From assembly GCA_013297885.1 (NCBI GenBank), contig JAAFIR010000011.1, positions 1 through 64,000 on the forward strand: a stretch of 64,000 nt of DNA. The letters are read 5' to 3'. Origin of the DNA: Leptospirales bacterium (GTDB lineage: Bacteria; Spirochaetota; Leptospiria; Leptospirales; Leptospiraceae). Below are positions 1 through 64,000 of this stretch, piece by piece (the stretch's first letter is position 1; each line of letters opens with the position of its first letter). Position numbers and translations under genes: made by a program. The notes under the pieces are model-generated. The model saw nothing but the letters and a program-made list of their open reading frames with translations. It was not told the DNA's origin and made no database searches.

Positions 1-48
1 CGCTAACAAGATCATTAAAATCATCATCGCGATTATTAAAAGCAACAA
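1..48 (-). CDS. Possible 5' end of a gene leaving the window
   Basis: A very short open stretch on the minus strand runs off the left edge. After a stop it reads from TTG codons through two in-frame ATGs (first bases at 27 and 24) into a run of Leu, Ile and Met, as a signal peptide would. An AAGG lies just upstream. Only 9 to 16 codons are visible, so this is a guess that a secreted or membrane protein follows the gene at 87-707. Confidence 0.2.
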   Translation of the reverse strand, partial: MLLLIIAMMILMILLA

Positions 49-86
49 ACCTTATCTACCTAATTTTGTTTCTATTAACCCAATTT

Positions 87-707
87 TTAAAAAATGATTT
101 GACTTTTTGAACCATAGAGTTCGCTTGTGTTGTGAAAATTATTTTTAGAGTATAATAATAATACTTGTTCTGTATTTGAACTAGTGTAATCAAATTTTTT
201 TTGATTATAATCTATATAACGATTTAATTTTTGTAGAAAGAAATTGTTTAATCTGTCAACATCATAACCAGAATAAATTGATTTTTTATTTTGATTTGTA
301 AAAATTTCAATATAGATTTTTATATAGTCATAATCATCGTAGGAGACAAAACTGATAAGAATTTTTTCTATTTCGTTTAAATGAACTTTTTTATACCCAA
401 ATAAACCAATATAAATAAAATATTCTCTTTCTTCAAATATAAATAAACTTTTAAATTCATCTTCAAATAAAACTTCCAATGAAATTTTATCAATAATCCT
501 TAATTTGATTTTAATAATTAAACCAAGTAATATAAGGATTAAAAAACAAAATACTAGAATTCCAATTAAACCATAAAAAGTGTGTTCTAAGCAAAATATG
601 GAAATTTTGGAACAAGCTTTATAGGAATTATTTATCATAGCAAAAACTCCAGTTCCCAAAAAAAATAATCCAAATATTTGGAAAAAGAAATTCCATAACC
701 ATTTCAT
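87..707 (-). CDS. Two-TM membrane protein with PH-like domain
   Basis: I do not recognise a named family. The protein has two hydrophobic helices in the first 70 residues, then a soluble beta-rich stretch of about 100 residues (IYIGLFGYKKVHLNEIEKI and following) that resembles bacterial PH-like domains found after two membrane helices. The gene at 39232 has the same plan. An upstream TTG at 731 is possible, but the ATG at 707 (MKWLWN) starts directly before the first membrane helix. Ribosome-binding sequence is weak for both. It is probably an inner-membrane protein of unknown role. Confidence 0.55.
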   Translation of the reverse strand: MKWLWNFFFQIFGLFFLGTGVFAMINNSYKACSKISIFCLEHTFYGLIGILVFCFLILILLGLIIKIKLRIIDKISLEVLFEDEFKSLFIFEEREYFIYIGLFGYKKVHLNEIEKILISFVSYDDYDYIKIYIEIFTNQNKKSIYSGYDVDRLNNFFLQKLNRYIDYNQKKFDYTSSNTEQVLLLYSKNNFHNTSELYGSKSQIIF

Positions 708-842
708 TTTTACAAATTGAATCTTAATCAAATTCTAATCAATTAAAATATAATTCTAAATTAGTTTTTGAAACTTTTTTGAATGTAAAAAAAATTGATA
801 AAAGTAATTTTTTTAATTCAATTGAAGAAGTTATAAAAAGTT

Positions 843-1211
843 ATGAAGAACAAACCGAACAGATTCTTAACAAAGAGTGAAAGTTATTTAATTCAATTTT
901 TATTTCCTAAGTTAGAAAATAATTTTTTAGATGCAATTTCAGTTCAAGATATGAATGAAGGAATGGGAAGTTTGTATTTTCCAAAAATTAATTTAAGTAG
1001 AAATGAAAGATACCCAATTTCTATATTGAATGAAATTTTGATTAAAGATTTAGATGGTGTAGATATACTAATAACTTTGTTTCAGGATAACTCAGAAGAT
1101 TTATTTGAATTAGATATTTGGAAAGTTGATTTTAATAAGCCAAGTATTATTTACAGCTTAGAAGAATTAAAAGAAGCGTTACAAATAGGAACAAAAAGTA
1201 TTTCTTTATGA
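843..1211 (+). CDS. Small soluble protein, possibly DUF6984-like
   Basis: A 122-residue acidic, soluble protein. The opening LTKSESYLIQFLFPKL and the later LITLFQDNSEDLFELDIW recall small orphan proteins of the DUF6984 type, but I hold that match loosely. It overlaps the next (broken) gene by four bases (ATGA), so they were co-transcribed. Upstream, another frame (about 727-881) reads like protein (LVFETFLNV... and FNSIEEVIKSYEEQ), which may be the tail of a lost gene. No function is assigned. Confidence 0.55.
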   Translation: MKNKPNRFLTKSESYLIQFLFPKLENNFLDAISVQDMNEGMGSLYFPKINLSRNERYPISILNEILIKDLDGVDILITLFQDNSEDLFELDIWKVDFNKPSIIYSLEELKEALQIGTKSISL

Positions 1212-1636
1212 AAAAAATAGTAAAGTTCATTTTAATTTATTTTATTTGTTTTTTATTGTATTCTTCAGACTTAAAACCTGAAGATTTTTACAATCGACAT
1301 GGATATGCTTTTACGATGAAAAAGAAATTTATATATTAAGGTATAGACGAAGGACTTTTGTTGTATTTTGAAATTGTAAAAAAAGAGAATCAATATGAAC
1401 TATTTGCTTGTTTTACTGAAGAATTTGCTTATATTCATTTTGTCAAAATAACATGTAAAAAAGATATTTGTATTTTTAAGAATTTGGAAAATAAAGTTTT
1501 ATTTATCTTTAAAAAATTAAACGAGTTTGATTTAGTGAATTTACATTCAAACAAATTTGGAGATTTCAAAGAGAATATGGTTTTCATTACTGAAAGAAAA
1601 CCTTCATTTAAAGAAGTTCCTTTTGGAAAAAAGTAA
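1208..1636 (+). pseudogene. Exported small protein interrupted by an in-frame stop
   Basis: An ATG at 1208, overlapping the previous stop as ATGA, opens a 43-codon frame with a clear signal peptide (KKIVKFILIYFICFLLYSS). It stops at TAA 1337-1339. The same frame continues without further stops to 1636, and the downstream 92 residues have no ATG of their own, only a TTG at 1358. The simplest reading is one 142-codon gene with a nonsense mutation, giving a secreted or periplasmic protein of about 140 residues. A sequencing error would look the same. Confidence 0.6.
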
Positions 1637-1644
1637 TTTAGATA

Positions 1645-2091
1645 ATGAAACTTATTTTAATTATAAAAAACATAATCTCGATTTCAGCAATTTTGTATTT
1701 AATAACATGCGGCTTGACGAAGATGAATGAGTCAGCAGTGCTTCCTTTAGAAAATGATAAGATCAAAGTTTTAGTTCCTGATGAATATTGTATTTATGTT
1801 TCTAGAAAGGATATAATGATTGAAGAGAAAAATTATAACCATGTGGATGGGTGTGGTGATGAAATTACAAAATCTTCTAAGCGTAAAACCTCAAAGTATA
1901 TTGGAATAAAAAAAACAGCATTTTTGTTTTATGGTGAATATAAATCAAACGATCTAAATTACAAAATCCAATATTTTTATTCAGGTAATGGATTAATGTT
2001 AAAGGATGGGTATTTTGTAATAATAACCTTAGGCTGTTTTTTTTGGTTTTGGTTCTTAAGAAAAATAAAGTTTAGACAAATGAATAAATGA
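1645..2091 (+). CDS. Putative lipoprotein or membrane protein with C-terminal TM helix
   Basis: A 148-residue protein. The N-terminus is hydrophobic and ends LYLITCGLTK, which could be a lipobox with Cys22. The middle is soluble with a YNHVDGCGDE stretch, and the last 30 residues form another membrane helix (GYFVIITLGCFFWFWFL). It starts eight bases after the preceding broken gene and overlaps the next one by four bases (ATGA), so the four small genes look like one operon. No family recognised. Confidence 0.5.
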   Translation: MKLILIIKNIISISAILYLITCGLTKMNESAVLPLENDKIKVLVPDEYCIYVSRKDIMIEEKNYNHVDGCGDEITKSSKRKTSKYIGIKKTAFLFYGEYKSNDLNYKIQYFYSGNGLMLKDGYFVIITLGCFFWFWFLRKIKFRQMNK

Positions 2092-2647
2092 ATTATAAAC
2101 TAATTTTAATATTGATGTATGGGATTTTTTTTTGTGATAAAAAAAAGAATACTGATTTTTATTTAAAAAATCTTTCTAAAAAAGAAATTAATAGTTTAAC
2201 TGAATTTCATAATGATTTTCAAAAACTTTTAGATAAATATGGTTTTTACTTTCCTAGTCATAGATACCCAAATTTTCCGAATAAAGAATTTGATAATTTT
2301 ATTGAAAAATTTTATTATGAACGTACTGACTTTATGGACCCAGATTCCTCATTAGCAGTTTATGCTGGAAAATTAGAATCTAAAATTGATAATATAGATG
2401 AAGATTTTGCAATAGTAGTTTATTTTAATATAATTGATGTTTAAGATTCCAGTACACAAATTTTTACAGAGACATCGAAAAAAGGTAAATCATTTTTTTT
2501 ATAAAACGAATTAATAATCAATGGAAATTTGAACAAATTCCTTTTACATTTCGAGTACAATCAAAACAAGAATTTCTACTAAATATTCAAAAAAGTAAGC
2601 CTAATTTATTCAATAAGTTATCTCAAAAGTTTAAAATTAAACTATAA
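2088..2647 (+). pseudogene. Lipoprotein gene with a stop and a frameshift
   Basis: The frame from 2088 encodes 118 residues beginning with a lipoprotein signal (LILILMYGIFFC, lipid Cys16) and stops at TAA 2442-2444. Reading on past that stop gives DSSTQIFTETSKKGKSFF. After a T8 run near 2492-2500 the reading moves to another frame that ends at 2645-2647 and reads INNQWKFEQIPFTFRVQSKQ and onward. The pieces fit one lipoprotein of about 185 residues carrying a nonsense codon and a homopolymer frameshift. The N-terminal product may still be made. Function unknown. Confidence 0.55.
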
Positions 2648-2730
2648 AATAATTAAAGTTTTCTCAAAAAAAAATTTTATTAAGTTCGTTATCCTGCAAA
2701 CATTTCCGAAACTAAATCAGTTTAATATCT

Positions 2731-3276
2731 ATGAAATCAAAATTTATTTTTACAAAAAAGCAATCTGCAGAACTTAGAGAAATGGATGAAGTTGTGGAAA
2801 CATCGTGTACACTTTTGATACCTGAAGAATATTGGGAAGAGCTTTATTTGAAGATTGAGTCGTTTGGGAGTCTGAAAATTTATTTTGCTCACTTGATTTC
2901 AAAATATGAAATTTATTTGAAGAGTGGAATTGTACCATATTCTAGTCGCTTAAAAACTGAGTATCAAGAAAAGGGACAAAATTTGATACGAAAAGATTTT
3001 GAGCCGTGGAAGAAAGATTGGTTCGTGATGAAACTTTACAGAGCAGCATTTAATTTTTCGATCAACAAACTTTTTGTGTTGTTGCTCCGCCTTGACTTGA
3101 TGAATTTTGCAGAAGTTGTGGAATCTGCCTTAAAGATAAACTCATCGATATCGGAAGACTTTACCTTGAACCCCGACTTACACGTTGCAACGGGGAAGGA
3201 GTGGGTTTTTCAATACGGGGGATTTTCCGAAAACAGAAAAATTCCCCAATACGAAAGGATTTTCCAGTTCGGATAG
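2731..3276 (+). CDS. DUF1564 family protein with aberrant C-terminus
   Basis: The first 140 residues fit DUF1564, a family of unknown function that I know only from Leptospira: a TLLIPEEYWEEL opening, then a region like the family's LLERYGKYL (FAHLISKYEIYLKSG), a basic middle, and FSINKLFVLLLRLDLM. The usual ending is not seen. From about residue 150 the frame runs into an unusually G/C-rich, hairpin-containing stretch (3170-3265), so the last 30 or so residues are probably not native. It is the best taxonomic marker in the window. Role unknown; the family may bind nucleic acid, but nothing here shows that. Confidence 0.65.
   Translation: MKSKFIFTKKQSAELREMDEVVETSCTLLIPEEYWEELYLKIESFGSLKIYFAHLISKYEIYLKSGIVPYSSRLKTEYQEKGQNLIRKDFEPWKKDWFVMKLYRAAFNFSINKLFVLLLRLDLMNFAEVVESALKINSSISEDFTLNPDLHVATGKEWVFQYGGFSENRKIPQYERIFQFG
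3165..3265. repeat. G/C-rich hairpin patch overlapping the DUF1564 3' end
   Basis: This stretch is far richer in G and C than its surroundings. It holds two inverted repeats: CCCCG with CGGGG around 3171-3197, and a GGGGATTTT arm (about 3217-3226) against AATTCCCC (about 3239-3246). It looks like a small inserted element or terminator-like structure that has replaced the end of the DUF1564 gene. No second copy was found in the window. Confidence 0.35.
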
Positions 3277-3482
3277 ATTTTTTCACCACTAAAAATCCCA
3301 CTACACTAACAAATCTCCCAACAAATAAAAAATTCCTAAATACAGCTTTAACCACAAATTTTTCGATTCAAAAAAAATTACACAATAAAATTTTTCAGAA
3401 ACATTCTCCAATATAAAAAAAATTTTAATACAATAACTTCTAAAAAGCATTTCCGACTCAAATCAAATTTCCAAAAAATCTA
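3277..3482. other. AT-rich spacer without a gene
   Basis: Short overlapping frames here are low-complexity and look like noise. Nothing is visible except A and T runs, before repeat copy 1 begins. Confidence 0.4.
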
Positions 3483-3619
3483 GCGAACGGGATTGACTCG
3501 GGGTAAAAAAATTACAAATGTAATTTTTTTACCGAAGAGGAAAGCCCAGTTTTTTTGTGGGAAATTTTGCATTGAAATTTTTAATACTCTTTAATTTTTT
3601 CCCAAAAAAAAATTCGCCC
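3483..3619 (+). repeat. Dispersed three-arm repeat, copy 1
   Basis: Outer helix GCGAA (3483-3487) with TTCGC (3613-3617), followed by CC. Inner GGG of GGGATTGA pairs with CCC of GAAAGCCC. First arm: CTC...GAG enclosing GGTAAAAAAATTACA and its perfect complement. Second arm: TTTTTTTGTGGGAAA against TTTTCCCAAAAAAAA. A T7 run follows the first arm, as in an intrinsic terminator. The copy lies between the DUF1564 gene and aconitase. Confidence 0.8.
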
Positions 3620-3819
3620 ACCTCTTCCTCTAAACCCTTCACTCAATCAAATTTTGATTATGCTAGAGCAGAGCGAAATTGCTTGGAAACATTGTAGAAA
3701 AGATGCAACATTGAAGGAAAGTTTTGCTTGGTGGAAATTTTTCTTTACGACAAAAAAAAAGTTTGTAAAGAATCTATTTCAAAATAATTTGAGTAAGAAT
3801 TTACACATAGGATGGATTT

Positions 3820-6087
3820 ATGGCTTTTGATATAGAAATGATTAAAGCTCATTACGAAAAATTAGCATCAAGAATTGATGCAGCAAGAAAAATTGTTGGG
3901 CGACCGTTGACACTCACAGAAAAAATTTTATACTCCCATTTATTTGAAGGAAATCCAACAAAAGCATTTGAAAGAGGAAAGTCCTATGTTGACTTCGCTC
4001 CAGATAGAGTTGCTATGCAAGACGCAACTGCTCAAATGGCGTTATTACAATTTATGCAAGCTGGTAGAGCAAAAGTAGCCGTGCCTTCGACAGTTCATTG
4101 TGATCATTTAATTACAGCACAAGTAGAATCCAAAACAGATTTAACAAAAGCAAATTCAGAAAATAAAGAAGTATATGATTTTTTAGCTTCTGTTTCCAAC
4201 AAATATGGAATTGGATTTTGGAAAGCAGGTGCAGGTATTATTCATCAAGTAGTTTTAGAAAATTATGCTTTCCCAGGTGGAATGATGATCGGAACAGATT
4301 CACACACTGTAAATGCTGGTGGACTTGGAATGCTTGCTATTGGTGTGGGTGGAGCAGATGCATGTGATGTCATGGCTGGTCTTGCTTGGGAATTAAAATT
4401 TCCAAAACTAATTGGCATTCATTTAAAAGGAAAACTAAATGGTTGGACTTCTCCAAAAGACGTAATTTTAAAAGTGGCGGGGATACTCACTGTTAAAGGT
4501 GGAACTGGTGCAATTGTAGAATATTTTGGTGAAGGTGCAACTTCCATGAGCTGCACTGGAAAAGGAACCATTTGCAATATGGGTGCTGAAATTGGTGCAA
4601 CCACTTCTACATTTGGTTATGACGAATCTATGGAGCGTTACCTCAGAGCAACAGACAGAGCTGATATTGCAGATGCTGCAAACAAATTTAAAGAGCATTT
4701 AACTGCAGACAAAGAAGTGTATTCAGATCCATCCAAATATTTTGACCAAGTGATTGAAATTGATTTATCAACTCTTGAACCACATTTAAACGGACCATTT
4801 ACTCCAGACCTTGCAACTCCAATTTCAAAAATGAAAGAAGAAGCAGCAAAAAATGGTTGGCCTTTAAAAATTGAAGTTGGACTCATTGGCTCTTGCACAA
4901 ATTCATCTTATGAAGATATTTCTCGTGCAGCTTCTCTTGCTGAACAAGCAGCTGCAAAATTTTTAAAACCAAAAGCAGAATACACAATCACTCCCGGTTC
5001 AGAACAAGTTCGATACACAATCGAACGAGATGGATTTTTAAAAACATTTGATAAGATTGGTGCAAAAGTTTTTGCAAATGCTTGTGGACCTTGTATTGGA
5101 ATGTGGGCAAGAGTGGGTGCTGAAAAAGCAGAAAAGAACACAATTGTTCATTCGTTTAACCGTAATTTTGCGAAACGTGCAGATGGAAATCCAAACACAT
5201 ACGCATTTGTTGGCTCCCCTGAATTGGTAACTGCACTTGCAATTGCTGGAGACTTAGGATTTAATCCACTCACAGATACATTGACAAATGAAAAAGGTGA
5301 ACAAGTAAAATTGGATCCTCCTTCTGGTGATGAACTTCCAAAAAAAGGTTTTGCTGTGGAAGATGCTGGTTACCAAGCTCCAGCTCTTGACGGAAGCAAA
5401 GTTACTGTTGCTGTTTCTCCAACTTCAGATAGACTTCAACTACTAGATTCATTTGCAGCATGGGAAGGAACTGACCTCAAAGGACTCAAACTTTTAATCA
5501 AAGCAAAAGGAAAGTGTACAACAGATCATATCTCAATGGCTGGTCCTTGGTTAAAGTATCGCGGTCATTTGGACAATATTTCAAACAATATGTTAATTGG
5601 TGCAATCAACTTTGCAAATGAAAAAGCTGACTCTGTAAAAAACCAACTCACTGGTGCATACGAATCAGTACCAAAAGTTCAACGTGCCTACAAAGCTGCA
5701 AAGATCGGATCAATAGTTGTGGGTGATGAAAATTATGGAGAGGGCTCGTCAAGAGAACACGCTGCAATGGAGCCTCGTTTTCTTGGAGTGCGTGCAGTTC
5801 TTGTAAAAAGTTTTGCTCGTATTCACGAAACCAATTTAAAAAAACAAGGAATGCTTGGACTCACTTTTGCAGACAAAGATGACTACAACAAAATTCAGGA
5901 AGACGATTCAATCGACATTCTTGGACTCACTAGTTTTGCAGAAGGAACTCCACTGACGATTGTGCTAAATCACAAAGACGGTTCTAAAGATGAAATCAAA
6001 GCAAACCACACATACAACCAAGCTCAAATCGAGTGGTTCAAAGCTGGAGCTGCTCTAAACATCATCAAAGCAAACCAGAAAAAATAG
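3820..6087 (+). CDS. acn: Aconitate hydratase, mitochondrial type
   Basis: Interconverts citrate and isocitrate through cis-aconitate in the TCA cycle; cytoplasmic 4Fe-4S enzyme. The 755-residue length and sequence fit the mitochondrial-type aconitases (mature ACO2 size), not the longer bacterial AcnA or AcnB. The three cluster ligands are seen as Cys359 ([10 protein letters not shown]) and Cys422/Cys425 ([10 protein letters not shown]), spaced as in the family. [11 protein letters not shown] near residue 90 and the swivel-domain [19 protein letters not shown] near 640 carry substrate-binding residues. The start at 3820 is preceded by a GGATGG-like site. It stands alone, with repeat copy 1 upstream and copy 2 three bases after its stop. 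Confidence 0.95.
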
Positions 6088-6090
6088 TTT

Positions 6091-6212
6091 GGGCGATTCA
6101 TCATTCGGCTTCGACTAATACTGATTAGGCGAAGCCGAACGATGACCGAGCTTTTCGCTCTTGTCAAAATTTTGCATTTGCAAAATTTTGACACCGCTTC
6201 AATCTCTATCGC
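6091..6212 (-). repeat. Dispersed three-arm repeat, copy 2
   Basis: On the minus strand. Outer helix GCGAT (5', 6212-6208) with ATCGC (6097-6093), then CC. Inner GAG of AGAGATTGA pairs with CTC of GAAAAGCTCGG, unlike the GGG/CCC of copy 1. The first arm is GTGTCAAAATTTTGCA and complement; the second arm is CGGCTTCG with CGAAGCCG, loop containing TAATCAGTATTA. Its 3' end lies three bases from the aconitase stop. Confidence 0.8.
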
Positions 6213-6247
6213 ACTGTGTTGGGGAATTGGGTTTGGGGTTGTAAATA

Positions 6248-7066
6248 ATGCTTAAACTAAACGAAAAAAACCTTAATATTCAAAAATTAAAAACCCATCT
6301 TGATCGAAAAAAATATTTTATAAAACTATATAAGCTATGTTTTAAAAACAGAACCAATATTAAACTGTTTAAACTAACAATTTTATTTGGATTATTTTAT
6401 CTTAACAATTATAGAGTGAATGTAGTTGTTGTTCAGTTAGCATTAATTTTATTAGAGCTTGATTCAAATGATTTTGAAAATATATTAATTTTTTGGTACA
6501 ATATGTTTCATGTTTCCTATTATCCTAAAGAAAAAATTCTAAGTTTTATAAATAATTTTCAACCAAAAAATGAATATGAAAAATCAATTTATCTTTTGAT
6601 TCTTGGAAAAACTTATAGAATAACTGAAAATGATTCTTTGATTCGAAGAACTTATTTACAAAGTTTAAGAATCAAAAAATTTCCTCAAACATTTGAGAGC
6701 TTAGCTGTTTGGTATCAAATTCAAAAAAAAGATTGTAAAAAATATTCTTATTATATGGATTTATATTTTAAATATTCAAATATCATAAAATATTCTTCTC
6801 CAAATTTAATTTTAATCCAAGATTTTATTGATTATCAAATTACCGGAAACAAAATTACAAATAGTTCCTTCAAATTCCAAAAACAAGATATGAAAAAAAC
6901 TTTAAAAAGAAATTGTCTATCTGCATTAGAATGGAACAATGAGAATCAAAAGAAAAGAAGAAAACCAAAAATTGATTTGAGTATTGTTGAAGTAACTTAT
7001 GAAGATGGGTTAGATAAAAAAAACAAAAAATTTGTTAGTATTTTAAGAGGTGATTATTATAAATGA
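6248..7066 (+). CDS. Hypothetical helical protein
   Basis: A 272-residue basic, Lys/Asn/Tyr-rich protein with no recognised family. Predicted mostly alpha-helical from hydrophobic spacing, with TPR-like stretches (YEKSIYLLILGKTYRI, ESLAVWYQIQKKDCKKY) but no clear repeat. There is no signal peptide; one hydrophobic patch near residues 42-70 could be buried helix or a weak membrane segment. Its last 30 bases overlap the truncated HNH gene on the other strand, so the join at about 7066-7080 may be a deletion or insertion boundary. Confidence 0.5.
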   Translation: MLKLNEKNLNIQKLKTHLDRKKYFIKLYKLCFKNRTNIKLFKLTILFGLFYLNNYRVNVVVVQLALILLELDSNDFENILIFWYNMFHVSYYPKEKILSFINNFQPKNEYEKSIYLLILGKTYRITENDSLIRRTYLQSLRIKKFPQTFESLAVWYQIQKKDCKKYSYYMDLYFKYSNIIKYSSPNLILIQDFIDYQITGNKITNSSFKFQKQDMKKTLKRNCLSALEWNNENQKKRRKPKIDLSIVEVTYEDGLDKKNKKFVSILRGDYYK

Positions 7067-7250
7067 GGTCCATCAAAGAAACATTTTTAAAATCTTTTTT
7101 GTTTTTTGAAAACAGCTTGTTACAAAATATACAATATCTATTTTCTTTTGACCCAAGAAATTCACTTTTACTAAAATCATAACTTACATCAAGTTGGTAA
7201 TTCGAATAATAATTTTTCCTATCAATTCCATCAACTTTATACAATTTCAT
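7035..7250 (-). pseudogene. Truncated HNH-type nuclease gene behind higBA
   Basis: The start codon overlaps the higA stop as ATGA, so it was the third gene of the operon. The first 57 residues look like the N-terminus of HNH-endonuclease-like proteins: a lead-in, then YCIFCNKLFSKNKKDFKNV, where the CxxC would be the first zinc half. In intact relatives a second half with histidines follows. Here the similarity ends at about 7080 and the frame runs antisense into the 3' end of the neighbouring gene. No catalytic HNH core remains. Confidence 0.45.
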
Positions 7251-8338
7251 AATTCTTTTAGATTAATTTTCTGAATCAAATGTCTTCCAACAGAATAGTG
7301 TATTAATTCTTTCTTTTGTAATCTTCCTATAATCATTGCTGGATTTGTATTGATTTTTTTTGCAAATGCAATTATATTTTTTTCTGTTAAGGTTGATTCG
7401 ATAACTTGTTTTTCTTCATCAACTGATAGAGTCCAGTGAATAGCAAAATTATCTGCTTCTTTTTCTTTTTGTTCATCTTTATCAGAATATTCTATATCTT
7501 CTAAAAAAATTTCTTTTTTTCCATGAAGCAAAATATGACCCACTTCATGAAAAAAAGTAAACCAAAAAATATCATTTCGATTGTATCTTCCAGAAATTTG
7601 TATCAAAGGGCTGCCATTTAACCAACGAGTTGCTCCATTTACTGGTGCATTAGAAATACAAGGAGTGTAAATTAATTTAACACCAGCTCTGAAACAAATA
7701 TCCTGCAATTTAGAAAAAAAATTTTCAGGATGTTTCGCCATTAAAGATTTTATTTCAGGAAGAGAAGCTTTAAATTTTTTTTCAGAATAGTTTACCTTAG
7801 TTAACTTAGAAGCTTGAATTTCACCTCTTCTTAACCAAGCGGAAATTGAATGTGGGTTTTTAATTTGAGCTAAGGAAATCCTAAAAGCAACTTTTAGTTC
7901 TTGGTTTAAATAATAATTCTGCCAAGCTTTTGGATTTGAAATACCGAAGAATTTTAATAACTCAATTGTTTGTTCTTCTATAGATTTTTTTTTCTCAATC
8001 CAATTTTTTTTTATCATATCTTTTATTGGAAATGATTCAGTCCATTTAACCCAATCTCCAATATTTTTCATACTTTTAGTTCTAGATTTATATTCATCAA
8101 AAGACTTTTGATAATTTAACCAAAAATTAGCAGGAATCTTTAAAACATTTTCAAATTGAACAGCCATATCTGAAGTGATACTACTTTTACCATTTATTAT
8201 AGCAAGAATAGTCTTTTCAGGTTTTCCAGTTCTAGTTGAAAATTCTTTTATACCCATTTCTAGTTCTTCTAATTTTTCAGATAAAGTTTCTCCTGGGTGT
8301 AAATAAAACTCTGGTATATATTCATTTTTATTAGCCAT
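7247..8338 (-). CDS. higA: HigA-type antitoxin fused to ImmA/IrrE metallopeptidase
   Basis: Antitoxin and likely autoregulator of the HigB toxin encoded just upstream. Residues 1-90 hold an XRE helix-turn-helix with the HigA-style lead HPGETLSEKLEELEMGIKEF and GKSSITSDMAVQFENVL. The C-terminal half carries an ImmA/IrrE zinc-peptidase site (FHEVGHILLHGKKE, HExxH), so it may also be proteolytic. A 374-residue frame begins at 8371, but the ATG at 8338 has a strong AGGAGAG site and gives the normal HigA start MANKNEY; that site overlaps the higB stop. It is longer than plain HigA because of the peptidase domain. Confidence 0.85.
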   Translation of the reverse strand: MANKNEYIPEFYLHPGETLSEKLEELEMGIKEFSTRTGKPEKTILAIINGKSSITSDMAVQFENVLKIPANFWLNYQKSFDEYKSRTKSMKNIGDWVKWTESFPIKDMIKKNWIEKKKSIEEQTIELLKFFGISNPKAWQNYYLNQELKVAFRISLAQIKNPHSISAWLRRGEIQASKLTKVNYSEKKFKASLPEIKSLMAKHPENFFSKLQDICFRAGVKLIYTPCISNAPVNGATRWLNGSPLIQISGRYNRNDIFWFTFFHEVGHILLHGKKEIFLEDIEYSDKDEQKEKEADNFAIHWTLSVDEEKQVIESTLTEKNIIAFAKKINTNPAMIIGRLQKKELIHYSVGRHLIQKINLKEL

Positions 8339-8348
8339 TTTTTCTCTC

Positions 8349-8681
8349 CTAATGATAGTCCACAATTTCAATTACTTCAATTATTTTGATTTCAGACCAA
8401 ATGTAATGCCCGCTTTTATTTTGATGAATGGGCTTTACTTTTGGTTGAAATATTAAGCGATAAGGTTGGTCTAAATCACAAGCCCATTGTCCTTTCCTAT
8501 TTCCTATCAATTCATGAAAATTTCCAGGTAAATTCCTAACCTCTTCTAATGTTTCAGCAATTTTAAGTTGCTGAAGTCTTTTAATTATTTTTTCACCTCT
8601 TAATTTTCCATATTCTTGAATTATTTTTTTATTGTTCAAATGAACTTTAGAAAGTTTTTTGTCCAAGATAAAAATATTCAT
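8349..8681 (-). CDS. higB: HigB-type RelE-superfamily toxin
   Basis: Probable ribosome-dependent mRNA interferase of the HigB/RelE fold. The stretch QQLKIAETLEEVRNLPGNFH, then GNRKGQWACDLDQPYRLIF, is typical of HigB toxins, with the basic GNRKGQW and PYRLIFQP segments near the active site. About 110 residues is normal for the family. I chose the ATG at 8681 because family members start directly with the first beta strand (MNIFILDKKLSKV); the upstream TTG-like frame to 8717 adds a non-homologous tail. Toxin first, antitoxin second, as is usual for higBA. Confidence 0.8.
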   Translation of the reverse strand: MNIFILDKKLSKVHLNNKKIIQEYGKLRGEKIIKRLQQLKIAETLEEVRNLPGNFHELIGNRKGQWACDLDQPYRLIFQPKVKPIHQNKSGHYIWSEIKIIEVIEIVDYH

Positions 8682-8755
8682 CAAAAATAAATTATTTTGA
8701 TTTACATTAAGTGTCAATTAAAATAATATTTTTTATTTATTATCCTAAGAACTAA

Positions 8756-8866
8756 AAAAAAGATTTAAAAAATTTGCTTTTAATAACTCTTGATGAAAAT
8801 TATTTATTTGAAAATGCACAGGAACTTTGTGTCCTAAATAGATTAATGGAATATAAAAATGAATGA
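8756..8866 (+). pseudogene. C-terminal gene fragment
   Basis: An open stretch without a start codon reads LLLITLDENYLFENAQELCV and ends in YKNE. It looks protein-like and overlaps the start of the next remnant by a few bases, as in an operon. The upstream part of the gene is missing. Family not recognised. Confidence 0.35.
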
Positions 8867-9103
8867 CACTCATCCAAATATACAAAAAAAACTAGATTCT
8901 ATGTATTCCAAAATGACTGGTCAAGAAAGAGTTTTGATTGGGTTTAGCATGCTTGACGCTGCAAAAAAAATCATTTTATCTTCACTTCCAAAAGACTTAA
9001 CCCCAGTTGAAAAAAAATTTAATTATTTTTAAGACTTTATAAAGATGATTATACTCAAATAGAAAAAGAAAAAATCATCAGTTGGTTTAGAGAAAAAAAT
9101 TAG
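8859..9103 (+). pseudogene. Small soluble protein with a one-base frameshift
   Basis: From ATG 8859 the frame gives 57 residues (MNDTHPNIQKKLDSMYSKMT and onward) and stops at 9030-9032 just after a T5 run. One extra T there would continue it as LRLYKDDYTQIEKEKIISWF to the TAG at 9101-9103, giving an 80-residue protein. The two halves read as one helical domain. No function is assigned. It is either a decayed gene or a sequencing slip in the T run. A clear terminator follows at 9130. Confidence 0.5.
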
Positions 9104-9129
9104 ATTCTAAACAGAAACTCCACCATCAC

Positions 9130-9174
9130 AAAAACTTTCCAATAATACATCAAAAAATTTTGGAAAGTTTTTTT
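9130..9174. terminator. Bidirectional intrinsic terminator
   Basis: AAAACTTTCCA (9131-9141) pairs with TGGAAAGTTTT (9161-9171), flanked by A and T runs on both sides. It sits between a plus-strand remnant and the 3' end of a minus-strand lipoprotein gene and would serve both. Confidence 0.7.
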
Positions 9175-9208
9175 GCGATATCCTTGCTAATTCAAAACTT
9201 TCTAAAAC

Positions 9209-11860
9209 CTAATTTCCAGAAACAAATAACAATCTATTTGCTAATGTTCCACCAGAAGCAGTAGAAATAACTGTTGGTGCACCAATATTTCCGTTTGTCA
9301 ATGGATAAGTTCCCAGATTTCCTGTAGATGCACAAATGGAATACAAAGTGTTTCCATTTGAGTGAATAGCTAAGTCTGTTTTGTTTTGTTCAGATGGACA
9401 AGAATTTGGAGCAACCCTTGAATTAATCGCAGTCGGATTGATAATTCCTGTTGAAGTATTAACATTAAATGACCAAAGATTTAATCTGCCGTAAGCGTAG
9501 AGATAATTATTGTCTGGGCTTAATTTGATAGCCCGAACTGTATCAGTTGCTGGTAGACCTCCTTCTGAAGCAGAAGTAATTGCAGCAGCTAATATGGTCA
9601 AACTCGGACTTCCTATCGAAACTGAAAATTGGTTTATTACATTTGAAGAATTGAGTGTATTACAATACAGAAAATTTCCATTGTTTGAAAACTCACATCC
9701 ACCATTATCTGTTATATAAACAGTAGTTATTTGGTTTGTTGAAACTGTATCTGTAGTCATAACACCTGTAATTGAGTTTACTGCTAAAAATCGTTGGTAA
9801 TTACCTGTTAAATTAAAATATATAAATGAAGTGCCACTGGGATGAATTCCTCCTAAAACTAACCAATTTGCTGGTGAGCCCCCATGAAAGCTATTTGAAG
9901 TTAATATTCCTAGATTGTCTATAGAAAACCTTCCAACCCTAGAAAAACCACCACCTCCATTAAAATCATATGCATAAAAAGAGCTATTATTTGGATGAAA
10001 AAAGCAACCAGTATTACATCTTGTATCTGTCACAGTTAATGAATTTACAAATGTCAAACTTCCATCGTTATTTCTGAGAAAACTTTTTATCATTGTATTA
10101 GAAATAACAACTACATGTTTTCCATTATAAATCACACCACTTGGAGTAGTCGTTACAGTAGCAACTGTATTTGCTAAAGTCAAAACTCCATTATCTCCAG
10201 TGTTATAAATTCTTAAATTATTATCATTTCCATTTAGCACATAAAGTGAATTCAAAATTTCAACTTTGATGGTTATATTTGTTGAAATCAAATTTCCATC
10301 TTGTTTGGTTGCTGTAATCGCATAACTGGTATTTGGCGAAACTACAGTAGGTGTTCCTGAAATCACACAAGTATTTGAAATAGATAATCCAAGAGGTAAA
10401 CTTGGATTTGTTGTACAACTAACTACTGTTGTCAGATTTTGTGGAACTATATTTGTAATTAGATTATTTTTAAAAAAAGAAAATACTTGGTTAGCATAAT
10501 AATTTGTTAGAATTGTATTGTTAATTTCAACTGAAATAGTAATCGAAGTAGAAATTAAATTCCCGTTTTGTTTGGTTCCGATAATTGAATAATTTGTAGT
10601 TGGGGAAGTTGTTGTTGGTGTGCCAGAAATCACACAAGTATTTGAAATACTTAAACCGCTAGGTAGAGCTGGACTTGCTTCACAACGAATTACTCCATCT
10701 TCTATAACAGGAACTAGATTTGTAATTGATATATTTCGGTTAAACACATAAGTTTGTTGAGGATAAGAAATTCCAAAAATCAAAGGAACCGAATCTAAAA
10801 AACTAATTTGGTTAAGTGCTGAAGCTGGTATTGTTGTGGGAGTAGAGCCTGTGCCAATTGGTCTTGTTGTGGAACTTTGACCAATATTCAAATTTCCACC
10901 TTCAGCAAAATATGCTACCATTGCTGGAAGTAAAATATTCGAGATACTGTTTGCTGGAAGTGGAATCTGATTGGGAACAAAACCAAGTGATAATTGTTTT
11001 CCACTTGAATCTTTTCCATCAAAAATTCCATCTTCAAAATCTTTTGCAAAACTATCAATCACTGAATCTACATCACTTGAATCAACTATTGTTCCTTTTT
11101 TATGTTTATTTGCCAAATACGAAAAACCAGCAAGAATAGAAATATGTTTTACTGAAAGAGGATTGTTCAAGTTTGTAAAATCTATGTTTAAATCTAATAG
11201 CTCAGGATAGTTGGAAGCTGAAATACTTGTTTGAGAAGTATTTTTAATTTCAGATAAATTTCTGGAATTGGAATTGGAGCTAGAAAGCCCAGAACTTAAA
11301 CCAAAACGGATAACTACCTCTTTGCTTGCTCTTTGATTTAAAGAACTCGCACTACCCCTGCCTGATGAACTTGCCATCAAATTTGCAAATCTTCTAGAAA
11401 CCATTCTAGAAAATGGGGAAACGGAATTATTGCCTCTTGCCGAATTCACTAATTTGTCTTCAGGAAAAATATTTGTTAAATTAAAATCAGAGTTTGGTGG
11501 AATGGAAATATCAGTTCTAGTTTTTTCATCATACATTTTTGTAAAACCATCTGCACTTGCTTTTACTCTAACACAAATAACTGAATTTGTTTTGTTATAA
11601 AGAACAGAATAATTTCCATTTTCATCAGTTGTGGCTTGGCCTAAAACAGAATTTAAATCACATGTTCCATCTTGGTTCACTTTATGAATATTCACTTCAG
11701 CTCTTTTGATGATGCCTTTAACAGCTGAACCAGAAACTGCAACTCTATCTTTTCTTACAAAAAGTAAAAATGCACTTTCAAGGAGTGAAATTTCAGCAGA
11801 TTGTTTACAATTTACTACATTTGCCAAGATGATTAAATACACTAAAAATTTCTGTTTCAT
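9209..11860 (-). CDS. Large surface-type lipoprotein: CarboxypepD_reg, two Ig-like repeats, beta-propeller
   Basis: An 883-residue exported lipoprotein. The signal peptide ends ILANVVNCKQ, with lipid Cys18. Residues about 40-115 form a carboxypeptidase-regulatory-like beta sandwich (SAVKGIIKRAEVNI and later TTDENGNYSV). Two putative Ig-like (He_PIG) modules of about 90 residues follow, each with the phrase GLSISNTCVISGTPT. The last 330 residues look like a 6-phosphogluconolactonase-type beta-propeller (LYVLNGNDNNLRIYNTGDNG). Leptospires carry many such lipoproteins on their surface or in the periplasm; the ligand is unknown. RBS AAAGGTG precedes the ATG. The gene is monocistronic, with terminator 9130-9174 after it. 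Confidence 0.7.
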   Translation of the reverse strand: MKQKFLVYLIILANVVNCKQSAEISLLESAFLLFVRKDRVAVSGSAVKGIIKRAEVNIHKVNQDGTCDLNSVLGQATTDENGNYSVLYNKTNSVICVRVKASADGFTKMYDEKTRTDISIPPNSDFNLTNIFPEDKLVNSARGNNSVSPFSRMVSRRFANLMASSSGRGSASSLNQRASKEVVIRFGLSSGLSSSNSNSRNLSEIKNTSQTSISASNYPELLDLNIDFTNLNNPLSVKHISILAGFSYLANKHKKGTIVDSSDVDSVIDSFAKDFEDGIFDGKDSSGKQLSLGFVPNQIPLPANSISNILLPAMVAYFAEGGNLNIGQSSTTRPIGTGSTPTTIPASALNQISFLDSVPLIFGISYPQQTYVFNRNISITNLVPVIEDGVIRCEASPALPSGLSISNTCVISGTPTTTSPTTNYSIIGTKQNGNLISTSITISVEINNTILTNYYANQVFSFFKNNLITNIVPQNLTTVVSCTTNPSLPLGLSISNTCVISGTPTVVSPNTSYAITATKQDGNLISTNITIKVEILNSLYVLNGNDNNLRIYNTGDNGVLTLANTVATVTTTPSGVIYNGKHVVVISNTMIKSFLRNNDGSLTFVNSLTVTDTRCNTGCFFHPNNSSFYAYDFNGGGGFSRVGRFSIDNLGILTSNSFHGGSPANWLVLGGIHPSGTSFIYFNLTGNYQRFLAVNSITGVMTTDTVSTNQITTVYITDNGGCEFSNNGNFLYCNTLNSSNVINQFSVSIGSPSLTILAAAITSASEGGLPATDTVRAIKLSPDNNYLYAYGRLNLWSFNVNTSTGIINPTAINSRVAPNSCPSEQNKTDLAIHSNGNTLYSICASTGNLGTYPLTNGNIGAPTVISTASGGTLANRLLFVSGN

Positions 11861-12096
11861 TATTACACCTTTACTTTTAAAATAAACTAAATTTTAGGAA
11901 TATTAATTACTTTCCTAAAATAAGTTTTTATATAATGTCATTTTTTTTTCTAATAAAATCCAAGAAACAAGTAAATTAATTATTGAACTAGAATTTTTTC
12001 TTGTAAATTTGAATTTAATGTTTACGATATTTGATCTTGATTACAATCAATAGATTATCCACTTGAAAAATCTAATTAGTTTAAAAAAATAATTCT
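11861..12096. promoter_or_regulatory. AT-rich divergent intergenic region with a hairpin
   Basis: This separates two divergent lipoprotein genes, so it must hold promoters for both. The clearest structure is TTTTAGGAA (near 11891) with TTTCCTAAAA (near 11911), which would fold in the 5' leader of the minus-strand gene. No convincing -35/-10 pair was picked out in such AT-rich sequence. Confidence 0.3.
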
Positions 12097-12873
12097 ATGG
12101 ATATTAGCTTAAAAATTATTTTCTTCTTTTTATTTTTTTTTTCTTGTGTTACAGGAGATAAAGATTTTACAAAAGTAAAAATTGATAAATCTAAATTTTT
12201 ATTTTCAAATTCAAAATTAATACAAACACATGAAAAAAACTTAGAAGTTGAAGCAATGTTATTTTCGGATAGAACAACAACAAATTTTGAAAACTTAATG
12301 GAACTTCTCAAAGTTACTATTTCTCCTGATAATCAAAAACTTGCTTTTGAAATGATTGATAGAGAATTTTATATGGTTTATTATCATTTTAGAAATCTTT
12401 CTGATAAAAATTTAAAAATTGATGTTAATAAATATAAATTTTTATTAGATGATAAAATTTTAGATCCAATTTTTCCTGAAAAAATAAAAGACGGACATTA
12501 TATCTTAAATCTTCGAGGTACAATCAAAAATATTTATAATTTATCTGTGTTCTCAATTGTTGCTGGTTATATTGTTGCGGCCATTGCGGTTTGTGTAAAA
12601 GAAGACAAATGTGAACATGTAGAAAAATCTTTAGAAACCGCAAAACTAGTTTCTAATCTGGGGGAAAAAAATTCAGAAGATGCAATTTCATTACCTTATC
12701 ATGAATACCTCCTAGATTTTGAAAATGATTTACAACCAAATTTAATTTTAAAACCTAAAGAGGAAAAAACTGGAATTTTATTTTATGAAAGAGATAATGA
12801 AATGATTCACACAACATTAAAATTAATTCAATTGGATTCAAATAAAAAAATTGAATTAAAAGTATTCAAATAA
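12097..12873 (+). CDS. Putative lipoprotein with a central membrane-like helix
   Basis: 258 residues. The N-terminal signal is followed by FFSCVTGDKD, giving a likely lipid Cys. Residues 145-165 (YNLSVFSIVAGYIVAAIAVC) are hydrophobic and followed by KEDKCE. The C-terminal 60 residues are soluble. No known domain. It stands alone between the propeller lipoprotein (divergent) and a repeat copy. Confidence 0.55.
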   Translation: MDISLKIIFFFLFFFSCVTGDKDFTKVKIDKSKFLFSNSKLIQTHEKNLEVEAMLFSDRTTTNFENLMELLKVTISPDNQKLAFEMIDREFYMVYYHFRNLSDKNLKIDVNKYKFLLDDKILDPIFPEKIKDGHYILNLRGTIKNIYNLSVFSIVAGYIVAAIAVCVKEDKCEHVEKSLETAKLVSNLGEKNSEDAISLPYHEYLLDFENDLQPNLILKPKEEKTGILFYERDNEMIHTTLKLIQLDSNKKIELKVFK

Positions 12874-12979
12874 TAATCATAACTTTTTAATATTTTAAAA
12901 AATTGGAATAGCCATTTTAAATTAAAACTTACCATACTTACTCAGTGCGGGATGCGTGCTGTCGTAGGTACAATACTAA

Positions 12980-13133
12980 GTGAAAGGGATTAAAACGGGG
13001 TCAATATTTTGAGAATACAAAATATTGACCGAAGTTGAAAGCCCGTTTTTTTTGTTGGTCACTTAAGTAAAATTTATTCATAGAAATATAAAATTTTTTA
13101 ATCGAAGCAAACTACCAACAAAAAAATTCACCC
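12980..13133 (+). repeat. Dispersed three-arm repeat, copy 3
   Basis: Outer helix GTGAA (12980-12984) with TTCAC (13127-13131): both sides changed relative to the common GCGAA/TTCGC. Inner GGG/CCC. First-arm base AAC/GTT, then GGTCAATATTTTG and complement. Second arm TTTTTTTTGTTGGT against ACCAACAAAAAAA. The copy lies between convergent gene ends. Confidence 0.8.
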
Positions 13134-13171
13134 TTAGAGATATAAAAAAATGCTCAAGCACCACATATAAA

Positions 13172-13942
13172 CTAAATTTTTATTCCACCTGATGCTTCGA
13201 TTATTACACCATCGATGAGTTCGTTTTCAGCGATGAATTTTGCAGTATGAAAAATTTCATCCACCTCACCAAGCCGTCCAATTGGAATGAGAGATTTCCA
13301 TTTATCTAATGCTTCTTGGTTCATATCTTTTAAAACCATTTCAGTTGCAATAAAACCTGGTGCGATTCCAGCTACACGAATTTTTGATTTTTTTAATTCA
13401 TGTGCCCAAAGTTTTGTCATTGCAGCAACTCCAGCTTTTGCGGCTGAATAATTTGACTGTCCAGGATTTCCATACATTGCGACAGAAGAAATTGGAATGA
13501 TGACACCTTGTTTTTTGTTATTAATCATTTGAACTGCAGCTTCACGCCCAGTTAAAAAAACTCCCGTGAGATTGACATTGATAACAGCTTGCCATTGCTC
13601 GATAGACATTTTACCTTTAACTAGACCAGTTTCTTTATCTACTTTTACAAGAAGTCCATCTCTTAAAATTCCAGCATTTAAAATTGCTACATCAAGTGAA
13701 CCAGTTTGTTTTACGGTTTCTTCCATTAATCGAACAGCATCAGCTTCAATCGAAACATCTGCTTCAATTCCAATAGCTTGACCGCCACTAGAAATGATTT
13801 CGTTTACAACTAAATCAATTGATTCTTTTTTTATATCAGTCACTACAACTTTTGCACCAAGGTTTGCAAATCCAATTGCCATTCCTTTACCAAGACCACT
13901 TGCTGATCCAGTGATCAAAACAGTTTTATTCTTTAAATCCAA
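13172..13942 (-). CDS. SDR-family oxidoreductase, FabG-like
   Basis: NAD(P)-dependent short-chain dehydrogenase/reductase, 256 residues. Cofactor motif [10 protein letters not shown] (residues 11-20), NAG near 88, and catalytic Ser and YxxxK ([21 protein letters not shown]). Closest in feel to 3-oxoacyl-ACP or acetoacetyl-CoA reductases, but substrate cannot be read from sequence. The start is TTG at 13942 with an AAGGGG site inside the end of the preceding gene; only one base separates them, so translation is coupled. No fatty-acid genes lie nearby. Confidence 0.8.
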
Positions 13943-13943
13943 A

Positions 13944-14633
13944 TTAAATCCCCTTACTTCTAAGTGTTACATATTCCTTAGTAAAAGGTACTTCTATTCT
14001 TGCAATTGTTTCTCTTGGTTTAGTGATAATTCTAAATAAATTTGGATCGATACCTTCACCTTTTAACATAATCATAATGAGGGCTATTCCAAGTCCAGCA
14101 CCTTCTGTGTTATCCATATTGTCCATGTAAAATTCAGCTATGTCATTGTATTGCATAGACTTGTGCATTTTTTCACGCATCCTAATTTCTTCGAGTTTAA
14201 TTACAGGTGTGTTATTAATTACTTCAATATGCATTCCATCTTGTTTAAAGAAAAAGTTTAATGTTACATGGATTCCTTTTTCCATACATTTTTGTCCGTA
14301 TTCATCAGCCATTTTATCTGAAAAGCTTTGCTTAAATTTGACCATACCCTCTGCATATTGTGATTCATCAAAAATGTCTAATCCATTTACTTCAAAAAAA
14401 ATTCTTTTTTGGTTTGCTTTAACAGCATTAATTGCAAGCTCTTTAATTGTTGTATAAAGCATTTCTGTAAACCTATCTTGTCCATGCTTTTTTAAAATTT
14501 CAGTGATGATTAATAAAACATATTTTTCTAATTTAGAGTTAATCTTGGAGGATTTTAAAGAAATTTTTTCTTTAGTAGAAACCATAGATTTAATTTTATC
14601 TGGCATAGCTTCTGACTCTTCTGTTGAACCCAT
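13944..14633 (-). CDS. GHKL-type ATPase (histidine-kinase-like, no H-box)
   Basis: 229 residues. An N-box ([14 protein letters not shown]) and a G-box ([17 protein letters not shown]) mark a GHKL ATP-binding domain, but there is no dimerisation/phospho-acceptor histidine region and no transmembrane segment. It resembles stand-alone histidine-kinase-like ATPases of the anti-sigma or phospho-signalling kind seen in spirochaetes. The gene starts at an ATG with AAGGAG and is directly followed by the SDR gene. Its partner in signalling is not visible. Confidence 0.7.
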
Positions 14634-14662
14634 TTACAACTCCTTAAAAGAAAACTTTGTTA

Positions 14663-15022
14663 TTATAGAAAATTCAATAAAATAGTCAATTGAAATATTC
14701 TATAACTAGGAAAAATCTTGACAAAGATTATGAGAATTAGACTAGAAAAACCTAACACTCTATGTATTTTTCCACCTTTTTTAAATATCGGAAATGAAAT
14801 TAAAATTAAAAATAATACTATCTCATAATAGTAAATCTCCTTAAATTTGAGTACAACAAAAAATTCTCGAATTAAGAAAAATAAAAAACTAAAAAAATAA
14901 AATATATGATGAAGTTTCCCAATTTTACTTCTTGGTACATTAAAATAATAGGACAAAACTCCAACTAAATTGCTTAAAAGTATTGACAAAATAAATAAAC
15001 TATCCAAAAAAATATGTATCAT
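14663..15022 (-). CDS. Small four-helix membrane protein
   Basis: 119 residues, nearly all in about four hydrophobic helices separated by short basic loops (NVPRSKIGKLHH, FKKGGKIHRV). No family recognised. It is upstream of the GHKL gene on the same strand, 29 bases away, and may be in its operon. The histidine pair in GKLHH and GKIHRV could be a heme or metal site, which is speculation. Confidence 0.5.
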   Translation of the reverse strand: MIHIFLDSLFILSILLSNLVGVLSYYFNVPRSKIGKLHHIFYFFSFLFFLIREFFVVLKFKEIYYYEIVLFLILISFPIFKKGGKIHRVLGFSSLILIIFVKIFPSYRIFQLTILLNFL

Positions 15023-15060
15023 TAGCTATAATTACTCGATATTAAAAATAGGAGTTTCCC

Positions 15061-16269
15061 ATGTTTCGCTTTTTTCTTTTTATTACTTTAATTTCAATTT
15101 ATTCAGTGAGTAAAGAAGATAAAATCATTTATGCGTTTTGGGACAATCATTCTTCTAAATATACTAAAATGATTTATGTTGGTGAAACTGTAAGTATCGA
15201 CAAAGTGGATATGTTAAACTCAAATCAAAAAATAAACAAAGACTTAATGGAAATTGGTGTAGATCTCAGAATGGATACATTAACTGTTAGAGTTTTAAAT
15301 AATCCTGGAATACGTGTTGGACAAACTCTTTATTTAATAGAAAAAAATCCAGACCATAAATCATTTAAGGAAGGTAATATTGTTGGTCAAATTAAAGTTG
15401 CATCTATTTTTGAAACTTCTTTTTTTGGAAAACAAATTCGTGGTGAAGGTTATTTAAGGTTAATCGAAAATAATATTATGGCTGTTGCAATGCCAATTGA
15501 AACAGAAAGTCTAGATGAATCACTAGTTTTAAAAAAACAAGCAGATTATTTTGTTGAAAAAGGTGATTTTGCTTCAGCTATTACATATTATAAAAAATCT
15601 ATCGGGAAAGATCCAAACAATCCAGAAGCTCATTTTGCTTTAGCTAAAGTTCATACTACTACTGGTGAAGGATATGTTTCTGCAGGATACGAATTTAGTT
15701 TAGCTTGGAAAAATAAACATCGTTTTGAAGACCAAGAAGATAAATTTGAATTTTATAAAGAATATATGAAATTTTTAATTTCAAATTATGAAATTGAATC
15801 TTTAAAAAAAAGAGGAGCAATAGAAAATTTACAAAAATGTTTAGATGTTGGAAAAGATGCTGGCAAAAATTTTCCTAAAGATGCAGAAATTTATTATTTA
15901 ACTTCTTATACTAGTTTTTTATTGTATCTAAAAGCTAAAGATCAAATTTTAGTTACTACAGAAGAAGAAGCAAAACTTAAACAAGAGTCTAGACTTCAAA
16001 AAGAAGAATTGATTTCTACAGCAGAATCCAATATAGAAAATTCTTTAAAATTAAAACCAGTTGATTATAAAACACAAATGTTAGCAGTATTAATTTATTT
16101 TGAAAAACTTTCTGATATTACAAACAATCAATCATCAACTAGTGCAACTGAAACAAGAGATTTAAAATTAAGAATTGAAAAACATGGAAAATTATATTTA
16201 ACTTATAAACCTAAAAACAAAAAAACTGATAGAAAAATAAAAGATATTTTAGATTTAGAACTTCGCTAG
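15061..16269 (+). CDS. Exported TPR-repeat protein
   Basis: 402 residues with a short signal peptide (RFFLFITLISIYSVS). Residues about 25-145 form a beta-rich domain of unknown family. From about 150, tetratricopeptide repeats are clear: LKKQADYFVEKGDFASAITY and then YKKSIGKDPNNPEAHFALAK. The later region is helical and charged. TPRs bind other proteins, so this is probably a periplasmic scaffold. Good AGGAG site before the ATG. It is divergent from the small membrane protein. Confidence 0.7.
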   Translation: MFRFFLFITLISIYSVSKEDKIIYAFWDNHSSKYTKMIYVGETVSIDKVDMLNSNQKINKDLMEIGVDLRMDTLTVRVLNNPGIRVGQTLYLIEKNPDHKSFKEGNIVGQIKVASIFETSFFGKQIRGEGYLRLIENNIMAVAMPIETESLDESLVLKKQADYFVEKGDFASAITYYKKSIGKDPNNPEAHFALAKVHTTTGEGYVSAGYEFSLAWKNKHRFEDQEDKFEFYKEYMKFLISNYEIESLKKRGAIENLQKCLDVGKDAGKNFPKDAEIYYLTSYTSFLLYLKAKDQILVTTEEEAKLKQESRLQKEELISTAESNIENSLKLKPVDYKTQMLAVLIYFEKLSDITNNQSSTSATETRDLKLRIEKHGKLYLTYKPKNKKTDRKIKDILDLELR

Positions 16270-16421
16270 ATAATTGAATTAAATTTAGTTAATTACTTTC
16301 AAATTTTTTTTAAAAATGATAATTGGTAAATTAGTTTAATCTAATTTAAATGATGAATTTAATTTCAAAAAATTCTTTACATAGCTACAAAATATTAATT
16401 TGATTTTTTTGGAGATTAAAA

Positions 16422-16994
16422 ATGAAATATTTATTTGTAATTTTAATTAGTTTTTGTTTTTGTTTTGAAACTGTTAAAACTCAAGATACTGAAATAAAGC
16501 AAGATTCAGTTGTAGAAATTCGTGAATCCCAAATTCCAGGTGCAGGAATGGGTTTGTATGCAAAAAAAAATATACTTAAAGATTCTGTTGTTACTGATTA
16601 CAAAGGTAAAAAAGTAACTAAAGAAGAATATAACCAAATTCATGCAAAAAAAGAACATTGGTATATGTTTACAATGCCTGAATGTGCAAATGAACCAAAT
16701 TATCCTTATATTGATGGAGATAGAAATCATTTTGCTTCAAAAGTAAATTTTGCTCCTTCAGAAATTAATAATAAACAAACTAATTTACAAAATGTATATT
16801 TTTTAAAACACTGTGACGAACCTTATATCCGTCTTTATGCGAGTAGAGATATAAAAAAAGGTGAAGAATTGTTTGTAAGTTATGGTGGAATTTATGATTA
16901 CCATTTTATGCAATTTAAAGACGTTCAAGAATTTTTTCTAAAAAAAACAGGAATCAAAATTGGACCAAAAGAAAAATTTACATTTAAAGATTAA
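16422..16994 (+). CDS. Exported SET-domain protein, putative lysine methyltransferase
   Basis: 190 residues: a signal peptide (FVILISFCFCFETVKTQ) followed directly by a SET domain. Seen: the opening strand VEIRESQIPGAGMGLYAKKN, the DGDRNHFASKVNFAPS stretch in place of the usual NHSCxPN region, and the closing KKGEELFVSYGG that binds S-adenosylmethionine. SET enzymes methylate protein lysines and normally act in the cytoplasm; a signal peptide is unusual because SAM should be scarce outside. Alternatively the hydrophobic start anchors it in the inner membrane. GGAG site upstream. A 16-base palindrome follows the stop. Confidence 0.7.
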   Translation: MKYLFVILISFCFCFETVKTQDTEIKQDSVVEIRESQIPGAGMGLYAKKNILKDSVVTDYKGKKVTKEEYNQIHAKKEHWYMFTMPECANEPNYPYIDGDRNHFASKVNFAPSEINNKQTNLQNVYFLKHCDEPYIRLYASRDIKKGEELFVSYGGIYDYHFMQFKDVQEFFLKKTGIKIGPKEKFTFKD

Positions 16995-17010
16995 TTGCAC
17001 TTAAGTGCAA
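16995..17010. promoter_or_regulatory. Perfect 16-base palindrome
   Basis: TTGCACTTAAGTGCAA lies one base after the SET gene stop and about 55 bases before the next start. There is no T tract, so it is a poor terminator. A dimeric regulator site for the downstream gene is possible. A half-like CACTTAAG recurs at about 17019-17026. Confidence 0.3.
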
Positions 17011-17065
17011 CTTGATTCACACTTAAGAGGTTTCATCTTGTTTATTTTTATGCTAAAAAATAAAC

Positions 17066-18352
17066 ATGATGATAAACCTAATTTTATGCATAACAGCAAT
17101 TACTCTTTTTTCACCTTTGATGATTTTAATTTCTGTTCTAATTTATTTAGAAGATTTTGGAACAGTTTTTTTTATCCAAGAAAGGGTTGGACTTAGAGAA
17201 ACTAATTTTTCAATAATCAAATTTAGAACCATACTTAACGGTAAAATAACTTTTGTCGGAAAATTTCTTCGACAAACTGGTCTAGACGAACTTCCTCAAT
17301 TATTTAATATACTGCTTGGTGATATGAATTTAGTTGGGCCAAGACCCTTAACAAAAGAAGATATTCAAAGGCTTGGTTTTGGGGATATTCGATTTGCAAA
17401 ACGTTGGTCAGTAAAACCAGGACTCACAGGACTTGCACAAATTTATCCCAGTATTGGAAAAAAAATTTCAATCTGTTTTGATTTTTCTTATATTAAAACA
17501 AGATCTTTTTATTTAGATTTTCAAATTTTATCTTTTACTTTTTTAATGAATATTTTTGGAAAAAGAAAGTTAAGAAAATTTTTATATACTAAATTAAAAA
17601 ATAGAATTAGAGTTCCAAATTGGAAAAATTGGTTTAAGTATTTTAAAAAAAATTCTGATTATAAAATTTTGGAAGAATATGATACAAGTAAATTAACTAG
17701 TAAAGAAAAATTTGGACTAAAAAAATCTCTAGCTATTTTTCAAATTGGTGAAACAGGAGAAGGCAGAATTGCAAAAGAGATTGATGAATTTCATTCCAAA
17801 TACATAAACAATAATTATAAAGAAGCTCTAAAATTATTTGTTAAAGAAGAAGGTCGCCATGCGAGAATTCTTTCAAATATGATTCGTTCATTAGAGGGAA
17901 AAAATTTAGAATTTAATTTTACCGAAAAACTATTTAAAATAGGTAGAAGAATTTTAGGTGTTAAATTGAAACTTTTAGTTCTATTAGTTGCTGAAACTAT
18001 TAGTGTTGAGTTTTACAAATTTTATGCAAAAAAATTACCCTTATCAGGTCTAAGAGCTAGTTTAATTAGAATTATCAAAGAAGAAGAAAAACATTTAGAT
18101 TTTCATTCAGAGTTTTTTAAATATATTTTAAAGAATCAATTTGAAAAGTTCTTATTTAGTTTTATTTTTTTATTCGTTTCGATTATTGCATATTTAATGG
18201 TTGTAAAAGACCATTATCAATATTTAAAAATATTTGGTTTTGATTTAAAAGAATCATTTTGGAGTTATCAAAAAATTGTTTACTCTACAATTAATAAAGC
18301 TTTAAATAGGGAAGAAAAAATACAAATCCAATACCAAACAAAATTAATTTAA
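17066..18352 (+). CDS. Fusion: polyprenyl-phosphate sugar transferase plus ferritin-like di-iron domain
   Basis: 428 residues in one frame. Residues 1-175 are a bacterial sugar-1-phosphate transferase (WcaJ/PglC type): N-terminal membrane helix, FSIIKFRTI, LRQTGLDELPQLFNILLGDM, LVGPRPL, and KPGLTGLAQI. This class moves a phosphosugar onto undecaprenyl phosphate for polysaccharide synthesis. Residues about 210-360 are helical with two E...ExxH pairs: GETGEGR then EEGRHAR (near 228 and 262), and VAETISVEF then EEEKHLDFH (near 310 and 341), as in ferritin-like di-iron proteins. A last membrane helix follows (FLFVSIIAYLMVV). I know of no such fusion. The stop overlaps the convergent ion-channel gene by four bases. 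Confidence 0.75.
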   Translation: MMINLILCITAITLFSPLMILISVLIYLEDFGTVFFIQERVGLRETNFSIIKFRTILNGKITFVGKFLRQTGLDELPQLFNILLGDMNLVGPRPLTKEDIQRLGFGDIRFAKRWSVKPGLTGLAQIYPSIGKKISICFDFSYIKTRSFYLDFQILSFTFLMNIFGKRKLRKFLYTKLKNRIRVPNWKNWFKYFKKNSDYKILEEYDTSKLTSKEKFGLKKSLAIFQIGETGEGRIAKEIDEFHSKYINNNYKEALKLFVKEEGRHARILSNMIRSLEGKNLEFNFTEKLFKIGRRILGVKLKLLVLLVAETISVEFYKFYAKKLPLSGLRASLIRIIKEEEKHLDFHSEFFKYILKNQFEKFLFSFIFLFVSIIAYLMVVKDHYQYLKIFGFDLKESFWSYQKIVYSTINKALNREEKIQIQYQTKLI

Positions 18353-19245
18353 GGTTGGAAACATAAGTAAAAGAAAATCGCATATACTGAAGGTAAAATT
18401 ATAATAGTTATATATTTAGCTATTCGATTTAAATTAACAGCTTGGTTTTCTTTTTGCTTTTGAACTAATTGCATTATCATAACATTTAACATCACTGAGA
18501 ACATTAATATTAGATAAGTTAAAATCATAAATTTATCAGCATAAGTTAAATAACTAACAGGTGGAATTTGATTTGAAATTGAAAGATGAAGCATCACAGA
18601 AGCAACCAAGCAAGAAGTGCAAATCCCAAGTCTTTCTTTAACTTTATCTATGTCCATAATTGAACAACAAGCAACTAAAAAGATGATAATCAAAACGGGA
18701 ATAAAAGTTTTAAAAAGTGCATTTAATTTTATTTTTTCAATTATCAAACTTAGACTTACTAAAGAATAAACTTCATTAAAAACATTATATTTATGCTCAG
18801 ACTCAGAAATTTTCCATCCTTTTAGTTTCCAACCAGTAAAAACAATTGAATCGTCTATTCCGGTTTCATTTTCAAGTATTTTGTAATGAACCTTATCTAT
18901 TGTGAACTTTTTATTTTCTATTATTATTGATAAAATTTGTTCATCAAATGGGAACTTTCTTAGATCAACTGGGCTTGTCAAATTTGCTAAAATTCTGTAT
19001 TGATGCATGTTTTTTTCGGAATAAATTTTTTCAATATGTGTTGCTCTTCCATTCATAAATTCAAAACTATCTAATGGAAATTGATTTAATTTTTCTGTTT
19101 TAATAGTTAAATAAAAATCTACATTAAAATTACCAGTTGCTACTTCAAATTTTCCAATATTAACAATATAAATTCCAAGGTTTACTTTTTCAGAAAACAA
19201 ATTTTGTGAAAAAAAAACTAAAATTAAAAAAAATAATTTATTCAT
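18349..19245 (-). CDS. Pentameric ligand-gated ion channel (Cys-loop superfamily)
   Basis: 298 residues with the GLIC/ELIC plan. Signal peptide; extracellular beta domain of about 165 residues including the hallmark VDLRKFPFDEQILSI; then four membrane helices. M1 is ALFKTFIPVLIIIFLVACC, M2 begins DKVKERLGICTSCLVASVML, M3 is DKFMILTYLILMFSVMLN and M4 lies at the C-terminus (YITIIILPSVYAIFF). The eukaryotic disulfide Cys loop is absent, as in bacteria. The pore helix carries two cysteines (CTSC), which is uncommon. Ligand unknown; it would act in the inner membrane. It lies next to the Mce-type genes on the same strand. Confidence 0.8.
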   Translation of the reverse strand: MNKLFFLILVFFSQNLFSEKVNLGIYIVNIGKFEVATGNFNVDFYLTIKTEKLNQFPLDSFEFMNGRATHIEKIYSEKNMHQYRILANLTSPVDLRKFPFDEQILSIIIENKKFTIDKVHYKILENETGIDDSIVFTGWKLKGWKISESEHKYNVFNEVYSLVSLSLIIEKIKLNALFKTFIPVLIIIFLVACCSIMDIDKVKERLGICTSCLVASVMLHLSISNQIPPVSYLTYADKFMILTYLILMFSVMLNVMIMQLVQKQKENQAVNLNRIAKYITIIILPSVYAIFFYLCFQP

Positions 19246-19264
19246 TTAAACTTGAATATTAGAA

Positions 19265-19852
19265 CTATTTGAATTCAATTAAATTTATATCTTTTAAAAT
19301 CTCTGTTGAAATTTCTGTCAAAGATTGATTCCAAGAATAAACAAACTGGTCAGTATTTTTTTCTTTAAGTTCTTTTTTCTGGATATAATTTTTTCTAAAG
19401 ATTGTTTCATCTTTAATTGAATCGGTTAAATAAATTTCTATTTCGAGTATTGAAATTGGTTTGTTTTTTGAAAAATCTACATAAACAGAATTAATATTTC
19501 CTTCTAAAATATAATTACTATCAGAAACAACAACTCTATTTGTTAAAATTCCACTAAAACCAGACTTGTTAAAAACTTGTATAATCTGTTCAGTTATATT
19601 TGTTGAAGGTGAAATCAAAAATTGATTATAAAAATCTGTTTCAAAAATTAATCCTTTTCTATAAACAAATTCTTTACCTTCATATTCAGGACTTATTTTA
19701 AATTTATTAATTTTTAATTTTTGAAACTTTGGTTTAGAGTTTTTTGAAATTTTGTTTAAATCTGCTTCTAAAGAATAAAATTTTTTATTTGGTTGTTCTT
19801 TTGTAAAAGGGTTACAATAGAATATAAAAATTATGATAAATAAATACTTCAT
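19265..19852 (-). CDS. ABC-transport auxiliary lipoprotein (PqiC/DUF330-like)
   Basis: 195 residues, lipoprotein signal ending FIFYCNPF. The body (SLEADLNKI, LKINKFKISPEYEGKEFVYR, then TDFYNQFLISPSTNITEQII) fits the ABC_trans_aux lipoproteins that accompany Mce/Pqi lipid transporters. It would sit on the outer-membrane inner face and receive lipid from the Mce protein. Its ATG overlaps the stop of the Mce gene by one base (TAATG), so the two are translationally coupled. Confidence 0.7.
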   Translation of the reverse strand: MKYLFIIIFIFYCNPFTKEQPNKKFYSLEADLNKISKNSKPKFQKLKINKFKISPEYEGKEFVYRKGLIFETDFYNQFLISPSTNITEQIIQVFNKSGFSGILTNRVVVSDSNYILEGNINSVYVDFSKNKPISILEIEIYLTDSIKDETIFRKNYIQKKELKEKNTDQFVYSWNQSLTEISTEILKDINLIEFK

Positions 19853-20796
19853 TATTTTTTTCCTAATTCAGAAGATTTTGGTTGTTCTCCAAAAAAAGAA
19901 TATGAAGGATATTTTTTAAAATTTGTTATAATTTCTTTCATATCTTCTGAAACAACTCTTAAGTTTTCTACAGCTGATGAAATATCTTTATTATTTGAAG
20001 ATAACATATTATTTAATTTGTTCATGCTAGTTGACATTAAAGTTAATGATTCATTTAACTTATCAGGAAGATTTTGCATTTTTGGATTTACAAAAATTTT
20101 TTTTAGTTCTGAATTTGTATCTCTTACTTCAGAAAATAACTGAACACCTTGAAGACTTAAATCTTTTACATTTGCAGCTTTTAAAGTTGTATCAAGAGTA
20201 ACTACTAAATCATCAATGTGACGAGCAATTTTTTCAATTTCAGCATCATCTAATTTTTTTAAAAATTCTTCCATAGTTGCACCAATTTTAGTAATTGTGC
20301 TTTTGGTTGAAGGAACATAAATCTCATTTGGATTCCATGAAATTTCAAGTGCTGGATTTGAGTCTATATTTACATAATCAATTTCTAAATAAGAAGTTCC
20401 TGTAATTCCTTGTGAAGTTAATTTTACTCTTAAACCTTTACTAGCCATTTGAGTGACTAATTTTTCGACTTGCTCTTTATTTGTCAAATTGAACAAATCT
20501 TTTACATTCATTTTCACAATTACATATCTACCCTGAAAAAATTTATCAGAAGTTGGATCGAGTTTATATTTGTCTTGAACAAAACTAATTTCTTTTACAG
20601 TTCCAACTTTAACTCCACGAAATTTTACAATTGAGCCAATATCTAATCCTTGAATAGATTCATCAAAATACGTTTCTAAAATTAAATTTTTTTGAAATAA
20701 ATTTCCTACACCTAAGACAATAATAAATAAAATTAAAATAGTGAGTGCACTAATTACAAAAATACCTATTTTATAATTTCTAGTTTTTTCTTTCAT
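19852..20796 (-). CDS. mlaD: MlaD/MCE-domain lipid-transport protein
   Basis: 314 residues. One N-terminal membrane helix (IGIFVISALTILILFIIVLG), then a single MCE domain (DESIQGLDIGSIVKFRGVKV, GTVKEISF), then a long coiled, amphipathic C-terminus. MCE proteins form hexameric periplasmic rings or tubes that carry phospholipid between the membranes. It lies between the ATPase gene (six bases upstream) and the auxiliary lipoprotein. GAGG site before the ATG. The long tail is more like PqiB/YebT or mycobacterial-type Mce than E. coli MlaD. Confidence 0.8.
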   Translation of the reverse strand: MKEKTRNYKIGIFVISALTILILFIIVLGVGNLFQKNLILETYFDESIQGLDIGSIVKFRGVKVGTVKEISFVQDKYKLDPTSDKFFQGRYVIVKMNVKDLFNLTNKEQVEKLVTQMASKGLRVKLTSQGITGTSYLEIDYVNIDSNPALEISWNPNEIYVPSTKSTITKIGATMEEFLKKLDDAEIEKIARHIDDLVVTLDTTLKAANVKDLSLQGVQLFSEVRDTNSELKKIFVNPKMQNLPDKLNESLTLMSTSMNKLNNMLSSNNKDISSAVENLRVVSEDMKEIITNFKKYPSYSFFGEQPKSSELGKK

Positions 20797-20802
20797 AAAA
20801 CC

Positions 20803-21513
20803 TCATTTTGAAATTTCTCTTTTAAAAAATTGTCTGACCCATGGATTTTCTGAATTATCTCTTAGAAAAGAAGGAATCCCTTCAGCCACAATTTTTTTTA
20901 CTCTTTTATCAAGCATAATTACTCTATCTGCAATAGAATAAATACTTTCTAATTCATGTGTAACCACTACAAAAGTGATTCCAAAGTTTTTGGAAAGCTT
21001 TTTTATTAAATGATCTAGTTCTGCAGAAGTGATCGGGTCAAGTCCTGCAGAAGGTTCATCCAAAAAAAGAATTTTTGGGTCTAGTGCCATTGCTCTTGCT
21101 ATTGCTACTCTTTTTTTCATTCCACCAGAAATTTCAGAAGGCATATGTTCTGTGTATTTTTCAAGACCAACCATTTGTAATTTCATGTAAGAAATTTTTT
21201 CAATTGCTTCATCAGAAAAATCAGTGAACTCTTTTAAAGGAAGTGATACATTTTGCATTAAATTTAATGAACCAAACAAAGCACCCATTTGGTACATAAC
21301 ACCAAGTGTATTTAAAATTTCTTGTCTTTTTTTTTCATCAGCTGTAGATAAATTTTCTTCATTAATTAAAATTTCTCCCTTTGCTGGAGGGATTAACCCA
21401 ATCATATGTTTTAATAAAGTACTTTTTCCACAACCAGAACCACCTAAAATGACAAAAATTTCTCCTTCATAAACTTCAAAACTAATATCATCTATAATTG
21501 TATCTCCACTCAT
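20803..21513 (-). CDS. mlaF: ABC transporter ATPase, MlaF type
   Basis: Energises the MCE lipid transporter. Walker A GGSGCGKSTLLKHM, signature SGGMKKRVAIARAM, Walker B KILFLDEPSAGLDP, and H-loop VVTHE. From the ATG at 21513 it is 236 residues and lacks the usual first strand. The same frame upstream reads IIRVKNFSAI, the normal start of such ATPases, with no ATG: the candidates are ATT (21543-21541) or ATC (21540-21538). A rare non-AUG start, or a start lost by mutation, is therefore likely. No MlaE permease gene is present in the window. Confidence 0.85.
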   Translation of the reverse strand: MSGDTIIDDISFEVYEGEIFVILGGSGCGKSTLLKHMIGLIPPAKGEILINEENLSTADEKKRQEILNTLGVMYQMGALFGSLNLMQNVSLPLKEFTDFSDEAIEKISYMKLQMVGLEKYTEHMPSEISGGMKKRVAIARAMALDPKILFLDEPSAGLDPITSAELDHLIKKLSKNFGITFVVVTHELESIYSIADRVIMLDKRVKKIVAEGIPSFLRDNSENPWVRQFFKREISK

Positions 21514-21550
21514 GATTGCAGAAAAATTTTTAACTCTGATAATTGATTTT

Positions 21551-21775
21551 TTATTTTCCAGAATCTGATTCCTTTTTTGACTTTTTAGTTTCAGAAGATT
21601 TATCAGGTGTGGAAATCTCTTTTTTTGATTTTTCTTTTTTTGGTTCAGGTTTTGGAGCTTCGGAAAATAAGTTTAAAGCAAAAAGGGTTAAGAATAAAAT
21701 TAACAATAGATTCATACCAATTAATAAATTATTTCCTTTAAGAAATTCAAGACAATTTTTGTTTTTTTTGTTCAT
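21551..21775 (-). CDS. Small single-helix membrane protein with Lys/Ser/Glu tail
   Basis: 74 residues: a short cytoplasmic lead, one membrane helix (LLIGMNLLLILFLTLFALNLF), then a highly charged tail (KPEPKKEKSKKEIS and similar). It ends a few bases before the upstream coding start of the ATPase and sits where a permease might be expected, but it is far too small for one. Role unknown. The opposite strand also has a similar-length frame, which I consider a shadow. Confidence 0.5.
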   Translation of the reverse strand: MNKKNKNCLEFLKGNNLLIGMNLLLILFLTLFALNLFSEAPKPEPKKEKSKKEISTPDKSSETKKSKKESDSGK

Positions 21776-21918
21776 ATTTTTTTAAAAGAAACAAAAAAAA
21801 GAATCAAAGTATTATCCAATAACTATTTCATTGTTAAGAATAATTTAAAATATATTTTTCTGAAAGAAGAAATTACTAAAAATTAAAAATAATTTGAAAA
21901 ACAAATGTTTGTATTCAA
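21776..21918. other. AT-rich spacer
   Basis: Between the small membrane protein and repeat copy 4. A-rich; it may carry the promoter of the Mce operon, but I cannot pick one. Confidence 0.3.
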
Positions 21919-22050
21919 GCGAAAACGATCGAAGCGGTATCAAAAAATTGCAGAAGCAATTTTTTGATAGTAGCTGAGAGCGTGACGGCGATACTCTTAG
22001 TTTACGATAGTATCACAAAACAAGAGTATCAGAGTTCGCCGATTCGCCCC
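21919..22050 (+). repeat. Dispersed three-arm repeat, copy 4
   Basis: Outer helix GCGAA (21919-21923) with TTCGC (22043-22047). Inner ACG pairs with CGT, unlike other copies. The internal loop reads ATCGA against GAGAG, where the usual T-A has become C-G. First arm TATCAAAAAATTGC and complement; second arm GGCGATACTCT-type with a GATAGTAT loop. It is downstream of citrate synthase, 3' end facing its stop. Confidence 0.75.
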
Positions 22051-22141
22051 TTTCTAGAGAATAGAAGTTAGAGGTTAGATTTGAAAAAAAACTTATTTTT
22101 ATAAAGCTGGAAATTAGAAAAATCTCCAGCTTAAATAAAAT

Positions 22142-23425
22142 TTATTTTTTCTTTGCATCCTCATAAGAGGTTTCAGTTGGTCCTGTGTAAATTTGACGAG
22201 GACGACCAATTTTCATATTTGGATCTTCAATCATTTCTTTCCATTGTGCAATCCATCCTGGAAGACGACCCATTGCAAACATCACAGTGAACATGTTCAC
22301 AGGAATGCCGAGTGCACGGTAGATGATTCCAGAATAAAAATCCACGTTTGGATATAATTTTCTATCAACAAAGTATTGGTCTTTGAGTGCTGCTTCTTCT
22401 AATTCTTTTGCAATATCAAGTAAAGGATCTTTAATTCCCATTTTAGTGAGAATTGTATCACAAGCTTTTTTGATAATTTTTGCTCTTGGATCAAAATTTT
22501 TGTAAACTCTATGACCAAAACCAGAAAGTCTAAAAGTAGAATTTTTATCTTTTGCTTCTTCTACAATTTGTTTTACTGGTTTGCCACTTGCTTTAATTTC
22601 ATTTAGCATTTCTAAAACTTCTTGGTTTGCACCACCATGCCTTGGTCCCCATAATGCACAAATCCCAGCAGAAATTGCAGCATAAAGATTTGCTAAACTA
22701 GAACCAACAAGTCTCACAGTTGAAGTAGAACAATTTTGTTCATGGTCTGCATGTAAAATTAAAAGTAAGTTTAGTGCTTTTACAATTTCTGGATCAATAT
22801 GATAATCTTCAGCAGGAACTGAAAACATCATGTTCATAAAATTTGCACAATAGTCCAAAGAATTTTTTGGATGAATTGCAGGTTGACCAATTGATTTTTT
22901 AAAAGAGAAAGCAGCTATTGTAGGAAATTTTGCGAGGAGTCTGCGAATTGAAATTTCACGGTGTTCAGGATTTTCTGGATCATAAGAATCTTGGTAATAA
23001 GTTGAAAGAGATCCGATCATACAAGACATTATTGCCATTGGATGAGCTTCTTTTGGAAATCCACCAAATAATCTTTTTAAGTCTTCATGAATCAAAGTGT
23101 GTTTTGTTAAATTTTCATTCCAAGAACCAAGCTCAGTATTGTTTGGAAGTTTGCCATAAATTAACAAATATGCAACTTCTGTAAAAGTTGATTTTTCAGC
23201 AAGTTGGTCAATTGGAATTCCACGATATCTTAAAATTCCTAATTCGCCATCTAGAAAAGTAATTGCACTTGTGCAAGCTCCAGTGTTTAAATAACCTGAA
23301 TCAATTGTAACTAGACCAGACTGGGCTCTAAGTTTTGTAATATCAACAGCTTTTTCTTTTTCAGAACCTTCTATGATTGGGAGTTTGTATTCTTTATCAG
23401 CAATTTTAAGTAATGCCTCTGACAT
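22142..23425 (-). CDS. gltA: Citrate synthase
   Basis: Condenses oxaloacetate and acetyl-CoA to citrate. 427 residues with a short N-terminal beta domain, typical of the hexameric type II enzymes. Catalytic residues are visible: His in LILHADHEQNCS, His in WGPRHGGANQEV, and the SGFGHRVYKNFDPRA stretch with the conserved Arg; the catalytic Asp lies in YPNVDFYSG. AAGGA site precedes the ATG. It is a single gene; aconitase, its pathway neighbour, lies 16 kb away. Confidence 0.95.
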   Translation of the reverse strand: MSEALLKIADKEYKLPIIEGSEKEKAVDITKLRAQSGLVTIDSGYLNTGACTSAITFLDGELGILRYRGIPIDQLAEKSTFTEVAYLLIYGKLPNNTELGSWNENLTKHTLIHEDLKRLFGGFPKEAHPMAIMSCMIGSLSTYYQDSYDPENPEHREISIRRLLAKFPTIAAFSFKKSIGQPAIHPKNSLDYCANFMNMMFSVPAEDYHIDPEIVKALNLLLILHADHEQNCSTSTVRLVGSSLANLYAAISAGICALWGPRHGGANQEVLEMLNEIKASGKPVKQIVEEAKDKNSTFRLSGFGHRVYKNFDPRAKIIKKACDTILTKMGIKDPLLDIAKELEEAALKDQYFVDRKLYPNVDFYSGIIYRALGIPVNMFTVMFAMGRLPGWIAQWKEMIEDPNMKIGRPRQIYTGPTETSYEDAKKK

Positions 23426-23812
23426 AATGTATTCCTTAGTTTGATTTATCTTTAGACAAATTTAAACAAAAAATTATTCTAAAAATTAGGAAATCATTTT
23501 TTTTATATCTACAAAATTATTTTTTGGAAGTTCCCCTTTTTCCCAAGCGAGCTTGGGAATTAAAAATTAAGAACGAAAAATGAAGAATTGAACCTTAATT
23601 AAAATTCTATTACAAATCCTTCATTTTTAATTTTACAGTAAAGAAAAGGGTCGAGCTACAAAAAGCTATGGTCGCAAAGCGACTCTCTTCGAGACTTTTT
23701 GTATCTCTAACTTTAGAATTGAGAAATTTGTTTGATAAACAAAGAATATTCAATTTACTTTTTATTACTAATTTAAAATCTATTCAAAAATAATTTAACA
23801 AGGAATGAATTC
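23426..23812. other. Intergenic region with a degenerate three-arm repeat
   Basis: No gene. On the minus strand the part from about 23715 to 23530 reads GTTAGAGA, then an arm TACAAAAAG...CTTTTTGTA, then GCTCGAC and CCTTTTCTTTAC, close in order to copy 11 (GTTAGGGAT, arm, AGCCCGAC, TTTTCATTTAC). A long AT-rich hairpin follows (AAAAATGAAG with CTTCATTTTT) and then CCCAAGC/GCTTGGG. The outer helix could not be completed, so this is a divergent or broken member. Confidence 0.4.
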
Positions 23813-24496
23813 ATGAAAGTAGGAATACTTGGGACAGGGATGGTTGGAAGAGTAATTGCAGAGGCATTAATAAATAAAGGGCATGAAGTTATGCTTGGAA
23901 CAAGAGATGTTTCAAAAACGTCTAGCTCAACAGAAAAAGGGGCATTTGGACAAGACTCATTTAGTGAGTGGAGTTCTAAAAATCCAAAAATCAAATTAGG
24001 AAATTTCGCAGATTGTATGAGTTTTGGTGAAATTTTGATGAACGCAACTTCTGGACTTTCCAGCATAAAAGCTCTTGAACTTGGAAAAGCTGAAACTGTT
24101 AGTTCAAAAACTCTAATTGATATTGCAAACAAATTGGATTTTTCAAAAGGAATGCCACCAGTTGCATTAGCAAATGATACAAGTCCTTCTCTTGCTGAAG
24201 AAATTCAGACAAAATATCCAAATCTAAATGTAGTAAAATCATTAAGCACAATGAATGCATTTGTAATGGTAAATGCAAATTTAGTTTCTGGTGGAGACTC
24301 CACAGTTTTTATTTCAGGAAATTCTGAAAAAGCAAAAGATGAAACAAAAATAATTTTAAAAGAATTTGGTTGGACAGATATTTTTGATCTTGGTGATATT
24401 AAAACTTCAAGAGGAATTGAAATGCTTCTTCCTTTTTGGATAAATGTTTGGCAAAAATTAGGAAACACTCCATTTAATTACAAAATCCAAAGATAA
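23813..24496 (+). CDS. NADP oxidoreductase, F420-dependent-reductase-like
   Basis: 227 residues with an N-terminal Rossmann motif (KVGILGTGMVGRVIAEALIN) and the HEVMLGTRD of the F420-dependent NADP reductase/NpdG-like family. Many bacteria lacking F420 encode relatives of unknown substrate. SLSTMNAFVMVN and the HxF-less C-terminus match these. It is preceded by a weak AAGGAA site and followed by the VapBC promoter. No cofactor F420 genes are seen nearby, so the true substrate is open. Confidence 0.75.
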   Translation: MKVGILGTGMVGRVIAEALINKGHEVMLGTRDVSKTSSSTEKGAFGQDSFSEWSSKNPKIKLGNFADCMSFGEILMNATSGLSSIKALELGKAETVSSKTLIDIANKLDFSKGMPPVALANDTSPSLAEEIQTKYPNLNVVKSLSTMNAFVMVNANLVSGGDSTVFISGNSEKAKDETKIILKEFGWTDIFDLGDIKTSRGIEMLLPFWINVWQKLGNTPFNYKIQR

Positions 24497-24502
24497 ATTT
24501 TC

Positions 24503-24530
24503 TTGACAAAATTTTCAGATGTAGTACAGT
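24503..24530 (+). promoter_or_regulatory. vapBC promoter
   Basis: TTGACA (24503-24508), 16-base spacer, TACAGT (24525-24530). This is the clearest sigma-70-like promoter in the window. It overlaps the operator below. Confidence 0.65.
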
Positions 24531-24542
24531 CGTAGTACATCT
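24517..24542. promoter_or_regulatory. vapBC operator
   Basis: AGATGTA (24517-24523) and its exact complement TACATCT (24536-24542) flank a centre that also holds two GTAGTACA-type direct repeats. It covers the -10 region, as expected for autorepression by a ribbon-helix-helix antitoxin. The start codon follows a GGAGG site. Confidence 0.6.
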
Positions 24543-24552
24543 GGAGGTTGCC

Positions 24553-24795
24553 ATGTTAAGTTTAAGAATAGAAGATGATTTAGAAATGAAATTAATTCAA
24601 ACTTCCAAAATGGAAAACAAATCAAAATCAGATATTGTAAAAGAGTCATTAGTTTTATATTTTCAAAATTACAAAAAAAAACGATCTGCTTATGATCTTG
24701 GTGAAAAATATTTTGGAACCTACAAAAGTGGAATTTCTGACAAATCTATTAACCACCAAAAATATATCAAAGAAAAATTAAAATCTAAAAAATGA
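24553..24795 (+). CDS. vapB: VapB-type ribbon-helix-helix antitoxin
   Basis: 80 residues. LSLRIEDDLEMKLIQTSK is a CopG/RHH beta strand plus first helix; the C-terminal half (GEKYFGTYKSGISDKS) would wrap the toxin. Binds its own promoter and neutralises the PIN toxin. Strong GGAGG site. It overlaps vapC by four bases (ATGA). Confidence 0.85.
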   Translation: MLSLRIEDDLEMKLIQTSKMENKSKSDIVKESLVLYFQNYKKKRSAYDLGEKYFGTYKSGISDKSINHQKYIKEKLKSKK

Positions 24796-25220
24796 AATCC
24801 ATCATTGACACAGGACCTTTGGTGGCTTTTTTTGATGAATCTGATTTTTATTGTAAAGAAATCAGAAATTTTTTAAAAACTTATGAAGGTCAATTAGTTT
24901 CAAACTTATCAGTTATCACAGAAGTTTCTTATTTAATATCTGATAATAAAAAAGCCCAACTCAATTTTATTGAATGGATCAAAGATGGTGCAGTAGAAAT
25001 TTTAAATCAAAGTAATGAATTTTTTTTACCTATTCACTTGCTAATGAAAAAATACCAAGATAGACAAATGGATTTTACAGATGCATCATTAGTATCTTTG
25101 TACGAAACTTTTCAAATCAAAAATATCATCACATTAGATTCAGATTTTTTATTTTATAAAACATCCAAAGGCAAACCAATAAACATTTTAAATTCCAAAA
25201 TGTTAAAAAAGAAGAAGTAA
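24792..25220 (+). CDS. vapC: VapC PIN-domain toxin ribonuclease
   Basis: 142 residues. PIN acidic residues are seen in IIDTGPLVAFFDESD (first Asp), in the Glu of SVITEVSYLI, in MDFTDASLVSLYE (two Asp), and in ITLDSDFLFY. PIN toxins cut tRNA or rRNA with Mg ions. Gene order, length and overlap are standard. The convergent gene at 25224 ends four bases away. Confidence 0.85.
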   Translation: MKSIIDTGPLVAFFDESDFYCKEIRNFLKTYEGQLVSNLSVITEVSYLISDNKKAQLNFIEWIKDGAVEILNQSNEFFLPIHLLMKKYQDRQMDFTDASLVSLYETFQIKNIITLDSDFLFYKTSKGKPINILNSKMLKKKK

Positions 25221-25223
25221 AAT

Positions 25224-25628
25224 TTATTTTTCTGGAAAACCTTCAATTCTTTGCTTTAATGACCTTTCTAGTTTATTTTTATCACCAGAATTTGGTAATA
25301 AAATTTTTTCTTCAAGAACTTTCTCTCTTTTCTTTTTGATAACCATTCCAGTCATCATTTCTCTTTTGCTTGAGATTTCTTTTGATAAAAAAGCTTTTTT
25401 AAATAGAACTAAAAAACCAATATAATCTTCTTTTGGTATAGAAACTTTTTTTTCATTTCCTCCTGAATAAATTCCAGAAGATGAATTTTCTTTTGTGACT
25501 GGTTCAAATGCAATAAAATAATTTTTATCTTTTTGAAACAAAGTATATTTGTTTGCATTCCCATCTTGATAAATATATTCTGTAGAAAATAAACTAGAAC
25601 TTATTAAAAATAAAATTACTCGAATCAT
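25224..25628 (-). CDS. Exported hypothetical protein
   Basis: 134 residues; N-terminal signal (RVILFLISSSLFSTE), then a soluble basic body. No family recognised. Its start overlaps the TetR stop by four bases, so it is co-transcribed with the regulator. Confidence 0.55.
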   Translation of the reverse strand: MIRVILFLISSSLFSTEYIYQDGNANKYTLFQKDKNYFIAFEPVTKENSSSGIYSGGNEKKVSIPKEDYIGFLVLFKKAFLSKEISSKREMMTGMVIKKKREKVLEEKILLPNSGDKNKLERSLKQRIEGFPEK

Positions 25629-26224
25629 GCCCCAACACCTTTTTTAAATAATAAAATTAGTTTTGGGAGAATTTGTAAACTATCTTTCTTTTTTAAAGCT
25701 ATAGAAAGTTTTTTATCGAGTAATAAAGATGTAAACCCATGAAGTAAAGACCAAGAATAAAAAGTTAAACTATTGGTATCATTTTTTTTTAATTTTTTAT
25801 TTTGAATCAAAAGTTTTACCATTTTTTCAAAGGTAGAATAACTGATTCTACTTAACCCATCTAAATCGGGATATTTTTCAAAATCAGGAATCACTCCACC
25901 AAACATTAATTTGTAATGTACTGGGTACAAAACCCCAAATCCAATATATAAATTTGCAACAGAATCAAGAAGTTTAGTAATTTTTTCTTTCTCAATTAAT
26001 TCTTCTAGTTTTGCAGTTAAATTTAAAAAACCTACTTTAGCAATTTCTACTAAAAGTTCTTCTTTAGTTTTAAAATGTCTATATGGAGCTTGGTGACTAA
26101 CTTTTAAATTTTTTGCTAAATCTCTCATGCTAAATTCAAAATGATTGTTCTTTTTTACAAATAATATTGCTTCTTCAAGTGTTTTTTGTTTTAAGTCCCC
26201 GTGGTGATAGTTTTTTTTCTTCAT
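25625..26224 (-). CDS. TetR-family repressor (WHG-type C-terminus)
   Basis: 199 residues. HTH: FSMRDLAKNLKVSHQAPYRH followed by FKTKEELLVEIA. The C-terminal ligand domain with FGVLYPVHYKLMFGG resembles the WHG subgroup. Divergent from the desaturase fusion across a 75-base gap that holds a clear inverted repeat, so it most likely controls that gene and itself. Its ligand may be a fatty acid or acyl-CoA, by context only. Confidence 0.85.
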   Translation of the reverse strand: MKKKNYHHGDLKQKTLEEAILFVKKNNHFEFSMRDLAKNLKVSHQAPYRHFKTKEELLVEIAKVGFLNLTAKLEELIEKEKITKLLDSVANLYIGFGVLYPVHYKLMFGGVIPDFEKYPDLDGLSRISYSTFEKMVKLLIQNKKLKKNDTNSLTFYSWSLLHGFTSLLLDKKLSIALKKKDSLQILPKLILLFKKGVGA

Positions 26225-26239
26225 AAAACAATGATAATT

Positions 26240-26264
26240 TTAATGTTGACAATGTAAACATTAA
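26240..26264. promoter_or_regulatory. Operator between tetR and desaturase fusion
   Basis: TTAATGTT (26240-26247) and AACATTAA (26257-26264) form a perfect 8-base inverted repeat with a 9-base centre. It overlaps TTGACA-like hexamers for the plus-strand gene (26246-26251; another at 26266-26271) and, on the minus strand, a TTTACA...TATCAT pair with 16-base spacing for the regulator. Confidence 0.6.
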
Positions 26265-26299
26265 CTTGACAAAATTTCAAAAAAAAAATTTTTAGACTT

Positions 26300-28459
26300 A
26301 TGGAAAGAAAACAAATTATCCCAAACACAGAAATCGAAAAATTTGCCCTTGAAATAGATGCAATTTATTCTGATGCAAAATCAAAAGTTGGTATGGAAGA
26401 TTTAGAGCATATCAAAAGCATTGCAGATCTTTCAAAAACTCTAGAACAGACAGGTAGAACTTTGATCCATGTTTCTTCTGACCCAGTAACTTGGGGTGTG
26501 GGAGTTTTGGCTCTTGGTTATCATTATCTTTTGGAATTTACTGAGCTTGGTCATAATATTTTACATGGTCAATATGATTCAATCCCCGGTAACACAGAAG
26601 TAACCTCTACAAATTGGATCTGGGATAATACTATGGATGAAGAAGATTGGAAATTTGAACACCATATGGTTCATCATCCTTTTACAAATATAATTGGTAA
26701 AGACAATGATTTTGGTTTTTTGGTTTATAGAGCAAGTGCTGAACAAAAATGGAGACTTTATCATTTATTTCAATTACCTTTGATTACCCTTCAGCCATTA
26801 GTAAATACTTTTTTCTTTCCTTGGTATGTTGCAACATCGAGAGCTTTATCTGAATCTAGAGATGTTTATAGTTTACAAACTTATCTTCCTGCTTTAAAAA
26901 AATTAACTGAACATTTTTTTAAAAACTATATCTTGTACCCTTTGATGCCCGGTGCAAGTTATTCAAAAGTAGCCTTAGGAAATTTTTTAGCAAAACTGTT
27001 TCAGAATACATATCTTGAAATGATTCTAGCAATTTCTCATCTTCACAAAGAAGCATACACATTTCCTGATTCAGATGGAGAAACAAAAGGAGAATATTAC
27101 TTAAGACAAATTTTATCAACTTGTAATTTTGAATCTGATAGAGATACAATTTATCATATTGTTTATGGTGGAATCAACACTCATATTGAACATCATCTTT
27201 TTCCAGACCTTCCACCAAATCGATTGAGAGAAGTTGCTCCAAAAGTGAAAGCAGTTTGTGATAAATATTCTATTCCTTATCGAAACGGAAGTTTTTTTGG
27301 TCAATTTTTTGAAGTTATACAAAATGTAATTATCCATTCATTTCCAATTGAACCATCAGATAATGGAGATATTTTTTCTTTATTTCAAAGACCTGCAGTT
27401 TTGTTTGATCGAATTAAAAAAGGAACGGAAAGAATGTTCAGTATTTTTAACCAAGATGAATATTCTATTTTTAGTGAATCTAAAATTTTACATATTGAAA
27501 AATTAATTTCAGGGGATGCAATTTCAGTTTCCTTAAAAGTTCCAACTGATTGGGAAGTAGCTTCTTGGAAAGAAGGCTCGTATATTTCGATTCAATTAAA
27601 TGTAAACGGAAAAAAAGTAATTCGTCAATATTCATTAACAAAACCAAGTCTTGTTTCAGATGAGCTTCATATCACAATTAAAAAAGTTAAAAATGGTTTG
27701 TTTTCTAATTTTGTAATAGAGAATCTAAAAGTAGGAGACAAACTGAAAATTATTGGAAAACCAAAAGGTGATTTTCATTTAATTGAATCGAATTTACAAA
27801 AAGTTTTTATTGTTGCAGGTGTGGGTATCACTCCAATTTTAAGTATGATTGAAAAATTAAATTTTGATAAAAATTTAAAATCTGCTACTTTAATTTATTT
27901 TAATATCGCTCCTGAAAAAACTTTGTATAAAAATGAATTAGAAAGTTTTTCCAAAAAAGGTCTTAATGTAAAATTTTATTTTGATTTTTTAAACAAAGAA
28001 AATGAAAAAGAAAATTTTAAAGAAGAAAAATTCTCCAAAAAAATTTTTGAATCATTAGATTTAACAAATTCTGAATTTTATATTTGTGCACCTGAATCAA
28101 TGATTGAAGAAACAAGATCAATTCTAAAAGATTTTAGTGTAAAAAAAGAAAATATTCTTTCTGAAAAATTTTCAGCTACTAAAATTTTAAAAACCAAAGA
28201 AAGAGAAAGTATCACTCATAAATTAATATTAGCAAAATCTAATAAAGAAGTTATGATTAATGAAAACACTACTCTTCTTGAAGCAATTGAATCTTGTGGA
28301 ATTGAAATCACATCTGGTTGTAGACAAGGTCTTTGTAAATCTTGTCAGGTTCAAAAAAGATCAGGAGTTCATGAAACAAATGAAATTGAATATGCAATTC
28401 AAAATAGAATCACTACTTGTAATGCAGTTGCGAAATCTGACTTGATTTTAGATATTTAA
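26300..28459 (+). CDS. Self-contained fatty acid desaturase: desaturase, FAD/NAD reductase, 2Fe-2S ferredoxin
   Basis: 719 residues in three parts. Residues 1-370 are a membrane fatty-acid desaturase with the three His boxes: HNILH (near 85), HHMVHH (near 121), HIEHH (near 294). Residues about 395-635 form a ferredoxin-NADP-reductase fold: RQYSLTKP binds FAD, and VFIVAGVGITPILSMI starts the NAD part. Residues 645-719 are a plant-type ferredoxin, CRQGLCKSC plus a last Cys in ITTCNAV. Electrons would pass from NAD(P)H to the di-iron site within one chain. No Shine-Dalgarno is visible; the leader is very short. Controlled by the divergent TetR gene. Confidence 0.85.
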   Translation: MERKQIIPNTEIEKFALEIDAIYSDAKSKVGMEDLEHIKSIADLSKTLEQTGRTLIHVSSDPVTWGVGVLALGYHYLLEFTELGHNILHGQYDSIPGNTEVTSTNWIWDNTMDEEDWKFEHHMVHHPFTNIIGKDNDFGFLVYRASAEQKWRLYHLFQLPLITLQPLVNTFFFPWYVATSRALSESRDVYSLQTYLPALKKLTEHFFKNYILYPLMPGASYSKVALGNFLAKLFQNTYLEMILAISHLHKEAYTFPDSDGETKGEYYLRQILSTCNFESDRDTIYHIVYGGINTHIEHHLFPDLPPNRLREVAPKVKAVCDKYSIPYRNGSFFGQFFEVIQNVIIHSFPIEPSDNGDIFSLFQRPAVLFDRIKKGTERMFSIFNQDEYSIFSESKILHIEKLISGDAISVSLKVPTDWEVASWKEGSYISIQLNVNGKKVIRQYSLTKPSLVSDELHITIKKVKNGLFSNFVIENLKVGDKLKIIGKPKGDFHLIESNLQKVFIVAGVGITPILSMIEKLNFDKNLKSATLIYFNIAPEKTLYKNELESFSKKGLNVKFYFDFLNKENEKENFKEEKFSKKIFESLDLTNSEFYICAPESMIEETRSILKDFSVKKENILSEKFSATKILKTKERESITHKLILAKSNKEVMINENTTLLEAIESCGIEITSGCRQGLCKSCQVQKRSGVHETNEIEYAIQNRITTCNAVAKSDLILDI

Positions 28460-29368
28460 AAAAATTGCTTTTAAATCAGATGGTTCTTCTGAAATGATTT
28501 TTAATTCTTTTTTTAAAAATGGATGTACTAAACGGATGGAATGGGCATGTAAAGCTTGCCTATTTAATCCAAGTTCAGATTTTCTATTTCCAGTTTTTAT
28601 AAATTCTAAGAAGTTTTTTTCATTAAGTCCATAAATCAAGTCCCCAATTAATGGAAATCCAGTTGAATAAAGACTTGCTCTGATTTGGTGAGTTCTTCCT
28701 GTAATTGGACTGGCAAGTATTTTTGAGATAGAGTTTTTAGTTTCAATTAATGAAAAAATTGTTTCACAAAAAATGGAATTCTCAAATTCTTCATTAGAAA
28801 ATTTTTGTTTTTTTCTTAACTCACTTTTTTCATCTTTTCCAATAAAACCTTTTAAATGAAGATAAGGAGGAAAATTTCCATACACATAAACAAAATATTC
28901 TTTTGAAATTTTTCGATATTCTATTAGTTTTGAAAATTCTCTTGCAGCATTTGAATTTTTTGCAAACAAAACAATTCCTGATGTTTCTCTATCTATTCTA
29001 TGAATTAAATATTCAAAAACTAAATTTTTTTCTTGTAACAAAGCTGATAGATGATTGTTTTTATATCTTCCAGCAGAATGAACTGGTAAGTCAGCAGGTT
29101 TATCTACAACAAAACAAAATTCATCTTCATAAATAATTTTGAAGTTTCTATTTACTTCTGGTTCAATAAAATCAATTTGAAAATGAATTGTATCATTTAG
29201 TTTAACAATTGAATTTGAATATGCTAGAGTTTCATTTAAAATCAAATTTCCTTTTTCAATTTCTACAAGCCATCTAGATTCAGAAAAATAAGTAAATTTG
29301 TTAGTTAAAAATTCTAGTAAAGTTTGTGGAGAAATTGGACTTTTTATTTTATAAGAAAATTTTTGCAT
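28448..29368 (-). CDS. RluA/RluD-family pseudouridine synthase
   Basis: 306 residues. Isomerises uridine in rRNA or tRNA. Catalytic motif LIHRIDRETSGIVLFAKN with the active Asp; later ITGRTHQIRASLYSTG and HAHSIRL are typical. The N-terminal 70 residues are S4-like. Which of RluA/C/D it corresponds to cannot be decided. The end overlaps the convergent desaturase by 12 bases. Confidence 0.85.
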   Translation of the reverse strand: MQKFSYKIKSPISPQTLLEFLTNKFTYFSESRWLVEIEKGNLILNETLAYSNSIVKLNDTIHFQIDFIEPEVNRNFKIIYEDEFCFVVDKPADLPVHSAGRYKNNHLSALLQEKNLVFEYLIHRIDRETSGIVLFAKNSNAAREFSKLIEYRKISKEYFVYVYGNFPPYLHLKGFIGKDEKSELRKKQKFSNEEFENSIFCETIFSLIETKNSISKILASPITGRTHQIRASLYSTGFPLIGDLIYGLNEKNFLEFIKTGNRKSELGLNRQALHAHSIRLVHPFLKKELKIISEEPSDLKAIFLNI

Positions 29369-29377
29369 ATACGGCTC

Positions 29378-29571
29378 GCGAAAGTGATTGACTCGGTGTC
29401 AAAAAATTGCAAATGCAATTTTTTGACATGAGAGGAAAGCACGGTTTTTCCCATCATATAAAAAAGTTGAATTAAGAATGTAAAATGGAAATTTTAAAAT
29501 GAAAATTTCCTCATTAAATTTTTCATTTTGCATTCTAAATTCCAAAGCTGTGCTTTGGGAAAAATTCGCCC
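29378..29571 (+). repeat. Dispersed three-arm repeat, copy 5
   Basis: Outer helix GCGAA (29378-29382) with TTCGC (29565-29569). Inner GTG pairs with CAC (AGTGATTGA / GAAAGCACGG). First-arm base CTC/GAG, then TGTCAAAAAATTGC and complement. Second arm TTTTTCCC/GGGAAAAA, enlarged by an inner AT-rich hairpin (GAATGTAAAATG with CATTTTGCATTC). 3' end 15 bases from the leuS stop. Confidence 0.8.
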
Positions 29572-29585
29572 AAAAGAATATTCTA

Positions 29586-32147
29586 TCAAACAACTACTAA
29601 ATTTACTAATTTTTCTTTTACATAAATTTCTTTTTTTATTGATTTATCTGTTAAAAATGGAATTACTTTTTCTAAAGACTTGGCAGTCGAAATTGCTTCT
29701 GTTTCAGAAATAGTTTTAGAAGCCATAAATTCTCCTCTGATTTTTCCATTCACCTGAACCATAATTTTAATTTCAGTTTCTACTAAATATCTTTCATCAT
29801 ATTTTGGAAAAGAATGATAAGCAAGAGTGGTTTTGTTTCCCAATTTTTCCCAAAGCTCTTCAGAAATATGTGGAGCAAATGAGGATAATAAAAGCACAAA
29901 TGGCTCTAAAATTTTTCTTGGTCTAGTTTCTTTTGGTGTTAGCTCGTTTACAAAAATCATCATCCAGGATATAGCAGTGTTAAAAGAAAAATTTTCTATA
30001 TCTTCAGAAATTTTTTTGATAGTTTTATGTAATAATTTTAAATCATCAGGACTAGGTTCAGTCTCATCCACTTGAAAATTGTTTCCATCTTTGCCGTGAA
30101 ATAATCTCCAAACTCGATTTAAAAAGCGATTTATTCCTTCTACACCTTTTGTGTTCCAAGGTTTAGCTTGATCAAATGGTCCCATGAACATTTCAAATAA
30201 TCTGAGACTATCAGCTCCATGTTCTTTTATCACATCATCAGGGTTTACAACATTTCCAAGAGACTTGGACATTTTTTGTTTGTCTTCAGCTAAAATCAAA
30301 CCTTGGTGTAAAAGTTTTTTAAATGGCTCTTCTGTGGAAACAATTCCTAAATCAAAAAGAACTTTATGCCAAAAACGAGAATAAAGCAAATGAAGAACAG
30401 CGTGCTCTGCACCACCAACATACAAATCCACAGACATCCATTTTTTTTCTAAACTGGAATCACATAATGTGTTTGAATTTTTTGGATCTATAAATCGAAG
30501 ATAATACCAACATGACCCAGCCCATTGAGGCATTGTGTTTGTTTCTCTTCTACCTTTTCCAAATTCAGGATGAGAATATTCCAACCATTCATTAGCATTT
30601 GCTAATGGAGATTCTCCAGAGCCAGAAGATTTAATTTCTTTGAGTTCAGGTAAAATTAATGGAAGTTCAGATTCTGGAATATCTTTTGTAAATCCATCAA
30701 AACTGACAAGAGGCATTGGCTCACCCCAATATCTTTGGCGAGCGAATAACCAATCTCTAAGTTTGTATTGGGTTTTGATGTTTCCAATTTTTTTTGTTTC
30801 TACAAATTCTGAAATTTTTTTAAATGCATCTTTATAATTTAAACCATTCAAATCTAGTTCAGAAGATTTGGAATTGATACAAGTTGAATCTTTGGAATCG
30901 AAAGATTCTTTTTCGATTGAAGGTCCTTCGATTACTTGAATGATTTCTAAATCAAATTTTTTTGCAAATTCAAAATCTCTGGAGTCATGAGCAGGAACAG
31001 CCATAATTGCACCTGTTCCATATGTTGCCAAAACATAATCTGAAATCCAAATTGGAATTTTTTTATCTTTGTTTAATGGATGAATTGCGAAAGACCCCAA
31101 AAACACACCTGTTTTTTCTTTGCTTAGTTCTGTGCGATCTAAATCAGATTTTGTAGAAGAATCTAAAATGTATTTTTCAACTTCTGCTTTTTTTTCTTTA
31201 GATGTTAATTCAGCCACCAGAGGATGTTCTGGGGCTAAAACCAAATAGGTCGCACCAAATAATGTGTCTGGTCTTGTTGTAAATACTCTGATTTTTAGAT
31301 TTGACTCAGAAAAAAAATCTATTTCTAAACCTTCAGACTTACCAATCCAATTTTTTTGCATTTCAAGAGTGGATTCAGGCCAATCTACTAGTTTTAAATC
31401 GTCTAAAAGTCTATCTGCAAAAGAGGTGATTCTCATCATGTATTGGCGAAGTGGTTTTCGAATAACTTTGTAGCCTTTTTCTTTCCACTCTTCAATTTCT
31501 TCATTTGCAAGAACTGTTGCTAGCTCTTCACACCAATTTACAGGAATTTCAGCTTCATAAACTAATCTAAATTTTGCTAAAATTTTTTCTTTTTCAGCTT
31601 CTGAAAAATTTTTCCATTCTTCAGAAGTAAATTTTAATTCATCTGAGCCAATTTTTTCAAATTCTGAAATCAAATTTGTAATTGGTTTTGCTGAATTACT
31701 TTTTTTATCAAAATAGGAATTGTAAATTTTTAAAAAAATTGTCTGTGTCCATTTGTAATAATCTTCATCAGTTGTGGAAATTTCTCTAGACCAGTCATAT
31801 GATAGTCCAATTGATTTAATTTGTTTTCTAAAATTATCTATGTTTTGTTTTGTAGTGATTTTTGGATGAACACCAGTTTTCATTGCGTATTGCTCAGCAG
31901 GTAAACCAAATGCATCCCAGCCCATTGGATGAAGAACTTCAAAATTGTTCATTCGTTTGTATCTACAAATGATATCAGTTGCAGTGTAGCCCATTGGGTG
32001 ACCCACATGAAGACCAGCACCACTTGGGTATGGAAACATATCTAAACAATAAAATTTCTGTTTTGAAGAGTTTATATTCGTTTTAAAAGTTTCGTTCTTC
32101 TCCCAAAACTCTTGCCATTTATTTTCTAACTCTTTGAATGGATACAT
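29586..32147 (-). CDS. leuS: Leucyl-tRNA synthetase
   Basis: 853 residues, class I synthetase charging tRNA-Leu. HIGH region PYPSGAGLHVGHPMGYT, then HPMGWDAFGLPAEQYA; KMSKS as KMSKSLGNVV; editing domain contains TRPDTLFGATYLVLAPEH and the GTGAIMAVPAHDSRD stretch. Full bacterial length with the C-terminal VNGKIRGEF domain. No Shine-Dalgarno is obvious. A small zinc-ribbon gene lies 18 bases upstream on the same strand. Confidence 0.95.
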   Translation of the reverse strand: MYPFKELENKWQEFWEKNETFKTNINSSKQKFYCLDMFPYPSGAGLHVGHPMGYTATDIICRYKRMNNFEVLHPMGWDAFGLPAEQYAMKTGVHPKITTKQNIDNFRKQIKSIGLSYDWSREISTTDEDYYKWTQTIFLKIYNSYFDKKSNSAKPITNLISEFEKIGSDELKFTSEEWKNFSEAEKEKILAKFRLVYEAEIPVNWCEELATVLANEEIEEWKEKGYKVIRKPLRQYMMRITSFADRLLDDLKLVDWPESTLEMQKNWIGKSEGLEIDFFSESNLKIRVFTTRPDTLFGATYLVLAPEHPLVAELTSKEKKAEVEKYILDSSTKSDLDRTELSKEKTGVFLGSFAIHPLNKDKKIPIWISDYVLATYGTGAIMAVPAHDSRDFEFAKKFDLEIIQVIEGPSIEKESFDSKDSTCINSKSSELDLNGLNYKDAFKKISEFVETKKIGNIKTQYKLRDWLFARQRYWGEPMPLVSFDGFTKDIPESELPLILPELKEIKSSGSGESPLANANEWLEYSHPEFGKGRRETNTMPQWAGSCWYYLRFIDPKNSNTLCDSSLEKKWMSVDLYVGGAEHAVLHLLYSRFWHKVLFDLGIVSTEEPFKKLLHQGLILAEDKQKMSKSLGNVVNPDDVIKEHGADSLRLFEMFMGPFDQAKPWNTKGVEGINRFLNRVWRLFHGKDGNNFQVDETEPSPDDLKLLHKTIKKISEDIENFSFNTAISWMMIFVNELTPKETRPRKILEPFVLLLSSFAPHISEELWEKLGNKTTLAYHSFPKYDERYLVETEIKIMVQVNGKIRGEFMASKTISETEAISTAKSLEKVIPFLTDKSIKKEIYVKEKLVNLVVV

Positions 32148-32165
32148 TGTAAATGTTATAAAATT

Positions 32166-32345
32166 TTACTTACGCACTGAGTCTATAATTTTTGTGAAAG
32201 ATTTAAATTCTAACTGTAAACAAGCCCTACAAAAATTTTTTTGGAATAATCTTTTTTCCATTTTTCCACAATTTTGACATTTGTATAATTTTTCAGTTGA
32301 ATGAGATAGATTTAGTTCTAGTTGCACATGTTTCTGTTTTTTCAT
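32166..32345 (-). CDS. Small zinc-ribbon-like protein
   Basis: 59 residues. Two CxxC pairs (YKCQNCGK and FCRACL) separated by about 13 residues suggest a zinc ribbon or knuckle. Rest is basic. A TTG at 32348 precedes the ATG chosen at 32345. Probably co-transcribed with leuS. Function unknown. Confidence 0.55.
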   Translation of the reverse strand: MKKQKHVQLELNLSHSTEKLYKCQNCGKMEKRLFQKNFCRACLQLEFKSFTKIIDSVRK

Positions 32346-32348
32346 CAA

Positions 32349-32830
32349 ACACTCTTCTTCTAACTTCTTTACATCACTGTAAATAAGTTGGAAATAAATT
32401 CCTTAACAATAAAAAATCTTTCTATGTAAGGAATTACTTAATATTTTTTTTATCTTCATAGGTCAAAAGTATTATCTTCAAAGTTCGTCATTTTTTAAAA
32501 AAAAATTTCATTTTTTTTTAATACTTTTTTTTTATTTTTTTTAAAAAAAATATTAGAACAGGAATGAAACTTTTTTTTCATATTTATAATTTCAAATATT
32601 ATAATCTAGAAATATTTGAATATTAGTATATTAAAATACTCTAATATTATTAATTATCTTTTTTAGTTTTTTAAATTTTAATTTTCAAAGCTCTAGTAGA
32701 ACTTTTATGCAATTAGAAATAAAAAATTTTAAAAAATTTTGTAGATTGACTTTTTTGATTTAATATTTTTATTTTATTTTTTGGAATATATCGTTAATTT
32801 TAATAAAATAACAAAAAAAGGAATTACTTT
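32349..32830. other. Very AT-rich intergenic region with a hairpin and a short direct repeat
   Basis: No gene. AATTCCTTA (32397-32405) pairs with TAAGGAATT (32427-32435), followed by a T run. AAGGAATTACTT occurs at 32428-32439 and again at 32818-32829, where it is the ribosome-binding site of the serine hydrolase. The middle is A/T homopolymers. It should hold the divergent promoters for leuS and the hydrolase. Confidence 0.35.
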
Positions 32831-34042
32831 ATGAAAAATTATTCATCGAAAGCACTTATGAAAAAATTGAAATTCTCAAAAAGAAATTTTAGTTTAAGTT
32901 TGATTCTTCTTTTTTCATTTTGTTCTATTCAAACAAAAGAAGATGGAATCAAAAAAATTGAAGACCAATTTCAAAAAACTTTTAAAGAAATGAACTATTC
33001 CAAATCAGCAAATCTATTCATTCATTCAGAAAAATTAAAAATCAATCTTCAGAAATCTCTTGGTTTTATTGATTCTGAAAATAAAATTCCTGCAAAACTT
33101 GACCAAGCATTTCACACTGCTAGCATTGGAAAAATTTTCACTGCAAGTTTGATTTTTAAATTAATTGAAGAAAAAAAATTAAACTTAAATGATAAAATCA
33201 ATAAATACTTAGATGAAAAAACTTTAAAAGATTTATTTGTATTTGAAAACAAAGACTATTTTAATGAAGTTAGTGTTGACCATTTACTCACTCATAAATC
33301 TGGAATTAATGATTATCTAGAAAGTAGTGGAAATAATCCAAATTCCATGCTAAATAAAATTATTTCAGAGCCAGATACTTTTTGGACACCAGAAAAAATT
33401 TTAGATTATACCCGAAAAAATTTAAAAGCAGTTTCTAGACCAAATGAAAAGTTTTTTTATTCAGATACAGGTTATATTTTACTTGGACTGATTTTAGAAA
33501 AAATTGAAAAAAAATCTTTTGAAGAAATTTTAAAAATTAGAATTCTAAAACCATTTGGTTTAAATGAAACTTATATGTACTTTCGATCAGAGCCAATTTC
33601 CAAAAAACCAAACCAAGTTTCAAAAATGTTCCTTGGTGAAAAAGATGTCACTGGTTTTAAATCCATTTCAATGGACTGGGCTGGTGGTGGATTAATTTCT
33701 ACAACTGAAGATTTATTTCGATTTCAAAAAGCTTTAGTAGAAGGAAAAATTATTTCCAAAGAAAATTTAAAATCAATGGAAGGCTCAGAACATTTTCATG
33801 CAATGATCTATTATGGAAAAGGTTTGATGAGTTTAAAATTTAATGAGATAAGTTTTTTAATTCCAAAACTTCCTGTTCTAATTGGACATTCGGGTTTACT
33901 TTCTACATTGATGTTTTATATTCCAGAATATGATACTCATATCATTGCAAATTTTGGCTCTACTGGAGATGTCGAAAAAAGTTTTGAAATGCTAGTTTGG
34001 ATCACATTAACTTTAAAAGAAATTGATAGTTTAAAAAAATAA
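32831..34042 (+). CDS. Beta-lactamase-family serine hydrolase, lipoprotein
   Basis: 403 residues. N-terminal basic region and lipobox-like LLFSFCSIQ. Class C/PBP4-like fold: SxxK as TASIGKIFTA, YxN-like FFYSDTGYILLG (Tyr-Ser-Asp), and HxG as LIGHSGLLSTLM. Such periplasmic proteins are often esterases or D-amino-acid peptidases and not resistance enzymes. AAGGA site eight bases before the ATG. Confidence 0.75.
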   Translation: MKNYSSKALMKKLKFSKRNFSLSLILLFSFCSIQTKEDGIKKIEDQFQKTFKEMNYSKSANLFIHSEKLKINLQKSLGFIDSENKIPAKLDQAFHTASIGKIFTASLIFKLIEEKKLNLNDKINKYLDEKTLKDLFVFENKDYFNEVSVDHLLTHKSGINDYLESSGNNPNSMLNKIISEPDTFWTPEKILDYTRKNLKAVSRPNEKFFYSDTGYILLGLILEKIEKKSFEEILKIRILKPFGLNETYMYFRSEPISKKPNQVSKMFLGEKDVTGFKSISMDWAGGGLISTTEDLFRFQKALVEGKIISKENLKSMEGSEHFHAMIYYGKGLMSLKFNEISFLIPKLPVLIGHSGLLSTLMFYIPEYDTHIIANFGSTGDVEKSFEMLVWITLTLKEIDSLKK

Positions 34043-34085
34043 TTCTCAGAAATTTTTTTACACAAATTCGATTTCTAAACACGAT

Positions 34086-34207
34086 GCGAAAGTGATTGAA
34101 GCGTTTCTTAAAACATTGGGTTGCAACCCACTGTTTTAAGAAGTAGCAAAAAGCACGGTTTTTTATCGGAGACTGAGGCTCTCGAAGTCCCGATAAAAAA
34201 TTCGCCC
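34086..34207 (+). repeat. Dispersed three-arm repeat, copy 6
   Basis: Outer GCGAA (34086-34090) with TTCGC (34201-34205). Inner GTG/CAC. First arm TTCTTAAAACA with TGTTTTAAGAA, enclosing GGGTTGCAACCC. Second arm TTTTTTATCGG against CCGATAAAAAA. Sits between convergent gene ends; 3' end 11 bases from the cysA stop. Both T tracts make it terminator-like. Confidence 0.8.
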
Positions 34208-34217
34208 AAAAAAAAAA

Positions 34218-35294
34218 CTAAATAGAAAAATCTTGATCTTCTACAGAAAATATTTTTGTTTCTTTTGGACTCACAAAAACCACATCTGATTTTTTAATTC
34301 CCATACTTTTATATTTTTCTGTAGGAATTTCTACTAAGATTGCTTGGTTCTGTTCATCAACTAATTCTATTTTGACGTTTGAACCTGAAGGACTGATATG
34401 ATCAATTTTTCCTTTTGAAATTGTGTTCTCTTTTTTTTCTAAACTAATTTCAAAATGATGTGGACGAATATAAATATAAACTTCGTTGTTAATGGATTTG
34501 GTTTCATCTGCTTCTTTAATTTCAATTTCACCTAGATAAAGTTTTCCATTTTCCACTCTACCTCGAAACAAATTTACATTTCCCAAAAAATTGTACACAA
34601 AAGGAGAAGCAGGATTGGTGTACACTTCTTCAGGAGTTCCAACTTGTTCAATTTTACCTTGGTTCATTAGCACAACTCTATCTGAAACTTCGAGAGCTTC
34701 TTCTTGGTCATGTGTTACAAAAACTGAAGTGACATGAATTTCATCATGAAGTTTTCTCAGCCATCTGCGAAGCTCTTTTCTCACTTGTGCATCTAGTGCT
34801 CCAAATGGTTCATCTAATAGTAAAATTTTGGGTTCAACTGCGAGTGCTCTTGCAAGTGCAACTCTTTGTCTTTGTCCCCCAGATAGCTCAGAAGGAAATC
34901 TATCTTTTAATTGTTCTAACTTTACTAATTTTAAAAGAGACATCACTTTTTCATTTATTTCATCTTTACTGGGTCTAAATTTTTTTGGTTTTACTTCAAG
35001 ACCAAATGCAATATTTTCAAATACTCTCATATGTTTAAACAAAGCATAATGTTGAAATACAAATCCAACTTCTCTTTCAGAAATTTTTTTTTCAGCTTTG
35101 TCTTCCCCTGAAAATAAAATCGAGCCACTGTCTGGAGTTTCAAGTCCAGCAATCATTCTAAGCAAAGTAGTTTTTCCACAACCAGAAGGACCAAGGAGTG
35201 CAACAAGTTCACCTTCCTTAATTTTTAAATTTAAGTTTTTGATTACATGAAATTTACCAAAATACTTATCAAGATTTATTATATCAATGCTCAT
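34218..35294 (-). CDS. cysA: Sulfate/thiosulfate ABC importer ATPase
   Basis: 358 residues. Walker [15 protein letters not shown], signature [14 protein letters not shown], Walker [14 protein letters not shown], and a C-terminal TOBE-like domain. Its placement after two CysT/CysW-type permeases identifies the substrate as sulfate (or thiosulfate, or related oxyanion). Overlaps cysW by four bases. The periplasmic binding protein (Sbp/CysP) is not in the window. Confidence 0.9.
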
Positions 35295-36121
35295 TCCCTG
35301 CTAGTCCTTTTTGTTAAATAGGATAAAATTTCTTTTAAAATTAATGTGATAATTGCACCAAAAGTTAAAATGGAAGCAACTGCAAATGCTCCCACATAAT
35401 TGTATTCGTTGTACAAAATTTCTACATGAAGTGGAATTGTATTTGTCAGTCCACGGATATGACCAGACACAACAGACACTGCACCAAATTCTCCCAAAGC
35501 TCTCGCATTACATAAAATCACACCATACAAAATTCCCCATTTGATATTTGGTAATGTTACTTTAAAAAACATTTTGAGTGGACTCGCACCAAGAATTAAA
35601 GCTGCCTCTTCTTCTTCAGAGCCAAGACTTTGCATAATTGGAACAAGCTCACGAGCAATAAATGGAAATGTTACAAAAATAGTGACCAAAATAATTCCAG
35701 GTGTAGCAAAAATAATTTTTATATCTTTGGAATTTAGATATTCACCAAAATACCCATTTGATCCAAAAATCAAAACATATATAAGACCTGAAATAATAGG
35801 TGAAACTGAAAATGGAATATCAATCAAACTGATTAAAATATTTTTTCCAATAAAATCAAAACGTGCAATACACCAAGATGCAAATATTCCAAAAATCAAA
35901 TTTAATGGAATTGTAAATAGCACTGTTAAAAAACTTAGTTTAATTGCTTTGATTGAATTTTCTTCTGTGATTGATTCTAAATAATAAGCCAAACCTTTTT
36001 CGATTGCATAATAAAATACAGAAAATAGTGGAAGAATAATTAACACTGACATAAACAAAATACAAAGGCTGATTAAAACATATTTGGTGAGTTTAGATTC
36101 AGAAGTGTTTAAATTTTTCAT
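35291..36121 (-). CDS. cysW: Sulfate ABC importer permease CysW
   Basis: 276 residues, six membrane helices. EAA loop: [20 protein letters not shown] with the following [11 protein letters not shown]. CysW-type ending [17 protein letters not shown]. Heterodimer partner of the upstream CysT. Four-base overlaps on both sides show tight operon coupling. Confidence 0.9.
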
Positions 36122-36948
36122 TTTGCTTTATGCCTATTAGCAAAGTAGTATTGAATTAAGTTGATGAAAAAAAATAGTACAAAAGAAATCATTAAAAGAG
36201 TAAGAGCAATTGCAGTGGCACCATTATAATCATATTGTTCTAGTTTAGTTAAAATTATAAGCGGAGTGATTTCACTTACCATTGGCATATTCCCCGAAAT
36301 AAAAATCACTGAGCCATATTCCCCAAGTCCTCTTGCAAATGACAAAACAAATCCACTGATTATACTTGGAAGTATACTTGGAAGTATAATTTTTGTAAAA
36401 GTTTGAAATCTATTTGCACCAAGGCTTGCAGCAGCTTCTTCTAGTTCCACTTCAAATTCTTCAAGCACAGGCTCAACTGATCGCACAATAAACGGAAGCC
36501 CAATAAAAGTTAGAGCCAAATAAATTCCAATTGGAGTATATGCCACTTTGATTCCAATTTTTTCTAAAGCAGATCCAAGAAATCCATTTGGAGAATAAAT
36601 TGTAGCAAGTGTAATTCCAGCTACTGCTGTGGGCAAAGCAAAAGGCAAGTCAACCAATGCATCAAAAATTTTCCTACCAAAAAAATCGTACCGCACAAGC
36701 ACCCATGCAATCAGTACACCAATAAAAACATCTGTGATAGCAGCAAAAAATGAAGCTGTGAATGATAATTTGAAAGCAGCCAGAACTCTTTCTTCACTAA
36801 TCGTAGTATAAAATTCTGAAAAAGATTGTGCTGATGCTTTAAAAAAAAGTCCAGCAATTGGGATTAAAACAATCAAGCAAAGATAAAAAACAGTATAACC
36901 GAGGGAAATTCCAAAACCCGGTAATATATTTTTCTTTTTTCCTTTCAC
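36118..36948 (-). CDS. cysT: Sulfate ABC importer permease CysT (CysU)
   Basis: 276 residues, six helices. EAA loop LEEAAASLGANRFQTFTKI; GLGEYGSVIFISGNMPM is typical of CysT/CysU. The start is GTG at 36948; the nearby ATG is out of frame. First gene of the cysTWA operon. Confidence 0.9.
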   Translation of the reverse strand: MKGKKKNILPGFGISLGYTVFYLCLIVLIPIAGLFFKASAQSFSEFYTTISEERVLAAFKLSFTASFFAAITDVFIGVLIAWVLVRYDFFGRKIFDALVDLPFALPTAVAGITLATIYSPNGFLGSALEKIGIKVAYTPIGIYLALTFIGLPFIVRSVEPVLEEFEVELEEAAASLGANRFQTFTKIILPSILPSIISGFVLSFARGLGEYGSVIFISGNMPMVSEITPLIILTKLEQYDYNGATAIALTLLMISFVLFFFINLIQYYFANRHKAK

Positions 36949-37046
36949 ATTTCCATTTCTAATATATTGAATGCTTTGTCAAATATATAAGAATTGAATT
37001 TTCAGATAATTTTCTTTATTTTGGAAAAGATTCTATTTCATTTCAA

Positions 37047-37164
37047 GCGTTAGGGATTGTAGCGTTTCTCGCTGAAAGCGAGAAGTAGCGAAAAGCCCGA
37101 CTTTTCTTTTACTATTATCAAATAATACTATCGTCAAATGATTGTAGTAAAAGAAAAGGAACGC
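37047..37164 (+). repeat. Dispersed three-arm repeat, copy 7
   Basis: Outer helix GCGTT (37047-37051) with AACGC (37160-37164). Inner GGG/CCC. First arm TTCTCGCT with AGCGAGAA; second arm CTTTTCTTTTACTA with TAGTAAAAGAAAAG. A further hairpin, ATACTCTCAT with ATGAGAGTAT around 37210-37250, lies between it and ilvD. That hairpin resembles the second arm of copy 4, including the CGATAGTAT loop. Confidence 0.8.
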
Positions 37165-37259
37165 ACAGCTGAGTAATTGATAATTTCAATAGTTAGAAAA
37201 TATCATCATACTCTCATCAAACGATAGTATTGTGCAATGAGAGTATTCACAAAAAAATT

Positions 37260-38942
37260 CTAAATCAAATTGGTAACAGCACCATTTGAAGCAGATTGAA
37301 CAAGCTTTACATATTTCGCTAGAACACCGGATTTAAATCTTGGTTCAGGTTGTTTCCATTCGCTAAGACGTTTTTTAATTTCTTCTTCAGGGAGTTTGAG
37401 TTCCAAAAGATTTTTTGTTGCATCAATTGTAACAGTGTCGCCATTTTTTAAAATTGCAATTGGGCCACCATCAAACGCTTCAGGAGTGATATGACCCACA
37501 ACAAGACCATGAGTTCCACCGCTAAATCTTCCATCTGTCATTAACCCAACATCTTCACCAAGACCTTTTCCGATGATAGCAGCTGTGACAGCTAGCATTT
37601 CTCGCATACCAGGACCACCTTTTGGACCTTCGTAGCGAATTACAATTACATCACCTTTTTCAATTTTGTCATCCATGATTGCATTAAAACATTCTTCCTC
37701 ACCATCAAAAACTTTTGCAGGTCCTGTGATTGCATATTTTGTTAGTCCAGAAATTTTTGCAACAGCACCATCTGGTGAAAGATTGCCTTTCAGTATAACA
37801 AGAGTTCCAGAAGCATGAAGTGGATTTGATTTTTCACGAACAATGATTTGGTTTTTTTCAAGTCCTCGCATCTCTTTTAAATTTTCTGCAATTGTTTTAC
37901 CTGTTACAGTGAGACAGTCACCGTGTAACATTCCGTCTGCGAGCATTTGTTTCATCACACCTTGAACTCCACCAGCTTTGTCTAAATCAGTCATTACATA
38001 TTTTCCACCTGGTTTTAAATCTGCCAAGTGTGGGGTAACTTTGCTTATGCGATCAAAATCTTCTAGACTCAAACCAACTCCCATTTCTTTTGCAATTGCA
38101 ATCAAATGTAAAACTGCATTTGTAGAACCACCTAGCACTAACACAACTCTAATTGCATTTTCAAAAGCATTTTTTGTGAGAATCATTTTTGGAGTAATAT
38201 TTTTTTTGATTAACTCAAACACAGCTTTACCAGCTTCATAAGAATCATTTTGTTTTCTTGCACTCACTGCTGGCATCGAAGCAGAACCGGGTAAACTCAT
38301 TCCAAGAGCTTCAATTGCTGATGACATTGTATTTGCAGTGTACATACCACCACAACTTCCTGCCCCTGGAATTGCATTTTGTTCTACACGTAAAAATTCT
38401 TCACGAGTAATTTTTCCTGCATTAAATTTTCCAACTGCTTCAAAAATGCTGACAATGTCAACATCAGCTCCATCACAATTTCCTGGCATAATTGTTCCAC
38501 CATATACAAATAAAGATGGAATATTGATTCTAGCAAGAGCCATGAGACAACCGGGCATATTTTTATCACAACCACCAAGAGCCACAACTCCATCATATCG
38601 CATTGCTTCAGTTACAAGTTCAATTGAATCAGCAATTACTTCTCTTGAAGGAAGTGAATAACGCATTCCATCATGACCCATACAAATTCCATCTGAGATA
38701 GTGATCGTATTAAAAATCTGAGGCATTCCTCCAGCTCTACGAATTCCTTCTTTTACTTTTTCAGCAAGAGTGTTGATATGATAATTACAAGGTGTAATCT
38801 CAGCCCAAGTGGAAGCAACTCCAATCATTGGTTTTGAAAAATCTTCATCAGTAAAACCAACTGCTCTAAGCATGGCACGATTTGGTGCACGATTATCTCC
38901 TTCAGTTACCATTTTGCTTCTAGATTTTAAATTCTCAGACAT
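37260..38942 (-). CDS. ilvD: Dihydroxy-acid dehydratase
   Basis: 560 residues; dehydrates 2,3-dihydroxy-isovalerate (and the methylvalerate) in valine/isoleucine synthesis, and feeds leucine. Cys ligands of the Fe-S cluster in [10 protein letters not shown] and [14 protein letters not shown]; also [14 protein letters not shown] and [25 protein letters not shown] site before the ATG. Monocistronic, flanked by repeats on both sides. ilvE lies 5 kb away. Confidence 0.95.
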
Positions 38943-38965
38943 ATTTATTCCTTAATAAAAGTTTT

Positions 38966-39099
38966 GGCGATTGGTCGTTTAACATTACTTAAACGAAAAA
39001 TTTGGTAATTCCAAAAACGACCATCCCGCTTTTCGAGGCTTCGCTTTCGCTACGGTCTTGCGAGCAAGACTGCTACCGCACCTCTTCAATCGGTATCGC
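38966..39099 (-). repeat. Dispersed three-arm repeat, copy 8
   Basis: On the minus strand. Outer GCGAT (39099-39095) with ATCGC (38971-38967). Inner CCG pairs with CGG. First-arm base GAGG/CCTC and core GTCTTGC/GCAAGAC. Second arm GGTCGTTT with AAACGACC. The only copy between two divergent gene starts (ilvD and the gene at 39232), and the G/C-richest. Confidence 0.75.
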
Positions 39100-39231
39100 A
39101 TATATTTTTAAGTTGTGGAACTTGCCTCTATTTACAAGAATTTTTTTGATTTAGGATTTGAATGGACTTATATATTTCTTTGTTGAAAAAGTAAACTTAC
39201 TAAAATATTCAAACAATTTTAAGGAGAATAT

Positions 39232-39932
39232 ATGAAATTCCATTATCCAAAATTTTATATTTATCTTTCTTTAACTGCTGAATCACTCACTCTGGTCTTT
39301 TCGGGTATTCTTTTTTATCACAAAATCGTTATATTTTATTATTTACCAAATTTAGCTTTATTCCTCTTATTTATCTTTTTTATTTACAGTGCATTTAATT
39401 CTTCATTTAACTTATTTGTAGATGAAGAATACCTCAGCTATAATAATTTTTTTTCAAAAAAAAATATCTATTTTAATAAAATTCAAAAAATTTATTTTTC
39501 TCATAAAGAAATGTCTTACTGGATAATTATAACTTATGAAAACAAAGAATATTTTATTTCAAAATATATAGAAAACTTCCAAGAGTTTATTTTTGTTTTA
39601 GAAGAAAAAGCAAAAGATAAATTTGAATTTACGATCAAAGAAATGCCTTTTGAAGTGCAAGAAAGCAAAAGATCTTTATATATTGCAGGATTTATTTTAA
39701 TTTTTTTAATTCTCGTTTCAGTTGTAATTCTGGTATTTAGTTTTAACTCAGATTTTTTATTTATAATTTTATTATAAATAATATTCAAAACGAAGTTATC
39801 TTTCAATTAAAATTTGTTTATTCTTCAAATGAAAAAGAAAAACATTTTACAATTACAGATACTATACTTAAACCTAAATTTCATGATGTTTTAAATTTTT
39901 TAAGAGAAAACTATTTGGATTATTTTAAATGA
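39232..39932 (+). pseudogene. Membrane protein with PH-like domain, frameshifted near its end
   Basis: The 181-residue frame has two N-terminal membrane helices, a PH-like middle (YNNFFSKKNIYFNKIQKI) and a third helix, then stops at 39777 in FNSDFLFIILL. One base away in the T6 run at 39753-39758, another frame continues as FFIYNFIINNIQNEVIFQLK and on through FTITDTILKPKFHDVLNF to 39932. The join makes one protein of about 232 residues. It shares its plan with the gene at 87-707. Decay, phase variation or read error are all possible. Confidence 0.5.
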
Positions 39933-40022
39933 GCGAAAGGTAGAACATTCTGAATATCATCCGCTCATTAATTTTTTTGTATTCTAAAATTTTCTATATT
40001 AAAATCTCAAAATAGAAAGTTT

Positions 40023-40385
40023 ATGGATATGAAATTTAAAACTATTCATTTGAAGCAGAACTTCTTGAATAAACAAATAATATTTTTAATCAAAAAAAAA
40101 TTTTTTAGAACTATACTTTTTAAAAAAAATAATTTTAAGTTTATAATTTTGATTTTAATCATTTCTTTAATACAATCAAAAGCCATATGGGAACAAAATA
40201 TTAATATTATTTGGTTATTTATTCTTGTTTGTATAATTTGGAATGTCTATAATTATCCAAGTAAAAATAACCAAGACTCTGAAAAAAATAATGGATCAAA
40301 TAATTGGAACCCTGACTCTGAAAATTCAAATTGTAATACTGATTCTACATCAGATGATCGTGGTGGTAGTGATGGTAGAGATTAA
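40023..40385 (+). CDS. Small membrane protein with Asn/Asp/Gly-rich tail
   Basis: 120 residues. Two hydrophobic segments (FIILILIISLIQS and IIWLFILVCIIWNVY), then a low-complexity polar tail ending DDRGGSDGRD. It looks like the C-terminal half of the protein at 42221 (two helices plus a Gly-rich tail) without its soluble domain, so it may be a truncated relative. The two flank the toxin-antitoxin island. Confidence 0.45.
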   Translation: MDMKFKTIHLKQNFLNKQIIFLIKKKFFRTILFKKNNFKFIILILIISLIQSKAIWEQNINIIWLFILVCIIWNVYNYPSKNNQDSEKNNGSNNWNPDSENSNCNTDSTSDDRGGSDGRD

Positions 40386-40465
40386 AAAAAAATATTATTC
40401 AACTAGGTAAATTAAATGTATTTCAATAAAGTTCTTGAATAAATTTTGTAATTCTGGTTAACTGA

Positions 40466-40498
40466 AATTTGAAATGATTCGAGTGTATTTAGACAACT
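40466..40498 (+). repeat. 33-base direct repeat, left copy
   Basis: Identical to 41758-41790. It covers the last bases before and the first eight codons of the PIN toxin gene. The repeats are 1292 bases apart and bracket the intact PIN/antitoxin/MNT/HEPN block, which could be lost or duplicated by recombination between them. Confidence 0.8.
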
Positions 40499-40920
40499 GC
40501 TGTTTTAATAGACCTTTTGATGACCAGACTAGTTTAAGTGTGAAACTGGAAACTGAGGCAAAATTGTTTATACAAAATAAAATTAAACAAAAAGAATTTG
40601 AATTGGTTTGGTCTTATATTTTAGAACAAGAAAACGATGATAATCCTTTTGAAGATAGAAAAGAAAATATTTTAGAATGGAATGAAATAGCTGTTTTAGA
40701 TATTTCACAAAATGAAGAAGTTTTAAATAAATCTGAAATTTATTTTAATTTTGGGTTTAAAAATAAAGATTCAATACATTTGGCTTGTGCTGAATATGCC
40801 AAATCAGATTATTTTATAACCACAGATAAAGGGATTCTCAAAAAAGCTGAGTTAGTTAGAGAGCTTTTAAAAATTATGAACCCAATAGACTTTATAAATA
40901 TATTAGAGGAGTTCAAATGA
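40474..40920 (+). CDS. PIN-domain toxin
   Basis: 148 residues. PIN acidic residues: first Asp in MIRVYLDNCCFNRPFDD, Glu in WSYILEQEN, Asp in FKNKDSIHLACAEYAK, and YFITTDKGIL. The YLDNCCFNRP opening marks a recognisable PIN subgroup usually paired with a small partner gene. It overlaps its partner by four bases (ATGA), toxin first. Confidence 0.8.
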   Translation: MIRVYLDNCCFNRPFDDQTSLSVKLETEAKLFIQNKIKQKEFELVWSYILEQENDDNPFEDRKENILEWNEIAVLDISQNEEVLNKSEIYFNFGFKNKDSIHLACAEYAKSDYFITTDKGILKKAELVRELLKIMNPIDFINILEEFK

Positions 40921-41129
40921 AAACAGATAATGAGATTCGAGTAGAAGGAATGAAAGTTTTATTTGCAAATATGGACTTGGTTGATGCTGAAAAATTTATT
41001 TCAATTATACTTAGAGATAGATTTGATTATACAAAATGGAGTCAGAAACTTTATGAAGGACTTACAGTTAGAGAGCTTAGTGCAAAAGCAATGAAACTTA
41101 GAAATTCAAAAAAGAGTATTGTTAAATGA
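40917..41129 (+). CDS. Antitoxin partner of the PIN toxin
   Basis: 70 residues: EIRVEGMKVLFANMDLVDAE then KFISIILRDRFDYTKWSQKL. The family commonly follows YLDNCCFNRP-type PIN genes; its fold is not known to me. Two more versions lie downstream (41840 and 42091). It overlaps the next gene by four bases, joining the MNT/HEPN pair into one operon. Confidence 0.7.
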   Translation: MKTDNEIRVEGMKVLFANMDLVDAEKFISIILRDRFDYTKWSQKLYEGLTVRELSAKAMKLRNSKKSIVK

Positions 41130-41419
41130 AAAATCTTGCAGAATTTAAACAAATAATATCTTCTTCAAAGCCAAAACTTGAACAAATTTATTTTATTAAA
41201 AGTATTGGAGTATTTGGTTCATTTATAAGAAACGAAGAAACCAATAAAAGTGATTTAGATGTATTAGTAGATTTTTATAAACCAATTGATTTATTTTTAT
41301 TTTTAGAATTAGAAGAAGAATTAGAAAAAGTATGTGGTATAAAAGTTGATTTAGTTTCTAAGGATTCTTTAAAACCAAATATTGGAAAAATAATATTAAA
41401 TGAAGTTCAATATATATGA
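41126..41419 (+). CDS. mntA: MntA-type nucleotidyltransferase antitoxin
   Basis: 97 residues. Minimal nucleotidyltransferase: GSFIRNEETNKSDLDVLVDF carries the GS...DxD active site, and a later Asp lies in GIKVDLVSK. MntA neutralises its HEPN partner by AMPylation. Overlaps the HEPN gene by four bases. Typical length. Confidence 0.85.
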   Translation: MKNLAEFKQIISSSKPKLEQIYFIKSIGVFGSFIRNEETNKSDLDVLVDFYKPIDLFLFLELEEELEKVCGIKVDLVSKDSLKPNIGKIILNEVQYI

Positions 41420-41769
41420 AAAGAATTTTTTTAGATTACTTGCAAGATATGCTGAATTCAATACAAGAAATCGAATCATTTATTAATGGCAGAAATTATG
41501 AAGAATTTAATGAAAATAAAATGTTAAAAAATGCAGTTATAAGAAGCCTTGAAGTTTTAGGTGAAGCAAGTAAAAATATTCCTGAAGAATTAAAAATGAA
41601 ATATTCAGAAATTCCTTGGAAAAGAATCTCAGGAATGAGAGACAAACTCATTCATAATTATTTTGGAGTTGACTACAGAATGGTCTGGGAAGTTTCAAAA
41701 AGTAAAATCCCTGAAATTAAACCCTTAGTAGAAAATTTAATGAAAAAAGAATCTGAAAATTTGAAATGA
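41416..41769 (+). CDS. hepT: HepT-type HEPN toxin
   Basis: 117 residues, helical. The RNase motif Rx4H is RDKLIHNYFG, followed by the VDYRMVWE expected for HepT, where the Tyr near the motif is the AMPylation target. EVLGEASKNIPEE and PWKRISGMRDK are standard. Its stop overlaps the ATG of the deleted PIN copy. Confidence 0.85.
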   Translation: MKRIFLDYLQDMLNSIQEIESFINGRNYEEFNENKMLKNAVIRSLEVLGEASKNIPEELKMKYSEIPWKRISGMRDKLIHNYFGVDYRMVWEVSKSKIPEIKPLVENLMKKESENLK

Positions 41770-41790
41770 TTCGAGTGTATTTAGACAACT
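41758..41790 (+). repeat. 33-base direct repeat, right copy
   Basis: Same 33 bases as 40466-40498; see there. Here it opens the internally deleted PIN copy. Confidence 0.8.
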
Positions 41791-41843
41791 CTTGTTTTAA
41801 TATAGCTTTTGAGTTTCTTTATTTTTATGAGGAGAACAAATGA
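41766..41843 (+). pseudogene. PIN toxin reduced to 25 codons by an in-frame internal deletion
   Basis: Starts MIRVYLDNSCFN like the intact PIN at 40474 and ends FYEENK in the manner of its LEEFK end, with the roughly 120 residues between missing. Both operon overlaps are kept (ATGA with the gene before and the antitoxin after). It cannot be a nuclease. The antitoxin behind it remains whole. Confidence 0.7.
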
Positions 41844-42052
41844 TTTCTGATACAGAAATAAAAGAAAATGGATTAAGAATTTTATTTGCAAATATGGATA
41901 GTATCGAAGTTGAAAGATTTATTGTATTAATTAAAACAGATACTTTTGATTATGTTCGTTTTCGAGAAAATCTTTGGGAAGATATTCCTTTAAGGAAACT
42001 TTATGAAAATGCTGCAAATCATTGGAAAGAAAAAAAAGAAAAATATTCTTAG
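41840..42052 (+). CDS. Second, orphan copy of the PIN antitoxin
   Basis: 70 residues; aligns along its full length with the protein at 40917 (GLRILFANMDSIEVERFIVL against GMKVLFANMDLVDAEKFISI; later FDYVRF). Its toxin is deleted, so it may persist as an anti-toxin or anti-addiction gene against the intact PIN. GAGGAG site upstream inside the PIN remnant. Confidence 0.65.
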   Translation: MISDTEIKENGLRILFANMDSIEVERFIVLIKTDTFDYVRFRENLWEDIPLRKLYENAANHWKEKKEKYS

Positions 42053-42089
42053 TCCTATTGACTTTATTAGAATTTGGGAGGAGATGTAA
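42045..42089 (+). pseudogene. C-terminal stub of a third PIN gene
   Basis: Reads ILSPIDFIRIWEEM then stop, against MNPIDFINILEEFK at the end of the intact PIN. Nothing else of that gene is left. It overlaps the end of the second antitoxin in another frame. Confidence 0.5.
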
Positions 42090-42090
42090 A

Positions 42091-42204
42091 ATGAGAAATG
42101 ATTTAGAAATCCAAAATGACGCTTTTAAGATTTTATTTCAAAAATTAGAATGTCTTAAAACTAAGAGATTTATTTCATTAACCCAAAAAAATAATTTTGA
42201 TTAA
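42091..42204 (+). pseudogene. Third PIN antitoxin, truncated
   Basis: 37 codons, MRNDLEIQNDAFKILFQKLE and on to KNNFD, matching the first half of the antitoxins at 40917 and 41840 up to the conserved FDY, where a stop falls. Has an own GGAGGAG-like site. Completes the picture of three PIN/antitoxin modules in decreasing repair. Confidence 0.6.
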
Positions 42205-42220
42205 ACAAAACAGAAAATTT

Positions 42221-42994
42221 ATGACAACCGAAGAAAAAATTTTATGGACTAAAATATCTTCATTTAGACTGGATGATGAAAACTCTTCTTTTAAATTTTC
42301 AGAGCGTCTTTCTAGAGAAAACGGTTGGACAATTTCATTTTCAAAAAAAGCAATTGAGGAATATAAAAAATTTATTTTTCTCTCTTGCATAACAAATGAA
42401 GGAGTGACTCCTTCTGATCAAGTTGACCAAGTTTGGCATTTGCATTTAACTTTTACAAAATCCTATTGGATTGATTTTTGCAAAAATACACTTTCTAAAG
42501 AGATTCATCATAATCCAACAAAAGGTGGAAATATTGAAGAAAAAAAATTTGATGATTTTTATACTTCAACACTCATACTATATAAAGAAAAATTTAAAAT
42601 CGATCCAACAAATTCCATTTGGCCTGAGAACAAAAAAAGATTTTCTGATATAAATTTTCAAAGAGTAAATCTAAAAAATTACTGGTTGTTAAAAAAACCT
42701 AAACTAATTAAAAAAAATATTTCGATACTAACAGTTGTTACACTTGCATGTTTTTTTATTTACTCTAAATCTGAGAATAGTTCATGGATAGTCTTAATTC
42801 CAGTTATAATTTTTAGTTTTGTAGTTTGGGAAATTTTTACTGAAAAGCTTCAAAAAAATAAAAGAAATAAAAATCGCAAAGATTCAACTGGATGCAGTTC
42901 TGGTTCAGGTTGTTCAGGTTGTTCAGGAGATTCAGGTGGTGACGGAGGAAGTGGATGCAGCGGTTGTGGAGGTGGTGGTGGAGGTGGAGATTAA
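42221..42994 (+). CDS. GRDP-like membrane protein with Cys/Gly-rich tail
   Basis: 257 residues. Residues about 30-135 match bacterial glycine-rich-domain-protein-like (GRDP) sequences: AIEEYKKFIFLSCI, then SDQVDQVWHLHLTFTKSYWI with a His pair, and HHNPTKGG. Two membrane helices follow near 170-215, then a tail of CSSGSGCSGCSG type ending in a Gly run, as in TIGR04222-like proteins. I moved the start from a TTG at 42197 to the ATG at 42221. Role unknown; Cys-rich Gly tails may bind metal or be cross-linked. It is a related partner of 40023. Confidence 0.65.
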   Translation: MTTEEKILWTKISSFRLDDENSSFKFSERLSRENGWTISFSKKAIEEYKKFIFLSCITNEGVTPSDQVDQVWHLHLTFTKSYWIDFCKNTLSKEIHHNPTKGGNIEEKKFDDFYTSTLILYKEKFKIDPTNSIWPENKKRFSDINFQRVNLKNYWLLKKPKLIKKNISILTVVTLACFFIYSKSENSSWIVLIPVIIFSFVVWEIFTEKLQKNKRNKNRKDSTGCSSGSGCSGCSGDSGGDGGSGCSGCGGGGGGGD

Positions 42995-43050
42995 AAAAAA
43001 TCTTAAATAAAATTTCTCCTACTCAGATTCTATGAATTCCCCAATACTAA

Positions 43051-43183
43051 GCGAAAGTGATTGAAACGGGGTCAAAATTTTTTGGATAAAAAATTTTGAC
43101 CTGAGTTGAAAGAACGGTTTTTTTCCATTGTACGGAAATAGATTTACCGATTAATCAGTGTTATGTGGAAAAAAATTCGCCCC
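43051..43183 (+). repeat. Dispersed three-arm repeat, copy 9
   Basis: Outer GCGAA (43051-43055) with TTCGC (43176-43180). Inner GTG against AAC (two of three pairs). First-arm base AAC/GTT, then GTCAAAATTTTTT-type arm and complement. Second arm TTTTTTTCCA with TGGAAAAAAA; loop contains TTAATCAGTGTTA. The preceding CAATACTAAG is shared with copy 3. Between convergent gene ends. Confidence 0.8.
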
Positions 43184-43221
43184 AAAATTATATAGAAAAT
43201 TTCATTTATTAAAACAAATAA

Positions 43222-43941
43222 CTAATTCTGTAAAAATTTAGCTATGTTCAAATAAACTTCTGGATGAACCAAAAATCCAATATGAGTGGATTCAATTTCT
43301 TTATGAGTGATGTTTGGAGAATAAGGATCAATACAAGCTTGCCAGCTAACTATATTGTCTTGTTTGGAATAAAAAGATAAAATTGGAAGTTGAATTGGGT
43401 TTTCATATCTCAAATCAATTTCATTTTCTAATTCATCTACAGATTTATATTTACCTAAATTATATCTACTCACAACAGATGTATATTTTGGTCCGCCAAT
43501 GACAGGTGAACCAAATGTGACAACTTTAGAAATTTTATCTTGGTTGTCTCTTGCAACTTCTCGAGCGAGGTAGCCCCCTAAACTCCAACCAATTAAAATG
43601 ACTTTTTTGTTGTCTTTAGAAAATTCATTTCTGATTAATTCATTTAATTGTTCTAATAAAATAGGAACATCTCCGTGGTTGTATCCAAGTCCCCAACCCT
43701 GAGATTTGTATCCTAAATGGTCTAAATACTTTCTTAATAAAACTGTATAATTATCATTTGAAGCATAACCAGGTATGACAATTATTTTTTCTCCATTCCC
43801 TTTTGAAACATTCAAAACTTCTTGTAAATTTAAACCTAATTTTAAAAAATCCACAACACCTAATAATTCTAGAGGTAACTGGTAAATGGATGGAATTTTA
43901 AATTTTTTTCTTTCTTCTAAATTAATTTTTACTGTAGTCAT
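43222..43941 (-). CDS. Alpha/beta hydrolase (lipase/esterase-like)
   Basis: 239 residues. Nucleophile elbow GWSLGG, catalytic Asp in YSKQDNIVSW, His in ESTHIGFLVHP; oxyanion-side IVIPGYASNDNY. Such PGxxS/N forms with a long early loop resemble triacylglycerol lipase-like proteins, no signal peptide. The ATG at 43941 has AAGGA at good spacing, better than the ATG two codons upstream. Substrate unknown. Confidence 0.75.
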   Translation of the reverse strand: MTTVKINLEERKKFKIPSIYQLPLELLGVVDFLKLGLNLQEVLNVSKGNGEKIIVIPGYASNDNYTVLLRKYLDHLGYKSQGWGLGYNHGDVPILLEQLNELIRNEFSKDNKKVILIGWSLGGYLAREVARDNQDKISKVVTFGSPVIGGPKYTSVVSRYNLGKYKSVDELENEIDLRYENPIQLPILSFYSKQDNIVSWQACIDPYSPNITHKEIESTHIGFLVHPEVYLNIAKFLQN

Positions 43942-44064
43942 TTTCATCCTTATTGTTTATTAGACAAAATCTCAAATCAATTTTAGAATTTATTTTTTTA
44001 AATAAGAACCATCAATACAAATTAATTCTAAATTTTATTTGGGAAATTAAAATAATAAATAGTC

Positions 44065-44979
44065 TTAATAAATTTTAGTTAGCCAATGAGAATATTCATC
44101 AAATTCATTGTGAACAATTTTAAAGAATTTATCTTGAATTTTTTTTGTAACTTCACCAATTTTTCCATTTCCAATCATTCGTTTATCTATTTCAGAAACC
44201 CATGCAACTTGAACACCAGTTCCAGAAAAAAATACTTCTTCAGCAGTGTAAAGTTCACCTCTTGTAACTTCTCTTTCAATCACTTCAAATCCATCTTTTT
44301 TTGCAAATTCGATCAAAGATTTTCTTGTGATTCCCTCGAGAATGGATGAACTTAAACTAGGTGTGATTATTTTTCCATCACGAACAATAAAAATATTTTC
44401 TGCTGAACCCTCAGATACATAGCCTTTTGAATCTAAAAAAATAGCTTCATCCAAACCATTTTGAACAGCTTCTGATTTTGCTAGTGCAGAATTTACATAA
44501 CCACCACCCGCTTTTGACATGGTTGGAATTGAGTTGTCGTCAATCCTTCTCCAAGTTGAAATCATCGTGCGAAGTCCTTTTTTTGTATCTAGATAATCAT
44601 TTAATGGTAAAATATAAATTGCAAGGTCTGCTTTTACATCATGAAAACGTGGAGAGAGTTGAAGAGCAGAAGTATAAATAAATGGTCTAAGATAAATATT
44701 TTCTTTGTAACCAGAAGCTAAAACTAAATCAAAAATAATTTGTTTTAATTCTTTTTCAGTCATTTTAATTTGAAGTTGCAACATCTTAGCTGAGTTCAAA
44801 AGTCTTTTTGCATGTTCATCTAAACGAAAGATATATAAATTTTTTTTTGTTGAATTGTAATAGGCTCTGATTCCTCCAAACACCATTGTTCCATATTGTA
44901 GTGCATGAGTTTGGATGTTTAACATCGCTTTTTCTGAAGGAATAATTTTTCCTTGGAAGTAAGATAGATTCTTTGCCAT
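44065..44979 (-). CDS. ilvE: Branched-chain amino acid aminotransferase
   Basis: 304 residues, fold-type IV PLP enzyme; last step of valine, leucine and isoleucine synthesis. PLP Lys in TMSKAGGGYVNSALAK, substrate/phosphate loop in SEGSAENIF and FFSGTGVQVAWV. IRAYYNSTKKNLYIFRLDEH is usual for bacterial IlvE. Consistent with ilvD in the same region, though not in one operon. Confidence 0.92.
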   Translation of the reverse strand: MAKNLSYFQGKIIPSEKAMLNIQTHALQYGTMVFGGIRAYYNSTKKNLYIFRLDEHAKRLLNSAKMLQLQIKMTEKELKQIIFDLVLASGYKENIYLRPFIYTSALQLSPRFHDVKADLAIYILPLNDYLDTKKGLRTMISTWRRIDDNSIPTMSKAGGGYVNSALAKSEAVQNGLDEAIFLDSKGYVSEGSAENIFIVRDGKIITPSLSSSILEGITRKSLIEFAKKDGFEVIEREVTRGELYTAEEVFFSGTGVQVAWVSEIDKRMIGNGKIGEVTKKIQDKFFKIVHNEFDEYSHWLTKIY

Positions 44980-45089
44980 AAATTCAAAATTTAAAAAAAA
45001 CAGTTTTTTACAAGTAAAATAGTTTTTTATGTTTTGTTCTTAATTAAAAATTAAACAATCAAAATGAAGTAATTTAATAATTACTATTT

Positions 45090-45215
45090 GGGCGTTCTTT
45101 TCATTTACACCTGCCAGACAACAGTAGTATCATTTGACAGGAGTAAATGAAAAGTCGGGCTAGAAAAGGGTTTCGTCCCATGGACTTGCTATACAACCTT
45201 TTCTATCCCTAACGC
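45090..45215 (-). repeat. Dispersed three-arm repeat, copy 10
   Basis: On the minus strand. Outer GCGTT (45096-45092 side) pairs with AACGC: 5' strand at 45215-45211, 3' strand at 45096-45092. Inner GGG/CCC with A-G mismatch kept, then GAAAAGG/CCTTTTC as a nearly unbroken helix. Second arm ACTTTTCATTTAC-type with complement; loop with TCAAATGATACTA. The 5' end lies 18 bases past the stop of the AlkD-like gene. Confidence 0.8.
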
Positions 45216-45232
45216 TAGTGTAGGAAAAAATT

Positions 45233-46399
45233 TTATACTAAATCAAATGAAATTTCTTTTTTGATTTCACCGTTGATTTGGATTAATAATTTATGTTCAC
45301 CTTTGTATAAAGTTCTAGTTGTCATTTCAGCTTTCATCAAATGTTTTTTTTCTATTTTTATTTTTTTATTTTTTTCTAATTTTAAACTTTTTAGTTTAAA
45401 TACTTTTTTTGAATTTAATTTACCAGATTTATTTTGAAAATAAATGATATAATCAATTACTAAATCTGAATTTTTTAAACTAGTTATATCAAATGAAAAT
45501 TCTAAATAATTATTTAATTTTACTTTTTTTGTAAAAGTAAATTTTTCAAAAGTAATTTTTGTATTATAATCAATTCCTAAATATTTTAACGTAGGTTTAT
45601 GTCCTTCTTTGACTAATGTTCTGAGTGAGTGTTTTGTGATAAATTCTAGTTCTTCACTTGTTTGTTTTTTATTTTTCTTATTTTGTTCAGACCAATTTTT
45701 TAAAGTTTCCAAAACAAATTCTGAATCTAATTTAGAAATATCATTTAGATGATTGGCTACTGATCGAGTGACAAATCTAGTTTTATCAAAATACAAATTA
45801 TTTAAAATAGAAATTGGTTCTTTATAATTTAAAATAATTTTTTGTGACCAAGGAAGTCTTGGCCTTGTGCCTTCAGAGCATAATCTTCTAACATGATAAT
45901 TTTTATCTTTTGACCAAATGAATAATTTTTTTAATGTTTGTTTTGGGAATTGATTTATAAAATACCTAATTGAATCTTCAGCAGAAAATCTTTTTGTAAT
46001 TTCATATAAAGTATTTAATGAAAAATCTAAATTTATTTCTTCCAAACCATTCCTCACAACAAATTCACTATAAGGAGCATAAATAAAATCACCAAAATCA
46101 TCATCTGTTTTTGTTGGGTCAAGTTCAGGTGGTAAAGATTTTAAAAGAAGTTCAACAGATTCTTGATAATTTAATTTGCTCTTTGTAAAATACTTCTTAA
46201 AATTTTCAGCTATACAAATAATTCTATCTTTTAATTCTAATTTTGGAAATTCATTTAAAATATCTTTTATAAAATTTGCTTTATCAAAATTGATTTTTTT
46301 TAATTTACTTGCTTCAAAAATTGCATTTGCTATCATTTCTACTTTTTGTTGGTTGAATAAATGATCTTTTAAGGAGAATTTTTCGTTTGTGGTTTTCAT
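45233..46399 (-). CDS. DNA alkylation repair (AlkD-like HEAT) protein
   Basis: 388 residues. The middle is typical for AlkD-like HEAT-repeat glycosylases: WSKDKNYHVRRLCSEGTRPR then LPWS, VTRSVANHLNDISK, and ITKHSLRTLVKEGH. Such proteins remove alkylated bases. The last 100 residues (beta-rich) also occur in longer family members. It starts 10 bases after the second lipoxygenase stop, with an AGGAAC site, so it belongs to that operon. Confidence 0.8.
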   Translation of the reverse strand: MKTTNEKFSLKDHLFNQQKVEMIANAIFEASKLKKINFDKANFIKDILNEFPKLELKDRIICIAENFKKYFTKSKLNYQESVELLLKSLPPELDPTKTDDDFGDFIYAPYSEFVVRNGLEEINLDFSLNTLYEITKRFSAEDSIRYFINQFPKQTLKKLFIWSKDKNYHVRRLCSEGTRPRLPWSQKIILNYKEPISILNNLYFDKTRFVTRSVANHLNDISKLDSEFVLETLKNWSEQNKKNKKQTSEELEFITKHSLRTLVKEGHKPTLKYLGIDYNTKITFEKFTFTKKVKLNNYLEFSFDITSLKNSDLVIDYIIYFQNKSGKLNSKKVFKLKSLKLEKNKKIKIEKKHLMKAEMTTRTLYKGEHKLLIQINGEIKKEISFDLV

Positions 46400-46408
46400 A
46401 TTTTGTTC

Positions 46409-48196
46409 CTAAATATTAATCGACTGGGCGATTCTAGAAGGAAGAAAACCTTTATAAGGAAATTTCCCTTCATTACGAGTTTTTATTAATTTTTCAGCTT
46501 GTTTTAAATTTTCATTAAATTTATTTAAAGCCTTATTTACTTTAGAGTCGCTAAACCAAAACATTGGATATCTTCCCAATTTCTTATACAATAATCCACC
46601 AAGGGTATAACCTAAATTTAATTGTAAAGATGCCAAATCTAGTGGTGGCAACATAGCCAACCAATCTTCTTCAGAATATTTTTGTTTCTTTTTAGGCGCT
46701 TTATCATAAAGTCCAATTGGTACTTGTGGTGCATAAATCATTACATCTCTTTGCGGATTATTAATTGCTGAATGGCTTGCAGTTGCAGTAAAAATGATAT
46801 GAGTTAAAGCTTTTATTAAATAAGAAATAGAATTTATTTTTCCTTTTCCATCTTCACCAAAATTATTTACTCTTCCTCCTGCATAATTACTTAATTCACC
46901 ACACCAAAGTTTTAATTCAGTATCATTAAGTAGTTCTTTATTACTTGGATAATAAATTTTTATATATTCTTTTACCCAATTTCGAATTAATTCCCAGATC
47001 ACTAAACCATCATCGCGAAATGGATAATAAGGCAATAATTCTTTATCTTTTACTTTTCTATTTTCTAGGTCTACAGGAAACATGCTATCATTAAAAGCAT
47101 TTGATTTGGTTGCTTTTAAAGATACTTGTTTACTTGATTGAATTGTTCCTGATAATAAATGTTCTACTCCACCACCAGGTGCAATTAAATCTTTTCGAGC
47201 AAAATAGTTTATAAAAATAGTTCCATAAAAATGTGGAATTAAAAGTTTATAAATTGGATGTCGATTGGAGAATTGTCTATAAGTTGAAATGATAATTGGC
47301 TCTAAGAATAAATGTGTTTTTGCTAAATGAGCAATAAGTTCATGATGATTTCCATCTGCTGAGTTTACAACAGCTTTAGCCATTTTCCAACCCCAAGGAT
47401 CAGATAATGGAGTAAATAGAGAATGTTCTTTTGGATTTTGATCACATTGAATTGCAATTGGACGAAGAAAACGTTTTCCTTGAGTGAGAGCAAATAAAGC
47501 AATTGGAGCATAAACATATTTTTGTTGTCTTGGCTGATCCCCATTTTTTAAATCAGAAAGAGCTTGGTAATTTGTAATAAATAATCTTGATTCTTGTATC
47601 GCTTTAGATAATTTATCACCATTAAATTCTGGTATAGAAGAAAAAATAGAATCAGTAATTGGAAAATTATTTGGAATTTTTTTTATACCTTCTATCACAG
47701 TTGGATTCCACCCAGCAACTCTCATCCTAGCAAAATTTTCATCTGTATCAAAATCACGATTTAATTTTGGAATTCCAATTTTTAAAAAAAGTTTATTATA
47801 ATCTTCCAATTTTAAAGCTTTACCGGGTTTAGTATAACGCTGAACATATTTACCAGAATAAATAAAAAATTTAGTAGGACTTTTTATAAATAGCATTGTA
47901 AAAAGTCTTCCAATCATTTTGAGACGAAAAATAAATGGAACTAAAATTCTATCTACACTCCAAGCAGTATTTTCACTTACGGCTAAAGAATTTCTCAATA
48001 ATCTAATTCCTATTTTAGCTAAAAGATATAACCATTTTAATTTTGGATATTCTTTTGTTGGTACTTCATCAATAACAGGATGAGATGGAATTAAATTATA
48101 ATTATATCTATAAAGTGTTCTAGTTTTATTTAAATTCATTTCTCTTTTTATAGAATCTTTATCAAATTGAGGTAAGCATATTTTTAAGTTTTTCAT
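46409..48196 (-). CDS. Lipoxygenase 2
   Basis: 595 residues, PLAT-less mini lipoxygenase. Inserts O2 into polyunsaturated fatty acid to give a hydroperoxide. All five non-heme iron ligands fit the family: His285 and His290 (HELIAH), His475 and Asn479 (SHSAIN), and the C-terminal Ile595 (QSINI). Flanking signatures THLFLEPIIISTYRQ and RHPIYKLLIPHF are nearly plant-like. The N-terminus has no signal peptide, so it acts in the cytosol. Paired with the P450 that ends seven bases upstream. About half identical by eye to lipoxygenase 1. Substrate and regiochemistry cannot be deduced. Confidence 0.92.
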   Translation of the reverse strand: MKNLKICLPQFDKDSIKREMNLNKTRTLYRYNYNLIPSHPVIDEVPTKEYPKLKWLYLLAKIGIRLLRNSLAVSENTAWSVDRILVPFIFRLKMIGRLFTMLFIKSPTKFFIYSGKYVQRYTKPGKALKLEDYNKLFLKIGIPKLNRDFDTDENFARMRVAGWNPTVIEGIKKIPNNFPITDSIFSSIPEFNGDKLSKAIQESRLFITNYQALSDLKNGDQPRQQKYVYAPIALFALTQGKRFLRPIAIQCDQNPKEHSLFTPLSDPWGWKMAKAVVNSADGNHHELIAHLAKTHLFLEPIIISTYRQFSNRHPIYKLLIPHFYGTIFINYFARKDLIAPGGGVEHLLSGTIQSSKQVSLKATKSNAFNDSMFPVDLENRKVKDKELLPYYPFRDDGLVIWELIRNWVKEYIKIYYPSNKELLNDTELKLWCGELSNYAGGRVNNFGEDGKGKINSISYLIKALTHIIFTATASHSAINNPQRDVMIYAPQVPIGLYDKAPKKKQKYSEEDWLAMLPPLDLASLQLNLGYTLGGLLYKKLGRYPMFWFSDSKVNKALNKFNENLKQAEKLIKTRNEGKFPYKGFLPSRIAQSINI

Positions 48197-48202
48197 AATT
48201 AT

Positions 48203-49585
48203 CTATTCATCTAAAACAATTTTTCCTGTGACAGTCTGTGGCATCATCACTCCAAAAAAGAATCCTTGCACATAATTAGATTTTAAATCAGGTTCAAATC
48301 GTGCAATAGAATAAAATGATGCAAGTGTTAGTTTTATGTTTATTAAAGCATAAGACATTCCCATACAGGCTCTAGGTCCTCTGCCAAATGGAAAAAAATA
48401 ATCACTTCCGTATGGGTTATTAGTTATAACATCTTTTGTCCATCTTTCAGGGTTAAACTCTAATGGATTTTCCCACCTAACATCAGAATGATGAAGAGCA
48501 TAATTGGAAATAAGTATTGGTGTATTAGGTGGAATCCTATTTTTACCTAGCTTGACAACTTTGCTTTTAGAAGAATTTCTTAAATACAATGGAACAGGTG
48601 GAAAAATTCTCATTGATTCACGAACAACTTTATCAAGAAAACTCATCTCTTCAATTTCTTTAAAAGTAATTTCGTTATCTTTATTAAAAGTTTCTTTTAT
48701 TTCAAGTTTTAATTTTTCTTCAAAATGTTTATTTTTAATTTGACTAAGTAACCAAATGGCTGTGACAAGAACACTTGTTACAGAATATACTCCACCATAA
48801 AAAACATTTGCTAAATTAATTGCAGTCCCTTTATCTGAATATTTTGAACCACTTGCAAATATCCAATTAATTAAATCTGATGAATTTGGATTTGGATTCG
48901 ATTCAACTTCTTTGACTAGTTTAGAAAAATAAGAAAACCATTTTCTTCTTTTCCAATAAAAAAATACACTAGGAATATATTTTGGCACAAATAAGGATGT
49001 TAAACGATCAGCTCCAACTTTTCCCATATAAGTAAAAATATCATATATTGATTCTGGTAAAATTTTTCCAGAAACGGAAATTGAAAAAGAATCAAAAGAC
49101 ATTTTTTGTATTGTGTGGGTCAAATCTAAAGATTTCTTTGAAGAAAATTTTGCTAACCCATTAGTTCTAAGTTTTATTGATTCTTTCAAAATGAGAACTT
49201 GTTGAGAAATCCATTTTGGTGACCAAGGCGAGCTAAATGAATCTGAATCTCTCATTGATTTCCAAGCTGGTGGATTTGCTAAAAAAGGACTATAAGAAGT
49301 AATAACTGGTTCAAGTGCTTTTTTGGGTGAGTCTTTATAATAATCTGTCCAATTCGTTTCTAAAACTTCTCTAAACAAATCTGGAGAGTTAATTATTAAA
49401 TGTGGACTTGAACCAAACCAAACCAAACATATTTCACCATAATTTATTGAAAAACCTGCAATTGTTTCCCAAGGATTTTCACCTACAAAAGATAATAAAT
49501 TTCCCAAAGGAAAAGAAGGAGACGGTCCAGAAATGCCATTAAATTCCGCTATCTTCGATTTATTGATATATTCAAATAATCCCAT
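48203..49585 (-). CDS. Cytochrome P450 2, probable hydroperoxide-using
   Basis: 460 residues. Heme-thiolate Cys407 in FGRGPRACMG; ExxR as E323-S-M-R326; ERW near 380. The I-helix reads YGGVYSVTS at 263-271: the acid and threonine used for O2 activation (AGxD/ET) are replaced by Tyr and Ser. Such loss is typical for P450s that rearrange peroxides (CYP74, prostacyclin/thromboxane synthases). Full-length with a normal Cys loop, so not CYP74 itself. It lies 205 bases after lipoxygenase 1 and directly before lipoxygenase 2. Cytosolic; no reductase partner is encoded nearby. Confidence 0.88.
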   Translation of the reverse strand: MGLFEYINKSKIAEFNGISGPSPSFPLGNLLSFVGENPWETIAGFSINYGEICLVWFGSSPHLIINSPDLFREVLETNWTDYYKDSPKKALEPVITSYSPFLANPPAWKSMRDSDSFSSPWSPKWISQQVLILKESIKLRTNGLAKFSSKKSLDLTHTIQKMSFDSFSISVSGKILPESIYDIFTYMGKVGADRLTSLFVPKYIPSVFFYWKRRKWFSYFSKLVKEVESNPNPNSSDLINWIFASGSKYSDKGTAINLANVFYGGVYSVTSVLVTAIWLLSQIKNKHFEEKLKLEIKETFNKDNEITFKEIEEMSFLDKVVRESMRIFPPVPLYLRNSSKSKVVKLGKNRIPPNTPILISNYALHHSDVRWENPLEFNPERWTKDVITNNPYGSDYFFPFGRGPRACMGMSYALINIKLTLASFYSIARFEPDLKSNYVQGFFFGVMMPQTVTGKIVLDE

Positions 49586-49790
49586 TTATATTCTCATTAT
49601 TACAAAACTATTTTTTGAGTTTGATTAGAATAGATTTTTAATTGATAATATCATTTCTCAATTGTAAATAGTTTATATTTTATATTTTGTTAAAATATTT
49701 TTAAAATCAAATCTTTTATTTCATAAAAATTCTTTTAATTACTAATAACATGCAATAGGGTTTTCTTTTTCTAGTCAAGTAAATTTAAAC
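49586..49790 (-). promoter_or_regulatory. Intergenic gap between the two P450-LOX pairs
   Basis: This is the only sizeable gap within the cluster. On the minus strand it begins with a TTGACTAGAAAAA motif (around 49780-49768), close to TTGACTAAAAAAA upstream of the cyclase gene (58502-58490), which may be a shared -35/activator site. A TTTACA hexamer lies further down. A second promoter here would let the two pairs be expressed apart. Confidence 0.3.
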
Positions 49791-51572
49791 CTAAATATTA
49801 ATCGACTGGGTCAGTCGCGATGGTAACATATAAGGATAAGGAAATCTATTTCGATTTCTTTCTTCAATAGTTTTTTCAACTTCTTTGAGCTTGGTTTGAA
49901 ATTTTTGAAGAATTGGTGAAACTTCTTTTGAAAAAATATTTCCATATTGACCTAAGCTAGTATAAAAAACACCACCAAGAGTATAACCAAGATTTAATTG
50001 TAAAGAAGCCATATCTAGAGTTGGCATCATAGAAATCCAATCTGCTTCAGAATATTTTTTCTTTGCAAGTGGAGCTTTGTCATAAAGACCAAGTGGAACT
50101 TCAGGTGCATACATCATCATTCCTTGTTGAGGAAAATTTACAGATGAATGACCAGCACTTGCAATAAAAATTATTTCAGTAATTGCTTCGATGAGATAAT
50201 TTATAGTTGTGAGTTTACCTTTTTTATCTTCACCAAAATCTTTGACTCTTCCACCTTGTTCAGATGCAATTTCTTTTGCCCAAAGCTGAATTTCTTCATC
50301 ATTCAAAATATCTTCATTTGAATTATAATATAGTCTAGCATAATCATTTACCCAAGATTTAATTGTTTCCCAAACTAACATTCCATCATCACGATAAGGA
50401 TAGTCTGAAATAATTTCTGGATTTTCAATTTTTCTTTGTTTGAGAGTATTAGGAAATGCTAATTCATTAAACCCTCTTTTTAAATGATTTTGAATAGATA
50501 CAATCGTATCAGACTCTATTGTTCCTGATAACAAATAATCTACTCCACCTCCTGGTGCAATTAAAGCTTTTTTAGCTAAATAATTTATAAAAATAGTTCC
50601 ATTAAAATGTGGAATTAATAATTTATAAATTGGATGTCTTGAAGAAAGTTGCCTATGAGTGCTTACAATAAATGGCTCAATCACTAAATGAGTTAAACCT
50701 AGATGAGTGATTAGTTCGTGATAATTTCCATCAGCAGAATTTACAACTAGCTTAGCCATTTGCCAAGACCAGTAATCTGACTTTGGTGTAAAAATGGGAA
50801 ACATATTGCTGTCTTGTCCGGTTTGAATTGCTAATACTTTTAGTAATTCAGAATCTTTTGGTTTAGCAAAAATTGCAATTGGAGCATAACAAAATTTTTC
50901 TCCATTTGGTTGAAAACCATTTTTTAAATTATCTAAATCTTTATAATCTAGAATGAATAATCTATTTTCTTTAGAAAGTTTTGCAATTGAATCATTTTTA
51001 AATCCATCAATTTCTTTTAAAAGTTTATCTGTAAAAGCAATATTTTTTGGAAGTAAATTTATTTTTTCTATTAAGCTTGGATTCCAACCAGCAAGTCTCA
51101 TCCTAACAAAATTTTCATCTGTCATAAAATCTCTGTCAGCTGTTGGAATTTTAATAGAAGCAAACAATTCATTATATTCTTCAAGTGAAATTCCTTCACC
51201 TGGTTTTAAAAATTTAACTATGTATTTTCCTGCACTAATGAAAAAATTAGTTGGGTTAGTGAATAAATAAAATAAAATTTGAATAAACATTTTGACTCTA
51301 AAAGAAATCGGAAGAATAAATTTACTAAATTTAGATTTTATATCCACTTTGGAAGCAATTGAGTTTTTTATTAGCCTAGCACCAACTCCAATTAATAAAA
51401 AGATCCATTTTAGTTTTGGATATTCAAATTTTGGAACACCATCAACTATAGCAAGAGGAGGAATTATATTATAATTAAAACGATAATCATTTCTTGCTTT
51501 TTCTAATTCTTTTTTTCTTGAATTTAAATATCTATCATTAAAAGGTAATGATGTTTTATTAAAGTTGAACAT
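49791..51572 (-). CDS. Lipoxygenase 1
   Basis: 593 residues, same build as lipoxygenase 2. Iron ligands His285, His290 (HELITH), His475, Asn479 (GHSSVN) and C-terminal Ile593. THLVIEPFIVSTHRQLSSRH and PIYKLLIPHF are classic. No PLAT domain and no signal peptide. It follows its P450 by 19 bases and has a TGAGGA site. The two lipoxygenases keep identical numbering up to residue 500, so the duplication is clear and both copies appear active. Differences (GNYHELITHLGL against GNHHELIAHLAK) may alter substrate or position of oxygenation. Confidence 0.92.
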   Translation of the reverse strand: MFNFNKTSLPFNDRYLNSRKKELEKARNDYRFNYNIIPPLAIVDGVPKFEYPKLKWIFLLIGVGARLIKNSIASKVDIKSKFSKFILPISFRVKMFIQILFYLFTNPTNFFISAGKYIVKFLKPGEGISLEEYNELFASIKIPTADRDFMTDENFVRMRLAGWNPSLIEKINLLPKNIAFTDKLLKEIDGFKNDSIAKLSKENRLFILDYKDLDNLKNGFQPNGEKFCYAPIAIFAKPKDSELLKVLAIQTGQDSNMFPIFTPKSDYWSWQMAKLVVNSADGNYHELITHLGLTHLVIEPFIVSTHRQLSSRHPIYKLLIPHFNGTIFINYLAKKALIAPGGGVDYLLSGTIESDTIVSIQNHLKRGFNELAFPNTLKQRKIENPEIISDYPYRDDGMLVWETIKSWVNDYARLYYNSNEDILNDEEIQLWAKEIASEQGGRVKDFGEDKKGKLTTINYLIEAITEIIFIASAGHSSVNFPQQGMMMYAPEVPLGLYDKAPLAKKKYSEADWISMMPTLDMASLQLNLGYTLGGVFYTSLGQYGNIFSKEVSPILQKFQTKLKEVEKTIEERNRNRFPYPYMLPSRLTQSINI

Positions 51573-51591
51573 TTTTTTTCCTCAAATTATT

Positions 51592-52998
51592 TTATTTGGA
51601 ACTTTCAGGATTAAATACTATTTTACCATTTAATCCTTTTGGCATCATTACACCAAAATGAAATCCTTGCAGATAGTTTGCATCAGCCTCTGGAATAAAC
51701 TTGAAATTTTTATAAAAACTAGCAAGAGTTGTTCTCATATAAAGTAATGCAAATGGTTGACCCATACAAGCTCTGGGACCTTGTCCAAATGGGAAAAAAT
51801 AACCACTACCAAACGGGTTTTGTTTGATTACTTCATCAGTCCATCTTTCTGGAATAAACTTTAATGGTTCTTTCCAATGTCCAGCGTCATGGTGCATTGC
51901 ATAATTGGAAATTAGAATAGAAGTATTTTTTGGAATTTTATGTTCACCTAAAAATACATAATTAATTGTAGATGAATTTCTAGAATAAAATGGAACTGCT
52001 GGATAAAGTCTCATCGATTCTCTTAAAACTTTTTCTAGATATTTTAATTCTTTCAAACTTTCTTCAGTGAGAGTTTTCTTTTTATCAAAAAAAGTTTTTA
52101 ATTCATGTATTAATTTTTCTTCATAAATTTTATTTTCTTTTTGGGATAATAACCAAACTGTTGTAGCTAAAGTACTTCCAACAGAATAAACTCCTCCATA
52201 AAATATTGCAGCTGTGTTTGCAGTTAAATCTTGTCCTGCTAAATGTACACCTTTTATTGTTCCCCAATTAATAATATCAGTTGCAAGTGGATTTGGACTG
52301 TTGGCTGAAGATGTAATTAAATTTTCAAAATATTTAAACCATTTTTTCCTTTTTAAATAGAAAAATGGATTTAATATAAAAGAAAGTATAAATGGATTTG
52401 TTAGTCTAATAGAACCTGTTTTTCCGAGAGATACAAATAGATCATATATTTCAGTTGGAAATAGTTTACCAGCAACTGCTAGCGAAAAAGCATCAAATGA
52501 ATATTTTTGAAAAGTTTCAGTAAGATCAACTGAATCTGATTTTGTTTTTTCAACTAATTCACTATTTCTTAATTCACCAAATTCAGAAAATACATTAACT
52601 TGTGCTGCAAGCCAATCTGCAAACCATTCAGAACTAAATGGATTATTTGCTCTCATCTGTTTCCAAAAAGGTTGGTTTGCAATAAATGGAGTATATTTGG
52701 AAATTGTTGGGGTTAATTCTTTAATTGGTGAAACTTTATGGTATTCCAACCAATCAGTTATCAAAACATCTTTAAAAAATTCAGGTGAGTTGATAACAAT
52801 CTGTGGACTAGATGCAAACCATAAAACAGAAATTGGTCCGTAATTTTCTGCAAGAGATGCAGTTACAAACCAAGGTTGTTGTCCAAATAAAAGATTTAAA
52901 TTTCCAAGTGGGAAGCTAGGTGGAGGTCCAGGAATTCCTTGAAGTTCAGAAATTTTTGATTTATTAAAAAAATTAAAAAGTTTATTTAGTAATCCCAT
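51592..52998 (-). CDS. Cytochrome P450 1, probable hydroperoxide-using
   Basis: 468 residues. Cys411 in FGQGPRACMG, E327-S-M-R330, ERW at 384-386. I-helix YGGVYSVGS at 267-275 with the same loss of acid and Thr as its paralogue. Starts MGLLNKLFNF at 52998: an upstream frame to 53022 exists, but this ATG has a GGGG site and lies one base after the cyclase stop (53002-53000). The N-terminus, with hydrophobic patch then PGPPPSFPLGN, is like class II P450s but without a real membrane helix. Confidence 0.88.
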   Translation of the reverse strand: MGLLNKLFNFFNKSKISELQGIPGPPPSFPLGNLNLLFGQQPWFVTASLAENYGPISVLWFASSPQIVINSPEFFKDVLITDWLEYHKVSPIKELTPTISKYTPFIANQPFWKQMRANNPFSSEWFADWLAAQVNVFSEFGELRNSELVEKTKSDSVDLTETFQKYSFDAFSLAVAGKLFPTEIYDLFVSLGKTGSIRLTNPFILSFILNPFFYLKRKKWFKYFENLITSSANSPNPLATDIINWGTIKGVHLAGQDLTANTAAIFYGGVYSVGSTLATTVWLLSQKENKIYEEKLIHELKTFFDKKKTLTEESLKELKYLEKVLRESMRLYPAVPFYSRNSSTINYVFLGEHKIPKNTSILISNYAMHHDAGHWKEPLKFIPERWTDEVIKQNPFGSGYFFPFGQGPRACMGQPFALLYMRTTLASFYKNFKFIPEADANYLQGFHFGVMMPKGLNGKIVFNPESSK

Positions 52999-52999
52999 A

Positions 53000-55900
53000 T
53001 TATCCCCATATTTCAGAACCAATCCAGTTTGAAGCTGGAGGAACGTTTAAATAGATTTTAGTGTATTTCAAATACCTTTCACTTACTTTATCACTAGGCA
53101 AGAATAATAAACATTCTTCTAATAAAATTTTTGCTTTTTCAAAATTTCTTTTATAAAACAAAGAAAGTGCTTCTTCAAAAATTGGTTTTAATTTTAACTT
53201 TTTAGTGAATAATTCTTTTTCATCTCCGTCAAATACTTCATACAATAAAATTGGTTTATCTTTACCTTTAATTTTTACAAATCCAATTTCTCTAAAATGA
53301 AAACTTTGTTTAAACTGGATTCCTGAATACACAGAATCAGAAATTAATATATTAGTTCCAACTAGTTTAGTCATACTTTCTAATCTACTCGCAAGATTCA
53401 CTGCATCTCCAATGACAGTTGTATCTAGTCTACTTTTTGAACCGATAGTCCCAAGCATTACCTCTCCAGTATGTAGTCCAATTCCAAATTGAATATCTTC
53501 AAAACCTTTTTCTCTTCTATATTTATTTAAAACAGCAAGCTCTAATTTCATTTCAATACAAGCAAGTAATGCTTTAGTTGGGTCAGAAGGAAATAATGCC
53601 ATAATAGCGTCCCCAATATATTTATCTATAAAACCTTCATAGTTTTTAATAATTGGTTCCATTCTTTCCATATAAGAATTTAAAAATTTAAAATTATCTT
53701 TTACATCCATTTTTTCAGACATACCTGTGAAATTTCTTAAATCAGAGAAAAAAATTGTCATCTTGTGACGCATAGCATCTCCAACTGAAATTTCTTGGAT
53801 AGATGTTTTTCCTAAATATTCTAAAAATTCTCTTGGTACAAATCGAGAAAAACTTTCAGCCATTATTTCCATTTCACCATATATTTTTGCATTATTATAT
53901 GAAATCGCAATTTGAGATGAAAGCATATTTAATAAATCAACTCTTTCCCCACTCAAGGCACCTTCAGCTAAATTATTTTCTAAATAAATAATTCCAAATA
54001 ATTTTGAATGAAATAAAATTGGCATACATAAAATGGATCTAGTATTATTTTTGGAAATATAATCATCAGTTTTATAAATTGGATGAGAGTTAGCATTTTG
54101 AATTACTAATGTTTGTTTAGTTCTAATAACATAGTTCACAACAGTTTTTGCAAAACCATCACTTTCATCAATTGGGATATTGATTTCAACTTTAGATTCT
54201 TCAGTATTTAAATCCGTACTTGCAACCAAAACAAATGAATCTTTTTCATTTACAAAAAAATAAGCTCTTTCTGCACCAGCATTTTCAACAAGTATATCAA
54301 TCATTTTTTGTAACAAAGAATTTAATCTAATTTCTCCAGAAAGAACTTGAGATGATTTTAATATTGTAGAAAGATCAAGTATTTTAGAAGCAAAATGCAT
54401 TTCGGTTGTATTTCCAAATGGATTACTATCTTTTTCAAATGTCAATGTTCTATTTTGGTTTTCATTTCTTTTAAATTGAATAAAAGATTTCCATTTTTCT
54501 TCAAATAATTTTACTTTATGAATCGCTCCCCATCTCTCAAATCCATAATAAGCGTCAGTTAAATAGGTTTTTGCAATTTTAATTCTATTATTTGTTGAAT
54601 AGTATTTTCCTGCTAATTCATTTGAAATTGCCTCATTTACTGAATAACCTTCTTTTTTTGCATTTATTATTGACTCATCATATAATTTTTCAGCTAAAAA
54701 AAACTTTTCTTGTATTCTTGCAATTTCTGCTTCTATTAGCAATGATTTATGTAAAAAATTTGAAGGTGAGGCTTTTGCCCATTTTTTTAATAAAGAATTA
54801 TTTTGTTTTATTTTTCTTAGGTATTTTGATTTCATTTTTGGATTTTTATCTAATAAAGCGGCAAGTGTTAAACTATAAAAATAATTTTGTTCAGCTGTAA
54901 TTACACAAGCAAAAGAATACACCATTTTTTCTTCTGCTTTTTTTAACATTTCTAAAGCTTTTTCATATTCACCATAAAAATAATAAGTCTTTGCTTTATT
55001 GGTATGATACCAATCCATCTGACCTTGACCTTCAAGATTGATTTCTCTTGCATATTGATCTTCATCAAAATCATTAGTTGAAAAAGAAAATTTATTTTTT
55101 GTTTTACCAGCTAAATTCAACAGGAAATAATTCATGGATAACATTAAAGTCCCGATCCATCTATCTTTAACTTGTTTCACAACATAATCAGTATATTTAG
55201 AAATTATTTTATGAGTGTCATCAATACTCTCGCCAAGCGATACTAATTTAGAACAATACTCTACAATTGAATAACAAGAATAAATATTATCTCCAGTTTC
55301 ACGAGCAAGTCGGAATGATTCTAAAGAATAATCAAAAGCATCTTTTGAATGTTTTGTCCAACCATAAACAAAAGTTCCCATTGCAAAATTTGCTCTACAT
55401 CTTTGGCTTAATGAATTAAAACGATTGGACAAATTAATTCCTAGGTGTCCAAACTTTTCCCCAGCTTCAAATAAACCTAACTTAGATCCAACTAAAGCAG
55501 CATAAAGTCCAAACATATAAGCAGAGTAATCAGTAACACCATGTTTAAGTGCAAGATGAACACCTTTAGTTACAACAAATGCAAATAAATTTTGATTAGT
55601 TCCATATGTTGGAGAAGTTAAATGATTTAATAATCGAGCAACCATTTTAATTTCTTCATCTTTCACTTCAGGCAAGTTTAATAAATCTTCAATTTTTCTT
55701 GACCCTTTAGTAATTGTTGCCTTAACAACTTCAAATAAGACTAAAGGTAAAGGAACAAAACTTGGTAAATTAACCCCAAATAATTTTAATCCTTCTCTAC
55801 CTAAGTCAACAGCTTTTTGTAATTCATTTTTATTTGCATATTGAACAACTTGAATTTCATAAACCCGACCTTTATCCAAATTTGAATTTGCATTTGCTAA

Positions 55901-58381
55901 AATTTCTTTAAATAAAATTTCAGATTCTTCAAATTTACCACAAATATAAGCACATTCTGCTTTTCGTATTGAGGTGTTATATGCTAATTCATAATTTGTT
56001 TTCCACATATCTATGAGAAAAATTTTTGTTGCATTTTCTAAAAATTTAAATGCAGAAGGGTAAGCTCCAGAATTCTCAGCAATTTTTGCTACTTCTAAAT
56101 TAAGCTCAATTAATTCTAAAATTTCTTTTTTTGAATCAATTAATTTAGAAGCATAATTCAAATGATTTACAATTGTAACTAAATCTTCTTTTGATTCTTT
56201 TTTTGTTTTAGATTTAGATTTAAGACTCTGAAATAGAAAATATCCAATTTTTTTATGTACGATCTCTTTTTCTTTTTCTTCTAATAATTGATACGCTGAC
56301 TGTTGAACTCTATCGTGTAAAAATTTAAATTGAATTTTATCAAAATTTATTTCATAAGACTCATTATGTATCAAAGTTTGAAGCTCAGAAGAAGAATCTC
56401 CTTTTACTTCAATAAATCCTTTTGGTAATAATTGCCATATCGTTTTTAAAATATCTGTGCTTGTTTTTTCTGAGGTTAAAATTAAATCTTGTAGAGAAAA
56501 CAACCCTCCTAGGCATGATGCATGTTTTAGAATTTCAATTTCGTTTATTTCTAAAGTTTTAATTTTATTTACTAAAAGATCGATAACATTTGAAGTAATT
56601 GATTTTTCTTTAATTTGAATTTCATTCCAAACCCACTTTGATTCATTTGAGTCAAACTTTAATAGACTTTCAATTGTTAAAGATTTTAAAAATTCCCCAA
56701 CAAAATATGGGTTGCCATTTGTTTTTTCCATAACTAAATTTGAAAGTTCAAATACTTCTTCTTTTTTTCTTTGTATAGAATCAGAAATTAAATCTAAAAC
56801 ATCTTCATGTATTAATGGGGAAAGAATTATTTTTTTTGGGGGAAGTTTTAACTTTTCTAATTGTTCGATTAAATTTGTTAGGGGATGAAGCATGTCAACT
56901 TCATTATCTCGAAATGCTCCAATTATCATTATATTATTTGCTTCTAAATCAGTAACTAAATACTCTATCAAATCCAAACTAGAACTATCAGCCCATTGTA
57001 AATCATCTAAAAATAATGCAAGAGGTTGATCTTTTTTTGTTAAAGAGCGAATAAATAAACGAAAAGTATGATTAAATCTATTTTTAGTTTCTAATGGTGA
57101 TAGTTCAGATAGTGGTTCTAGATTACCCATAATCAATTCTAATTCAGGAATCACTTGATTGATTAAGGATGCATTTTTTCCAAATGAAGAATTAAATTTA
57201 TCTTTCCATTCTTTAATAATACTCTGTTCTTTTGAAAGTATTTGTTTGATAAAATTTCTACATGCACCAAGAATTGCACTAAATGGAATATCTCTTTGGT
57301 ATTGATCAAATTTACCTGATAAATAAATTCCTCTTTTTTCAGTAACAGGTTTTTGCAGTTCATTAATAAGTGCAGATTTTCCAATACCAGAATAACCTCC
57401 GACTAGAAGAAAACTTACAGAACCTTGAGAAACTTCTTCATATGTATTTAATAAAACTTCTATTTCTTTTTCTCTTCCATAAAGTTTTTCAGGAATTTTT
57501 AAATCACTTGAAATATCTTTTTCTGCAATGGAAAAATCTTTAATTTCTTTAAAGTGTTTTAGATCATAAAAACATTTTTCTAAATCATAAATAATCCCAT
57601 GATGAGTTTTATATCTATCTTCTGGGGATTTTGCCATAAGTTTTAAAATAATTTTGGAAATTACTTCAGAAGTTTGAGGTTTTATTTTATGTGGAGGTTC
57701 TGGGTTTCTAGCAATATGAGAGTGAACTAATTCCATTGGGTCATTTGATTCGAATGGTTTTTTAAAAGTAATTAATTCGTAAAATACAATTCCCAAAGAA
57801 TAAAAATCACTTCTATAATCAACCGTGCGATTCATTCTTCCTGTTTGTTCAGGAGATAAATAAGACAAACTTCCTTCTAATTGGTCAGGACTTTTTGATT
57901 CAGTATTTTCTTTATTTAATAGAGTAGATATTCCAAAGTCTGTAATTAAAACTCTTCCAGTTTTTGGGCTTATTAAAATGTTTTCAGGTTTTATATCTTT
58001 ATGAATAACATTTGAACTATGAATGTCTTCTAAACTTTTACACAACTTTATTAAAATTTTTATTATAGTTTTTGTACTAAAATTTCCTTTGTTATTTAAT
58101 TCTCTTAATGAAACACCACCAAAATCTTCTGATACTAAAATAGGAAGATTATCAACTAATTCAAATCCTAAAGCTTTTGTGATTCGATGAGAATTAATTT
58201 TTTTATTTATTTCAAATTCTTTTTTTAAATTTGCTGTTTCAGATTTTGAAACAAATTCACCTGAAGGAATTTTTAAAATAATCAGTTTTGAATCGGATTT
58301 TCTTCTTCCTTTAAAAACTAAGCGATTGTTTGTCCTATAAATTTCTTTTAAATTATCGTATTCAGTAAAATGAACCATCAT
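53000..58381 (-). CDS. Ser/Thr kinase - AAA ATPase - GAF - adenylate/guanylate cyclase
   Basis: 1793 residues, cytosolic. Kinase (1-275): Lys37, HKD at 127-129 (VIHKDIKPENIL), DFG at 148-150. AAA/STAND-like ATPase: Walker A GYSGIGKSALINE near 332, Walker B ALFLDDLQWAD near 455. A long helical TPR-like stretch spans 700-1300. GAF domain about 1350-1500. Class III cyclase from about 1525: metal Asp in FFSDLRNFTGM and KYIGDAIMALF, then GDAVNLASRLESM with the Asn-Arg pair. Leptospires and cyanobacteria have such multi-domain proteins. Its stop is one base from P450 1, so it probably senses and controls the lipid-oxidation genes. Cyclic nucleotide type cannot be told. Confidence 0.88.
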   Translation of the reverse strand: MMVHFTEYDNLKEIYRTNNRLVFKGRRKSDSKLIILKIPSGEFVSKSETANLKKEFEINKKINSHRITKALGFELVDNLPILVSEDFGGVSLRELNNKGNFSTKTIIKILIKLCKSLEDIHSSNVIHKDIKPENILISPKTGRVLITDFGISTLLNKENTESKSPDQLEGSLSYLSPEQTGRMNRTVDYRSDFYSLGIVFYELITFKKPFESNDPMELVHSHIARNPEPPHKIKPQTSEVISKIILKLMAKSPEDRYKTHHGIIYDLEKCFYDLKHFKEIKDFSIAEKDISSDLKIPEKLYGREKEIEVLLNTYEEVSQGSVSFLLVGGYSGIGKSALINELQKPVTEKRGIYLSGKFDQYQRDIPFSAILGACRNFIKQILSKEQSIIKEWKDKFNSSFGKNASLINQVIPELELIMGNLEPLSELSPLETKNRFNHTFRLFIRSLTKKDQPLALFLDDLQWADSSSLDLIEYLVTDLEANNIMIIGAFRDNEVDMLHPLTNLIEQLEKLKLPPKKIILSPLIHEDVLDLISDSIQRKKEEVFELSNLVMEKTNGNPYFVGEFLKSLTIESLLKFDSNESKWVWNEIQIKEKSITSNVIDLLVNKIKTLEINEIEILKHASCLGGLFSLQDLILTSEKTSTDILKTIWQLLPKGFIEVKGDSSSELQTLIHNESYEINFDKIQFKFLHDRVQQSAYQLLEEKEKEIVHKKIGYFLFQSLKSKSKTKKESKEDLVTIVNHLNYASKLIDSKKEILELIELNLEVAKIAENSGAYPSAFKFLENATKIFLIDMWKTNYELAYNTSIRKAECAYICGKFEESEILFKEILANANSNLDKGRVYEIQVVQYANKNELQKAVDLGREGLKLFGVNLPSFVPLPLVLFEVVKATITKGSRKIEDLLNLPEVKDEEIKMVARLLNHLTSPTYGTNQNLFAFVVTKGVHLALKHGVTDYSAYMFGLYAALVGSKLGLFEAGEKFGHLGINLSNRFNSLSQRCRANFAMGTFVYGWTKHSKDAFDYSLESFRLARETGDNIYSCYSIVEYCSKLVSLGESIDDTHKIISKYTDYVVKQVKDRWIGTLMLSMNYFLLNLAGKTKNKFSFSTNDFDEDQYAREINLEGQGQMDWYHTNKAKTYYFYGEYEKALEMLKKAEEKMVYSFACVITAEQNYFYSLTLAALLDKNPKMKSKYLRKIKQNNSLLKKWAKASPSNFLHKSLLIEAEIARIQEKFFLAEKLYDESIINAKKEGYSVNEAISNELAGKYYSTNNRIKIAKTYLTDAYYGFERWGAIHKVKLFEEKWKSFIQFKRNENQNRTLTFEKDSNPFGNTTEMHFASKILDLSTILKSSQVLSGEIRLNSLLQKMIDILVENAGAERAYFFVNEKDSFVLVASTDLNTEESKVEINIPIDESDGFAKTVVNYVIRTKQTLVIQNANSHPIYKTDDYISKNNTRSILCMPILFHSKLFGIIYLENNLAEGALSGERVDLLNMLSSQIAISYNNAKIYGEMEIMAESFSRFVPREFLEYLGKTSIQEISVGDAMRHKMTIFFSDLRNFTGMSEKMDVKDNFKFLNSYMERMEPIIKNYEGFIDKYIGDAIMALFPSDPTKALLACIEMKLELAVLNKYRREKGFEDIQFGIGLHTGEVMLGTIGSKSRLDTTVIGDAVNLASRLESMTKLVGTNILISDSVYSGIQFKQSFHFREIGFVKIKGKDKPILLYEVFDGDEKELFTKKLKLKPIFEEALSLFYKRNFEKAKILLEECLLFLPSDKVSERYLKYTKIYLNVPPASNWIGSEIWG

Positions 58382-58530
58382 TGTCTCAGAGTTTAATCGA
58401 ATTATTCTTTAATATTTTTTTATAAATTAATTTATTAGGAATATTTTTAAAAATTATTAAATTTATTTTACATACTTTCAAATTAATTATTTTTTTAGTC
58501 AAGCTAATTATGTTAATTTTTTGGATTTAA
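58382..58530 (-). promoter_or_regulatory. Promoter region of the kinase-cyclase/P450-LOX operon
   Basis: AT-rich. On the minus strand TTGAAA, 17 bases, AATAAT is one candidate. TTGACTAAAAAAA further upstream recalls the motif in the gap 49586-49790. No operator palindrome was noticed. Confidence 0.3.
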
Positions 58531-59307
58531 CTAACCTGCAGTCCAACCACCGTCAACAGGCATTGCAACACCAGTCATAAAACTAGCCTCTTCACTTGCT
58601 AAAAAAACAACAGACTTAGCAACTTCATCTGGAAATGAAATTCTTCTCATTGGATATGCTTTTGCTTGTTCATCTTTTACTTTTTGCAAATCTTCAGGTT
58701 TTACATTTACATAAATATCATCTAACATTTCAGAATCAATACTACCTGGGCAAACAACATTTACCCGAATTCCTTTTGGTGCAACTTCCAAAGCAATAGA
58801 TTTTGTCATACCAACAATTGCATGTTTTGATGCTGTGTATGCTGATACTTTAAAATGTCCTCCCACTAATCCAAGTACTGATGCAATATTTACTATATTA
58901 CCTTTTTTTACTTTTAACATTTCTAGAATTTCATATTTCATACAAAGCATGGTTCCTGTAATATTTGTTTTCATCACTTTTTCCCATTCATCTGTTTTGT
59001 ATTCAATAAAACTACTCATAGCCCCAAGTCGTCCAGCATTGTTTACTGCAGAATCAATTGAACCAAAATCATTCATTGTTTGATCAATTAAATTTTTTAT
59101 ATCTTCTTCTTTATCAATATCACATGTGTAAAATTTTGCTTTAACTCCTAACATTCTAATTTCTTCTTCAACTTTTTTTCCTTGGTCAGCTCTTCTTCCA
59201 CAAATAGCAACATTTGCCCCTTTTTTTGCAAATTCAATTGCAACAGATCTTCCAAGTCCAGAAGTTGCACCAGTTACTAAAACATTTTTTCCAGCAAATA
59301 ATTTCAT
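58531..59307 (-). CDS. SDR-family dehydrogenase
   Basis: 258 residues. TGATSGLGRS near 13, NNAGRLG near 89, Ser/YxxxK as NIASVLGLVGGHFKVSAYTASK, and PVDGGWTAG at the end: a classical glucose/fatty-alcohol-type SDR. Substrate unknown. Lies upstream of the kinase-cyclase on the same strand with a 149-base gap; it could act on oxylipin alcohols but only position suggests this. Confidence 0.8.
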   Translation of the reverse strand: MKLFAGKNVLVTGATSGLGRSVAIEFAKKGANVAICGRRADQGKKVEEEIRMLGVKAKFYTCDIDKEEDIKNLIDQTMNDFGSIDSAVNNAGRLGAMSSFIEYKTDEWEKVMKTNITGTMLCMKYEILEMLKVKKGNIVNIASVLGLVGGHFKVSAYTASKHAIVGMTKSIALEVAPKGIRVNVVCPGSIDSEMLDDIYVNVKPEDLQKVKDEQAKAYPMRRISFPDEVAKSVVFLASEEASFMTGVAMPVDGGWTAG

Positions 59308-59537
59308 GTTCTCTCCAAAATTGAATCAATCATTTTTATATAGTTCTAATTTGTAAAATAAGAATTTTCATTACTAGATAAATTCATAGTGGATTTTACC
59401 TAATTAGGGATTCTACCTACTCCATTGCGGTTTTTCCCTATTGTAAAAAGTTTTTTTATATGCTATATTTTCATCATGGACAAAAGTTCAGAACCAATCC
59501 ATGTTGGTTTTAAAATTTATATAATTTGAGGTGGATC
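59308..59537. promoter_or_regulatory. Divergent promoter region
   Basis: Between the SDR and the SPFH gene. AGGGATT (around 59408) and CCCTATTG (around 59436) enclose a CTCCATTGCGG stretch that could fold, but it lacks the conserved order of the three-arm repeat. GAGGTGG (59528-59534) is the ribosome site of the SPFH gene. Confidence 0.3.
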
Positions 59538-60470
59538 ATGAAAAAGATTCAAAAAATAATTTTTTTATTTGGGGTTTTGGCGTTGCTAATGAATTGCAAT
59601 ATTGCAACTGTTAATTTAGGTGAAATAGGATTAGTTCGTGATGGTTCTTCAGGTTTAGTAAGTAATAAAATAGTTCGAGAGGGAAGACATTCTTTAGATC
59701 CAAGAGATGAACTAATTATTTACTCAATTCAAAGTAAACCTTACCAAGAAAGATTAGAGGTTTTAACTAGAGATGATTTAACTATTAATGCTATTGCAAC
59801 TATTAGAGTAAAACCAATCGAAGCAAAAATTTATGAACTACATAGAGAAACAGGACAAAATTATTACAATAATGTTGTGCGTGAAGAATTTAGAGCTGCT
59901 TTGAAAAATGTATTTAAAGAATATCCTTATGCTCAAGTTACTAAAAATTTTGAAGTTATGGAAGACACAATTATGAAAGTGATAGGTCCAAAACTTACTG
60001 CAAAATTTTTACAAATAGAATCTGTAAATATTGATGATATAAATATTCCAGTGGAAATTTCTGAAGCAATTCAAAAAAAAGTAAAAAAGAGCCAAGAGTC
60101 TGCAGCAATGGATTATGAATTAAGTATCGAAAAAAAGAAAAATGAGATTGAAAGACTAAATGCACAACGTGAAGCTGAAATCACTTTAATCAAAGCAAGA
60201 GCTGAAGCAGAAGCATTAAGATTAGTGAATAGCCAAATCACAACAAAATACATTCAACTAAAAGCAATGGAAAATCCAAACAATAAAGTAATTTATCTTC
60301 CAATTGGTAGAGATGGTTTACCAATGCTTTTAAATTTGGATAATGAAAAACCGGGTCCAATTCCACAGTCTTCTAATTTCCAAACAACTCTTCCAAAAAC
60401 AAATTCAAAGAAAAACAAAACTGAGAAAAAAAATGAAGCTAATGAAGCTGATGAATCTGAAAAAAATTAG
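59538..60470 (+). CDS. SPFH/prohibitin-domain lipoprotein
   Basis: 310 residues. Signal ends LALLMNCNIA, so lipid-anchored. SPFH domain 25-190 with RDDLTINAIATIRVKP and VNIDDINIPVEISEAIQ, then a long charged coiled coil (EKKKNEIERLNAQREAEIT) and a Lys/Asn/Glu tail. SPFH proteins form rings that organise membrane zones or hold proteases. I moved the start to ATG 59538, three bases after GAGGTGG. It overlaps the caspase gene by 20 bases. Confidence 0.8.
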   Translation: MKKIQKIIFLFGVLALLMNCNIATVNLGEIGLVRDGSSGLVSNKIVREGRHSLDPRDELIIYSIQSKPYQERLEVLTRDDLTINAIATIRVKPIEAKIYELHRETGQNYYNNVVREEFRAALKNVFKEYPYAQVTKNFEVMEDTIMKVIGPKLTAKFLQIESVNIDDINIPVEISEAIQKKVKKSQESAAMDYELSIEKKKNEIERLNAQREAEITLIKARAEAEALRLVNSQITTKYIQLKAMENPNNKVIYLPIGRDGLPMLLNLDNEKPGPIPQSSNFQTTLPKTNSKKNKTEKKNEANEADESEKN

Positions 60471-62628
60471 TTTAGTAATTTTATTTTGCCTGCCATTTTC
60501 TTTGGCAAGCAAAATGATAGTTAAATCTTTTAATGTAGAAATTCCTGCAGTTCTAGATTTTGCTATTTCTCCAAATGAAAAATGGGTTTTGACTGGAATG
60601 GAAAACAACCAAGCAGTTCTTTGGAACATGGAATCAAATAGATTCAAAGTTTTTCCAAATAATTCCACTTCTATAAACGCATTAGCTTTTTCTAATGATG
60701 GAAAATATGTTGCATTTCAATCGGATGAAAATATGGCGAAAGTGTTTACTCTAGATGGAAAATTTTTATTTGATTTAAAAGGTCATAAAGAAACAATTCG
60801 TAGTTTGGAGTTTTCTCCAAAATCAGATTTAATTCTTTCAGGCTCAGAGGATAATACTGTGAGATTATGGTCAGCTACAAATGGAAAATTATTAAAAACA
60901 ATTAAATCTCATATTGACCCAGTTAATTCAGTTGGTTTTTCACCAAACTCTGATTCTTTTTTTTCTGCTTCTGAAGATGGTTATCTTAGAATTTGGAATC
61001 TAGATGGAAAATTAATTTATGAATTTAAAGATCATGAAAGTCCAATTATGGACGCTCAATTTTCTCCTGATGGAAAAAAAATTCTAACTGGTGGTGATGA
61101 CGGCAAAATGGTGTTAAACGATTTGGTAAAAAAAACCAAAAAAGTTTTTGATGCTCATTCCAATTCAGTTCGTTCAGTGGAATTTTCAAAAGATGGAAAT
61201 AAAATTTTATCTTCATCTGAAGATAGATTTGTAAAACTTTGGAAAATTTCTGGAGAATTAATTTTTTCCAATAATGCTCATGAAGCAAATATCAACCAAG
61301 CAAAATTTTTAAAAAATAATTTTATTTTAACAGGTTCAGATGATGGAACTTTAAAATTGATTTCTGAAAAAGGAAAAATTTTAGCTACAATTCTAGTTAC
61401 TGAACATGGAAAAATTGTTTATTCAGAAAAAGGAAATTTTGATTATGATACTGAAAAATTGGAAGAGCTTTTGTTTTATCATCCTGATGAAACAGAATTA
61501 GATATTGATTCCAAAGTATTTTACCAAGTTTATTTTACTCCAAATCTATTTAAAAATATTTTAAATGGATCTGAAAAAGATTTTGGGCGACTTGAAAAAT
61601 TATTTCAATCCTCACCCCCACCAGAAGTCAGTGTAAAGAAAAAAATACTAAATGGAAAAAAAATAGAAATAGAAGTTTCAGTTTGTGATAGTGGTGGTGG
61701 AATAGAAGAAATATTTTTGTACCAAAATAAAATTTTATTGGAATATGAAAAATCTAAAGCGGTTCGATTTACTACAAATTCCAAATGTGCAATTAAAATT
61801 TACCAAACTAGTTTGATAAATGGTGTAAATTCTTTTCAAGCAGCAAGCACTTCTAGTAAAGGTTTGATGGGTTATTCCAATCAACTCACAGAAAATTATT
61901 CTGAAGAGCTACAAGCAAAACAAAACTTACATCTATTTATAATTGGAATTGATAAGTTTAAAAATAAAGAATTAAATTTGGAATTTGCTTCAACCGATGG
62001 AAAAAAAATCAGAGACAAGTTAACTCAAAAATCAAAATCAATTTATGAAAATGTTTTTGTAAATGAAATTTATAATGAAGAAGCTACAAAAGAAAATGTT
62101 TTTAAACTCTTTAAAAAAAATAAAAAAATTTCCTCAAATGATTCGGTGATTTTTTTCTTTTCCGGACATGGAACTGTTAAAGAAAAAAATTACTATTTTT
62201 TGATGAGTGATTTTGATTCCAATTTTTCTAAAACCGCTATTTCATCAGAAGAGATAACTGATTTAATTTCTGAAATTGACGTATTTCATAAATTGGTTTT
62301 ATTTGATACTTGTGAATCTGGTGGTGCTTGGATTAACCAAGTGGATTCAACTGATTTTTCACTTGGATTAATTTCCAAAAAAACAGGTGTTTCAGTTTTT
62401 GCTTCAAGTATGGAAAAAGAATTTTCTTATGAATCCAAAAAAATTGGCTCTGGACTTTTAGCAAAATCTTTTCTTGATGCTCTAGATGAAAAAGGTGATG
62501 TTTATACAGCAAACCTTGTTCCAATTCTTTCTAAAAAAATTCCTGAGTTAGCAAATTTGATTTTGAAAAAAGATCAAAACCCATCTATATTTTTTAGAGG
62601 AAAAAGTTTTAAACTTGCAGAGAATTAA
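60451..62628 (+). CDS. Exported WD40-caspase (peptidase C14) protein
   Basis: 725 residues. Signal peptide (LKKISLVILFCLPFSLASK), then about seven WD40 repeats to residue 310 (LSGSEDNTVRLWSATNGKLL; LTGGDDGKMVLND). A beta-rich linker with DSGGGIEEIFLY follows, and a caspase-like domain lies in 490-700. The catalytic dyad is present: His573 in FFFSGHGT and Cys621 in LFDTCESGGA. The start chosen is ATG 60451; the open frame reaches 60343 but that part overlaps the SPFH gene and would hide the signal peptide. Orthocaspases cut after Arg/Lys and are normally cytosolic, so export is notable. Probably works with the SPFH lipoprotein. Confidence 0.82.
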   Translation: MNLKKISLVILFCLPFSLASKMIVKSFNVEIPAVLDFAISPNEKWVLTGMENNQAVLWNMESNRFKVFPNNSTSINALAFSNDGKYVAFQSDENMAKVFTLDGKFLFDLKGHKETIRSLEFSPKSDLILSGSEDNTVRLWSATNGKLLKTIKSHIDPVNSVGFSPNSDSFFSASEDGYLRIWNLDGKLIYEFKDHESPIMDAQFSPDGKKILTGGDDGKMVLNDLVKKTKKVFDAHSNSVRSVEFSKDGNKILSSSEDRFVKLWKISGELIFSNNAHEANINQAKFLKNNFILTGSDDGTLKLISEKGKILATILVTEHGKIVYSEKGNFDYDTEKLEELLFYHPDETELDIDSKVFYQVYFTPNLFKNILNGSEKDFGRLEKLFQSSPPPEVSVKKKILNGKKIEIEVSVCDSGGGIEEIFLYQNKILLEYEKSKAVRFTTNSKCAIKIYQTSLINGVNSFQAASTSSKGLMGYSNQLTENYSEELQAKQNLHLFIIGIDKFKNKELNLEFASTDGKKIRDKLTQKSKSIYENVFVNEIYNEEATKENVFKLFKKNKKISSNDSVIFFFSGHGTVKEKNYYFLMSDFDSNFSKTAISSEEITDLISEIDVFHKLVLFDTCESGGAWINQVDSTDFSLGLISKKTGVSVFASSMEKEFSYESKKIGSGLLAKSFLDALDEKGDVYTANLVPILSKKIPELANLILKKDQNPSIFFRGKSFKLAEN

Positions 62629-62633
62629 ATTTA

Positions 62634-62705
62634 TGCCTCGAGAGGGAATCGAACCCCCACTAACAGTTCCGAAGACTGTAGTTCTATCCGTTGAACTATC
62701 GAGGC
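62634..62705 (-). tRNA. tRNA-Arg(UCG)
   Basis: Seven-base acceptor GCCTCGA/TCGAGGC with discriminator A. D stem GTTC/GAAC, anticodon stem ACAGT/ACTGT with loop CTTCGGA (anticodon TCG, reads CGA), and T stem GGGGG/CCCTC with loop TTCGATT. No CCA is encoded. It lies five bases past the caspase stop on the opposite strand. Confidence 0.93.
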
Positions 62706-62900
62706 TTAATTCTATTTGAAAAAAAAGGACATTGTAGTCTATAATAAAAAGATGATATGGTATTCATTTTTTTATATAACAGCTACCGAAAGTAAATACC
62801 CATTATTTTTGTTAGCTTGAATGTCCCAATTTAATTTTTGTTGTTTAAAATAGCTAGTTATTATTGTCAATCGTTATAGATGATATTTTATCTTTACTAT
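62706..62900. other. AT-rich spacer with probable tRNA promoter
   Basis: No gene. On the minus strand TATTATAGACTACAAT, 20-35 bases from the tRNA 5' end, could hold its -10. Otherwise featureless. Confidence 0.3.
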
Positions 62901-63033
62901 GCAAAAGGGATTGACTCGGTGTCAAAAAATTTTTTTTTAAAATTTTTTGACAAAAGAGGAAAGCCCAGTTTTTTCTCACTTAATAAAATTAATTTTTACG
63001 AATAATCAATGTTAAGTGAGAAAAAATTTGCCC
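62901..63033 (+). repeat. Dispersed three-arm repeat, copy 11
   Basis: Outer GCAAA (62901-62905) with TTTGC (63027-63031), again changed on both sides. Inner GGG/CCC. First-arm base CTC/GAG, then TGTCAAAAAATTTT and complement. Second arm TTTTTTCTCACTTAA with TTAAGTGAGAAAAAA; loop ATAATCAATGTTA. Its 3' end is 26 bases from the ftsZ stop. Confidence 0.8.
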
Positions 63034-63059
63034 TTTAAAAAACTAAACTACTAAAAAAA

Positions 63060-64000
63060 CTAATCCCGATTTCCTCTTCTTAAATAAGCTGGGATATCAT
63101 AATCTTCTTGGTAATTGTATTCAGCATTTGATTTAACAGGAGTTTTGATTGTTCGCGGAGCTTCGAGTTCTGAATCTGTTAAAGTTAATTTTGGTTTAGA
63201 TTGAATAGTTTCTTTTTGTTGTACAATTACTTGTTCAGGTTTTAAATCTTTTTTTTGTTGAAAAGTATGTGGAAGTCTTGAACGAAAACCAGTTGCAATC
63301 ACAGTAACTCGAATTCTATCTTTTAAAGATTCATCTTCATTTAAACCAATAATGATATTTGCATTTGTATCAACTTGAGTTGTGATGATTTGAGAAACTT
63401 CGTTCCATTCATGAAGTGTCATATCTTCACCACCAGTTACATTGATTAAAAGTGAACTTGCTCCTTGAATTGAATTTTCTTCAAGTAATGCATTATGAAT
63501 TGCTTGGTCAACGGCATCTGCAACTCGATTTTCACCAATACCTTCACCCATTCCCATAATTGCATCCCCAGTGTCTTTCATTACAGATTTAACATCAGCA
63601 AAATCTACATTGATCACACCTGGTTTATTAATGATGTCTGATAAACCTTTTACTGCATTAAGTAAAATATCATCAATCACTCGAAAAGCTGCATCATATG
63701 GAGTTCGTTTATCAATTAATTTAAATATAGAATCATTTCTTATGATGATCAAAGTATCCACGTTTTTTCTAAGTTCGTTTAATCCCTGTTTTGCGAGTTC
63801 ATTTCTTCTTTTACCTTCAAAACTAAACGGCAAAGTTACAACACCCACAACAAGACATTTTAATTCTTTTGCAACCTCTGCTATGACAGGAGCTGCACCT
63901 GTTCCAGTTCCACCACCCATGCCAGCTGTTACAAAAACCATATCAGCACCTTTTAGTGCATCAGCAATAATACCTTTATCTTCAACAGCAGATTTATTTC
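63060..64000 (-). CDS. ftsZ: Cell-division GTPase FtsZ, 5' end outside window
   Basis: Partial: 313 codons from the right edge to the stop. FtsZ forms the cytokinetic ring. Seen: [20 protein letters not shown] (GTP-binding G-box), then [19 protein letters not shown], the T7-loop region [11 protein letters not shown], and the C-terminal peptide DIPAYLRR that binds FtsA/ZipA-like partners. The frame stays open to 64000, so the first 70 or so residues lie beyond it; a Met at 63941 is internal. Confidence 0.95.

Follow-up and report, generated by a model that had tools for sequence, protein, structure and literature searches.

Two lipoxygenase (LOX) genes, each with a P450 gene in front of it, stand one pair after the other in this Leptospirales genome, and the question that they raise is whether the two enzymes of a pair act in sequence and, if so, what the P450 does with the product of its neighbor.

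Organization of the locus

In the window, by which we mean the whole stretch of 64,000 nt that was analyzed, on a contig of 129.8 kb from a genome of 4.6 Mb that is 99.99% complete, six co-directional genes follow each other head to tail on the minus strand in the order KIN–P450A–LOXA–P450B–LOXB–HEAT, separated by 1, 19, 205, 6, and 9 bases. The four central genes, P450A (51592 to 52998, 468 aa), LOXA (49791 to 51572, 593 aa), P450B (48203 to 49585, 460 aa), and LOXB (46409 to 48196, 595 aa), are complete open reading frames, and the span from 46409 to 52998 runs exactly from the ATG of P450A through the stop codon of LOXB. Complete frames with every catalytic residue in place rule out a pseudogene or a degenerate copy. 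The genome codes for two LOXs and four P450s in total, and P450A and P450B are its only members of the LOX-linked P450 family.

KIN (53000 to 58381, minus strand), which ends one base before P450A starts, codes for a protein of 1793 aa in which Pfam recognizes a Ser/Thr kinase, AAA, TPR, GAF, and a class III nucleotide cyclase, and which is a probable sensor or regulator. At the other end, a HEAT-like gene (45233 to 46399, minus strand; 388 aa, borderline DNA_alkylation match) starts 9 bases past LOXB and is probably cotranscribed with it. The spacer between modules A and B (49586 to 49790, minus strand) is AT-rich, and no terminator-like site was found inside its 205 bases; a promoter and terminator scan gave no more sites than shuffled sequences. 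Elsewhere in the window, on the plus strand (26300 to 28459), there is a 719-aa fusion of a fatty-acid desaturase, an FAD/NAD reductase, and a [2Fe-2S] ferredoxin, possibly a self-contained desaturase. Genes of the desaturase family are thus present in the genome, the formation of 1,4-pentadienes by their products being only putative.

Lipoxygenases with an intact iron site

Both LOXs match the Pfam family PF00305 far above its cutoff of 23.6 bits (236.4 and 228.8 bits; E values of 8.7e-70 and 1.7e-67) and share 52% identity. The first-pass annotation had credited them with every iron ligand, including the C-terminal Ile, and the P450s with the heme Cys, and we confirmed both statements: the ligands are H290, H295, H475, N479, and the C-terminal I593 in LOXA numbering, and LOXB matches all five. 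The predicted model of LOXA (pLDDT 88) has the lipoxygenase fold, with TM scores of 0.85 to 0.89 to the solved bacterial LOXs 4g33, 8x8f, and 5med. Pfam detected no PLAT domain in either protein.

At the positions mapped as the Coffa, Borngraeber-1, and Sloane sites by reference to soybean LOX-1, human ALOX15, and PMC6612559, the window LOXs carry Ala, Gly, and Leu-Leu, respectively. Because the Coffa site is Ala, their products are probably S-hydroperoxides. The Gly at the Borngraeber-1 site, a residue that the Myxococcus fulvus 12S-LOX shares (PMC6612559), and the Leu-Leu at the Sloane sites do not settle the predicted position of attack. The catalytic domain and iron ligands are those of the LOXs of Enhygromyxa salina (8x8f), Pseudomonas aeruginosa (4g32), and Cyanothece (CspLOX2, 5med), and of MXAN_1744 and MXAN_1745 of Myxococcus xanthus; these LOXs have been studied as isolated enzymes, whereas those of the window are paired with a P450.

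P450s without the dioxygen-activating residues

P450A and P450B, which are 51% identical, are clear members of PF00067 (E values of 9.7e-55 and 2.2e-51). They keep the ExxR motif as ESMR and a heme-Cys loop of the form FPFGxGPRACMG (FPFGQGPRACMG in P450A and FPFGRGPRACMG in P450B). The predicted model of P450A (pLDDT 77, medium confidence) has a normal P450 fold. What sets them apart, unnoticed in the first reading, is the I-helix. The ordinary P450s of the same genome read AGHETTS at the place where the LOX-linked ones read GGVYSV (GGVYSVGS in P450A, residues 268 to 275, at 52174 to 52197 on the minus strand by alignment and reading frame; GGVYSVTS in P450B), so that in P450A the acid position of the AGx[ED]T motif is occupied by Tyr271 and the Thr position by Ser272. 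Neither the acid nor the Thr of this dioxygen-activating pair is present in any of the 53 family members (0/53 for each), whereas both are present in all 10 ordinary P450s of the comparison set, two of them from the host genome. The family has Phe (37), Tyr (7), Thr (4), Val (2), Arg (2), or Trp (1) at the acid position and Ser (51) or Asn (2) at the Thr position; the LOX-linked outliers L135 and L136 read AGTRNV.

The missing acid/alcohol pair fits P450s that use hydroperoxides (PMC10813956; PMC13049297), without naming a product. CYP74 enzymes, whose I-helices are altered, need neither O2 nor redox partners (PMC10813956), and thromboxane synthase, prostacyclin synthase, and the fungal LDS, EAS, and AOS are likewise self-sufficient (PMC13049297). 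It is unlikely, in our estimation, that P450A and P450B are conventional monooxygenases that would hydroxylate or epoxidize the product of the LOX, or the alcohol to which it is reduced, using O2 and redox partners encoded elsewhere. Such an activity is compatible with the canonical heme loop, with the ExxR motif, and with the Ser at the Thr position, which still supplies a hydroxyl, and the nearest solved folds (CYP3A, CYP97, CYP46, and BM3) are all monooxygenases; yet the acid is absent from 53 of 53 family members while being kept by the ordinary P450s of the same genomes, and a redox-partner gene is not a recurring feature of the loci examined, none being seen beside the window pair or in the loci of Leptospiraceae and Acidobacteriota.

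Rather less probable is a peroxygenase of the CYP152 kind, in which a lipid hydroperoxide would serve to oxidize a second substrate or would simply be detoxified. CYP152 fatty-acid peroxygenases are bacterial P450s that use peroxide and not O2, P450A does match their model weakly, and in the sister species an AhpC/TSA-like gene lies downstream of the pair. Nevertheless, membership of CYP152 is ruled out, with a score for P450A of 34.9 bits against an NCBIfam equivalog cutoff of 600 (NF053744; P450B is not among the matches listed for this model) and an I-helix, GGVYSV, devoid of the Arg-Pro of that family, and detoxification leaves unexplained why a dedicated P450 should trail a LOX across phyla.

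Comparison with known dioxygenase-P450 systems

A parallel with the plant CYP74 pathway had been drawn at first sight, and part of it stands. As in the plant and metazoan enzymes of the CYP74 clan (AOS, HPL, DES, and EAS), a LOX is followed by a P450 whose I-helix has lost the monooxygenase residues. This is a resemblance and not a membership: when the window P450s are aligned with CYP3A7 and with ordinary P450s, they lack the nine-residue heme-loop insert that defines CYP74 (PMC10813956), and both sequence and Foldseek comparisons give CYP3A-type enzymes as their closest relatives of solved structure. They also differ from CYP74 in their canonical FPFGxGxRxC loop, in their fold neighbors, and in being encoded with their partners in a bacterial operon.

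With thromboxane synthase (CYP5A1) and prostacyclin synthase (CYP8A1), the proposed likeness is the isomerization, with no redox partner, of a peroxide received from a dioxygenase; the partner of these enzymes is the heme protein COX and here a non-heme LOX, and thromboxane synthase retains a Glu, with Ile near the Thr position (AGYEI, PMC13049297), whereas the window family has no acid. In the fungal fusions (linoleate diol, epoxyalcohol, and allene oxide synthases), dioxygenase and P450 are likewise physically coupled, but the dioxygenase is a fused heme enzyme, while in the window the LOX is non-heme and encoded by a separate gene, and the P450 I-helix lacks the central Asn. Two putative thromboxane synthases of M. 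xanthus, MXAN_0683 and MXAN_2304, are described as inactive when tried in the passages of PMC5760719 consulted, which list no LOX-adjacent P450. A dioxygenase coupled to a self-sufficient P450 is a known kind of system; what looks new is its bacterial setting, this family of P450s, and the neighboring signaling genes. In the open-access literature that was searched, we found no published bacterial LOX-P450 operon and no paper on a lipoxygenase of Leptospira or the Leptospiraceae.

An old duplication kept in one genome

That the two modules arose by tandem duplication, as first proposed, is borne out by phylogeny. The P450 tree (built with a careful method) and the LOX tree (built with a quick one) agree: module A groups with the pairs that the sister species have in single copy, and module B falls outside, with the topology (B,(A,(sisters))) and support values of 97/94 and 94, respectively. 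Placing the proteins in such trees had been called for as a check, and the congruence of the two implies that the P450-LOX pair was duplicated as one unit. A recent duplication in this strain is ruled out by the identity of 51 to 52% between the copies and by the position of B outside A and the sisters in both trees. On the evidence of the two trees, the module was duplicated before the genus split, and copy B is kept only in this genome as far as sampled.

The three sister genomes of the same genus, all of them Leptospiraceae MAGs (UBA2033, 336R, and Go_SlAct bins), each have a single P450-LOX pair, its two genes about 20 to 30 bases apart. As only four genomes of it were available, the genus is presumably not Leptospira. 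The pairing is thus found in all four sampled genomes of the genus, a recurrence that argues against chance, and within the Leptospiraceae it is restricted to that genus as sampled, since the genomes of four other genera, one sampled per genus, have no LOX. The expected rarity of LOXs also held for the spirochaetes: of 393 genomes in the phylum, 5 have one, namely the four of this genus plus one more.

LOX-P450 pairing across bacteria

The pairing is no peculiarity of spirochaetes. A genome scan yielded 64 bacterial LOX loci, among which P450s of the window family (class 1) adjoin the LOX in Leptospiraceae, in an Acidobacteriota MAG (L029, in the order LOX-MCP-P450), in an unclassified bacterium (L045, LOX-P450-kinase/AAA), and in Acaryochloris (L050). 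A profile of this P450 family (A3), which gives 288 to 675 bits for members and at most 135 for other P450s, had matches in 48 of the 195 Myxococcota genomes searched and in 4 of the 386 cyanobacterial ones; in 294 Planctomycetota, it matched only Gemmata, with no adjacent LOX. Among the Myxococcota copies, 46 of 50 are found downstream of a same-strand LOX match, no more than 200 bases away, about 95 bases separating the two profile matches; of the others, two are 5 kb from a LOX and two are not near one. LOXs are present in 47 of the 48 Myxococcota genomes that have the P450 and in 10 of the 147 that do not, counts to which we attach no P value because the genomes are related. LOX-P450 pairing is therefore present in at least four phyla: Spirochaetota, Acidobacteriota, Cyanobacteriota, and Myxococcota. 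Among the genomes sampled, the tandem duplication alone sets this one apart.

The partners of the family belong to deeply separated LOX clades, mini-LOXs and PLAT-LOXs, the PLAT domain being carried by the partner in Archangium. Spread of the P450 family on plasmids was considered and rejected, PLSDB holding no close match (the best-covering hits are below 30% identity). A second class of P450, unrelated to the window family, is found right behind the LOX in 16 cyanobacterial loci (L025, L026, L027, L030, L031, L032, L033, L035, L036, L039, L041, L043, L044, L046, L082, and L084). These proteins have about 449 aa, an AGTAGTS I-helix, and an ERACPG heme loop with no PFG, and it is they, and not the window family, that come closer, although weakly, to CYP152.

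That LOX and P450 serve separate pathways and are merely coregulated, the LOX being, for example, a secreted host-directed or membrane-modifying enzyme, as the secretion of the P. aeruginosa LOX could suggest (Vance 2004, cited in PMC5760719), is very improbable given their congruent duplication, the nearly fixed order and spacing in Myxococcota, and N-termini in which we could see, by eye, no obvious signal peptide.

Several other arrangements came up in the scan. In a myxobacterium with no detected LOX (L139:5354-8868), a divergent member of the family follows a 729-aa fusion of a P450 with two cyclic-nucleotide-binding domains. A very divergent LOX-like gene (L103:3227-5290, minus strand; about 690 aa, 32 to 38 bits to PF00305) has counterparts near the LOX-P450 operon in most Myxococcota genomes that contain the operon, usually in divergent orientation. 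Behind the LOX of a Nitrospinia genome come a DUF4123 gene and one for a large uncharacterized protein (L024:9959-16009). Since DUF4123 is often associated with effectors of type VI secretion, the LOX could itself be secreted as cargo.

Signaling genes beside the pair

The first reading had left out the sensor and signaling genes of the neighborhood. Large genes of the KIN type (kinase-AAA-GAF, some with a cyclase) adjoin a LOX or a LOX-linked P450 in several phyla (L016:320-5746, L018:11110-16464, L075:2384-8929, L076:11404-16482, L137:9637-15033, and L138:9925-15357). They are found by distant LOXs in genomes G217 (L016/L077) and G190 (L018/L063), in a beta-proteobacterium (L075, where the genes overlap), and in a Lysobacterales MAG (L076), as well as near cyanobacterial LOXs and adjoining the P450 in two myxobacteria. 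At L016, a gene for a small SnoaL-like protein (5727-6224, minus strand) lies between the distant LOX and the KIN-type gene. MCP-type chemoreceptor genes adjoin the LOX-P450 pair in two phyla (L014:4491-6689, with matching genes in L015 and L017, and L029:11813-13459); in the sister species, the pair is followed by the AhpC/TSA-like gene and then by the MCP-type gene, whose product is hydrophobic in its N-terminal part and contains a QMHGLMEMHFFFF stretch there.

Full-length KIN-type genes are numerous, about half a dozen in the host genome and more in its relatives, and for this reason each single adjacency is weak evidence. From some 6 to 14 copies per genome, we infer a chance adjacency of roughly 0.3 to 1% per locus; of six LOX loci sampled outside the Leptospiraceae duplicates, three have a KIN-type gene beside them, which exceeds the chance expectation, although the pattern was noticed post hoc. 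KIN as a pair-specific component is untenable by itself, given these numbers and the MCP gene that is present instead in the three sister species. Sensor genes beside many loci are a hint of a signaling role.

A proposed oxylipin pathway

The reading of the locus as an oxylipin operon is upheld as the best one, the I-helix pointing independently to hydroperoxide chemistry. We consider it fairly probable that this is a duplicated two-enzyme operon in which the hydroperoxide made by the LOX would be rearranged by the P450 with no need of O2 or a reductase. Judging from its family and intact ligands, the non-heme iron LOX would first add O2 to a polyunsaturated fatty acid to give a hydroperoxide. 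The adjoining P450, as its linkage and altered I-helix suggest, would bind this hydroperoxide in its heme pocket, cleave the O-O bond, and rearrange the substrate, using neither O2 nor NADPH nor a redox partner, to release an oxylipin such as an epoxyalcohol or a diol. The single likeliest product would be an epoxyalcohol formed by homolytic cleavage, a doubtful choice even so. Modules A and B, as diverged copies, probably differ in substrate or in position of attack. The third step is the weakest: the oxylipin may be a signal, with the kinase-GAF-cyclase protein KIN sensing the product or controlling its production.

More broadly, and tentatively, LOXs with a family of hydroperoxide-isomerizing P450s and often a sensor may constitute a bacterial system of oxylipin signaling in at least four phyla, of an origin independent of CYP74 and of CYP5/CYP8, in which a second, unrelated class of P450 takes the same place in filamentous cyanobacteria. 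To the question of what bacterial lipoxygenases do, a dedicated P450 directly behind the LOX across phyla adds a likely second step. The question would become testable in the laboratory strain M. xanthus if the pair is present there as it is in its relatives. The LOX-linked P450s would also offer a clean family in which to probe the role of the acid/alcohol pair of the I-helix. If the proposal is true, these bacteria would represent another independent origin of the dioxygenase-plus-P450 logic that lies behind jasmonates, thromboxane, and the fungal oxylipins.
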